Shown piece by piece: positions 1 to 39,189 of a DNA stretch of 39,189 nucleotides. Made by a program: the position numbers and the translations under genes. The DNA comes from a bacterium (GTDB taxonomy: Bacteria > Hydrothermota > 32-111): NCBI GenBank assembly GCA_028698175.1, contig JAQVDU010000006.1, positions 1-39,189 on the forward strand, written 5' to 3'. The stretch's first letter is position 1. The number at the start of each line of letters is the position of its first letter. The notes below the pieces were generated by a model. That model was not told the DNA's origin. It was given only the letters and a program-made list of their open reading frames with translations, and ran no database searches.

Positions 1-1369
1 CAGACCGGCCAGGGCAAACAGGAAGGCAAATACGGCGGCATAACGCCATAAGAGTGACCAGCCTGGAAAAAGCGGCGGCAGCGCGGCAGTGCCTGGTGCC
101 GGAGCCTAAAACCTCAAGATATATTCTGTCGGCATTCTGAAGCATCTTTACGCGCTCTTCGCTCACCTCACCCAGAATTCTTATTCCGAGTCCGGGACCT
201 GGAAACGGATGCTTCATGAGAAGCTCTGAAGGCACATTCAGCTCCTGGCCGATCCTTCTCACTTCATCCTTGAAGAGCTCCTTCAATGGTTCAATCAGCT
301 TAAATTTCATGTTTTTCGGCAGTCCGCCCACATTGTGATGGGTCTTTATAACATGAGAAGGCCCCTTCTGCGACTGCGATTCTATTCTGTCCGGATATAT
401 CGTTCCCTGAACTAAAAACTTTGCATCCCTGTATGTTTTCGCTTTGGAAGCGAATACCTCGATGAAAGTGCGGCCTATTATCCTCCTCTTTTCCTCAGGG
501 TCTTCGACTTTGGAGAGTCTCTTCAGAAAAAGCTTTGATGAATCTACGTACTCAACGTCAAGATTAAGTTTTTTTCTGAGAATTTTCACAGTATCTCTAC
601 CTTCATTGAATCTGAGAAGGCCGGTGTCAATAAGGAAGCCCTTCAGATTCCTGCCTACAGCCCTCTTCACCAGAATCGAAGCGACCGTTGAATCGACTCC
701 TCCTGATATTTCGCTTATCACAATGGACTTTCCAGCCTCCTCTCTTATGCTTTTGACTGTCGATTCTACGAAGTTCGCGCTTGTCCAGTTTTGTTTCGCT
801 CTGCATATGAGAACTACAAAATTGTAAAGCATCCTTACTCCGAGCTCGCTGTGATGGACCTCCGGATGAAACTGAAATCCGTATAGGGGAAGCTTTGAAT
901 GCTTCATAGCCGCAATTTCGGAGTTTTCGCTTAATGCTATCTTCACAAATCCCTTTGGAGCGGTTCTCACCTTGTCTGAATGGGACATCCAGACTATGGA
1001 TTTGTTTTTTACTCCGCTGAATATCCTGTCTTTTGACAGTATTGAGAGTTCGCTTCTGCCGAACTCACGCATATGAGAATGAGCCACGTGCCCGCCGTTC
1101 TTGTGAGCCATCAGCTGCATTCCGTAGCATATTCCGAGTACGGGGATTCCCAGTGTGAAAATTTTCTCGGAAATCGTCGGACTCTTTTTGTCATAGACAG
1201 AATTCGGTCCGCCTGAGAGTATTATACCTGCTGTCTTTGAGAAATCTGTTTTTTCCGCGTTTTCAAAGCTCACAATCTCGGAGTAAACGTTCATTTCGCG
1301 CACTCTTCTCGCTATCAGCTGAGTATACTGGGAGCCGAAATCTACAACTGTAATTTTCTGGTGAGTCAT
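1..1369 (-). CDS. guaA: GMP synthase (glutamine-hydrolysing), partial; C-terminus truncated or replaced near nt 110
   Basis: My minus-strand translation from ATG at 1369: MTHQKITVVDFGSQYTQLIARRVREMNVYSEIVSF...GIILSGGPNSVYDKKSPT...GIPVLGICYGMQLMAHKNGG; later KHPFPGPGLGIRILGEVSEERVKMLQNADRIYLEVL. Class I GATase and GuaA C-terminal motifs. ATGA overlap with rpe. Confidence 0.95.
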   Translation of the reverse strand, partial: MTHQKITVVDFGSQYTQLIARRVREMNVYSEIVSFENAEKTDFSKTAGIILSGGPNSVYDKKSPTISEKIFTLGIPVLGICYGMQLMAHKNGGHVAHSHMREFGRSELSILSKDRIFSGVKNKSIVWMSHSDKVRTAPKGFVKIALSENSEIAAMKHSKLPLYGFQFHPEVHHSELGVRMLYNFVVLICRAKQNWTSANFVESTVKSIREEAGKSIVISEISGGVDSTVASILVKRAVGRNLKGFLIDTGLLRFNEGRDTVKILRKKLNLDVEYVDSSKLFLKRLSKVEDPEEKRRIIGRTFIEVFASKAKTYRDAKFLVQGTIYPDRIESQSQKGPSHVIKTHHNVGGLPKNMKFKLIEPLKELFKDEVRRIGQELNVPSELLMKHPFPGPGLGIRILGEVSEERVKMLQNADRIYLEVLGSGTRHCRAAAAFSRLVTLMALCRRICLPVCPGRS

Positions 1370-2010
1370 TTTACCATTCCTTCAATTTTATTTTTCATGT
1401 TTTTTCCTTTAAACAGGTACGAACCTGAAACGATCCATTCCGCCCCCGCCTCAATCGCCATCCTCCCAGTCTTTTCATTTATTCCTCCGTCGATTTCAAT
1501 TTTGAAATCATAGTTCTTCTGAAGAGCTTTCAAACGCTTCAGCTTTGAAAGAACGCTTTTAATAAAGCTCTGGCCTGCGAATCCGGGGAATACGGACATC
1601 AGCAGCACGTAATCGGCATTATTTAAGTATTTCAGAATGGTCTTTTCGTTTACGTCCGGATTTACAGCAAGACCGGCCTTTGACCCCATTGCTCTGATTC
1701 TCTTCAAGAGAGAGACGGGATTTGAAGAGGTCTCCGGATGAAACGACACAAGGTCAGCTCCTGCCTTTACGAAGAGAGGCGCGTACTTGTCCGGATTTGC
1801 AACCATCAGATGCGCATCTATCTTTTTCCTGGTTAAAGGCCTTAAATTTTCAAGGAAGACAGGTCCGAAAGTGATGTTCTCCACGAAAGCCCCGTCCATA
1901 ACGTCAAGATGGAGCATTTTCACTTCAGCAGGGATGCTCTTCAGGCTGACCCTCATGCAGGAGAGGTCCATAGAAAGAAGGGAGGGAATGATTTGAACGT
2001 CTCTCTTCAT
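1366..2010 (-). CDS. rpe: Ribulose-phosphate 3-epimerase
   Basis: IIPSLLSMDLSCM..., LHLDVMDGAFVENITFGP, DAHLMVANPD, EIDGGINEKT, GAEWIVSGSYLF motifs. Confidence 0.95.
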   Translation of the reverse strand: MKRDVQIIPSLLSMDLSCMRVSLKSIPAEVKMLHLDVMDGAFVENITFGPVFLENLRPLTRKKIDAHLMVANPDKYAPLFVKAGADLVSFHPETSSNPVSLLKRIRAMGSKAGLAVNPDVNEKTILKYLNNADYVLLMSVFPGFAGQSFIKSVLSKLKRLKALQKNYDFKIEIDGGINEKTGRMAIEAGAEWIVSGSYLFKGKNMKNKIEGMVK

Positions 2011-2831
2011 TCCGGAACCTGTATTTTGAATTTAATGGTGTCTTGTTTTTTCACATACTCGCCGGAGTCCGGATACTGCGCAATAACCGCGCTTCTCAGG
2101 ATGCTCGCCTTGACCGAGTCATAGATGAAAGGAACAAGCTTTAAGGATTTAGCAAGGGAAACGGCTGAATCCGCGGACATGTTCACGTACTTTCCGACAA
2201 AAACGTAATTGTTCTTCTTTCCCCTTGATACGTTGACAGTGACCGTGGATCCCTTGGGGATAAAGCTGTTGAAGGGAGGCTCAGTGCCCATGACTATGTT
2301 TTCATCAAGGTCCTCGCAAAAATCGAAGTTGGTGTCATTCACAGTGAATCCGGCTCTTGTGAGAGCGTCTATCGCATTCGAAATGTGAAGACCGTAAACC
2401 TTCGGTATCTGTATTTTCTCGGAGCCGAGGGAGACTATCACTTCCACGACCTTATAAAATTTTATGTTTGTAAAAGGCAGCGGATTTTGGGATATCACAA
2501 GGCCGGAGGATATCTTTTCGGAATACTCTTCTCCCGCTATCCTCAGGTCAAGCCCCCGCACCTCAAGCTCAGTCCTCGCCTTTTTTATGGTGAGACCGGT
2601 AATGTCGGGAACAGAGAGCTCATTTGATTTGCCCATCATCATTGGCATCACTATGTACGCTATTATAACACCGAGAACCACGGATATCAGGGCAAGCATT
2701 ATAAGAGCAAGACCGTATCTGTGGCCCTGTTCGAATACGTTCAGCTTTTTTATTGAATCGGCTGAGTCTTTTACTGCCGCACCTGGCTTCTTGAAGAAGC
2801 CAATGTTTACTTTCTTTCCGTGTTCATCCAT
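2007..2831 (-). CDS. PASTA-domain membrane protein (no kinase domain)
   Basis: One N-terminal TM segment, then PASTA-like repeats (VPDITGLTIKKARTELEVRGLDLRI..., IPKVYGLHISNAIDALTRAGF...). Confidence 0.88.
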   Translation of the reverse strand: MDEHGKKVNIGFFKKPGAAVKDSADSIKKLNVFEQGHRYGLALIMLALISVVLGVIIAYIVMPMMMGKSNELSVPDITGLTIKKARTELEVRGLDLRIAGEEYSEKISSGLVISQNPLPFTNIKFYKVVEVIVSLGSEKIQIPKVYGLHISNAIDALTRAGFTVNDTNFDFCEDLDENIVMGTEPPFNSFIPKGSTVTVNVSRGKKNNYVFVGKYVNMSADSAVSLAKSLKLVPFIYDSVKASILRSAVIAQYPDSGEYVKKQDTIKFKIQVPE

Positions 2832-3601
2832 ATTTTGACACCCGTACCCTTCTTTATTTTTACTCCCGGCTCAGGCGACTGCTTCACCACTATGTCAAAC
2901 GGAAGCTCTGTATCCGTCATATTTATCACCTCATCCACGGTGAGTCCTGCGGAACGAATCTTCTCAAGCGCATCCGCTTTTGTCAAAGAATTGACGTTAG
3001 GCATTGCCACAGATACTGTGCCCTTCGACACTGTAATATTTACAGAGGAGCCCTCCGCCATTTCGGTTCCCCCCTCAGGAACTGTTGACACCACAACGTC
3101 CGTTCTGTATTTTTCATTGTCCACGTACCCTACGTTTCCAATCTTCAGCCTGAGCTTGATTATCTCCCTCTTCACCTCGTCCACGTTGAGTCCTGTGAAA
3201 TAGGGCAGTATGACAAGCTTCGCTTCCTTCTGAACAGTGTCCTGATTTATCGGTTCAATCTCCTTTCCCGCGCTTATTACAACGCTCACAGAGGAGCCCT
3301 TCAGAACCATTGCGCCTGCGATAGGGCTCTGGGAGAGAATAACCCCCTTCTCCTCTGTTTCGCTTGTCTTTTCAGATTCCACGAACATTGTCAGGCCTTT
3401 ATTCTCAAGGAAGAGCTTCGCCCTCTCATACCCGTTTCCCTCTATGAGGGGAACTTCTACCTTCGTCTCTTCCGCCTGTTTTTCCGCAGACGGTTTAATA
3501 AGCGGAGCGATGAACACAATTGTCGCCAGAGAGACGACTATTGATATTATCAGCGACACTATGACTGATATTCCTATTATTTTTCCCGTATTGTCAAACA
3601 T
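2807..3601 (-). CDS. PASTA-domain membrane protein (no kinase domain)
   Basis: N-terminal TM plus three PASTA-like repeats (VPLIEGNGYERAKLFLENKGL..., LPYFTGLNVDEVKREIIKLRLKIG..., MPNVNSLTKADALEKIRSAGLTV). Second Met at 3601 has the better SD (AGGAGGTGAAG). Confidence 0.88.
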   Translation of the reverse strand: MFDNTGKIIGISVIVSLIISIVVSLATIVFIAPLIKPSAEKQAEETKVEVPLIEGNGYERAKLFLENKGLTMFVESEKTSETEEKGVILSQSPIAGAMVLKGSSVSVVISAGKEIEPINQDTVQKEAKLVILPYFTGLNVDEVKREIIKLRLKIGNVGYVDNEKYRTDVVVSTVPEGGTEMAEGSSVNITVSKGTVSVAMPNVNSLTKADALEKIRSAGLTVDEVINMTDTELPFDIVVKQSPEPGVKIKKGTGVKIWMNTERK

Positions 3602-4772
3602 CTTCACCTCCTGATTTTCTTAGTAGGACTCCGTAACCGCCGTTAAAGGGCATTCCGAAAGAAAAGAACTGGGAATAAACTTTATAGTCGGAGTTTGATT
3701 TAATGAACTCTTCCGCGATCTCCTGATTCTCCGCGTTGAGAATAGAGCATGTCATATATAAAAGAGAGCCGCCGTCCTTAACGTACTCGTCAGCCTTCTT
3801 AAGCATTGAAAGCTGCGTCTCCCTTAGGGTCTCGAGTTTCTTTTTGTAATTGTATTTCACATCCGGATTCTTTCTTATTGTTCCCGTGGCTGTGCATGGT
3901 GCATCCACTATCACAAGGTCAAAGACCTTTCCAAGGTCAGATTTCAGAAGGTCGACAGTCTCCGTCTTTATTCCGGTCAGTTTCAGCCTTTCGACATTCT
4001 CTTTCATCCTCTCTATTCTTCTGCCGTCTTTGTCAATGGCTGTGATTTTTGCGCTTTTGACGAATGATTTGAGAAGGAATGATTTTCCTCCGGGAGCGGC
4101 GCAGCAGTCCAAAACGGTTTTAATGTGCTCCATCTGAAGGAATCTGAAAATGTTGAGATAGACAGGGTCAAGAATGTACTCATGCGAAGTCAAACGGTCG
4201 CCCGGCAGAAACTCCCTGTACTCTCCGGTCTCGATATTGAAAGCGTGGGTCTGCGGCTTCTCATTATAGAATTTCATCAGCTGTACCGCTCTATCCTTTC
4301 CGACCTCGGAGATGAGGTATTCGACAAAATGCTGGGGAAAGGAGTAAGTAAACGATATCGACTGCTTGTCTGCGTCTCCCGGGATCTCGAGTTTTGAGCT
4401 GTTCCTTAAAAACTCCCTCAAAGCCCAGTTGACGAACTTATCCTGATTCTTAAGCTTCTCCTTTGCTATGTCCACTATGGAGGAGAGAACCGCATAATCC
4501 TTGTGCTTCATGAATACTATTTCGTAAACAGCCATTCTAAGAAGATGTTTCGCCTTTTTAAAGACATTGGTCATCTCCTTCCCTGTCGCCTGCATGAAAA
4601 AACAATCAAGCAGAAGCTTGTTGCGCGCTACTCCGTAGGCAAGTTCCTTGACAAAGTCGGATTCATGTTTTGTTTTTCCTTCGACAAATTTTTCGTATGA
4701 CTCCTTGAGGGATACTCCCTTGTCAAATACCTCCTCAAGCACCATGTATGTTGTCAGCCTTCTCTTTTCCAT
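3594..4772 (-). CDS. rsmB: 16S rRNA (cytosine-C5)-methyltransferase, RsmB/Sun family
   Basis: NusB-like N-terminus; VLDCCAAPGGKSFLL, VDAPCTATGTIRKNPD, YMTCSI motifs. Confidence 0.92.
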   Translation of the reverse strand: MEKRRLTTYMVLEEVFDKGVSLKESYEKFVEGKTKHESDFVKELAYGVARNKLLLDCFFMQATGKEMTNVFKKAKHLLRMAVYEIVFMKHKDYAVLSSIVDIAKEKLKNQDKFVNWALREFLRNSSKLEIPGDADKQSISFTYSFPQHFVEYLISEVGKDRAVQLMKFYNEKPQTHAFNIETGEYREFLPGDRLTSHEYILDPVYLNIFRFLQMEHIKTVLDCCAAPGGKSFLLKSFVKSAKITAIDKDGRRIERMKENVERLKLTGIKTETVDLLKSDLGKVFDLVIVDAPCTATGTIRKNPDVKYNYKKKLETLRETQLSMLKKADEYVKDGGSLLYMTCSILNAENQEIAEEFIKSNSDYKVYSQFFSFGMPFNGGYGVLLRKSGGEDV

Positions 4773-6097
4773 TTGACTCCTTCCTTCGAATCGTTCAGCA
4801 CTATTCCCATCTCCTTCAGTCTGTCCCGTATCAGGTCGGAGAGGGCGAAGTTCCTGGCCTTGCGCGCATCCTCCCTGACCTCAATCAGAAGTTCGACAAG
4901 ACCTTTGTCGTTTGAAGCGGCCTCTTTCTTCTCGCTTTTGAATCCGAGAGCAAACAGCATCATTCCTATTTCCGCCCTTAGTTCTTTCTTTTCAGAGCAT
5001 CCTTCCGCGTTTATTTCGTTAACCGCGTCAAATATCACTCCCAATGCCTGCGGAGTGTTGAAATCGTCGAAGAGCGCTTCCTTGAATTTTTCATAGTATT
5101 TTCCGGCAGACGAAGAGGCGGTCTCTCCGTCCAATGCGTTAGCTATCCTTGAATATGCGGATTTTGCCTCGTCAAGCCTTTCTGGAGAGAATTCTATAAC
5201 CTTTCTGTAATGCGTCTTCATGAGATATAGCCTCACGACGTCCGGGCTCCAGCGGGATAGTATCCCCTTCACCTTGGAGTCATTGCCCACCGATTTTGAC
5301 ATCTTCTCTCCGTTTCTGTTGACCATTCCGTTGTGTATCCAGAAGTTTGCGAAAAGCTTTCCTGTGGCGCATTCGCTCTGGGCTATCTCGTTTTCATGGT
5401 GAGGGAAAATGAGGTCCTCTCCGCCGGTATGTATGTCGAATGTCTCGCCGAGATACTTCATGGACATTGCAGAGCACTCTATGTGCCACCCCGGGCGCCC
5501 CTTTCCGAACGGCGAGTGCCAGTAGGGTTCATTGTCCTTAGCTCCTTTCCAGAGAACAAAGTCAAGCGGGTTCTCCTTCTTTTCGTTTATCTCTATTCTC
5601 TTTCCTTCGATGAGTTCATCTGTCTTCTTCTTGGAGAGCTTGCCGTATCCGTCGAATTTTGATACGCTGAAAAATACGTCGCCTTCTGATTTGTATGCGT
5701 ATCCCTTCTCTATCAGTTTTTCTATGAACTCTACAATCTCCTGAATGTGCCCCGTTGCCCTGGGGTAGACGTCAAAAGGAAGCGCATTCATTATTGCTGC
5801 GAATCTCATGAATTCGTCTATATTTCTCTGGGAGAGTATTCTGTAATCCTCGCCGCCTCGCATCTTCTCGATAAGCTTGTCGTCGATGTCTGTAAAGTTG
5901 TATACGGAGAATACCCTGTACCCTCCGAGAGCCATTGTCCTTTTTATAATGTCGGCGGTAACCAGAGCCCTCAGATGTCCGAGGTGCGGAGTGTCCTGCA
6001 CTGTCATTCCGCATGTATACATTCTCACTGTATTGTCGGATGACACCGGGCTGAAGTCCCTGCTCTCGCTCTTCAGGGTATCGTATATTCTTATCAT
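4754..6097 (-). CDS. cysS: Cysteinyl-tRNA synthetase
   Basis: [20 protein letters not shown] (HIGH region), [29 protein letters not shown] (KMSKS). Confidence 0.96.
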
Positions 6098-6540
6098 GCC
6101 TTTTCCCTGTCAACAATCGCCGCAGTCAGCTCCCCTTCGCATACAACCTTTCCGTCGACAAAAGCTTTTGCCTCAAGGACGAACATATTGCCTTTATGCT
6201 CCAGAAGAGTGCATTCGTTTCTCAGCACGTCTCCGGGCACTACAGGTCTGCGAAATTTCACCTTGTCTATCTTGACAAAATAGGGGACCTTCTTTTCGAG
6301 GTCGTCCACGTGAATCAGAAGAAACATAGCGCCTGTCTGCGCGAGAGATTCTATTATCAGGACGCCGGGCATAATCGGGTGTCCGGGGTAATGCCCCTGG
6401 AAGAACTGCTCGTTTATTGTCACGCACTTTATGCCGATTACCCTTTTGTCGTTCATTTCGATTATTCTGTCCACAAGAAGCATCGGATATCTGTGCGGGA
6501 GAACCTCCATTATTCTGTTGATGTCCATGTTGGAATGCAT
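6094..6540 (-). CDS. fabZ: 3-hydroxyacyl-[ACP] dehydratase FabZ
   Basis: MEVLPHRYPMLLVDRI..., GHYPGHPIMPGVLIIESLAQTGA motifs. Confidence 0.95.
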   Translation of the reverse strand: MHSNMDINRIMEVLPHRYPMLLVDRIIEMNDKRVIGIKCVTINEQFFQGHYPGHPIMPGVLIIESLAQTGAMFLLIHVDDLEKKVPYFVKIDKVKFRRPVVPGDVLRNECTLLEHKGNMFVLEAKAFVDGKVVCEGELTAAIVDREKA

Positions 6541-6547
6541 TTTAACC

Positions 6548-7486
6548 TCACTTTTCCATATAAGTTTTTATTTCAGTCAGAATTTCGGAAGCAACTGCGT
6601 TGAAATCAAGGGCTGAAGAACCCTCTCTGTCGATGTTGAGAACCTCGTTCTTCATCTTCATTGAATAGAGTTTGACGTTTATTATTATTCTGCTTCCGGA
6701 CATTTTTATTCTGCCTGTCATTGAATAATCCGCATTTAGGGCTGTTCCGTAGTTTATCGCATCCATCGGCTTCATATCCTCAATATTGGTTATCCCGGCC
6801 TTTCTCAGGTAATCATTCACATCCTTTATGTTTACCGGTTCTACCTTGTTCTCGACTTTTAGGGACGTGTAGAGAGTCTTTGCGAGCTTTATGTGATACT
6901 GCTCGTTTCTCGTCTCTTTGTCCTCAGGCACAAAATCGAATACAATGTACTTTTTTATTGCCGCTACAGGAACGAAAAACTCCTTGTTAAGCTCGTCCAG
7001 CACCCTATCCGTAAGGTCTGCGTCCTTCTTTGCATAGAGTATGTTTCCGTCTGCGAAATCAACTATAATCGTGTATCCCTCTTCGTCTCCTATCTTTTTA
7101 ATGATGCTTGATATCTTGTCAGCAACCGGCTTGAGCATCTGCTTATTGATGGTCGTAGATTTTCCGTTCTCTCCGAATATCTCTTCGATGAATTTATTCA
7201 GCTTGTCTCTCTTCTGCGAAATCTCCTGCTGTTTGCGCATTTTTGCATCTTCTGAGAGCATCGCCTCCTGATCCTTGTAAGTGAGTTCAAGCTCAGAGAG
7301 CTCATTCTGCATCTCTCCCATCTGCTTGTTCCACTCTGTCAGTTCCTTGTCAATCTCCCTGTTGATGTCCTCAATTCCCCTGTACCTCTGAAAAATCGTC
7401 TGCGAATTGATGTATCCGAATTTTTCTGCGCTGAGAGAGAAAAAAGAAAGAAGCAGAAAAATCACAATATAAATTTTTCTTTTCAT
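6548..7486 (-). CDS. Skp/OmpH-like periplasmic chaperone with an extra C-terminal domain
   Basis: Signal peptide, FGYINSQTIFQRYRGIEDI... coiled coil typical of Skp/OmpH, then about 130 aa including NYGTALNADYSMTGRIKMSGSRIIINVKLYS. Adjacent to bamA. Confidence 0.85.
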   Translation of the reverse strand: MKRKIYIVIFLLLSFFSLSAEKFGYINSQTIFQRYRGIEDINREIDKELTEWNKQMGEMQNELSELELTYKDQEAMLSEDAKMRKQQEISQKRDKLNKFIEEIFGENGKSTTINKQMLKPVADKISSIIKKIGDEEGYTIIVDFADGNILYAKKDADLTDRVLDELNKEFFVPVAAIKKYIVFDFVPEDKETRNEQYHIKLAKTLYTSLKVENKVEPVNIKDVNDYLRKAGITNIEDMKPMDAINYGTALNADYSMTGRIKMSGSRIIINVKLYSMKMKNEVLNIDREGSSALDFNAVASEILTEIKTYMEK

Positions 7487-7494
7487 AAATTCTC

Positions 7495-9768
7495 CTAGAA
7501 GGATGTTCCCACCTGGAAGTGCGGCTCCCAGTTCATTCCGTAGCCGTTCGGCGTCTTTTGGAATCCGTAGCCGAGGTCGATCCCCATGACTCCGACCATC
7601 GGTATTTCAATCCTCACTCCCACTCCTGTGCCGTGGTAGAGTGTTTTGAATCTGTCGGAGAGCGCTTCAGTCATGTTTTCATAGGCATTTCCCACATCGT
7701 AGAACATCAGCATGTATGCCTGTTCATTGAGCTTGAGGCGGAGCTCGAGATTGGAAAGAACCGCGCCCCTGCCTCCGATGACATAGCCGTCAATATCAGA
7801 GCCGATGGAACGGTCTGGATAGCCCCTTATGCCCCACGTGCCCACTCCTCCGAAGACGAACCTTTCCGTGAAGGGAACATTGTTAGGGTCGTCGTATGAG
7901 TCAACCACTCCGAACGCCGCCCTTCCCATGAACGTGAACTTCCAGAATAGGTGCTGATAGAATCTGAGGTCAGTCGTTATCTTGAAGTAATCCTTTCCTC
8001 CGCCGAGGATACCTCCCGCGAAGGATGTGTAAAGACCCATCATCTGCCCTGATTCCGGGAAGAATGAGTGGTTTCGCGAATCCCTCACTAAATACGGAGA
8101 GATCTCCGAGAGCATCTCCTTTTCGCCGAGCTGGCTTAATATGAGGGAGTCAAGCAGATCCTCGTAAAGAGTGTCAACGTAGGTATAGACCTGCTCAAGC
8201 TTGTATTTTGTGTAGAACTTTGTCATAAGGCGTTCAGAGAGAAGAAGGCCTGTTGTTACAGACCCTCCGATTCTCTGGTCATAGTAGTAGGTTTTGTCGC
8301 TCGTCTTATAGTAGATTTCCGACCCTGCCATTACCGGATATCCCATCAGATAGGGTTCAGTGAATCCGAAAGAGAAGTTTGTGACCGAAGCTCCCTTCTC
8401 CACGAGAAGCGAAGTGACAAGGCCCTTTCCGAGAAGATTTGTTATTTTTATAGTCACGTTTCCGGTCAGGCCGTCAGCCTGATTGTATGAGCCGCCTATG
8501 TTGAACTCGCCTGTCTGCTTCTCCTTCACCTTGAACGTCAGGTCTATTTTGGAAGGGTCGTCGGTGGGAATCGGATTTATCTGTACGTCCTCAAAGAATC
8601 CCGACCTGAAGAGGTTGGAGTGGGAGAGAACAAGGTCATTCCTCTTGAAGACCTCTCCCGGCTTTGAGATTATCTCCCGTCGTATGACGGCATCCTCTGT
8701 CTTTTCGTTTCCCTCTATTATTATGTCATTTATGTACGCAAGGCTGTTTTCCGTGATGTTAAGCTTCACCTTCATTGTGTCGCCCGCCCTCTCATTCTCA
8801 TTCCTCACATTTACGTGAATGTATCCCCTGTCCATGTAGTACTCATAGATGGCTGATATGGATTTGTCCAGAAGAGTTTTGGAGAACGGCATGTTTTTTT
8901 TGAATGCTATGCGGCGTTCAATCTCTCTGTCTCCAGCCACTGTGTTGCCTGCAAAGGTAGTCTCTCCGAATATGAATCTCTGGTTCTGGGTAACGTAAAT
9001 GTTTATGAACATGAACTTGTTGTCGTATGAATATTTGAAAACCGTTGAGTCAAGGGTCGCATCAGGATACCCGTTGTCCATTATGGCCGCCAGTATAATT
9101 TTCTTGTCCTCTTCGAAGTCGTTTTCCTTGAACAAACCGTCCTGCAGAAAGCCCTTCTCCTTGGTCTTCATCATCGACTTTATTTTGTTGTCCGTTATTT
9201 TGAAGTTTCCGAATATTTCAATCTTCTTTATTCTCACAGATTCATTCTCTTTTATCCAGTAGTAAAGGTTGACGCTGTTATCATCAGATACGTCCCCGAT
9301 TGAATCGGTTATCTCCACGTTGAGAAATCCTTTTTTATGGTAGTAATCCTTTATTCCGTTGGTCACTTTGAATCTCGCGTATTCGCTTAAAAACTCTCCG
9401 CTCTGAACTTCAAGAGAGTCGAGTATCTCCTTCTCCTTTATCTTTTTATTGCCTTTGAGAATTATCTTTCCTATGCGGCCGTTCTCCTTCACCTTTATCA
9501 TAAGTGAAGTTCCGTACTGGCCGCTTGACGGCTCCACCTCAATCTGATAATAAAATCCTGTGGCATAGAGGTTCTTTATCGCCTGTTTCACGTCATCGCT
9601 TGTCAGCTTCATTCCCACTGATAGGCCTGACCTGACAATAATGAATTCGGATGACGTGAGATTCTCTCCCTCCACCAGAATGTCATATACTCTTTCTGTT
9701 ATGACCTCCTGCGAAAATGCGATTTGGAAAAACAAAAACAGAGTGGCCGCAGTAAGAATCCTTTTCAA
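7495..9768 (-). CDS. bamA: Outer membrane protein assembly factor BamA (POTRA repeats plus Omp85 barrel)
   Basis: Signal peptide, several POTRA-like repeats (KIILKGNKKIKEKEIL..., IIIEGNEKTEDAVIRREI), barrel with FGGVGTWGIRGYPDRSIG, C-terminal FQVGTSF. Confidence 0.94.
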   Translation of the reverse strand: MKRILTAATLFLFFQIAFSQEVITERVYDILVEGENLTSSEFIIVRSGLSVGMKLTSDDVKQAIKNLYATGFYYQIEVEPSSGQYGTSLMIKVKENGRIGKIILKGNKKIKEKEILDSLEVQSGEFLSEYARFKVTNGIKDYYHKKGFLNVEITDSIGDVSDDNSVNLYYWIKENESVRIKKIEIFGNFKITDNKIKSMMKTKEKGFLQDGLFKENDFEEDKKIILAAIMDNGYPDATLDSTVFKYSYDNKFMFINIYVTQNQRFIFGETTFAGNTVAGDREIERRIAFKKNMPFSKTLLDKSISAIYEYYMDRGYIHVNVRNENERAGDTMKVKLNITENSLAYINDIIIEGNEKTEDAVIRREIISKPGEVFKRNDLVLSHSNLFRSGFFEDVQINPIPTDDPSKIDLTFKVKEKQTGEFNIGGSYNQADGLTGNVTIKITNLLGKGLVTSLLVEKGASVTNFSFGFTEPYLMGYPVMAGSEIYYKTSDKTYYYDQRIGGSVTTGLLLSERLMTKFYTKYKLEQVYTYVDTLYEDLLDSLILSQLGEKEMLSEISPYLVRDSRNHSFFPESGQMMGLYTSFAGGILGGGKDYFKITTDLRFYQHLFWKFTFMGRAAFGVVDSYDDPNNVPFTERFVFGGVGTWGIRGYPDRSIGSDIDGYVIGGRGAVLSNLELRLKLNEQAYMLMFYDVGNAYENMTEALSDRFKTLYHGTGVGVRIEIPMVGVMGIDLGYGFQKTPNGYGMNWEPHFQVGTSF

Positions 9769-12227
9769 TGATCCTCCTCCGCCTTAACGGCGTTTTTTGA
9801 TATTTCTTTGTAACTTGCGTTAAGTTCATGGTTCTTCACGCTGAAACACAGCTCGTTTCCGGGCGCGAGTTTGTCAGCGAGAATCTCTTCGGTTATTTTA
9901 TTTTCAATGTTCTCCTGAATAGCCCTATCGACTGTTCGCGCGCCGAAGCTTTCATTGAATGAAATTTCCGTTAGATAGTCGGCGACGTCCGGGCTGAATG
10001 AAACCCTGTACTGTTTTTTCAGATACGTTTCTCTCGCCGAATTCAGGTGTTTCTGCATTATTTCCCGAATGTTCTTTTTAGACAGGTGGTTGAAGACAAT
10101 GACATTATCAAGGCGGTTTATAAACTCCACTTTGAATGTGTCCTTCATCTTCTCGAGAAGCTTGTCCTTTGCTACAGACCCGGCTGACGATGAATCGCCG
10201 AAACCGAGCGGTTTTAAGCTGTCGCTCGTGCCGATGTTGGAAGTGAAGATGATTATTGTGTTCTTGAAATCGACTGTCCTGTGATGCGCGTCCGTCAATA
10301 TCCCGGCATCGAGTATCTGAAGGAAAATATTGTAAATGTTGGGATGGGCCTTCTCTATTTCGTCAAAGAGAAGAAGAGAGTATGGGTTCCTCTTTACAAA
10401 TTCCGTGAGGCGTCCCGGTTCTTCAAAACCGACGTAGCCGGGAGGAGAGCCTATCATCTTTGCTATCTCGTGCTCAGAGGAATATTCTGACATGTCAAAT
10501 CTCATGAATGCGTCTTTGTGAGAGTGGACAAGCTCTGAAATCTTCTTTGCGAGCATCGTCTTTCCCACTCCGGAAGGTCCGAGAAAGAGCATTGAAATGC
10601 GAGGCTTTGACGGATTCTTTATGCCGAGAAGAGTGAGCTTTATCGCCTTTGAAACGGTCGTGACCGCATGGTCCTGCCCTATCACGTCTTCAAGAAATGC
10701 CTGTTCAAGCTTGACAAGGTCCTTTTGGTTTTCCGCAGTCAGCTTGTCAACCGGAATCCCGGTCCAAAGAGAGACAACCTCCTTTATAACGTTTTCGGCT
10801 ACTTTTATCTTGTTATGCTCCTTTGTGTGTATCTCTTTTAGGGCCTTTATTTTGGTCTCCAGTTCGAGCTGTTTCGTGCGCTTTTCTCCGGCAAGTTTGT
10901 ATTTGTTTACTGATGCGAAAAACTCCTTCTGGCTTATCGTCTCCCTCAGCTCCTTTTCCATCTTTTCAATCTGATTGTTTATCTTTATCGAAAGCTCCAT
11001 GTTGACCTTGCTCCCCGCCTCGTCTATCACGTCAATCGCTTTGTCCGGAAGCACCCTGTCAGTTATGTACATCTGGGAGAGGTTCACAGCTTCTTCAATG
11101 GCAAGGTCGGAATACTCCACGTTGTGAAAGTCCTCATACTTGTGCTTTATTTTTTTCAGTATCGCTGTTGTCTGGACAACGTCCATCTCTTTGACATCGA
11201 CCGGCTGGAACCTCCTCTCGAGGGCTCCGTCCTTTTCGATGTATTTGTGATACTCGGATAGAGTCGTAGCTCCTATGCACTGTATCTCTCCCCTTGAAAG
11301 CTGCGGCTTCAGCATATTTGCCGCGTCTATCGAACCTTCGGCTGAACCGGTTCCTATTATAGTGTGAAGCTCATCTATGAAGAGAATTATGTTTTTATTC
11401 TCCTCAAGCTCCTTTATCAGATTCTTGAGCCTCTCCTCAAACTGGCCTCTGTACTTTGTTCCTGCAACAAGAGAGCCGACGTCAAGGGAGAGAATCCTCT
11501 TGTTCTTTATTACGTCAGGCACAAGGTTCTTTACTATCCTGTCTGCCAATGCCTCTACGATTGCCGTCTTTCCCACTCCAGGTTTTCCGATGAGCACAGG
11601 ATTGTTCTTCTTTCTTCTTCCAAGTATCTGAAGCACCCTCTCAATTTCAGAGTCCCTTCCCAGCGCAGGGTCAAGGTTGTTCTCGCGCGCCATTTTTGTC
11701 AGGTCCTTGCAGAGATAGTCGGCAATTGGCGTCTGTGAAGAGGAATCGGTTTCTATTGATTCTCCGTCCTCCTCCTTGCCCTTTCCTCTTTTTATTATCG
11801 CAATATATTTTGCAAGGTCGAACTCAACCGAGTCGAGAACTTCCCTCGAAGGAGGATTTGTCACGTAAATTGCCGTCACCGCATGCTCCGGTTCTATTGC
11901 AGTGTCTCCCATTTCAAGAGCGAACCTCTCCGCCTCCATGTACATCTTCTTGGTATCTGCTGATTCGCTTACGTCGAAGACGATGAACTGGGACTGTTCC
12001 TCGCCCTTCTTGACAAGCTGGCGGAGCGAATTTTTTATGATTTCTATTGTGTCCGAATCTGTCGATTTGGATGCCTTCATCACGTAATTGCCGGTAATGA
12101 GGTCCTTGTCAGAGAGTATGCTCAAAAGGATATCGTACGGCTCAACCTTGAGGCGGTTAAGCCCCCTCGTCCTCTGTTCGCATTTTTTCAGGATAATCGC
12201 CATCCGGCGAGAAAAGTTTAAATCCAT
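9765..12227 (-). CDS. clpC: ATP-dependent Clp protease ATP-binding subunit, ClpC-like
   Basis: Two AAA+ modules: [72 protein letters not shown] upstream of ATG. Confidence 0.92.
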
Positions 12228-12344
12228 TTTTTCTCCGTTTGCATAATTATATAATATAGCATAAAAGTATAATATCAGTCAATAGAATTGTGTGGACAAA
12301 TACAGGATTCTAACGCGGAAGATTTAAAAATAAACAGGTTCCTC

Positions 12345-12372
12345 TTGACATAATTGAAATAATAAATATAAT
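12345..12372 (+). promoter_or_regulatory. Sigma70-like promoter for the tRNA genes
   Basis: TTGACA (12345-12350), 16-nt spacer, TATAAT (12367-12372), about 15 nt upstream of tRNA-Asn. Confidence 0.75.
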
Positions 12373-12387
12373 CCATTATCTCAACAC

Positions 12388-12460
12388 TCCTCGGTAGCTC
12401 AGTCGGTAGAGCGAGTGGCTGTTAACCACCAGGTCGGGGGTTCGAGTCCCTCCCGGGGAG
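12388..12460 (+). tRNA. tRNA-Asn (anticodon GTT); CCA not encoded
   Basis: TCCTCGG...CCGGGGA acceptor stem, TAGCTCAGTCGGTAGAGC D arm, GGCTGTTAACC anticodon loop, GGTTCGAGTCC T arm. Confidence 0.95.
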
Positions 12461-12485
12461 CATTGTTTTTTCACATTTTCCTTTA

Positions 12486-12559
12486 GGGCCCATAGCTCAG
12501 CTGGTTAGAGCGAATGACTCATAATCATTAGGTCCCAGGTTCGAACCCTGGTGGGCCCA
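12486..12559 (+). tRNA. tRNA with CAT anticodon (probably tRNA-Ile2, possibly elongator Met); CCA not encoded
   Basis: GGGCCCA...TGGGCCC acceptor stem, GACTCATAATC anticodon loop, GGTTCGAACCC T arm. Confidence 0.92.
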
Positions 12560-12661
12560 AAAAATCCAAAAGCGATAAATATAATTTTCTAAATTATCAG
12601 AACGAACACATATGTCCGCCCTGCAGATATGCCTCCTGCAAAAAAAATGGGATTTTTAGTT

Positions 12662-12878
12662 TTAGGGACGGTGGTTGAAATAGTTGAAGTGACAAAAAAG
12701 GCACAAAAAATTGCATCAACAGTGAGTGTCAAAAATTAGAGATGTAATGTGACTTGACAAAAAATGTTAAAAAAAATGGAACAGTAAAAAACCAGTTAAA
12801 ATTCCGAGAATGGTGCTGACAGAGGGTTAAAGGCGAAAGAATATAGTTAATTTCAACTATTTCAACCACCGTCCCTAA
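12662..12878. mobile_element. MITE-like non-autonomous element with 27-bp perfect terminal inverted repeats
   Basis: Left TIR 12662-12688 TTAGGGACGGTGGTTGAAATAGTTGAA; right TIR 12852-12878 TTCAACTATTTCAACCACCGTCCCTAA (exact reverse complement); no sizeable ORF inside. Confidence 0.85.
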
Positions 12879-12887
12879 GATGACTTT

Positions 12888-13133
12888 TTACAGTTTTATT
12901 GAATCTTCGGGGATGATGACTATGATGTAATCCTTGTTTAATTGCATCAAATCCGTGTGGTATGTTCTTCCGTCCTTTGTCTTGATGTCTGCATCTGTAA
13001 TAGGAATGAAGGGTTTGGCGAGATTGTTGAGAAAGTCCGTGAGCCTTCCTCCGGGCGGAATATGAACCATTCCGGTCACTTCAAGCTCTGTCGTGAAAAT
13101 AATCGATTTTACCTTTTCCCTTTCAAATGCCAT
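12888..13133 (-). CDS. Conserved small hypothetical protein (81 aa; DUF6812-like)
   Basis: ORF with SD (AGGAGG) before the ATG; TELEVTGMVHIPPGGRLTDFLNN...FIPITDADI resembles a small conserved family. Confidence 0.75.
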   Translation of the reverse strand: MAFEREKVKSIIFTTELEVTGMVHIPPGGRLTDFLNNLAKPFIPITDADIKTKDGRTYHTDLMQLNKDYIIVIIPEDSIKL

Positions 13134-13141
13134 ATTTCCTC

Positions 13142-13594
13142 CTAGTGTTTTTTCATCTTTTCATTCATCATCTGAGACCTTCTGCCCTTCATTATCACAA
13201 AGACGCTTTCAGCCGATGCGCAGATATTGTTATCAGGGTCTATTATTGAGGCGCGCATCCACACTCTGTCCGCGTCGGATTTTTCTACGGTAGCTGCGAC
13301 TCTGTATTCGACGTTTGACCTCACCGCTTTTTTAAAATTTACTTTCATGCTCTCGGTAAGACACATAAGACCCGTCTTTTTTATTGACATCCACGCCATC
13401 GCTTCATCCATAACCGTCACTGCGAGACCTCCGTGGATTATATCTTCATACCCCACATGGTCTTCTCTGAATGTCACTCTGCTTTTGACGGAATCGCTCT
13501 TCTTGTCGTATTCAAAGACCATCTTCAGTCCTATGGGATTCTCCTGTCCGCAGACGAAGCACTTCGGGAAATAAGGTAGTTTTTCACAGCACAT
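13142..13594 (-). CDS. Hotdog-fold thioesterase (PaaI-like)
   Basis: CFVCGQENPIGLKMVFEYD..., IIHGGLAVTVMDEAMAW motif. Start reassigned to MCCEKLPYF. Confidence 0.85.
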   Translation of the reverse strand: MCCEKLPYFPKCFVCGQENPIGLKMVFEYDKKSDSVKSRVTFREDHVGYEDIIHGGLAVTVMDEAMAWMSIKKTGLMCLTESMKVNFKKAVRSNVEYRVAATVEKSDADRVWMRASIIDPDNNICASAESVFVIMKGRRSQMMNEKMKKH

Positions 13595-14357
13595 AGTACT
13601 TACGCCTCCTGTCTTTGAAAAGGTCATTCATACCGCTTATTCTCTTTTCTCTTGCCAAAGCGGGCTTCAAATCCGCCTCCATTACACTCTCGCCTTTCTC
13701 TTTTCCGCTTGCAAGGACATTCCCTTTTATATCGGTTATCCTGCTCTTCCCCGTGAATTTTGTATTTTTCTCCTCACCCACCCTGTTTGCAGTCACTGCA
13801 AATACGCGGTTTTCAAGACACCTTGTCTTCATCGCATCCTGACAGTAAGGCATTACGAGGTTTGAAGGATGGGCTATTACCTCAGCTTTCATCAATGCAA
13901 GAGTGCGCGCAGATTCCGGGAAGAACCAGTCAAAGCAAATCATCATCCCCACCCTTGCCTTTTGCGTCTTCACGACGAAAAACCCGGTGTCTCCTCTGTC
14001 AAAGAGCTTCTTTTCATTTAAGAAGAGGTGCGTCTTCCTGTAGACAAACCTTCTCCCCCTCTCGTCTATAAGCATTGATGAATTGTATATTTTGTTTTTG
14101 TATTTTTCGGAAAAGCCGAATACTACGGACATTTCGCGGGTTATGCAGAGAGCTTCAATAGGATCAAACAGAGAACTCTCTCTCTCCTGAGAGAGAGCTT
14201 TAAGTTTTCTTCTGTTTGAAATTTCATAGCCGGAAAGACAGAGCTCAGGGCAGACTAGAAGGTCGGCGCTGCTTTTACCGAGAACTCCCTTCAGCTTTTC
14301 AAGGTTGAGTTGAACGTTTTCATATTCAACGTCCATCTGAAAAAACCCGACTCTCAT
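13584..14357 (-). CDS. Carbon-nitrogen hydrolase (nitrilase superfamily)
   Basis: VCPELCLSGYE, RKTHLFLNEKKLFDRGD, VGMMICFDWFFPESARTLAL: Glu-Lys-Cys triad contexts. Start likely MRVGFFQMD. Confidence 0.9.
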   Translation of the reverse strand: MRVGFFQMDVEYENVQLNLEKLKGVLGKSSADLLVCPELCLSGYEISNRRKLKALSQERESSLFDPIEALCITREMSVVFGFSEKYKNKIYNSSMLIDERGRRFVYRKTHLFLNEKKLFDRGDTGFFVVKTQKARVGMMICFDWFFPESARTLALMKAEVIAHPSNLVMPYCQDAMKTRCLENRVFAVTANRVGEEKNTKFTGKSRITDIKGNVLASGKEKGESVMEADLKPALAREKRISGMNDLFKDRRRKYYVL

Positions 14358-14403
14358 TTTCTCTTCTTGACTTTTCATATACATGATATAATATACTTAA
14401 TTA

Positions 14404-14505
14404 ATGAAAATTTCAACAAATAAAAAGACCTCGCTTAACATCGTTGGATTCAAAAGAGGTCTGAATGCGGAACGGTATTTCCGCAGGGGAGAAACAGAAG
14501 AATGA
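14404..14505 (+). CDS. 33-aa leader ORF overlapping the start codon of the downstream metalloprotease gene (putative)
   Basis: MKISTNKKTSLNIVGFKRGLNAERYFRRGETEE*, ending in an ATGA overlap with ATG 14502; not in the supplied ORF track. Confidence 0.45.
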   Translation: MKISTNKKTSLNIVGFKRGLNAERYFRRGETEE

Positions 14506-17294
14506 AAAGAATCTTGTTTCTGATCTCTATTTTCACATTTTCAGTACAATACGGACAGTCAATATCATTAAGAGTATTTGACGATATGACAGGCGTGAAG
14601 TCGGCGTCTTCGGAGCATTTCATCTACACGTACAAAGATGAAATCTCCGGACTTATTCCCGAGATAGCTTCAACTGCCGAGGGAGTCTATGACACGCTCT
14701 CAAAGCTGATGAATACAAAAGTTAGGGGAAAGATAAATCTCATAGTCACCGACCAGTCTGACGTGCCGAACGGGTTCTCTTCTCCCCTTCTAAACCCGAC
14801 AGTGAACATTTACCTTGCAAATCCGGACGCTTCATTCACAGCGAAGCACAAGGGATGGATTGAGTATGTGCTTACGCATGAGCTTACCCATGCTCTTCAC
14901 CTTTCGTCAACACGTCCGTCATGCCTCGCAGCCACAGGCAACTCCCTCTTCTACGCTCCAAACGGAGCTTACCCTATGTATCTGCTCGAAGGATACACTG
15001 TTTACAATGAGTCGACTCTCGGAAGAGGCAGGATGCATGACACGAAGTTTGAGGCGCTTCTCAGGGCAATGCTTCTTGATTCGACTATCCAGCCCGTCGG
15101 AAATGCAGCTTCATACTTCAACAGATTCTTCCCTTACAGCGAGCTTCCATACCTCTACGGACCATACCTGATGGAACAGTACAGAGAAAAACACGACTCT
15201 GACCTGACGCGACTGACTCGCCTTGATTTCTGCTCCCTCATTCCCTTTTCAGTCGCCTTTCCTGACCTTTTTCTCCACGCCAACATGGGCGAGTATCCCT
15301 CCTACGTTCTTGATGAAGTCTACGAGGAGGTCGGAAAAAGAACTGATGATCTTAAAAGAGGCATGATTTTCAATGAGAGAGAAAAAGTATCCGAATTCAG
15401 CTTCGACAACAATCTGCCTGCATGCGACGACGGAAAATTATATTACATAAAATCATATCCCCACAGGGAGAAGCGCTTCGTCATGAGAGAGAACAAAGAG
15501 GAGAGAGAGCTTTTCAAGATAACATACTCTACACGCGTTTCAGTAAAGAACGGGAAAATATACCTGGACATGCTCGACGTATATGACAATACAAACTACT
15601 TCTTCGACATGTATGAGTATGACGCAAGTAAAAAGATACTCGAAAAGCTGAAAGAGACGAGAAGGGGTTTCGGAGGAGACGCTTTCGGCGACACACTCCT
15701 CTTCATAAGGAATACGGGCAATAAACAGAGCATAATCGTTTACTCTCTTTCAAGGAGAATGCCTGTGGATTCATTCTCACTCGGAGAGGATTTCAAGTAC
15801 TACACTCTCTCCGCAAAAGACGGCGCGAATATCCTAATCTCTTGCTACAGGGAGGGAGGATTCACAGACATAGTCCGTTACGACATGGCTTCAAAAACTA
15901 CAGAGTTTTTAACATCAGACATCGCCACAGACCATTCTCCGCTGTGGAGCAAGAATAAGGACGGGTTCTACTTCATATCGGACAGAAGCAGAGTCAATGC
16001 GGTCTATTTCTACGACATTCCTTCGAAGAGGATAACAAAGGTATACAATTCACTGTATAATGTCTCCGCATTTTCAGTCGACGAGGATAATGAAATGATA
16101 TACATTCAGGACATCAGCGGAGAGGGCGATGACATTTACTCATCAAGGTTTTTATGGCAGCAGGGAGAGGACGTTCTTCTAAGTGAGATTGCAAAACCCG
16201 TGTCACTTAAAAAAGACGGCGTCATGCTAAAGGAGAACGGAAAATACATTTTCCCGAAATTTTCAGGGCCAGGAGCATACTTCACGTTTCCCATGATCCT
16301 GCCGGCGACTTACCTGGACGATTATTCGCTCTATGCTGTCATGCCTTTCATAATGCTTAATTCCGATGTGAGCCAGTCTCTGACTTTTTACTTTTCAACC
16401 TCTCCCAACATCTTTTTGGCGACAGACGGAGACGTCGCATCTTTCAATTATCCGACGACTCTCTCTCTCACATCTTCATACTTCAAGCATGACGCTTCCC
16501 TCTCGGTTGATTTTCAGAGGGGCGCAACTCTCCAAATACCCTCAGGATTCAAAAGATACTTGCCCAACGTGTATTCCTTTTCACTTGAAGCTGATATTCA
16601 GAGAAGCAAGCCATTCAGTTCATTCAGATTAAATCCGGCTGTTTCATACGAGAGAACATCATATGCAAAGAGGACAGGCATCTCTGCCGAAGCTGAAATT
16701 TCCGACTATGAGAGCTCCATTCTGAGCATCACGCCTTCCGACGGGTACAACATCTCTTCCAAAGGGTACTTTACGTCGGTTGAGGATACTTCAAACAGGT
16801 ATGATTTCGGAATAAACATCGATTGTACGGTTTATGCAAGCCCTGTCTGGAATGCGAACCTCTTTTTGAACGCGAATCTCTTTTATTCTCATTCACAGTT
16901 CATTCGGTCGACCTCAACATTGGCGCCTTTCAACTTCAATTCATCGGCTCTCTCACTCTCATTCGTGGCGGAGGAAGACGGATTAAGCGAAGAGGTGTAC
17001 ATACGGGATTTTTCTTACATTAAGGTTGGATTTGTGATGCCGCTGATGTTCATAAACAGCTCCATCCCGGTAAAGATTGTTACATCTCTTCCGGTTAGGT
17101 TCGATTACATATCTCTCTCCGCGAGCCAGCTTGCTGGATACAACATATACGAAAAAAAGAGAGAGCTGGCAACGAGGGTATCAATTAACATGTGCATCAA
17201 TATGTCTATACTTTCCATATATCCTGGATTGGCAGTAACTTACAATGAGATAACAAAAAAAGCGCAGTTCGGCATCACTGCGACAATAAAATAA
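14502..17294 (+). CDS. Secreted gluzincin-like metalloprotease with beta-propeller and C-terminal barrel-like region
   Basis: Signal peptide; THELTHALHLS (HEXXH) with LLEGYTVYNES downstream; TolB-like propeller repeats (TDHSPLWSKNKDGFYFISDRS); beta-rich C-terminus. Confidence 0.8.
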   Translation: MKRILFLISIFTFSVQYGQSISLRVFDDMTGVKSASSEHFIYTYKDEISGLIPEIASTAEGVYDTLSKLMNTKVRGKINLIVTDQSDVPNGFSSPLLNPTVNIYLANPDASFTAKHKGWIEYVLTHELTHALHLSSTRPSCLAATGNSLFYAPNGAYPMYLLEGYTVYNESTLGRGRMHDTKFEALLRAMLLDSTIQPVGNAASYFNRFFPYSELPYLYGPYLMEQYREKHDSDLTRLTRLDFCSLIPFSVAFPDLFLHANMGEYPSYVLDEVYEEVGKRTDDLKRGMIFNEREKVSEFSFDNNLPACDDGKLYYIKSYPHREKRFVMRENKEERELFKITYSTRVSVKNGKIYLDMLDVYDNTNYFFDMYEYDASKKILEKLKETRRGFGGDAFGDTLLFIRNTGNKQSIIVYSLSRRMPVDSFSLGEDFKYYTLSAKDGANILISCYREGGFTDIVRYDMASKTTEFLTSDIATDHSPLWSKNKDGFYFISDRSRVNAVYFYDIPSKRITKVYNSLYNVSAFSVDEDNEMIYIQDISGEGDDIYSSRFLWQQGEDVLLSEIAKPVSLKKDGVMLKENGKYIFPKFSGPGAYFTFPMILPATYLDDYSLYAVMPFIMLNSDVSQSLTFYFSTSPNIFLATDGDVASFNYPTTLSLTSSYFKHDASLSVDFQRGATLQIPSGFKRYLPNVYSFSLEADIQRSKPFSSFRLNPAVSYERTSYAKRTGISAEAEISDYESSILSITPSDGYNISSKGYFTSVEDTSNRYDFGINIDCTVYASPVWNANLFLNANLFYSHSQFIRSTSTLAPFNFNSSALSLSFVAEEDGLSEEVYIRDFSYIKVGFVMPLMFINSSIPVKIVTSLPVRFDYISLSASQLAGYNIYEKKRELATRVSINMCINMSILSIYPGLAVTYNEITKKAQFGITATIK

Positions 17295-17306
17295 AAAGGA
17301 GAAATT

Positions 17307-18107
17307 TTGAAATCAAAAAAAGAAATAGCGCTTGAAAAGGAACTTTTAAGGCGCCTTGACGGAAAGTGCCTTGAAATGGCCAACCTGATCTTCAATGACG
17401 CTGAGATAAAATACATGATGGATTATGCAAACAATGTATCTATAAAGCGCCTCGGATTCAATGACCACGGGCCTGTCCACATGAAGACTGCGTCCTTGAA
17501 CGCGATGATAATGTTCGACCTTTTAAAAAACGCGGGAGTTCAGTTCTCCCTCGTCTCCGAGCAGGTCGGCACGATTGAGGACAGCAAGGTGGCCGTTTTC
17601 ATGGCTTCAATGCTCCATGACATAGGAATGACTGTGGGAAGAGACAACCATGAAATCTACTCTATGATTTTCGGAGTCAACATAATCGACAGGCTTTTAA
17701 AGGAGATTTACAAAACAGAAGCGGAGAAGAGAATCATTCTCCGCTCTCTCGTAATGGAAGGAATCGCAGGCCATATGGCCACGCAGAAGATACACTCTCT
17801 TGAAGCAGGCCTTGTTCTGATAGGAGACGGATGCGACATGGAGAAGGGCAGGGCGAGGATACCCACTCTTTTAAAGACAAAACCGAAGGTGGGTGACATA
17901 CACAGGTACTCCTCAACCTCCATTCAGGACCTTTCAATCACAAAGGGAGTGAGAAAGCCGATAAGGATAACTGTTAAGATGAGCGAATCTGTGGGATTTT
18001 TCCAGATAGAGTCGGTTCTCTTCCCGAAGATACTCTCCTCCCCTGTCAATCCATACATTGAGCTTTATGCCGGAGTGATAGGTCAGGAGATGCTTCAGTA
18101 CTTGTAA
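17307..18107 (+). CDS. HD-domain phosphohydrolase-like protein
   Basis: HMKTASLNA...MASMLHDIGMTVGRDNHE...EGIAGHMA; TTG start preceded by AAAGGAG. Confidence 0.8.
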   Translation: MKSKKEIALEKELLRRLDGKCLEMANLIFNDAEIKYMMDYANNVSIKRLGFNDHGPVHMKTASLNAMIMFDLLKNAGVQFSLVSEQVGTIEDSKVAVFMASMLHDIGMTVGRDNHEIYSMIFGVNIIDRLLKEIYKTEAEKRIILRSLVMEGIAGHMATQKIHSLEAGLVLIGDGCDMEKGRARIPTLLKTKPKVGDIHRYSSTSIQDLSITKGVRKPIRITVKMSESVGFFQIESVLFPKILSSPVNPYIELYAGVIGQEMLQYL

Positions 18108-18129
18108 TCTTCGTCTTTTTTGGTATAAT
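18102..18129 (+). promoter_or_regulatory. Promoter consistent with a leaderless transcript
   Basis: TTGTAA, 16 nt, TATAAT (18124-18129), then 6 nt to ATG 18136; no SD. Confidence 0.55.
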
Positions 18130-18135
18130 TGAAAT

Positions 18136-18822
18136 ATGAGGCGGATATACGGATTAATCGGATTGGTTTTAATATTCACAAACTGTGTCACATTATTTCA
18201 TTCTGCAAGGGTATTGGAGCCTGGAGAGTATGAGACTGGCGGCTCTTTTACGCTTGGCGGAATGGCTACTCAGGATTATGAAGGACTAATGGGCAATGAA
18301 AGGCTTTTTATAGAATACAGGGCGCCTTCAACTCCTCCTATCGGTCTATTTGTAAGAAACGGCTGGAGCAACGGCCTTAATACAGGAGCTTACCTCGGAC
18401 TTGCCTTTATTGATTTTTTTGTCACTAAGAGAGTAATTGCTGAGAGAAATAATGTCCCTTCAGTGGCTCTCACTGCCGATTTCTCCATAAACTCTGTTAT
18501 TTTTCACAATGAATATTGTGCAGCTACTTCACTGGATCTTTTTAAAAGCAAAATTGACGACAATAAGAACGTAAATCCGTTTCTGAAAATAAGAGGCGGG
18601 TATAAAATCTGGAGCATGGCTGATATATTGTCCGGATCTACATATTCGGGAAGCCTCCCTGTCGTAGGCCTTATAATTGGAAATGAGATGAAGGTGTCGG
18701 AAACATCATATCTTGTTGCAGCCGCATCATTTGAAACAATGTACGGAAGTCAGTCGTGGGCGGATGGTCCGTTTTCTTTTGAATTGAATTTTGATTTAAC
18801 GCTGTCAAGAAGGTCCAAATGA
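18136..18822 (+). CDS. Lipoprotein of unknown function, paralog of the gene at 22465
   Basis: Lipobox LIFTNC; first 83 nt 82/83 identical to 22465-22547; diverged homologous mature region. Confidence 0.8.
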   Translation: MRRIYGLIGLVLIFTNCVTLFHSARVLEPGEYETGGSFTLGGMATQDYEGLMGNERLFIEYRAPSTPPIGLFVRNGWSNGLNTGAYLGLAFIDFFVTKRVIAERNNVPSVALTADFSINSVIFHNEYCAATSLDLFKSKIDDNKNVNPFLKIRGGYKIWSMADILSGSTYSGSLPVVGLIIGNEMKVSETSYLVAAASFETMYGSQSWADGPFSFELNFDLTLSRRSK

Positions 18823-19424
18823 AATTAAAAATAATATTCATATTTATTATTTCTATTTTCTTTTTCACAGGATGCTTGCCGATGCTTGAGCAGGCCGAGC
18901 TTTTGGAGAAGAATTCTGTTGTCGCATCAGTTTCCGGCTACCATAACTTCATCGAAAGCGACGACTCGCTCTACTCAAGAGGGTTCGACAATTATGAATA
19001 TGCATTCGGCGGAATACAGGTAAGGGCAGGTCTCTCCGACAAACTTGAAGTGAGCGGACAAATGGATTTTGACAGGATTTGCGCAGGCGCCAAATTTCTG
19101 CTTTTTGAAAGAGACAAGAACATTGTTACGGCCAAGATTTCCATGGGAAGCCTCATACTTCATGAGATAATGCCTTCAATGATAAAGCCAGCGCTTTTCT
19201 ACGGAAGAAAACTTGACGACAATGCCGGCGTTTATGCAGGAACTTCTGTCGAGTATGCCGGTAAATTTGACTATGCGGGAATGCTCTTCGCCGGAGTATC
19301 AATTCGTCCGATGGAAGGTTTGATGCACGCCATTAAACTTGAGGGCGGATTTATAAGAAAAATAACCTATTCGCACATGAATTATTTTTACGCAGGCATA
19401 TCCTTTGATTTTCAAATATTCTGA
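18819..19424 (+). CDS. Putative outer-membrane lipoprotein
   Basis: Lipobox FFFTGC; beta-rich alternating pattern; ATGA overlap with upstream gene. Confidence 0.75.
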   Translation: MKLKIIFIFIISIFFFTGCLPMLEQAELLEKNSVVASVSGYHNFIESDDSLYSRGFDNYEYAFGGIQVRAGLSDKLEVSGQMDFDRICAGAKFLLFERDKNIVTAKISMGSLILHEIMPSMIKPALFYGRKLDDNAGVYAGTSVEYAGKFDYAGMLFAGVSIRPMEGLMHAIKLEGGFIRKITYSHMNYFYAGISFDFQIF

Positions 19425-19425
19425 A

Positions 19426-20394
19426 TCATTTCGGTTTCAGATATATCCCTGAATTGGCATATATGAAATACTTGTTGAATCCGCAGATCCAGACACCCGG
19501 CTCCTCAATCCAGGAGACAAACTTACTTTCAGTTCTCGAATAGGCAAAGAGCATGCCATTGTAATTAATCTCATAGACACAATAAAAAAAGTCGCCGTCA
19601 GAATACATATATCGCATATCTTCCCCATCCATGCGGATCGAATGAATATCCAAAAGAGTTGTGTCGCCTTTCAGCCGATTGTTTTCAAGGTAATACTTCA
19701 CTATCATATCGTTGTTCGTAGCCATAAAAAGTGTATCGCAGTTTATGCTCACATTTTTATACTCTGTCGAAAACCCTACAATCTTCTCAAGGCGATGCGA
19801 AGAATCGGCTTTACAGAAATAGATGGAATCGTACTTTGATAGAAAACAGATTTCATTTCCCAGAATAATATCATTCGCCTCAGGTTCCCAGAATGAATCG
19901 GTCAGATTTATTTCCTGATGAAGAAAATCAAGGTTGTAAATGTAGATGTATTCTGAGAGGGAATATGATGGAATAAAATAAAGAAGAGTGCCGTCTATCT
20001 CGACTGACCCGTATTCGAAATTCACATGCTCTTCGATAGCTCTCGAAAGTGACAGCGGATTATAGATTAAAATAGCCGAATCTTTAAATGCGGCAAGATG
20101 TTTACCGTCATATTTCATTGAATTGAAATCGCCTTCTTCCTCCTTCTCATTGATAGCTGTTAATGGCGCTTGTTCATCGCACGAGTAGACCTGCAAAGTA
20201 TAACAATCACAGAATATCAGAGAATCGGTTATAATCGTATTGAAAACTCCCATAATCCCCGCATCCGACACTTTTGAGATATACCTTGAGTCAGGATTTA
20301 TAAAACTACAGCCTGAAGTTAAAACAGTGAAATACAATATGAAGACGATACCGCTCGGAAATAACTTCAAACAGATGCTTTTTTCTTTTTTCAT
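19426..20394 (-). CDS. Lipoprotein of unknown function (possible propeller-like fold)
   Basis: Lipobox VLTSGCSF; SD GGAG upstream. Confidence 0.7.
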   Translation of the reverse strand: MKKEKSICLKLFPSGIVFILYFTVLTSGCSFINPDSRYISKVSDAGIMGVFNTIITDSLIFCDCYTLQVYSCDEQAPLTAINEKEEEGDFNSMKYDGKHLAAFKDSAILIYNPLSLSRAIEEHVNFEYGSVEIDGTLLYFIPSYSLSEYIYIYNLDFLHQEINLTDSFWEPEANDIILGNEICFLSKYDSIYFCKADSSHRLEKIVGFSTEYKNVSINCDTLFMATNNDMIVKYYLENNRLKGDTTLLDIHSIRMDGEDMRYMYSDGDFFYCVYEINYNGMLFAYSRTESKFVSWIEEPGVWICGFNKYFIYANSGIYLKPK

Positions 20395-20431
20395 TTATTC
20401 TCCGTTAATGAACATCATATCTCAATTCTAA

Positions 20432-20902
20432 TCAAAACCTGACTTTTTTATTGTAATATGTTTTTGCGCCTTCAATGAATCCCGCTTTGTAGGAATCATT
20501 TATGTAATCCTTTTTTTTCTTAAGTATGTCGAACTCATCCGTCTCTCTGGCTCTCTCATACAGAAGTCCTACGCCTCTCAGCAGAAGCATTTCAAAACCA
20601 ATCATGAAGCTTGTCTGAGTGAACATTCCCCATCCGTCATAAATGGCTTCTTCATCTGACAGAAAAAGAGGCGCGAACATAAGATAAGCCGCTGAAACAG
20701 TTATGCCCATTATCGCGTCCGTGAATGAGAGAGAGAGGCATGAGCTTGAATTTGTGCAGAATGAACCCGAGGAGTCTATTTTATTTTTTTTCGCGTACTC
20801 TCTTCCCTCGTCATATCCCATCCTGTAATAATCTTTCAGAGTCGGTTCAGCTGCCGCGATTATAAACGGAATAATAAGCAGAAGCATTATGATTTTTTTC
20901 AT
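20432..20902 (-). CDS. Small membrane protein of unknown function
   Basis: Signal/TM N-terminus (MKKIIMLLLIIPFIIAAAEP), internal hydrophobic segments; start reassigned to ATG 20902, ATGA overlap with upstream gene. Confidence 0.7.
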   Translation of the reverse strand: MKKIIMLLLIIPFIIAAAEPTLKDYYRMGYDEGREYAKKNKIDSSGSFCTNSSSCLSLSFTDAIMGITVSAAYLMFAPLFLSDEEAIYDGWGMFTQTSFMIGFEMLLLRGVGLLYERARETDEFDILKKKKDYINDSYKAGFIEGAKTYYNKKVRF

Positions 20903-21444
20903 TGGCTGTAAATCAGCTCGGTTGTTTGCCAGTGAACAAGAAGAACGCACAAATCCATGATTGCCACAACCCCAATATAAGCAGGAGACGTTTTATCATC
21001 GTATGCCAGCCTTCTGTAGAGAGTGTATCCCGTCTGAAGGATAATAACGGCGCCGCTAAGAGTGTTTCTTATCAACTCAATTCTCTCATTCTTCTTCTTT
21101 CTTTGCTCTATTGAAAACTCGTATTTTCTCTTCTTCTTTTCAAGAATAGCGGCTCTTCTTGCCGCAAAGAGACAGTCCGCATCATGATGAATCGCTACTA
21201 TTTCAACAGGCAGTTGTGAGATATTGTCTGAAGCGGAAGAGTCAGCGCATGACCATTCTGTAAAAGAAGGATTCAATGACAAGATATAGCTGTCAAGGTA
21301 TGCCCGCTCAATCAAGACCCTCTCTTCAAATGTCATTGAATCAATCTCAGAAATTCTGAAATCGATTATCTCACCGCTCAGGAAGAGTCCGGTTAAAACA
21401 AAAAACATCAGCAGTATGAATTTTCTATTCGCTGATTCCGTCAA
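20899..21444 (-). CDS. Membrane protein of unknown function
   Basis: ORF with N-terminal hydrophobic segment and C-terminal TM segments; same operon. Confidence 0.65.
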   Translation of the reverse strand: MTESANRKFILLMFFVLTGLFLSGEIIDFRISEIDSMTFEERVLIERAYLDSYILSLNPSFTEWSCADSSASDNISQLPVEIVAIHHDADCLFAARRAAILEKKKRKYEFSIEQRKKKNERIELIRNTLSGAVIILQTGYTLYRRLAYDDKTSPAYIGVVAIMDLCVLLVHWQTTELIYSQ

Positions 21445-22372
21445 TGTAACCTCTCAGGTAAAAAAGGTCTCCTTCATTCAGAGCAACGGAAAGCTTTGTA
21501 AGATTTATCTGCGGATCTTTTAGCAGATAAATCACATTCTTGGAGTAATGAATGATTGAGAATAATATCCATAACAACCCTGCCGCCGATGCATCTTCTT
21601 GGTCATTCCAGCCGTGATATACCGTAATGCCGGATATAATCGCCGCCGGAACAGGCAGCATCATAAATTCAGCCGAAGAGACTGCAAAATCAGAGAACAA
21701 ATTAATCTTTTTGTCATTCTTTGACGCAAAAAAACCGTCAAGATAATTTTTCCGCATCTGTGTCAGGTCGGTTTTTTCTGTAAATGTCATTGAAATCAGT
21801 TTGCTGATGCCAACTTCAGCGGCCGAATAAAGAAGGGATATGACGAAGAATGAGAAAGTCGGACCTATCTGGCTGGTATATATCTCTTCTATATCTTTGT
21901 TGTCCGCACCGCGCACCTTGCCGAAAATGTATAAGACAGGAATAAGAAGGAATGTCAATGCAGGGAGTAGAAAGGAAGATGCTGAAAAATAACTCTCATA
22001 TTTTTCAAGACCGTCCTTTGTCAGAGTATATAGGCCTCTTCTATTTCCGTCAAATAGCAGAATGTTTTTGTTGCTGGGAGACATGAATAAGAGCATGCTG
22101 TCCGGACTCATTACTGGAGAGAAAAACTCCACACTTCTTACAAGTTCCCTGTCATCTATTATTATCGAGTCGTCTGCGGTTACATTAGCCTTATCAATTC
22201 TGATGGAATCAGCTCCAAAACTCAGAAGAGAAATGATTTCTCCGTATTTCTCCTTTTTCAGCAACACTTCCGTTTTCGAAGAATCCTCTGTAATGCCGAT
22301 TATTTCATAAGGAAATATTGCAGTAAATGTAAAGATGAAGAGTGAAACTCCCAACACAATCTTTTTCCCCAT
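21425..22372 (-). CDS. Membrane protein of unknown function
   Basis: Signal peptide MGKKIVLGVSLFIFTFTAIFPYE plus several TM segments; promoter immediately upstream. Confidence 0.7.
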   Translation of the reverse strand: MGKKIVLGVSLFIFTFTAIFPYEIIGITEDSSKTEVLLKKEKYGEIISLLSFGADSIRIDKANVTADDSIIIDDRELVRSVEFFSPVMSPDSMLLFMSPSNKNILLFDGNRRGLYTLTKDGLEKYESYFSASSFLLPALTFLLIPVLYIFGKVRGADNKDIEEIYTSQIGPTFSFFVISLLYSAAEVGISKLISMTFTEKTDLTQMRKNYLDGFFASKNDKKINLFSDFAVSSAEFMMLPVPAAIISGITVYHGWNDQEDASAAGLLWILFSIIHYSKNVIYLLKDPQINLTKLSVALNEGDLFYLRGYIDGISE

Positions 22373-22381
22373 ATTACAGAT

Positions 22382-22409
22382 ATTTTACTACATTAATATT
22401 TTAAGTCAA
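22382..22409 (-). promoter_or_regulatory. Divergent promoter (minus), consistent with a near-leaderless transcript
   Basis: On minus strand: TTGACT (22404-22409), 16 nt, TAAAAT (22382-22387), 9 nt to ATG 22372; no SD. Confidence 0.5.
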
Positions 22410-22428
22410 CGACCTTGAAAAGCAACAC

Positions 22429-22457
22429 TTGATTAAATTGCATTTGAGTGGTATTAT
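22429..22457 (+). promoter_or_regulatory. Divergent promoter (plus), consistent with a leaderless transcript
   Basis: TTGATT (22429-22434), 17 nt, TATTAT (22452-22457), 7 nt to ATG 22465. Confidence 0.5.
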
Positions 22458-22464
22458 TTTTGTT

Positions 22465-23154
22465 ATGAGGCGGATATACGGATTAATCGGATTGGTTTTA
22501 ATATTCACAAACTGCGTCACATTATTTCATTCTGCAAGGGTATTGGATAGAGGAGAGTTTGAAGTTGGAGCGAGTTTAGGGTATTCGGAATCATTTGCGA
22601 AAAGTAAAACTGTCAGCTGGCCATATCACTTTTTCAGTTACTCACACGAGCCAAATGCTTCAAAATTTTTCACTTTAACGTCGAGAGTAGGATGGGGAAA
22701 GGGATTCGTTACGGGAATTTCATTCGGATTTTGTTATGCTGATGCTTTTATAGCAAAGTCCCTGATAAGAGAGAGCAATTCACGTCCGTCAGTCTCTGTT
22801 GCATTTGACGCTTATTATTTTTTCGGAGCTTTTTATACTGAAAGAGGGATTTATCTTTCATCCGAAATCTACAAGTCGAGCGTTGCGAACTACTATAATT
22901 TTAACCCGACTGTAAGAGCTAGAGTAGGATTCGTTGATTGGACTGACAGTGGCTGGCCCACCGATTCTCCAAGTTCGGGGGAGAGGTTTGAAATAAATCT
23001 TTTTTACGGTAACGAAATGCATAATATGGGAAAATCATGGTCTATGCCTTATTTGTCTGTGGGTTTAGAGAGTAAACCTTCATTGGATAAAAAGAGTTTC
23101 GAATCTGCCATTTACTCGATCGATTTCGGATTATCAGTATATTATCGAAGCTAA
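22465..23154 (+). CDS. Lipoprotein of unknown function, paralog of the gene at 18136
   Basis: MRRIYGLIGLVLIFTNCVTLFHSARVLDRGEF...; start reassigned from 22429 because identity with the paralog begins at this ATG and the upstream sequence resembles a promoter. Confidence 0.8.
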   Translation: MRRIYGLIGLVLIFTNCVTLFHSARVLDRGEFEVGASLGYSESFAKSKTVSWPYHFFSYSHEPNASKFFTLTSRVGWGKGFVTGISFGFCYADAFIAKSLIRESNSRPSVSVAFDAYYFFGAFYTERGIYLSSEIYKSSVANYYNFNPTVRARVGFVDWTDSGWPTDSPSSGERFEINLFYGNEMHNMGKSWSMPYLSVGLESKPSLDKKSFESAIYSIDFGLSVYYRS

Positions 23155-23230
23155 ATTCCTTTTTTAACAATGATTAGATAGAATTTTTGTCACAATCGCT
23201 TTAATTGTTTTGTATTTTCCAATTATCTTA

Positions 23231-23258
23231 TTGACTAAAACCGCATTATATATATAAT
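23231..23258 (+). promoter_or_regulatory. Promoter consistent with a leaderless or near-leaderless transcript
   Basis: TTGACT (23231-23236), 16 nt, TATAAT (23253-23258), 8 nt to ATG 23267; no SD. Confidence 0.6.
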
Positions 23259-23266
23259 AACAGACT

Positions 23267-24589
23267 ATGACACTAATAAGAAGCGTTTCCGGCATAAGAG
23301 GTCTCGTCGGAGAGGACCTCAACCCCATGAGGGTTGCAAAATTTGCATCCATTTTCGGTGATTTTGTCGAATCTGGCAAGGTCATAGGCGGAATGGACAC
23401 AAGAAAGTCGGGAGGACCCTTCTCCGAAATATTCCTTTCGACTCTAAACTACAAAGGGCTTGAAACCACCTTTACAGGCGTTGTGCCGACTCCGACAGTG
23501 CTCTTCCTCGTAAGGAACATGAAGTATGACGGAGGATTCATAATCACAGCATCGCACAATCCCCCTGAATACAACGGCATAAAGCTCGTCTCCAAACAGG
23601 GAAGGTTTTTAAACCACGCTGACTACAGGATGTTCATGAAGCTTGAAGAGAAACCTTTGAAATTTAAGGGAATCTTCAAGTCGAACAGGTACGATTCTGC
23701 TCTTTACAAAAAACACATTGATGCTGTTTTAAAACTGCCCTTCGTCAATAAACCGAAAATAAAAAAGAGAAAGCTCAAGGTTGTCTTTGACGGAGGCTGC
23801 GGAGCGGGCAGCATTGTCATTGCCGAGCTGCTCGAAGGTCTCGGAGTGAAGCTTCACACTATAAACACAAACACGGACGGGAAATTCAAACGCCCGTTGG
23901 AGCCGATACCCGCCAACCTCAAAATGCTCGAAAAGGAAGTGAGGAGGGTGAAGGCGGACATAGGACTTGCGACTGACGGAGACGGAGACAGGATAGCCAT
24001 AGTGACCCCCGGAAGGGGCTGCATTTCGGAGGAATACACCCTCGCCCTTTCAGGTCTTTACGCTCTCACCAAGTACAATAAAAAACTCATTGTGATAAAC
24101 CAGTCGACAAGCATCATGCTTGAGCTCTTAGGAGAGAAGCTCGGATTCAAAGTTGTTCGCACTCCCGTGGGAGAGGCAAATGTAGTTGACGGAATACTCC
24201 TTTCCAAGGCGGTTATAGGCGGAGAGGGAAACGGAGGAGTGATACTCCCTTCCGTGAACCTCACAAGAGACGCGCTCGTAGCTTGCGCTCTTCTTATAAG
24301 CATGCTCGCCGAATCAAAGATGGATATAGACGAAATAATAGACGACTATCCGAAGACCTACATGGAGAAGAGAAAGTATGACGTCTCTTCAGCTTCAGTT
24401 CTTGAAAGAACTGAGGAGCATTTCAAGCCCTTCCATCTGGAAAAGACAGACGGACTCAGGGTGAAGTTCAGCGACGGATTTCTGCACGTGAGAAAGTCTG
24501 GCACTGAGCCTATAATAAGGATTATCTGCGAGTTCAAAACAAAAGAGAGGACTGAGGAGATAATAAAACAGATGGAGGGAATACTGTAA
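23267..24589 (+). CDS. glmM: Phosphoglucosamine mutase / phosphomannomutase family
   Basis: SVSGIRGLVGEDLNP, FIITASHNPPEYNGIK, LATDGDGDRIAIV, RKSGTEPIIRII; adjacent to glmS. Substrate inferred from context. Confidence 0.88.
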   Translation: MTLIRSVSGIRGLVGEDLNPMRVAKFASIFGDFVESGKVIGGMDTRKSGGPFSEIFLSTLNYKGLETTFTGVVPTPTVLFLVRNMKYDGGFIITASHNPPEYNGIKLVSKQGRFLNHADYRMFMKLEEKPLKFKGIFKSNRYDSALYKKHIDAVLKLPFVNKPKIKKRKLKVVFDGGCGAGSIVIAELLEGLGVKLHTINTNTDGKFKRPLEPIPANLKMLEKEVRRVKADIGLATDGDGDRIAIVTPGRGCISEEYTLALSGLYALTKYNKKLIVINQSTSIMLELLGEKLGFKVVRTPVGEANVVDGILLSKAVIGGEGNGGVILPSVNLTRDALVACALLISMLAESKMDIDEIIDDYPKTYMEKRKYDVSSASVLERTEEHFKPFHLEKTDGLRVKFSDGFLHVRKSGTEPIIRIICEFKTKERTEEIIKQMEGIL

Positions 24590-24590
24590 A

Positions 24591-26429
24591 ATGTGCGGAA
24601 TAGTGGGATACATAGGGGTTAAAGATTCCCTCAACGTTCTCATTGACGGCCTCAAACGCCTTGAATACAGAGGCTATGATTCATCCGGCGTCTCCCTTCT
24701 CTGCAAAGAGACCGGGAATATAAAGACGATCAAGAAGGCAGGCAAGATAAAAGACCTTGAAGATGAGTTTAAAAAAAACAAGCCCTGCAAATCCCACGCG
24801 GGAATAGCCCACACAAGGTGGGCGACCCACGGAGAACCGAATGATGTAAATGCTCATCCTCACGGGGACTGCTTTAATAAAATTTCTATCGTCCACAACG
24901 GGATAATCGAAAATTACAGGTCATTAAAGAATTACCTCGCAGGCAAGGGCCACAAATTTGTTTCAGAGACTGACACTGAGGTTCTCGCCCATCTGATAGA
25001 GCATTTCTACAGGAAAGACCTCATTGACGCGGTTAAAAAAGCGCTCCTAAGGGTTGAAGGCACATACGGCATAGTTGTAATTTCATCAGACCATCCTGAC
25101 ATGCTGGTGGCGGCGAGGAAGGGCTCTCCCCTTGTCATAGGTAGGTCTGACAATGAAATGTTTATCGCATCCGACGCCTCCGCGATAATCGCGCACACCA
25201 ATCAGGTTCTCTACATGCAGGATGAGGACGTGGCAGTTCTGACAAAAAATGACATAGAGCTTTCTAAAGTGGAATCGGCAAAATCAATAGACCCGGAGTT
25301 CGTTGAGATTGAGATGACTCTCTCTCAGATAGAGAAGGGCGGCTATGACCATTTCATGCTTAAGGAGATATTCGAACAGCCGGAATCCCTCCGCGACACT
25401 GAGGTGGGCCGACTCGACAAAGAGAACGGAACAGCACGCCTCAACGGAATAAAGGATTATTTTAAAAAACTGCTCGATGCTGACAGGATAGTGATAACCG
25501 CATGCGGAACCTCCTGGCATGCATCCCTGATAGGAAAATCTCTGATTGAAACGTATACGGGAATACCGGTTGAAGTGGATTATGCATCAGAGTTCAGATA
25601 CAGAAACCCCATAATAACGGAGAGAACCGTTGTGATAGTGGTTTCGCAGAGCGGAGAGACGGCTGACACCCTTGCGGCGCTGAGAGAGGCGAAGAGCAAG
25701 GGAGCTTCAGTTCTCGGAATCTGCAACGTAGTCGGCTCTTCAATAGCAAGGGAGACAGACGCTGGCATATACACCCATGCAGGGCCTGAAATCGGAGTGG
25801 CGTCGACTAAGGCGTTCACAGCTCAGGTAATGGCATTCGCTCTGCTTGCCATCGGACTGGGAAGAAAGAAGCTTCTCTCATTTGAACAGGGTCTCTCCCT
25901 AATAAATGAGCTTGAAAAGATTCCCGGAAAGGTCAATGAAATTCTCCACGACAAAAACAAAATAGAATCAATATGCAGAAAAACCTATAAAAAGAAAAAT
26001 TTCCTATACCTCGGAAGGGGCTTCAATTTCCCCGTAGCCCTCGAAGGCGCCCTGAAGCTTAAAGAGATATCCTACATTCATGCGGAGGGCTATCCTGCCG
26101 CAGAGATGAAGCACGGACCGATAGCTCTGATAGACGAGAACATGCCGGCTCTTGTTATTGCCCTCAAGGACAGCATCTATGAAAAGATAATAAGCAACAT
26201 AAAAGAGATAAAGGCGAGAAAGGGTTATGTCATTGCAATAGCGAACAAGGGAGACAAAGAGATAAAAGATATTGCAGATGACGTTATCTATATACCTGAG
26301 ACAAAGGAGGAGTTCTCCCCAATACTCTCAATAATTCCCCTCCAGCTTATTGCTTACAAAATCGCAGTGATGAGGGGGCTTGACGTTGATATGCCGAGAA
26401 ACCTCGCAAAATCAGTGACAGTGGAGTGA
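24591..26429 (+). CDS. glmS: Glutamine-fructose-6-phosphate aminotransferase (isomerizing)
   Basis: MCGIVGYIGVKDSLNVLIDGLKRLEYRGYDSSG, HTRWATHGEPNDVNAHPH, two SIS domains, C-terminal PRNLAKSVTVE. Confidence 0.97.
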   Translation: MCGIVGYIGVKDSLNVLIDGLKRLEYRGYDSSGVSLLCKETGNIKTIKKAGKIKDLEDEFKKNKPCKSHAGIAHTRWATHGEPNDVNAHPHGDCFNKISIVHNGIIENYRSLKNYLAGKGHKFVSETDTEVLAHLIEHFYRKDLIDAVKKALLRVEGTYGIVVISSDHPDMLVAARKGSPLVIGRSDNEMFIASDASAIIAHTNQVLYMQDEDVAVLTKNDIELSKVESAKSIDPEFVEIEMTLSQIEKGGYDHFMLKEIFEQPESLRDTEVGRLDKENGTARLNGIKDYFKKLLDADRIVITACGTSWHASLIGKSLIETYTGIPVEVDYASEFRYRNPIITERTVVIVVSQSGETADTLAALREAKSKGASVLGICNVVGSSIARETDAGIYTHAGPEIGVASTKAFTAQVMAFALLAIGLGRKKLLSFEQGLSLINELEKIPGKVNEILHDKNKIESICRKTYKKKNFLYLGRGFNFPVALEGALKLKEISYIHAEGYPAAEMKHGPIALIDENMPALVIALKDSIYEKIISNIKEIKARKGYVIAIANKGDKEIKDIADDVIYIPETKEEFSPILSIIPLQLIAYKIAVMRGLDVDMPRNLAKSVTVE

Positions 26430-27085
26430 TGAAGAAGCTTCTCTTTCTCTTCTCATTGATTTTTTTAACTCAATTCTCTTATGCTGAGACGCTCTCCAAA
26501 GATGAGCTTTTCAGAAGGTTCGATTTGATGGAGAAGAAGCTAAAAGAGAACGTGCGGGAAATACGGGTTGAAGCTCTCTCATATATGAAGATGGACGACA
26601 ATGATTTCACAATGAAGACGCTCTCTGTCGATTTCATAGATTCACTTGAATATTCAAATGTGATGACCGACAACACAACCAAAGAGGAATTTTATTCATC
26701 AGGAAAGTCAAAAAACTCTCCGAAAACAGATATAAAGACGCAGGAAGGGGATTTTTCCATATTCACATACTCTACCAATACTCTTAACGGCCATAATCTG
26801 ACATCTGTATTGACTGAATCATTAACTTTGACTAAAGAGAACAATCTCATCAGAATTGTCTCTGATGACAAAACGTCAGTTTTTCTTCAGATGCTCTTAA
26901 AAGCAGACGACCTCAGCTTGAAGTCTCTGCAGTTCAAATCCTACTTCGGCACGTACAATGTGAAGGTTGTCAAGAGCAGAAAAATAGCTGATTATCTGAC
27001 ACTTCCCGACTCAGTGGAGGTCTTCCTCAATGAAAAGTTCGTGATGCATTCCAAGGCAAAAGACATAAAGGTGAAATTCAAATGA
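26426..27085 (+). CDS. LolA-like outer membrane lipoprotein-sorting protein
   Basis: Signal peptide, EALSYMKMDDNDFTMKTLSVDFIDSLEYSN..., repeated beta strands. Confidence 0.6.
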   Translation: MMKKLLFLFSLIFLTQFSYAETLSKDELFRRFDLMEKKLKENVREIRVEALSYMKMDDNDFTMKTLSVDFIDSLEYSNVMTDNTTKEEFYSSGKSKNSPKTDIKTQEGDFSIFTYSTNTLNGHNLTSVLTESLTLTKENNLIRIVSDDKTSVFLQMLLKADDLSLKSLQFKSYFGTYNVKVVKSRKIADYLTLPDSVEVFLNEKFVMHSKAKDIKVKFK

Positions 27086-27219
27086 ACAGAAAAAAGCTGT
27101 TTTTGATTTTTCTATTTGCCGCTTCAGTTCTTCTGATCGTCGGTTTGTTGAAGGGCGACATTGCCATGATATATAATTTCGGCAGATTTATCTGCTTTGA
27201 CTGCATAGGAATATCATGA
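27082..27219 (+). CDS. Small CXXC membrane peptide (45 aa), resembles CD1871A-family CXXC proteins
   Basis: MNRKKLFLIFLFAASVLLIVGLLKGDIAMIYNFGRFICFDCIGIS*; ATGA overlaps on both sides; not in the supplied ORF track. Confidence 0.7.
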   Translation: MNRKKLFLIFLFAASVLLIVGLLKGDIAMIYNFGRFICFDCIGIS

Positions 27220-28046
27220 GGCGCCTGATTCAGTCGCTTTCAGCGATAGCTATGAATTCATTTGTTTTTTTAAATCCCAGGGAGGGAGTCACTCTCTATC
27301 AGGGAAAACTGAAATCCGTCTGCGTTCCTATACTCAACTGCTACTCATGCCCGCTCGCATGGGGTAGCTGTCCGATAGGAACGGTTCAGCAGTCGCTTAA
27401 GATGATGAGAATCCCCTACTTTGTCTTCGGATTCTTCGCCTTCATCGGCGCTTTTGTGGGCAGATGGTCATGCGGCAATATATGCCCCTTCGGCTTTCTG
27501 CAGGAAATGCTCTATAAAATCAAAACCGCGAAGATAAGAATAAAGAGAATTTTCCGTCTGAACAAATATCTTGTTCTTCTTCTGACCCTCTCACTTCCTC
27601 TGCTGATACACCAGCCTGTCTTCTGCAAATTTTTATGCCCTGCCGGCACTATAGAGGCATCCATAGCCCAGATAGCTATGAACCCTGCGCTTCTTCAATC
27701 TATTGGAATTATTTTTTATCTCAAAGCATTACTCGCCATTATGTTTGTAGCCGGCTCCATAACAATGAAGAGGTTCTTCTGCGTTCTCTTCTGCCCGATA
27801 GGAGCCATATACGGACTCTTCAACAGAATAAGCCTCCTTCAGATAAAGTATGATGAAAAAAAATGCGTCCGCTGCGGACTCTGCAACAGAGTGTGTCCGA
27901 TGGATATAAACATTTATGAAAACCAGACGGATTATGACTGCATCAGGTGCTTTGAATGCGTCAACGTATGCCCTTATAATGCGCTTAAAAAATCAACTCT
28001 TTTTTCTAAGACTGCGACGCAAGAAAAAGATTCATCGCCGATATAA
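27216..28046 (+). CDS. 4Fe-4S binding membrane protein (polyferredoxin/NosR C-terminal type)
   Basis: CGNICPFGFLQE, CKFLCPAGTIEA, FCVLFCPIGAIYG, CVRCGLCNRVCPMD, CIRCFECVNVCPYNA. Confidence 0.9.
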   Translation: MRRLIQSLSAIAMNSFVFLNPREGVTLYQGKLKSVCVPILNCYSCPLAWGSCPIGTVQQSLKMMRIPYFVFGFFAFIGAFVGRWSCGNICPFGFLQEMLYKIKTAKIRIKRIFRLNKYLVLLLTLSLPLLIHQPVFCKFLCPAGTIEASIAQIAMNPALLQSIGIIFYLKALLAIMFVAGSITMKRFFCVLFCPIGAIYGLFNRISLLQIKYDEKKCVRCGLCNRVCPMDINIYENQTDYDCIRCFECVNVCPYNALKKSTLFSKTATQEKDSSPI

Positions 28047-28215
28047 ACTCATCAATATCCCTGACGTTCCTGCTTGACAGAAGCTCTTCAAGAGTTCCCC
28101 AGACGGGCGCTCCGCATTTTATGCAGATGATGTCGCGCTCCATAAGATAAGCGACGCTTGAAGGCCAATCCCTGACGATATCCTCGACGTACATATCTTT
28201 GGTTATTTTATTCAT
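28006..28215 (-). CDS. DUF1858-type small protein
   Basis: MNKITKDMYVEDIVRDWPSSVAYLMERDIICIKCGAPVWGTLEELL. Confidence 0.8.
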   Translation of the reverse strand: MNKITKDMYVEDIVRDWPSSVAYLMERDIICIKCGAPVWGTLEELLSSRNVRDIDEFISAMNLFLASQS

Positions 28216-29419
28216 CCGCCTCCTCCATTACTTTCACGACGTCCTCAGCAATGACAAGCTCTTCGTTTGTCGGTATGACGATTATCTTCACCTTTGACGA
28301 ATCCTTTGATACGATCATCTCTTTTCCTATGCAGGAATCGTTCTTCTCTTTGTCAATCTCCACGCCCATGTATCCGAGATTGTCAACCGCCCACTCCCTC
28401 ACGTTTGCAACGTTTTCTCCAATACCTGCTGTGAATACGATTGCGTCAGCTCCTCCCAGCACAGCAGAGTATGAGCCGATGAATTTTTTTATGATGTATG
28501 AAAACATTTTGAGAGCCAGCTGGGCCTTTTTGTTGCCGTTCTTTGCGGCATTCTGAACCTCTCTCATGTCTGATGACACTCCGCTCACTCCGAGAAGTCC
28601 GGAGTGCTTTGTCAGCAGCGAGACTGCCTGTTCTATCGTGAGGTCCTCTTTCTCCATTATGTTCAGTATCACGGCAGGGTCAAAGTCGCCGCACCGTGTT
28701 CCCATCATCACGCCTGCGATTGTTGAAAATCCGAGAGAGGTTTCTATGGATTTTCCGTTCTTGACTGCAGTTACAGACGCGCCGTTTCCGAGATGGCATG
28801 TAATCACGGAAAAATCATCAGGATTTCTTTTAAGAATTTCCGCCGCCCTCTTAGATACATAGTAGTGGCTTGTGCCGTGGAAACCGTACCTTCTTATTTT
28901 GTACTTTTCATAGAAGACGTATGGTATAGGGTACATGTATGCCTCTTCAGGCAGAGTGGCGTGAAATGCAGTGTCGAAGACAGCCACCTGCGGCACGTTG
29001 GGAAGCGCTCTTATGGCGGCGTTTATGCCCCTTAGATTGTAAGGATTGTGAAGAGGCGCTATCTCCGAGTATTCCTCTATCGCCTTTATCACCCTGTCAT
29101 TTATCATAACCGATCGGGAGAATTTTTCTCCTCCGTGGACTACCCTGTGACCGACCGCGTCTATTTCATTGATCCTCATAAGCACTCCGTGCTGTTTGTC
29201 AATGATGAGGTCAAGCACCTTTTCTATTGCCACTGAATGGCTTATTATCTCCTCGGAAACCTCCACGACGTCATTGTCAAACCTCTTCTGCTTCAGAAGC
29301 GAGTTTTGCATCCCAATCCTGTCAACCAGCCCCCTGACAAGAGAATCCTGCTTAGATGTGTCTATCACCTGATACTTGAGAGAGGAGCTTCCTGAATTCA
29401 AGACCAATATTTTCATCAT
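28208..29419 (-). CDS. ackA: Acetate kinase
   Basis: ILVLNSGSSSLKYQVID, GHRVVHGGEKF, VFDTAFHATLPEEAYMYPIPY, RRYGFHGTSHYYVS, HLGNGASVTAVKNGKSIETSLGFSTIAGVMMGTRCGDFDP. Confidence 0.97.
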   Translation of the reverse strand: MMKILVLNSGSSSLKYQVIDTSKQDSLVRGLVDRIGMQNSLLKQKRFDNDVVEVSEEIISHSVAIEKVLDLIIDKQHGVLMRINEIDAVGHRVVHGGEKFSRSVMINDRVIKAIEEYSEIAPLHNPYNLRGINAAIRALPNVPQVAVFDTAFHATLPEEAYMYPIPYVFYEKYKIRRYGFHGTSHYYVSKRAAEILKRNPDDFSVITCHLGNGASVTAVKNGKSIETSLGFSTIAGVMMGTRCGDFDPAVILNIMEKEDLTIEQAVSLLTKHSGLLGVSGVSSDMREVQNAAKNGNKKAQLALKMFSYIIKKFIGSYSAVLGGADAIVFTAGIGENVANVREWAVDNLGYMGVEIDKEKNDSCIGKEMIVSKDSSKVKIIVIPTNEELVIAEDVVKVMEEADE

Positions 29420-29423
29420 TCAC

Positions 29424-30278
29424 CTACTTGTAGTTTAAAAATCCTTTGCCTGCCTTTACTCCGGTGTGTCCCTTTCCGATAAGTTCTATTATTATCTGCG
29501 GCACCTTGTAAACCGAAGCATCCACTTTTGAAAGCTCTTCAATCCAAAGTTTGAAGTTGTCAAGCCCTATTTCGTCTGCCATCGTGAGCGGGCCTTTGTA
29601 CATCTTAAGACCCTTCTTCATTATATGGTCAAACTCCTCCGCCCGGATGGTTGAATCCCTCATCATGTCGCATGCTTCAAGAACTGCGGCCACGAGTATT
29701 CTCGGTCCCACCATGCCCGGATTGTCCTCGACTTCAACGCATTTTATGTCGAGTTTTTCAAAGAAATATTTCACAATTTCAGTCGTGGATGATGAAGTTT
29801 TTCCTGATTTTATAAGCTCCACTATCTTGTATATCGGAACGGAGGGAACCGGGTGTATGTTCACTGTGCGCTCCTTTCCCTCAAGACCGTCTATCACGCT
29901 CTCTATTGAATTTGTCTGCGCCGTCAGCATAACAGGTATGTTCATGTTCAGCTCATCGAAGATTCTCTTTGCAGTCGACTGTTTCACTTCGAGATTCTCC
30001 TCAACCGATTCTATAATGATGTCTATGTCGAACTTTTGAAAGTCGGAAAACCTTTCAATGTGTTCAATCCTCGACATCATCACCTTTTTATCCTTCTGCG
30101 TGAGCCCCCAATGCTCGATTTCATTGTCAATGTTCTTCTCAATAATGCTCAGCCCGTTATGGTAAACGTCGGAATTGTTTTCAAACACAACAGCCGTCAG
30201 CCCCTTGTTGACTGCTGACTGAACAAGTCCGGGCCCTATGTTTCTCATGCCGTAAAAACCCACTCTTGCTACTCTCAT
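29424..30278 (-). CDS. 3-hydroxyacyl-CoA dehydrogenase-like protein with atypical nucleotide-binding motif
   Basis: IIIESVEENLEVKQ, VNIHPVPSVPIYKIVELI, DNPGMVGPRIL, ADEIGLDN; C-terminal GHTGVKAGKGFLNYK. Confidence 0.85.
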   Translation of the reverse strand: MRVARVGFYGMRNIGPGLVQSAVNKGLTAVVFENNSDVYHNGLSIIEKNIDNEIEHWGLTQKDKKVMMSRIEHIERFSDFQKFDIDIIIESVEENLEVKQSTAKRIFDELNMNIPVMLTAQTNSIESVIDGLEGKERTVNIHPVPSVPIYKIVELIKSGKTSSSTTEIVKYFFEKLDIKCVEVEDNPGMVGPRILVAAVLEACDMMRDSTIRAEEFDHIMKKGLKMYKGPLTMADEIGLDNFKLWIEELSKVDASVYKVPQIIIELIGKGHTGVKAGKGFLNYK

Positions 30279-30682
30279 TTTGTCTCCTTGAAGAATACTC
30301 TCGATTCATACGCGTAGGATTCCTTCGAATCCGAGGCATGTACGGAGTTTCTTCTGTATGTCTCTCCGTAAAGATGCCTTATTGTCTTCTCCTTAGCCTT
30401 CTCAGGATCTGTGTCTCCCACCACCTCCCGAAGATGATGCACAGCATCCTCTCTTTCGAGAATCACGCCCACGCTCTTTCCTGAAGTCATGTAGTTGACG
30501 AGGTGAATGAAAAAATCCTTGTCCTTATGGACCGAATAAAAAAGCTTTGCCTTGTTCTTGGATATCTTCTCCATCTTCAAATCAACTATCCTGAATCCTT
30601 CCCTCTCCACTATCGACAGTATCTCGCCTATCAAATGCCTGCTTACGGCATCCGGCTTAATCAGCATCAGGGTTCTTTCCAA
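30275..30682 (-). CDS. ndk: Nucleoside diphosphate kinase
   Basis: MERTLMLIKPDAVSRHLIGEIL, REVVGDTDPEKA..., RNSVHASDSKESYAYE. Confidence 0.95.
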   Translation of the reverse strand: MERTLMLIKPDAVSRHLIGEILSIVEREGFRIVDLKMEKISKNKAKLFYSVHKDKDFFIHLVNYMTSGKSVGVILEREDAVHHLREVVGDTDPEKAKEKTIRHLYGETYRRNSVHASDSKESYAYESRVFFKETK

Positions 30683-30683
30683 A

Positions 30684-31625
30684 TTACCCCCTTTTGATCA
30701 GTGTTCCGGAATCTCCTTTTACAACGTCTCTTCCGAGTTCGACTGAACCGATTATCGCTCTTTTTCCCGTCTTTTCGACAAAGCGGATCATCGCCTCGAT
30801 TTTCGGCCCCATGGAGCCGGCGGGAAACTGTCCCTCAAGAAAATATTTTCTTGCGTCATTCAGAGTGAGTTCGCTCAGCTCCTCTTCGTTTGCCTTTCTG
30901 TAATTTATGCACACTCTTTTTACCGCAGTGAAAATGTAAAACTCATCGGCTCCTATCTCTTCGGCCAGAAGAGCGGACGCTTTGTCTTTGTCAATCACAG
31001 CGTCAAGGCCTTCAAGATTTTTGTTTGCATCGTAATAAACCGGTATTCCGCCTCCTCCAACCGCTATCACTACGTAGTTTTTTTCAAGAAGAGCGAGAAT
31101 CGCGTCTTTTTCTATTATTCCTATCGGCTCCGGCGAAGGCACAACTCTTCTGTAGCCGCGTCCGACGTCGTGCTTGACAGTCCATCCTTTTTCAAGAAGC
31201 TGTGCGACTTCATTCTCCTTATAGAACTTGCCGACAAACTTTGACGGATTTTTTATCGAAGAATCATTCTCGTTCACAAGCACCTGAGTTATCACAACTG
31301 CCACTTTTCTCTCTATTTTTTCATTCTTCAGCCGGTTCATAAGCGACTGGGAAACCATATAGCCGATGGAGCCCTGTGTCTCCGCGTCTATCACTCCGAG
31401 AGGAAGAGAGGGAGTATCCTTTTCCGAGTTTTCATTCTTCACCATCTCAAACCCGGCCTGAGGTCCGTTTCCGTGAGTGAGAACCACTGAAAAGCCGGAA
31501 CGGAGCAGTTCGACTGCTCCGTCCAGAGACATTCTCGTATTTGCGAACTGCTCGGCTATGGTGCCCTTCTGCCCGTCCTGAATAAGGGCATTGCCGCCGA
31601 GAGCGACAACCGCTGTCTTTGCCAT
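30684..31625 (-). CDS. arcC: Carbamate kinase
   Basis: VVALGGNALIQDGQKGTIAEQ, LTHGNGPQAGFEM, VAVGGGGIPV, VDKDKASALLAEEI-like region, QFPAGSMGPKIEA. Confidence 0.95.
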   Translation of the reverse strand: MAKTAVVALGGNALIQDGQKGTIAEQFANTRMSLDGAVELLRSGFSVVLTHGNGPQAGFEMVKNENSEKDTPSLPLGVIDAETQGSIGYMVSQSLMNRLKNEKIERKVAVVITQVLVNENDSSIKNPSKFVGKFYKENEVAQLLEKGWTVKHDVGRGYRRVVPSPEPIGIIEKDAILALLEKNYVVIAVGGGGIPVYYDANKNLEGLDAVIDKDKASALLAEEIGADEFYIFTAVKRVCINYRKANEEELSELTLNDARKYFLEGQFPAGSMGPKIEAMIRFVEKTGKRAIIGSVELGRDVVKGDSGTLIKRG

Positions 31626-32956
31626 TATTTCTTTATTCTGTTTGCCTTTAGAAAATCATCTAAAACGTCTTTCACTGACGGTCTGCCTATCTCCTGAAGG
31701 TCATAGCCGACTCTCACTGTGGGCTTGTTTATCTTCACTAGCCTGGCGAGGTCTATGGGCGTTGCTATCACCACAGTGTCGCAGGGAATCTTGTTGATTG
31801 TCTTTTCAAGGTCGGATATCTGCTTCGCTGAATAGCCCATTGCGGGGAGTATTGCGCCGGCTTCGGAGTATTTTTCGTACGTTGCCTTTATCTCTCCCAC
31901 GGCGTAAGGATGCGGGTCTATTATCTCTTTTGCGCCGAATCTCTTTGCCGCCACCACTCCTGCTCCGTACTTCATCTCTCCGTGCGTAAGCGTGGGTCCG
32001 TCTTCTACCACTGCCACCCTCTTTCCCTTTATAAGCTCAGGCTTTTCAACTGAAACCGGCGACGCCGCTTCAATTACCGTTGCATTCGGATTCACCTTTG
32101 CTATGTTCTGCCTCAGTATCTCGACGTTTGACGGAAGAGCGGAATCTATTTTATTTATCACTATCGCGTCGGCTATCCTTATGTTGACGCACCCGGGGAA
32201 GTATGTGAGTTCGTGGGTCGGCCTGTGCGGATCTGCAACCGTGATTGTGAGGTCGGGCTTGTAGAACGGGAAGTCATTGTTTCCTCCGTCCCAGAGAATT
32301 ATGTCCGCCTCTTTCTCCGCCTCTCTCACTATCGCCTCATAATCGACTCCGGCATAGACCACTGTGCCGTTCATTATGTGGGGCTCATACTCCTCCATCT
32401 CTTCTATTGTGCATTTATTCTTTTTAAGGTCTGCTATGGATGCGAATCTCTGAACCTTCTGCTTTTCAAGGTCTCCGTAAGGCATAGGATGACGTATTGC
32501 AACAAGCTTGAATCCTTTCTCTCTGAGAATGGTAGAGACCGCTCTTGTTGTCTGGGATTTTCCGGCTCCTGTTCTTACAGCCACTATCGCTATAACCGGC
32601 TTCTTGGATTTTACGTACGTCTGCTCAGGACCCAAAATCATGAAGCTTGCTCCGGCCTTCATCGCCTCTGATGCCTTTGTCATCACGTACTGGTTCTGAA
32701 CGTCAGAATAAGCGAAGACCACGAAGTCAACCTTTTCCTTCTTTATGATCGACTGCATATCCTTTTCGTCATATATGTATATGCCCTTTTTGTAGAGCTT
32801 GCCTGCGAGTGATGCAGGATACATTCTGCCTTCAATGTCAGGAATCTGCGTTGCAGTGAAGCCGATTACTTCATAATCTGCATTATCCCTGAAATAAACA
32901 TTGAAATTGTGGAAATCTCTTCCGGCCGCGCCGAGAATCAAAACTCTCTTTTTCAT
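31625..32956 (-). CDS. Cyclic 2,3-diphosphoglycerate synthetase-like GTPase (COG2403-type)
   Basis: RVLILGAAGRDFHNFNVYFRDN, P-loop AVRTGAGKSQTTRAV, IRHPMPYGDL, ILWDGGNNDFPF; SD AGGAGGT. Confidence 0.88.
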   Translation of the reverse strand: MKKRVLILGAAGRDFHNFNVYFRDNADYEVIGFTATQIPDIEGRMYPASLAGKLYKKGIYIYDEKDMQSIIKKEKVDFVVFAYSDVQNQYVMTKASEAMKAGASFMILGPEQTYVKSKKPVIAIVAVRTGAGKSQTTRAVSTILREKGFKLVAIRHPMPYGDLEKQKVQRFASIADLKKNKCTIEEMEEYEPHIMNGTVVYAGVDYEAIVREAEKEADIILWDGGNNDFPFYKPDLTITVADPHRPTHELTYFPGCVNIRIADAIVINKIDSALPSNVEILRQNIAKVNPNATVIEAASPVSVEKPELIKGKRVAVVEDGPTLTHGEMKYGAGVVAAKRFGAKEIIDPHPYAVGEIKATYEKYSEAGAILPAMGYSAKQISDLEKTINKIPCDTVVIATPIDLARLVKINKPTVRVGYDLQEIGRPSVKDVLDDFLKANRIKK

Positions 32957-33140
32957 CTAAACCTCCTGTATTATATAATACATTAAATTTTTATAAAGAA
33001 ACAAGAAAAGATAAAGTTAACATATTAAATATAATAAGTCAAGCCCCGCATTGTTATACTTTTTTTGCGGTTTTTTTATCTCATCTCTTTCGTTATATGT
33101 GCCTACCCTATGTGTCCGCCCCTATTATTTTAACTGCGGT

Positions 33141-34241
33141 TCATTCTACCGCGTAGAGTGTGCCGTCGTATCCTGAGATGAAAAGAAGATTATTATGAAA
33201 AGCGGCATTGGACCATATATAGTCATCTGTCTTGAAGCGCACCTTCACTTCCCCTGTCTTCAAATCAAATCCGTACATATATCCGTCAAAGGAGCCAACA
33301 TACACAACATTTCCGGCTATCACAGGTGAAGACCAGACGTCATCTCCAGTGTACTCCTGCCACAAAATCTCTCCACTCTCGGAATCTATTGCGTACACAG
33401 TTCCTCCGGCGTCACCGAAATACACCACACCGTCGTATGCTATCGGCGAGCTGTTTACCGCGCTGTTCGCTTCAAATTTAAACTGAAGCTCCCCTGTTTT
33501 TGCTTCAAAGGCAAAGAGATAATTGCTTGCGCTTCCCACATATACGATTCCGTCTGCTATGTAAGGCGATGACTCAACGTCTCCCTTCGTGTCATACTTC
33601 CAAAGCAGTTCTCCGTTCTTGCAGTCGAAACAGTACAGATGACCGCTTCTGCTGCCCACAAAGACCATTGAATTGTAAACCGCAGGAGAGGATGTTATCA
33701 CTTTTTCAAGATTGCTCTTCCAGAGCAGTTTTCCTGTTTTTGCATCCAGTGCGTAAAAATAATCGTCATAACTGCCTACGTAAACGACTCCGTCGTCGAC
33801 CGCAGGAGACGACCATATAAGTCCTTGCGTCTTGAAGGACCATTTCTGCTTTCCGTTTGAAGCGTCAAACGCATAGACGTTTTTGTCTTCTGAGCCGACG
33901 TAAACGCAATTGTCATAAACCGCAGGAGTCGAATTTACTGCAGAACCCGTAGGACCTTTCCATATCACTTTGCCGTTGTCCGCATTGAAACAGTAAAGGT
34001 TTTTGTCTCCTCCGCCGATGAAAATGCGGCCTTTGCTCACTGTGGGAGAGGAGATGAACTGCTCATTGTCGGGAAGCGTGAATGACCATTTCACTTCTTT
34101 GTATTTTGAGTCAAGAACACCCGCACAGTTAGAGCCACCGCGGAAAAAGGGTTCAGAGTTTGTAAAATTGATTTTGCTTCCGAATGAAACGCACCCAGCA
34201 AGTATGAGAAGAATAATCACAACAGAAAAGAATCTCTTCAT
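33141..34241 (-). CDS. PQQ-like beta-propeller repeat lipoprotein (BamB-like fold)
   Basis: Lipobox LILAGC; tandem repeats ...SSPAVYDNxVYVGSxDxxxYAFDAxxGKxxWKF. Confidence 0.88.
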   Translation of the reverse strand: MKRFFSVVIILLILAGCVSFGSKINFTNSEPFFRGGSNCAGVLDSKYKEVKWSFTLPDNEQFISSPTVSKGRIFIGGGDKNLYCFNADNGKVIWKGPTGSAVNSTPAVYDNCVYVGSEDKNVYAFDASNGKQKWSFKTQGLIWSSPAVDDGVVYVGSYDDYFYALDAKTGKLLWKSNLEKVITSSPAVYNSMVFVGSRSGHLYCFDCKNGELLWKYDTKGDVESSPYIADGIVYVGSASNYLFAFEAKTGELQFKFEANSAVNSSPIAYDGVVYFGDAGGTVYAIDSESGEILWQEYTGDDVWSSPVIAGNVVYVGSFDGYMYGFDLKTGEVKVRFKTDDYIWSNAAFHNNLLFISGYDGTLYAVE

Positions 34242-34271
34242 ATCCGCTCCTTTTTTTATATTTACATCTCT

Positions 34272-35201
34272 CTAAATATAAAACTCCATCGCCTTCTTCA
34301 GGCCGTCCCTGACATAAGTTGAAACTTTGTAGGAGAGGGACTCAGATATTTTGCTTATGTCTGCGAGAGAATCCCTAACGTCACCAGGCCTGATGGGCGC
34401 ATATTCGACATCTGCCTTTTTCCCGCTCGCCTCAAAGACGAATTTTATTATTTCATTGACTGAAATGCTTTTCCCGGTAGCCACGTTGAAATACTCTCCG
34501 AAAGCATTCTCTTTTGCGGACAATGATAGAATATTCGCCTCCACCACGTTTTCAACGTAAGTGAAATCTCTTGTCTGTTCACCGTCTCCGAATACGGTAA
34601 TCCTGCCATTCTCCTTCACGGCTTTGAAGATTCTCGGTATGAATGCGCTGTACTGGGAAGTCGGGTCCTGATGGGGTCCGAAGACATTGAAATACCTCAG
34701 CGCCACTGTGGGCATGTTGTATATTCTGTAAAAAATCGAACAGTAATGCTCGCCGGCAAGCTTTGTGAGAGCATAGGGAGATTTCGGCATCGGCTTCATC
34801 GTCTCTCTTTTGGGAAGCTCCGGATTGTCTCCATAAACTGATGATGACGATGCAAATATGAATTTCTTGATTCCCATGTCCTTGCTGCACTGGAGAAGGT
34901 TCAAAGTACCCACCACATTTACATCATTTGAAGTTATCGGGTCGTATATGGAGCGCGGCACAGAGGGCAGAGCCGCCTCGTGAAATACATAATCGATTTT
35001 GTCAAGAGCCTTCATAACTGTGTGGTAGCTTCTTATGTCGCCCTCAATAAGCTCAATTTTGTCAATCATGTCATTCAGGTTTTCCCTCTTGCCTGTGGAA
35101 AAATTGTCAAGCACCCTCACTTGGTTTGAATCCTCAAGAAGCTTTCTCGTAAGATTGCTCCCTATAAATCCGGCTCCTCCGGTCACCAGTATTCTGCTCA
35201 T
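34272..35201 (-). CDS. NAD-dependent epimerase/dehydratase (SDR; UDP-glucose 4-epimerase-like)
   Basis: MSRILVTGGAGFIGSNLTRKLL, YALTKLAGEHYCSIFYR, LRYFNVFGPHQDP; start moved to MSRILV with SD GGAGAAGTA. Confidence 0.92.
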   Translation of the reverse strand: MSRILVTGGAGFIGSNLTRKLLEDSNQVRVLDNFSTGKRENLNDMIDKIELIEGDIRSYHTVMKALDKIDYVFHEAALPSVPRSIYDPITSNDVNVVGTLNLLQCSKDMGIKKFIFASSSSVYGDNPELPKRETMKPMPKSPYALTKLAGEHYCSIFYRIYNMPTVALRYFNVFGPHQDPTSQYSAFIPRIFKAVKENGRITVFGDGEQTRDFTYVENVVEANILSLSAKENAFGEYFNVATGKSISVNEIIKFVFEASGKKADVEYAPIRPGDVRDSLADISKISESLSYKVSTYVRDGLKKAMEFYI

Positions 35202-35270
35202 TACTTCTCCTTTTGTCTTGATTAAAGATTTTATCAGAAAAATCCTTTTTAGCAATACTCTTTTTGTCTA

Positions 35271-35298
35271 TTGATTTATTTTCTTTTTAACTTATAAT
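35271..35298 (+). promoter_or_regulatory. Sigma70-like promoter upstream of the leader ORF/sensor gene
   Basis: TTGATT (35271-35276), 16 nt, TATAAT (35293-35298), then AGGAGG. Confidence 0.6.
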
Positions 35299-35314
35299 TT
35301 TTTTAGGAGGCGAA

Positions 35315-35374
35315 ATGAACACAGAGCGGTATCTTGCAGGATTTATTTTTGAAGGACGGGAAAATGCTGAATAG
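35315..35374 (+). CDS. 19-aa leader ORF overlapping the sensor start codon (putative)
   Basis: AGGAGGCGAAATG; MNTERYLAGFIFEGRENAE*; TAG at 35372-35374 overlaps the sensor N-terminus (ATG 35364). Confidence 0.55.
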   Translation: MNTERYLAGFIFEGRENAE

Positions 35375-37211
35375 GCTTAAAAAAATACCCAGAATATACT
35401 TCGTCTCTTTTATCAACATATCGCTTATCATAATCATCATAGGAGTAGCAGTCTCTTTCTCGGTAAAAAAAGATTTTATAAAAAACACCCTCCAGTCACA
35501 CTCGCAGAGAGCATCTTTACAGTCAGCATCCATTTCAAAATTCATTTCAGAGAGATTGTTCAACGGCTATCTTATAAGCGAGAATGCCTATGCGTATGAA
35601 ATAATAAGAGACATGTACTATTCAGGTGCATTCAATTCAGAGCAGAAAAAAGATTGGCTTTCACGGTTCAACAAAAACAATGATTACTATGCTGTAGCCC
35701 TCTATGACAGTTCAATGAATCTGATATATACAACCATAGACAATCCGGACTCTCTTATAAAGCCCTCTCCTGAAGATTTCAAAACTGCTTTAAAGCAAAA
35801 GAAACCATTGCTGGGAGAACCCTTTCTATGCGATTACTGCAAAAAAATCCACATCGACATATTCGCGCCGATAATGCGCTCGCCAGATGTCAAATCGGAA
35901 GCTTCATTCATGATTCTTCTACGGCTTGACCTTAAAAATTACATAATCCCCAGAATAAACAGATTCAATTCAAACGGTTTCGAAAATCACTCCGTGATAA
36001 TCTTCTCCGACACTTTCGCGCTCAACATCGCCAATAAAGTGGAGAGGGTAAATTTCGACATCGAAACCCTGCGCAGAATAAAAGAATCAAAAAATGACAA
36101 TGATGTTTTCACTTCTTTGTTTATGGGTGAACAGCATTATATAGCGCCATCGTCAATCGAAAGCGCCGGCTGGTATTTTGTCTCATGCGTGGACGTCAGA
36201 TCAGTATCTGACAAAATGCGCATCTACACAATAGGAATCTTTGTCGTTTGTTTTTCTCTTATTCTGACCGTATTCTTTTCTCTCTACATACTGTATCTGG
36301 GAAACTCAAAAAAAGCGACCGAGGCGCAGATTGTAATCGAGAGGGAGAGGCAGACCCTTATGAAGCATTTCGACTATCTGCTCGAAATGGCTGATGATAT
36401 GATTTTTCTTCTCGACAGACAAGGATTCATCAAATATGCAAACAGAAAAGCCGTGCAGAATTATCAGTCCGGCGGAGCTTCTCTTCTCGGGCTTGACTTC
36501 AATGAAGTCATAAAATGCTCGTCAAAAATCTCTCAGATGAAATTTGATTTCTTCTTTGATTCTTCTGTGGGAGAAAACGGCGCTGTTTTTCGCGCAGAGC
36601 ATATTTTCAAAGGCGATAGAAGCGCTCCGGTGGAGATACGCGCGAAGAAATTCGAGATGTTCAATGAAACCTACTACCAGCTTATCATAAGGGATATGAG
36701 CGAAGAAGCTTTAAAGGACAAGGAGTTTATGGAAGCAAACAAAAAACTGAAAGAATCCCTTGATGGTATATCCAAAGCGCACTCTCAGCTCAAAATGACA
36801 GAGCAGGAGCGCGTGCGCCATATAAATCTCCTCATGAACAATGAAAAACAGCTTGAAGAATACTATGTAAAAGTACGAAGCATATTCGACTGTTTGAGCG
36901 AGTGCGTAATAATTTACAGAACCGCTGACGGCGAGAATTTCATAATATCTGACCTCAACAAGGCGGTTGAGAGAACCGAACAGGTTTCAAGGGAGAGAGT
37001 AATAGGCAAGAACGTGGAGGAGGTCTTCCCCGGAATCCGAAGCTTCGGACTCCTTGAAATATTCAGAAAAGTTCATCTTACTGGAATGGACATGCATAAA
37101 AACGCATCCGTTTACAGGGATGAAAGGATAACCGGAGTGAGGGAGAATTTAGTTCACAAACTCTCTGCGGATGAGATAGCTGTCATATACAGAGAGGTTG
37201 CAAAAGAGTAA
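35364..37211 (+). CDS. Membrane sensor with extracytoplasmic (Cache-like) domain and two PAS-like domains; no recognisable output domain
   Basis: Two TM segments flank about 250 aa; PAS-like HFDYLLEMADDMIFLLDRQGFIKYANRKAVQ... and VRSIFDCLSECVIIYRTADGENFIISDLNKAVERTEQ...GKNVEEVFPG; ends after the second PAS. Confidence 0.8.
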   Translation: MLNRLKKIPRIYFVSFINISLIIIIIGVAVSFSVKKDFIKNTLQSHSQRASLQSASISKFISERLFNGYLISENAYAYEIIRDMYYSGAFNSEQKKDWLSRFNKNNDYYAVALYDSSMNLIYTTIDNPDSLIKPSPEDFKTALKQKKPLLGEPFLCDYCKKIHIDIFAPIMRSPDVKSEASFMILLRLDLKNYIIPRINRFNSNGFENHSVIIFSDTFALNIANKVERVNFDIETLRRIKESKNDNDVFTSLFMGEQHYIAPSSIESAGWYFVSCVDVRSVSDKMRIYTIGIFVVCFSLILTVFFSLYILYLGNSKKATEAQIVIERERQTLMKHFDYLLEMADDMIFLLDRQGFIKYANRKAVQNYQSGGASLLGLDFNEVIKCSSKISQMKFDFFFDSSVGENGAVFRAEHIFKGDRSAPVEIRAKKFEMFNETYYQLIIRDMSEEALKDKEFMEANKKLKESLDGISKAHSQLKMTEQERVRHINLLMNNEKQLEEYYVKVRSIFDCLSECVIIYRTADGENFIISDLNKAVERTEQVSRERVIGKNVEEVFPGIRSFGLLEIFRKVHLTGMDMHKNASVYRDERITGVRENLVHKLSADEIAVIYREVAKE

Positions 37212-37556
37212 TCAGCCGGGAGGCCAATTCATCTTTCTTCCTCCCAGAAGGTGGAAGTGCAGATGGAATACTGACTGTCCGGCGCTTTCAAGATGATTTG
37301 AAACTATTCTGTAGCCTTCTTTCTCGATTTTCTTTATCCTTGCGATTTTACCGAAAGAAAGAACAATTTCGGCTGCCATTGCCTTGTCCTCTTCTCTAAG
37401 GAAATCAACGGATTTCACATGTTTTTTTGTTATGATAACAACATGGACAGGCGCCTGAGGAGAGATATCGTCAAAAGCAATAATGTTTTCGTCTTCATAT
37501 ATTATGTCCGACTTTATTTCTTTTTGGGCGATTTTACAGAAAATGCAATCATCCAT
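37212..37556 (-). CDS. HIT-family protein (HinT-like)
   Basis: DDCIFCKIAQKEI, AFDDISPQAPVHVVIITKKH, HFHLLGGRKMNWPPG. Confidence 0.95.
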   Translation of the reverse strand: MDDCIFCKIAQKEIKSDIIYEDENIIAFDDISPQAPVHVVIITKKHVKSVDFLREEDKAMAAEIVLSFGKIARIKKIEKEGYRIVSNHLESAGQSVFHLHFHLLGGRKMNWPPG

Positions 37557-38223
37557 TGTTTGCTCCTTTAATGTAATGCACTATTGAGAGAAGGGAGACG
37601 GCAAAAGTCTCAGTGCGAAGAATTCCGGTATCAAAGTGAAACGGGAGAGCGCCCTTTGATAAAAGAAGATCCTCCTCTTCCTCAGTGAATCCGAGAGGCG
37701 GACCTATGATTAAAGCTGTATTTTTGTTTTTCAGTGTTATCTCTTCACTGCTCTTTTTTATTGAGCCGAAGATCATAGTGACAGAATCGTTTTTTTCTAA
37801 ATCTTCAATTCTCATCGGGTCCCTGTACTCAGGCATAAAGAATCTTCTGCTCTGCTTTAAAGCGGAGATTATTACTCTCGACGCCCTGCTCTTTGGCAGA
37901 GCATACTTTTCACTCCTGGCTGTCAGAAGAGGAGTGAAAGAATCGGCGCCGAGCTCTGTGCACTTTTCCAGAATAAAGCTTATCCTTGACTTGTCGCACA
38001 CTCCGAAATAAACATCAATCCCAGTCTTTAAAGAATCATGCATCTCTGCTGGCTCAGAGACTTCGCCGCCTTCACCGGCGATTCCCCTGTATAGCTTTCC
38101 GTCCCCGCATGAGAAGAGAATAACTGCGGGAAGATTGATTCTCAGAACTCCTATATGTTTGAGCTCCTCCTTCGGAAGAAAAAAAGCGTTTTTCTTCTTC
38201 TCTGCAAAGAAAATATGTTCCAT
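37549..38223 (-). CDS. rsmE: 16S rRNA m3U1498 methyltransferase, RsmE
   Basis: FILEKCTELGADSFTPLLTARSE, ALKQSRRFFMPEY, LIIGPPLGFTEEE, LRTETFAVSLLSIVHY. Confidence 0.92.
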   Translation of the reverse strand: MEHIFFAEKKKNAFFLPKEELKHIGVLRINLPAVILFSCGDGKLYRGIAGEGGEVSEPAEMHDSLKTGIDVYFGVCDKSRISFILEKCTELGADSFTPLLTARSEKYALPKSRASRVIISALKQSRRFFMPEYRDPMRIEDLEKNDSVTMIFGSIKKSSEEITLKNKNTALIIGPPLGFTEEEEDLLLSKGALPFHFDTGILRTETFAVSLLSIVHYIKGANNG

Positions 38224-39189
38224 CAGGGTTTCAGCTTAAGATTTTTGTCAAGCTCTTTTATGAGATTTCTTGTCTTCTGGTCGATTTTTCTCGGAACGTC
38301 CACAATTATCCTCACGTAAAGGTCTCCGTGCCTGTTCGAATGAAGCTCCGGCATGCCCTTTCCTTTCAACACAAATACTTTTCCGCTCTGCGTTCCTTCG
38401 GGAATTTTGAGTTTCAATGTCTTCCCGTCAATGCCCTCAATATCCTCTTCAGAGCCCAAAACCGCTTTCGGATAGGTGATTATGATGTCAGTTGTCAGAT
38501 TGTTCTCTTCTCTTTTGAACTTTTCGTCCTCTATCTGCTGGAAAACGATTATCAAGTCCCCGTTTGTTCCGCCGCGACGGCCTATGTTACCCTCTCTCTC
38601 CATGCGCATGTAAGCATTGTCGAATACCCCGGCCGGTGCCGAAATTTTTACCGTGTGTTCTTTCTTTATTCTTCCATCTCCGTAGCAGTCCTTGCATTTT
38701 TTTTCGATTATTGTTCCGTCCCCCTGACAGGTGGGGCAGACAGCAACCTGCATCATGGTTCCGAATATCGACTGTGTTTTGTATTTCCTCTGGCCTGTGC
38801 CCGAGCAGTCCGGACACTTCTTGAGATCGCCTTTCGCTCCTCCCGCTCCGCCGCAGGTCGGGCATTTTTCAAACCTGTGATACTTGATGGTCTTTTCAGC
38901 TCCTGTGTACATCTCCCGCAGAGTCAGTTTGAGGACTATTTTTATGTCGCTACCCTTCTTTTCGACACTATGTTCTCTTTGACCTCCTTGTCCGAAAAAT
39001 GCATCGAAAATCGACCCTCCGCTTCCGCCTCCGCCTCTTGCGTGTCCGAATAAATCTCCGAATATGTCGGATATATCGTCATAGTGGGAGAAATTCTCCC
39101 ATCTGAACCCCTGCTGGCCGAACTGCTGTGAAACGCCCTCATATCCGTACTGGTCGTACATCGACTTCTTCTGCGGGTCTATGAGGACT
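38223..39189 (-). CDS. dnaJ: Chaperone DnaJ, partial (J-domain start lies beyond the window)
   Basis: CPTCGGAGG, CPDCSGTGQ, CPTCQGDGT, CKDCYGDGR zinc fingers; reading frame open to the window end (VLIDPQKKSMYDQYG). Confidence 0.96.
   Translation of the reverse strand, partial: VLIDPQKKSMYDQYGYEGVSQQFGQQGFRWENFSHYDDISDIFGDLFGHARGGGGSGGSIFDAFFGQGGQREHSVEKKGSDIKIVLKLTLREMYTGAEKTIKYHRFEKCPTCGGAGGAKGDLKKCPDCSGTGQRKYKTQSIFGTMMQVAVCPTCQGDGTIIEKKCKDCYGDGRIKKEHTVKISAPAGVFDNAYMRMEREGNIGRRGGTNGDLIIVFQQIEDEKFKREENNLTTDIIITYPKAVLGSEEDIEGIDGKTLKLKIPEGTQSGKVFVLKGKGMPELHSNRHGDLYVRIIVDVPRKIDQKTRNLIKELDKNLKLKP

Follow-up and report, generated by a model that had tools for sequence, protein, structure and literature searches.

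How can two genes of one locus share an almost identical start when the remainder of their coding sequences has diverged strongly? The question is raised by P1 (18136–18822, 228 aa) and P4 (22465–23154, 229 aa), two paralogs on the plus strand of the window, that is, the whole stretch of 39,189 nt from an uncultured WOR-3 bacterium analysed here. An earlier note on this DNA had offered gene conversion or cassette-like N-terminal exchange, nucleotide-level selection on a leaderless start, and an antigenically variable surface family as possible readings.

The shared block and its edges in the window

The block occupies 18136–18219 in P1 and 22465–22548 in P4 (plus strand, 84 nt each), and contains the start codon, the signal peptide, the lipobox (FTN-C) and an 11-residue tether. 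Direct comparison of 18136–18218 with 22465–22547, where the identity ends, gives 82/83 matching bases. The sole mismatch, a T/C difference at block position 51 (TGT/TGC), is synonymous and falls in the lipobox Cys codon, just as had been read by eye. When codon columns are shuffled, the best matching segment of the pair (score 79) lies far above the maximum of 2000 shuffles (28), and every within-genome block pair of the two species compared below beats all 2000 shuffles. Upstream of the ATG, the two window copies share one extra match (T at −1) and then diverge, the last 90 upstream bases being unrelated (z = 0.3). Downstream, the identity is lost abruptly after codon 27–28, in line with the earlier description, and a short similar tail extends to about codon 32.

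The barrel-coding parts beyond the block (18220–18822 in P1 and 22549–23154 in P4, plus strand) are homologous (local alignment z = 15.5) and about 28.5% identical in amino acids, in agreement with the claim that the mature parts are only recognisably homologous. At identical residues, 25/26 codons are identical in the block and 22/52 (0.42) downstream. This is an abrupt step at the block end; the gradual decay that the earlier note had named as evidence against its proposal was not found in the codon comparison. Judged from these codons, the downstream parts of P1 and P4 are saturated at synonymous sites.

A predicted family of lipidated outer-membrane barrels

The AlphaFold2 model of P1 contains 11 strands from residue 32 (pLDDT 77, pTM 0.74), and both P1 and P4 are predicted to form closed transmembrane β-barrels of about 10–11 strands. 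The right edge of the block lies 3–4 residues before the first predicted strand, so that the block spans the signal peptide, the lipobox and the tether. Foldseek, applied to P1 only, finds its best matches among the outer-membrane barrels OmpT/Pla, OmpA, NspA and OpcA (E = 3e-6 for barrels of the OmpT type and 8e-6 for those of the OmpA type); at about 10% identity these matches point to fold resemblance and say nothing on activity. The lipoprotein signal, judged by eye, is composed of a hydrophobic stretch followed by TNC (conserved, as FCNC, in the copy from another genus), in which the residues at −1 (N) and −3 (F) depart from the classical consensus. Together, these features predict a lipidated outer-membrane β-barrel, and we infer a surface location for the P proteins. 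No family model of Pfam or NCBIfam matches them. When 147 genomes of the phylum were searched with an HMM, only three genomes, all from this family of WOR-3, yielded full-length members; the other matches were weak and remote.

The locus in a same-genus relative

The window was compared with the corresponding locus of a same-genus genome, WOR-3 bacterium UBA2202 (G001, contig C31, 33,953 bases, matching DCUY01000008.1 in length). The comparison covers two species with one draft assembly each, that of the window (G000, 1.96 Mb) being 91% complete. In both species the locus sits between an HD-domain gene and glmM, with P4 upstream of glmM. The relative's gene order is HD gene, P1-lipo2-m1-m2-m3-m4, P2-lipo2-m2-m3-m4, P3, P4, glmM, in which the second unit is an old copy. 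The window holds only unit 1, composed of P1, the downstream lipoprotein gene lipo2 (18819–19424, plus strand) and m1–m4 (19426–22372, minus strand), together with P4; unit 2 and P3 are absent.

All four P genes of the relative carry the block, and these copies are 82–84/84 alike (97.6–100%). The search for copies that the earlier note had called for thus yields two in the window's genome, four in the relative and none further in G000–G005 (own, same-genus, same-family and one same-class genome). Neither inverted copies nor other long matches were found on either strand of the assembly. Between the two species the blocks agree at 71–75/84 positions (85–89%). At nine sites each genome has its own fixed base; these sites fall in six codons and change three amino acids, at codons 5, 7 and 8 (Y/I, L/F, I/F) in the signal-peptide core. 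Within genomes all differences between copies are synonymous, one in the window (over 83 nt) and one each in the relative's P3 and P4, and these leftovers indicate that homogenisation was not perfectly synchronous.

The relative also bears on the block edges. Its P2 and P3 have related upstream regions and are identical to 20 nt before the ATG, and its P1 and P2 are 98% alike to about codon 38. The claim that identity starts at the ATG therefore holds for the window pair and fails as an absolute boundary of the family. The ATG edge is the end of upstream homology, not a fixed cutting site in this barrel-lipoprotein family. Because identity can run past the ATG and past the block, ordinary homologous recombination fits better than a site-specific cassette.

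The neighbouring genes provide built-in controls. Over their first 28 codons, the relative's co-duplicated lipo2, m2, m3 and m4 are 48–62% identical and show no homogenisation. Their ordinary, diverged starts indicate that homogenisation does not extend to the tandem unit as a whole. Moreover, in about 250 kb sampled per genome, no start-anchored blocks were found besides those of the P family.

Several other segments stand out in the two genomes. The window's m4 (21425–22372) shares 86% nucleotide identity with its counterpart in the relative, with 74% of synonymous codons unchanged, compared with about 60% (41–49%) for m1–m3; m4 is either unusually slow or recently exchanged between the species. 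The glmM promoter and first 28 codons (window 23245–23350) are 95–100% identical between the species, a level well in excess of that in the remainder of glmM. The longer coding repeats in the 250-kb samples are T9SS tails, a regulator domain and contig-end repeats. The T9SS type A sorting tails (L076 11979–12157, L081 705–887, L050 554–653, L061 636–735; TIGR04183 match tested for L076 and L081) show 83–86% DNA identity over 100–180 nt between different proteins of one genome, and are possibly a second homogenised targeting segment, at the C-terminus. On the relative's contig C8 (L057 5067–7922), a stretch of about 2.9 kb aligns to its reverse complement at 70% and so makes up an inverted repeat or array of great length. 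Repeats of 40–170 nt with 78–98% identity lie at several contig ends of the relative (L050, L052, L059, L061, L063, L068) and represent a dispersed family that may break the assembly.

Block and mature parts follow different trees

In the following, W1 and W2 denote the window's P1 and P4, B1–B4 the relative's P1–P4, and C1 the other-genus copy. Copies that evolved separately would leave W1 nearest to its positional ortholog B1 along the whole gene. The block tree groups the copies by genome, with W1+W2 supported at 100/100 and a W1+B1 grouping rejected (p-AU 7e-11). The mature-protein tree follows position: W1+B1+B2 is supported at 100/99 and W1+B1 at 89/91, whereas W1+W2 (p = 3e-4) and a grouping of B1–B4 (p = 4e-5) are rejected. 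W2 and B4 as sisters are neither shown nor rejected (p = 0.37), so the positional orthology of P4 rests on synteny. The conflict between the two trees indicates that, once the species had split, the block was homogenised within each lineage. As in concerted evolution, paralogs are closer within a genome than to their positional orthologs, and the trees of the converted and unconverted segments disagree. From these comparisons, we consider it highly probable that concerted evolution has been limited to the signal peptide, the lipobox and the N-terminal tether, and its simplest cause would be gene conversion of the RecA type, acting in both lineages since the split. Gene conversion or N-terminal exchange, as first suggested, thus finds support in the conflicting trees, the genome-specific fixed differences and the four copies in the relative.

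The process may be pictured as follows. P1 and P4 would have arisen long ago as tandem paralogs in a family of predicted lipidated outer-membrane β-barrels. In each species, their first ~84 bases would have been repeatedly overwritten from a sister copy by homologous recombination (gene conversion, probably RecA-dependent), while the barrel parts, presumably too diverged to recombine, would evolve separately. The block edges would then lie where homology stops: to the left stand promoters or upstream genes that are unrelated, to the right barrel codons that have diverged. The common export/lipidation signal would be under purifying selection, probably together with a codon constraint, and this would help to keep the block alike and therefore recombinable. 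We infer both the RecA nature of the conversion and its benefit; both genomes contain a recA homolog. The length of the tract counts against conversion, since 84 bp is a short substrate for RecA to recombine efficiently.

Leaderless-type promoters and nucleotide-level constraint

P1 is preceded by a leaderless-type promoter (18102–18129, plus strand; TTGTAA-16-TATAAT) 6 nt from the ATG, with no Shine-Dalgarno sequence, and P4 by another (22429–22457, plus strand; TTGATT-17-TATTAT) at 7 nt. Such −35/−10 pairs 6–7 nt before the ATG, without a well-placed Shine-Dalgarno site, are found at W1 and W2, at B1–B3 and at C1, unlike most other window genes, which have Shine-Dalgarno-like sites. The spacing is that expected for leaderless mRNA, which we predict for these P genes. 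In addition, synonymous sites of the block are unusually conserved between the species (21/24 and 19/23 codons), and only 0.45% of 28-codon windows of neighbouring genes (outside m4) reach 0.83.

Both features would be expected if nucleotide-level purifying selection maintained the block as a leaderless translation-start/secretion element, or as a partner of a co-evolving trans-acting RNA or protein. Such selection, however, would need nine parallel substitutions (three amino-acid codons) in every copy of a genome. Moreover, B4, which sits 17 nt downstream of P3 and has an AAGGAG site, carries the block without a leaderless promoter, so that leaderless initiation alone does not explain the block. 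The RNA fold of the block is not unusual (z = 0.8 and 0.0), Rfam gives no match to it, the assembly holds no other long match on either strand, and C1 is only 43–45/84 alike. Selection on a fixed element alone is therefore an unlikely cause of the block identity. The earlier suggestion of selection on a leaderless start keeps its promoters and its synonymous conservation, and founders on the nine between-species differences, three of them in amino acids, and on B4. Conversion alone, for its part, does not predict the high between-species synonymous conservation, which makes a nucleotide-level constraint beside conversion likely.

A rearrangement that breaks in an interval holding the block

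The sole rearrangement between the species at this locus concerns unit 2 and P3, present in the relative and absent from the window. Its breakpoint can be placed in an interval of about 175 nt (22373–22548) that is bounded by m4 and by P4's mature part and includes block copy 2. To the left is the ortholog of the relative's unit-1 m4 (87% aa identity), and to the right P4-glmM. The upstream side of W2 resembles that of B2 (z = 6.9), whereas the downstream side is that of P4-glmM. Since the unit copies differ more than the species do (m4 38% versus 87% aa identity), loss of unit 2 and P3 in the window lineage would be the simplest course. A crossover between blocks would give the window's arrangement, which is one event and not proof.

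The position of this breakpoint could suggest that the block is an active recombination junction of a variable surface-protein system, in which crossovers swap or delete barrel cassettes. We find this doubtful, as it stands on a single rearrangement event, the barrels are too diverged for recent swapping, no block copies are inverted and no recombinase gene was seen in the cluster. Furthermore, the P genes have promoters of their own (five of the six block-bearing genes; the sixth, B4, lies in an apparent operon), and no silent cassettes, single expression site or invertible promoter were found at the block-bearing genes, each of which is a complete frame. The assemblies thus hold no evidence of switching, silent cassettes or an expression site, and the proposal of a mosaic or antigenically variable family is not borne out by them. 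It is similarly improbable that the block is a selected portable targeting module, running from the first base of the predicted leaderless mRNA to the barrel and serving as a preferred crossover site at which barrel domains are joined or lost.

Least plausible by a wide margin is a recent duplication after the split followed by very fast barrel evolution, the alternative set against exchange in the earlier note: it would yield identical starts without recombination, but it is ruled out by the synonymous saturation downstream, which protein-level selection cannot cause, and by the mature tree, which joins W1 to its positional ortholog to the exclusion of W2 and places the split before speciation, P1 and P4 standing in the same places in both species.

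Comparison with known systems

In the Borrelia erp genes (ospE/ospF/elp, on cp32), a promoter/leader/localisation sequence has been joined to many diverse parts by recombination (PMC10016077). Like the P genes, they form a lipoprotein family with a common leader polypeptide and short sorting sequence and a strongly different remainder (PMC10016077). The P genes differ in that they are arranged in tandem beside housekeeping genes, their promoters are not shared, their mature parts are without exception barrels homologous to one another, and the block can be seen to have drifted in a genome-specific manner between two species. In Pneumocystis, a short conserved stretch (CRJE) starts the variable MSG surface-protein genes and is a proposed recombination junction; this eukaryotic system has about 80 donor genes and one expression site (PMC2743713), none of which was found for the P genes.

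A second bacterial parallel is provided by babA/babB and homA/homB of Helicobacter pylori, whose segmental concerted evolution is attributed, in the account given in PMC3960876 (citing Pride and Blaser 2002), to RecA-dependent intragenomic recombination. As described there, these are likewise outer-membrane paralogs in which one segment is closer within a strain than between strains and the other segments follow the gene. In that account the homogenised segment is the 3′ part, compared among strains of one species, whereas in the P genes it is a 5′ targeting block of 84 nt, compared between species.

In the open-licence literature we found no description of a homogenised 5′ targeting block of this kind, seen between species and with co-duplicated controls, in a leaderless, tandem family of barrel lipoproteins. 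The P genes offer a clean two-species case, from a little-studied and mostly uncultured phylum, in which the export/lipidation signal evolves as a unit across paralogs and the exported domains diverge past synonymous saturation. They suggest that homogenisation can persist over a very short tract, and warn that start-anchored identity must not be taken for recent duplication. Segmental homogenisation is already known from Borrelia erp and H. pylori bab/hom, and the P-gene block is a variant of it.
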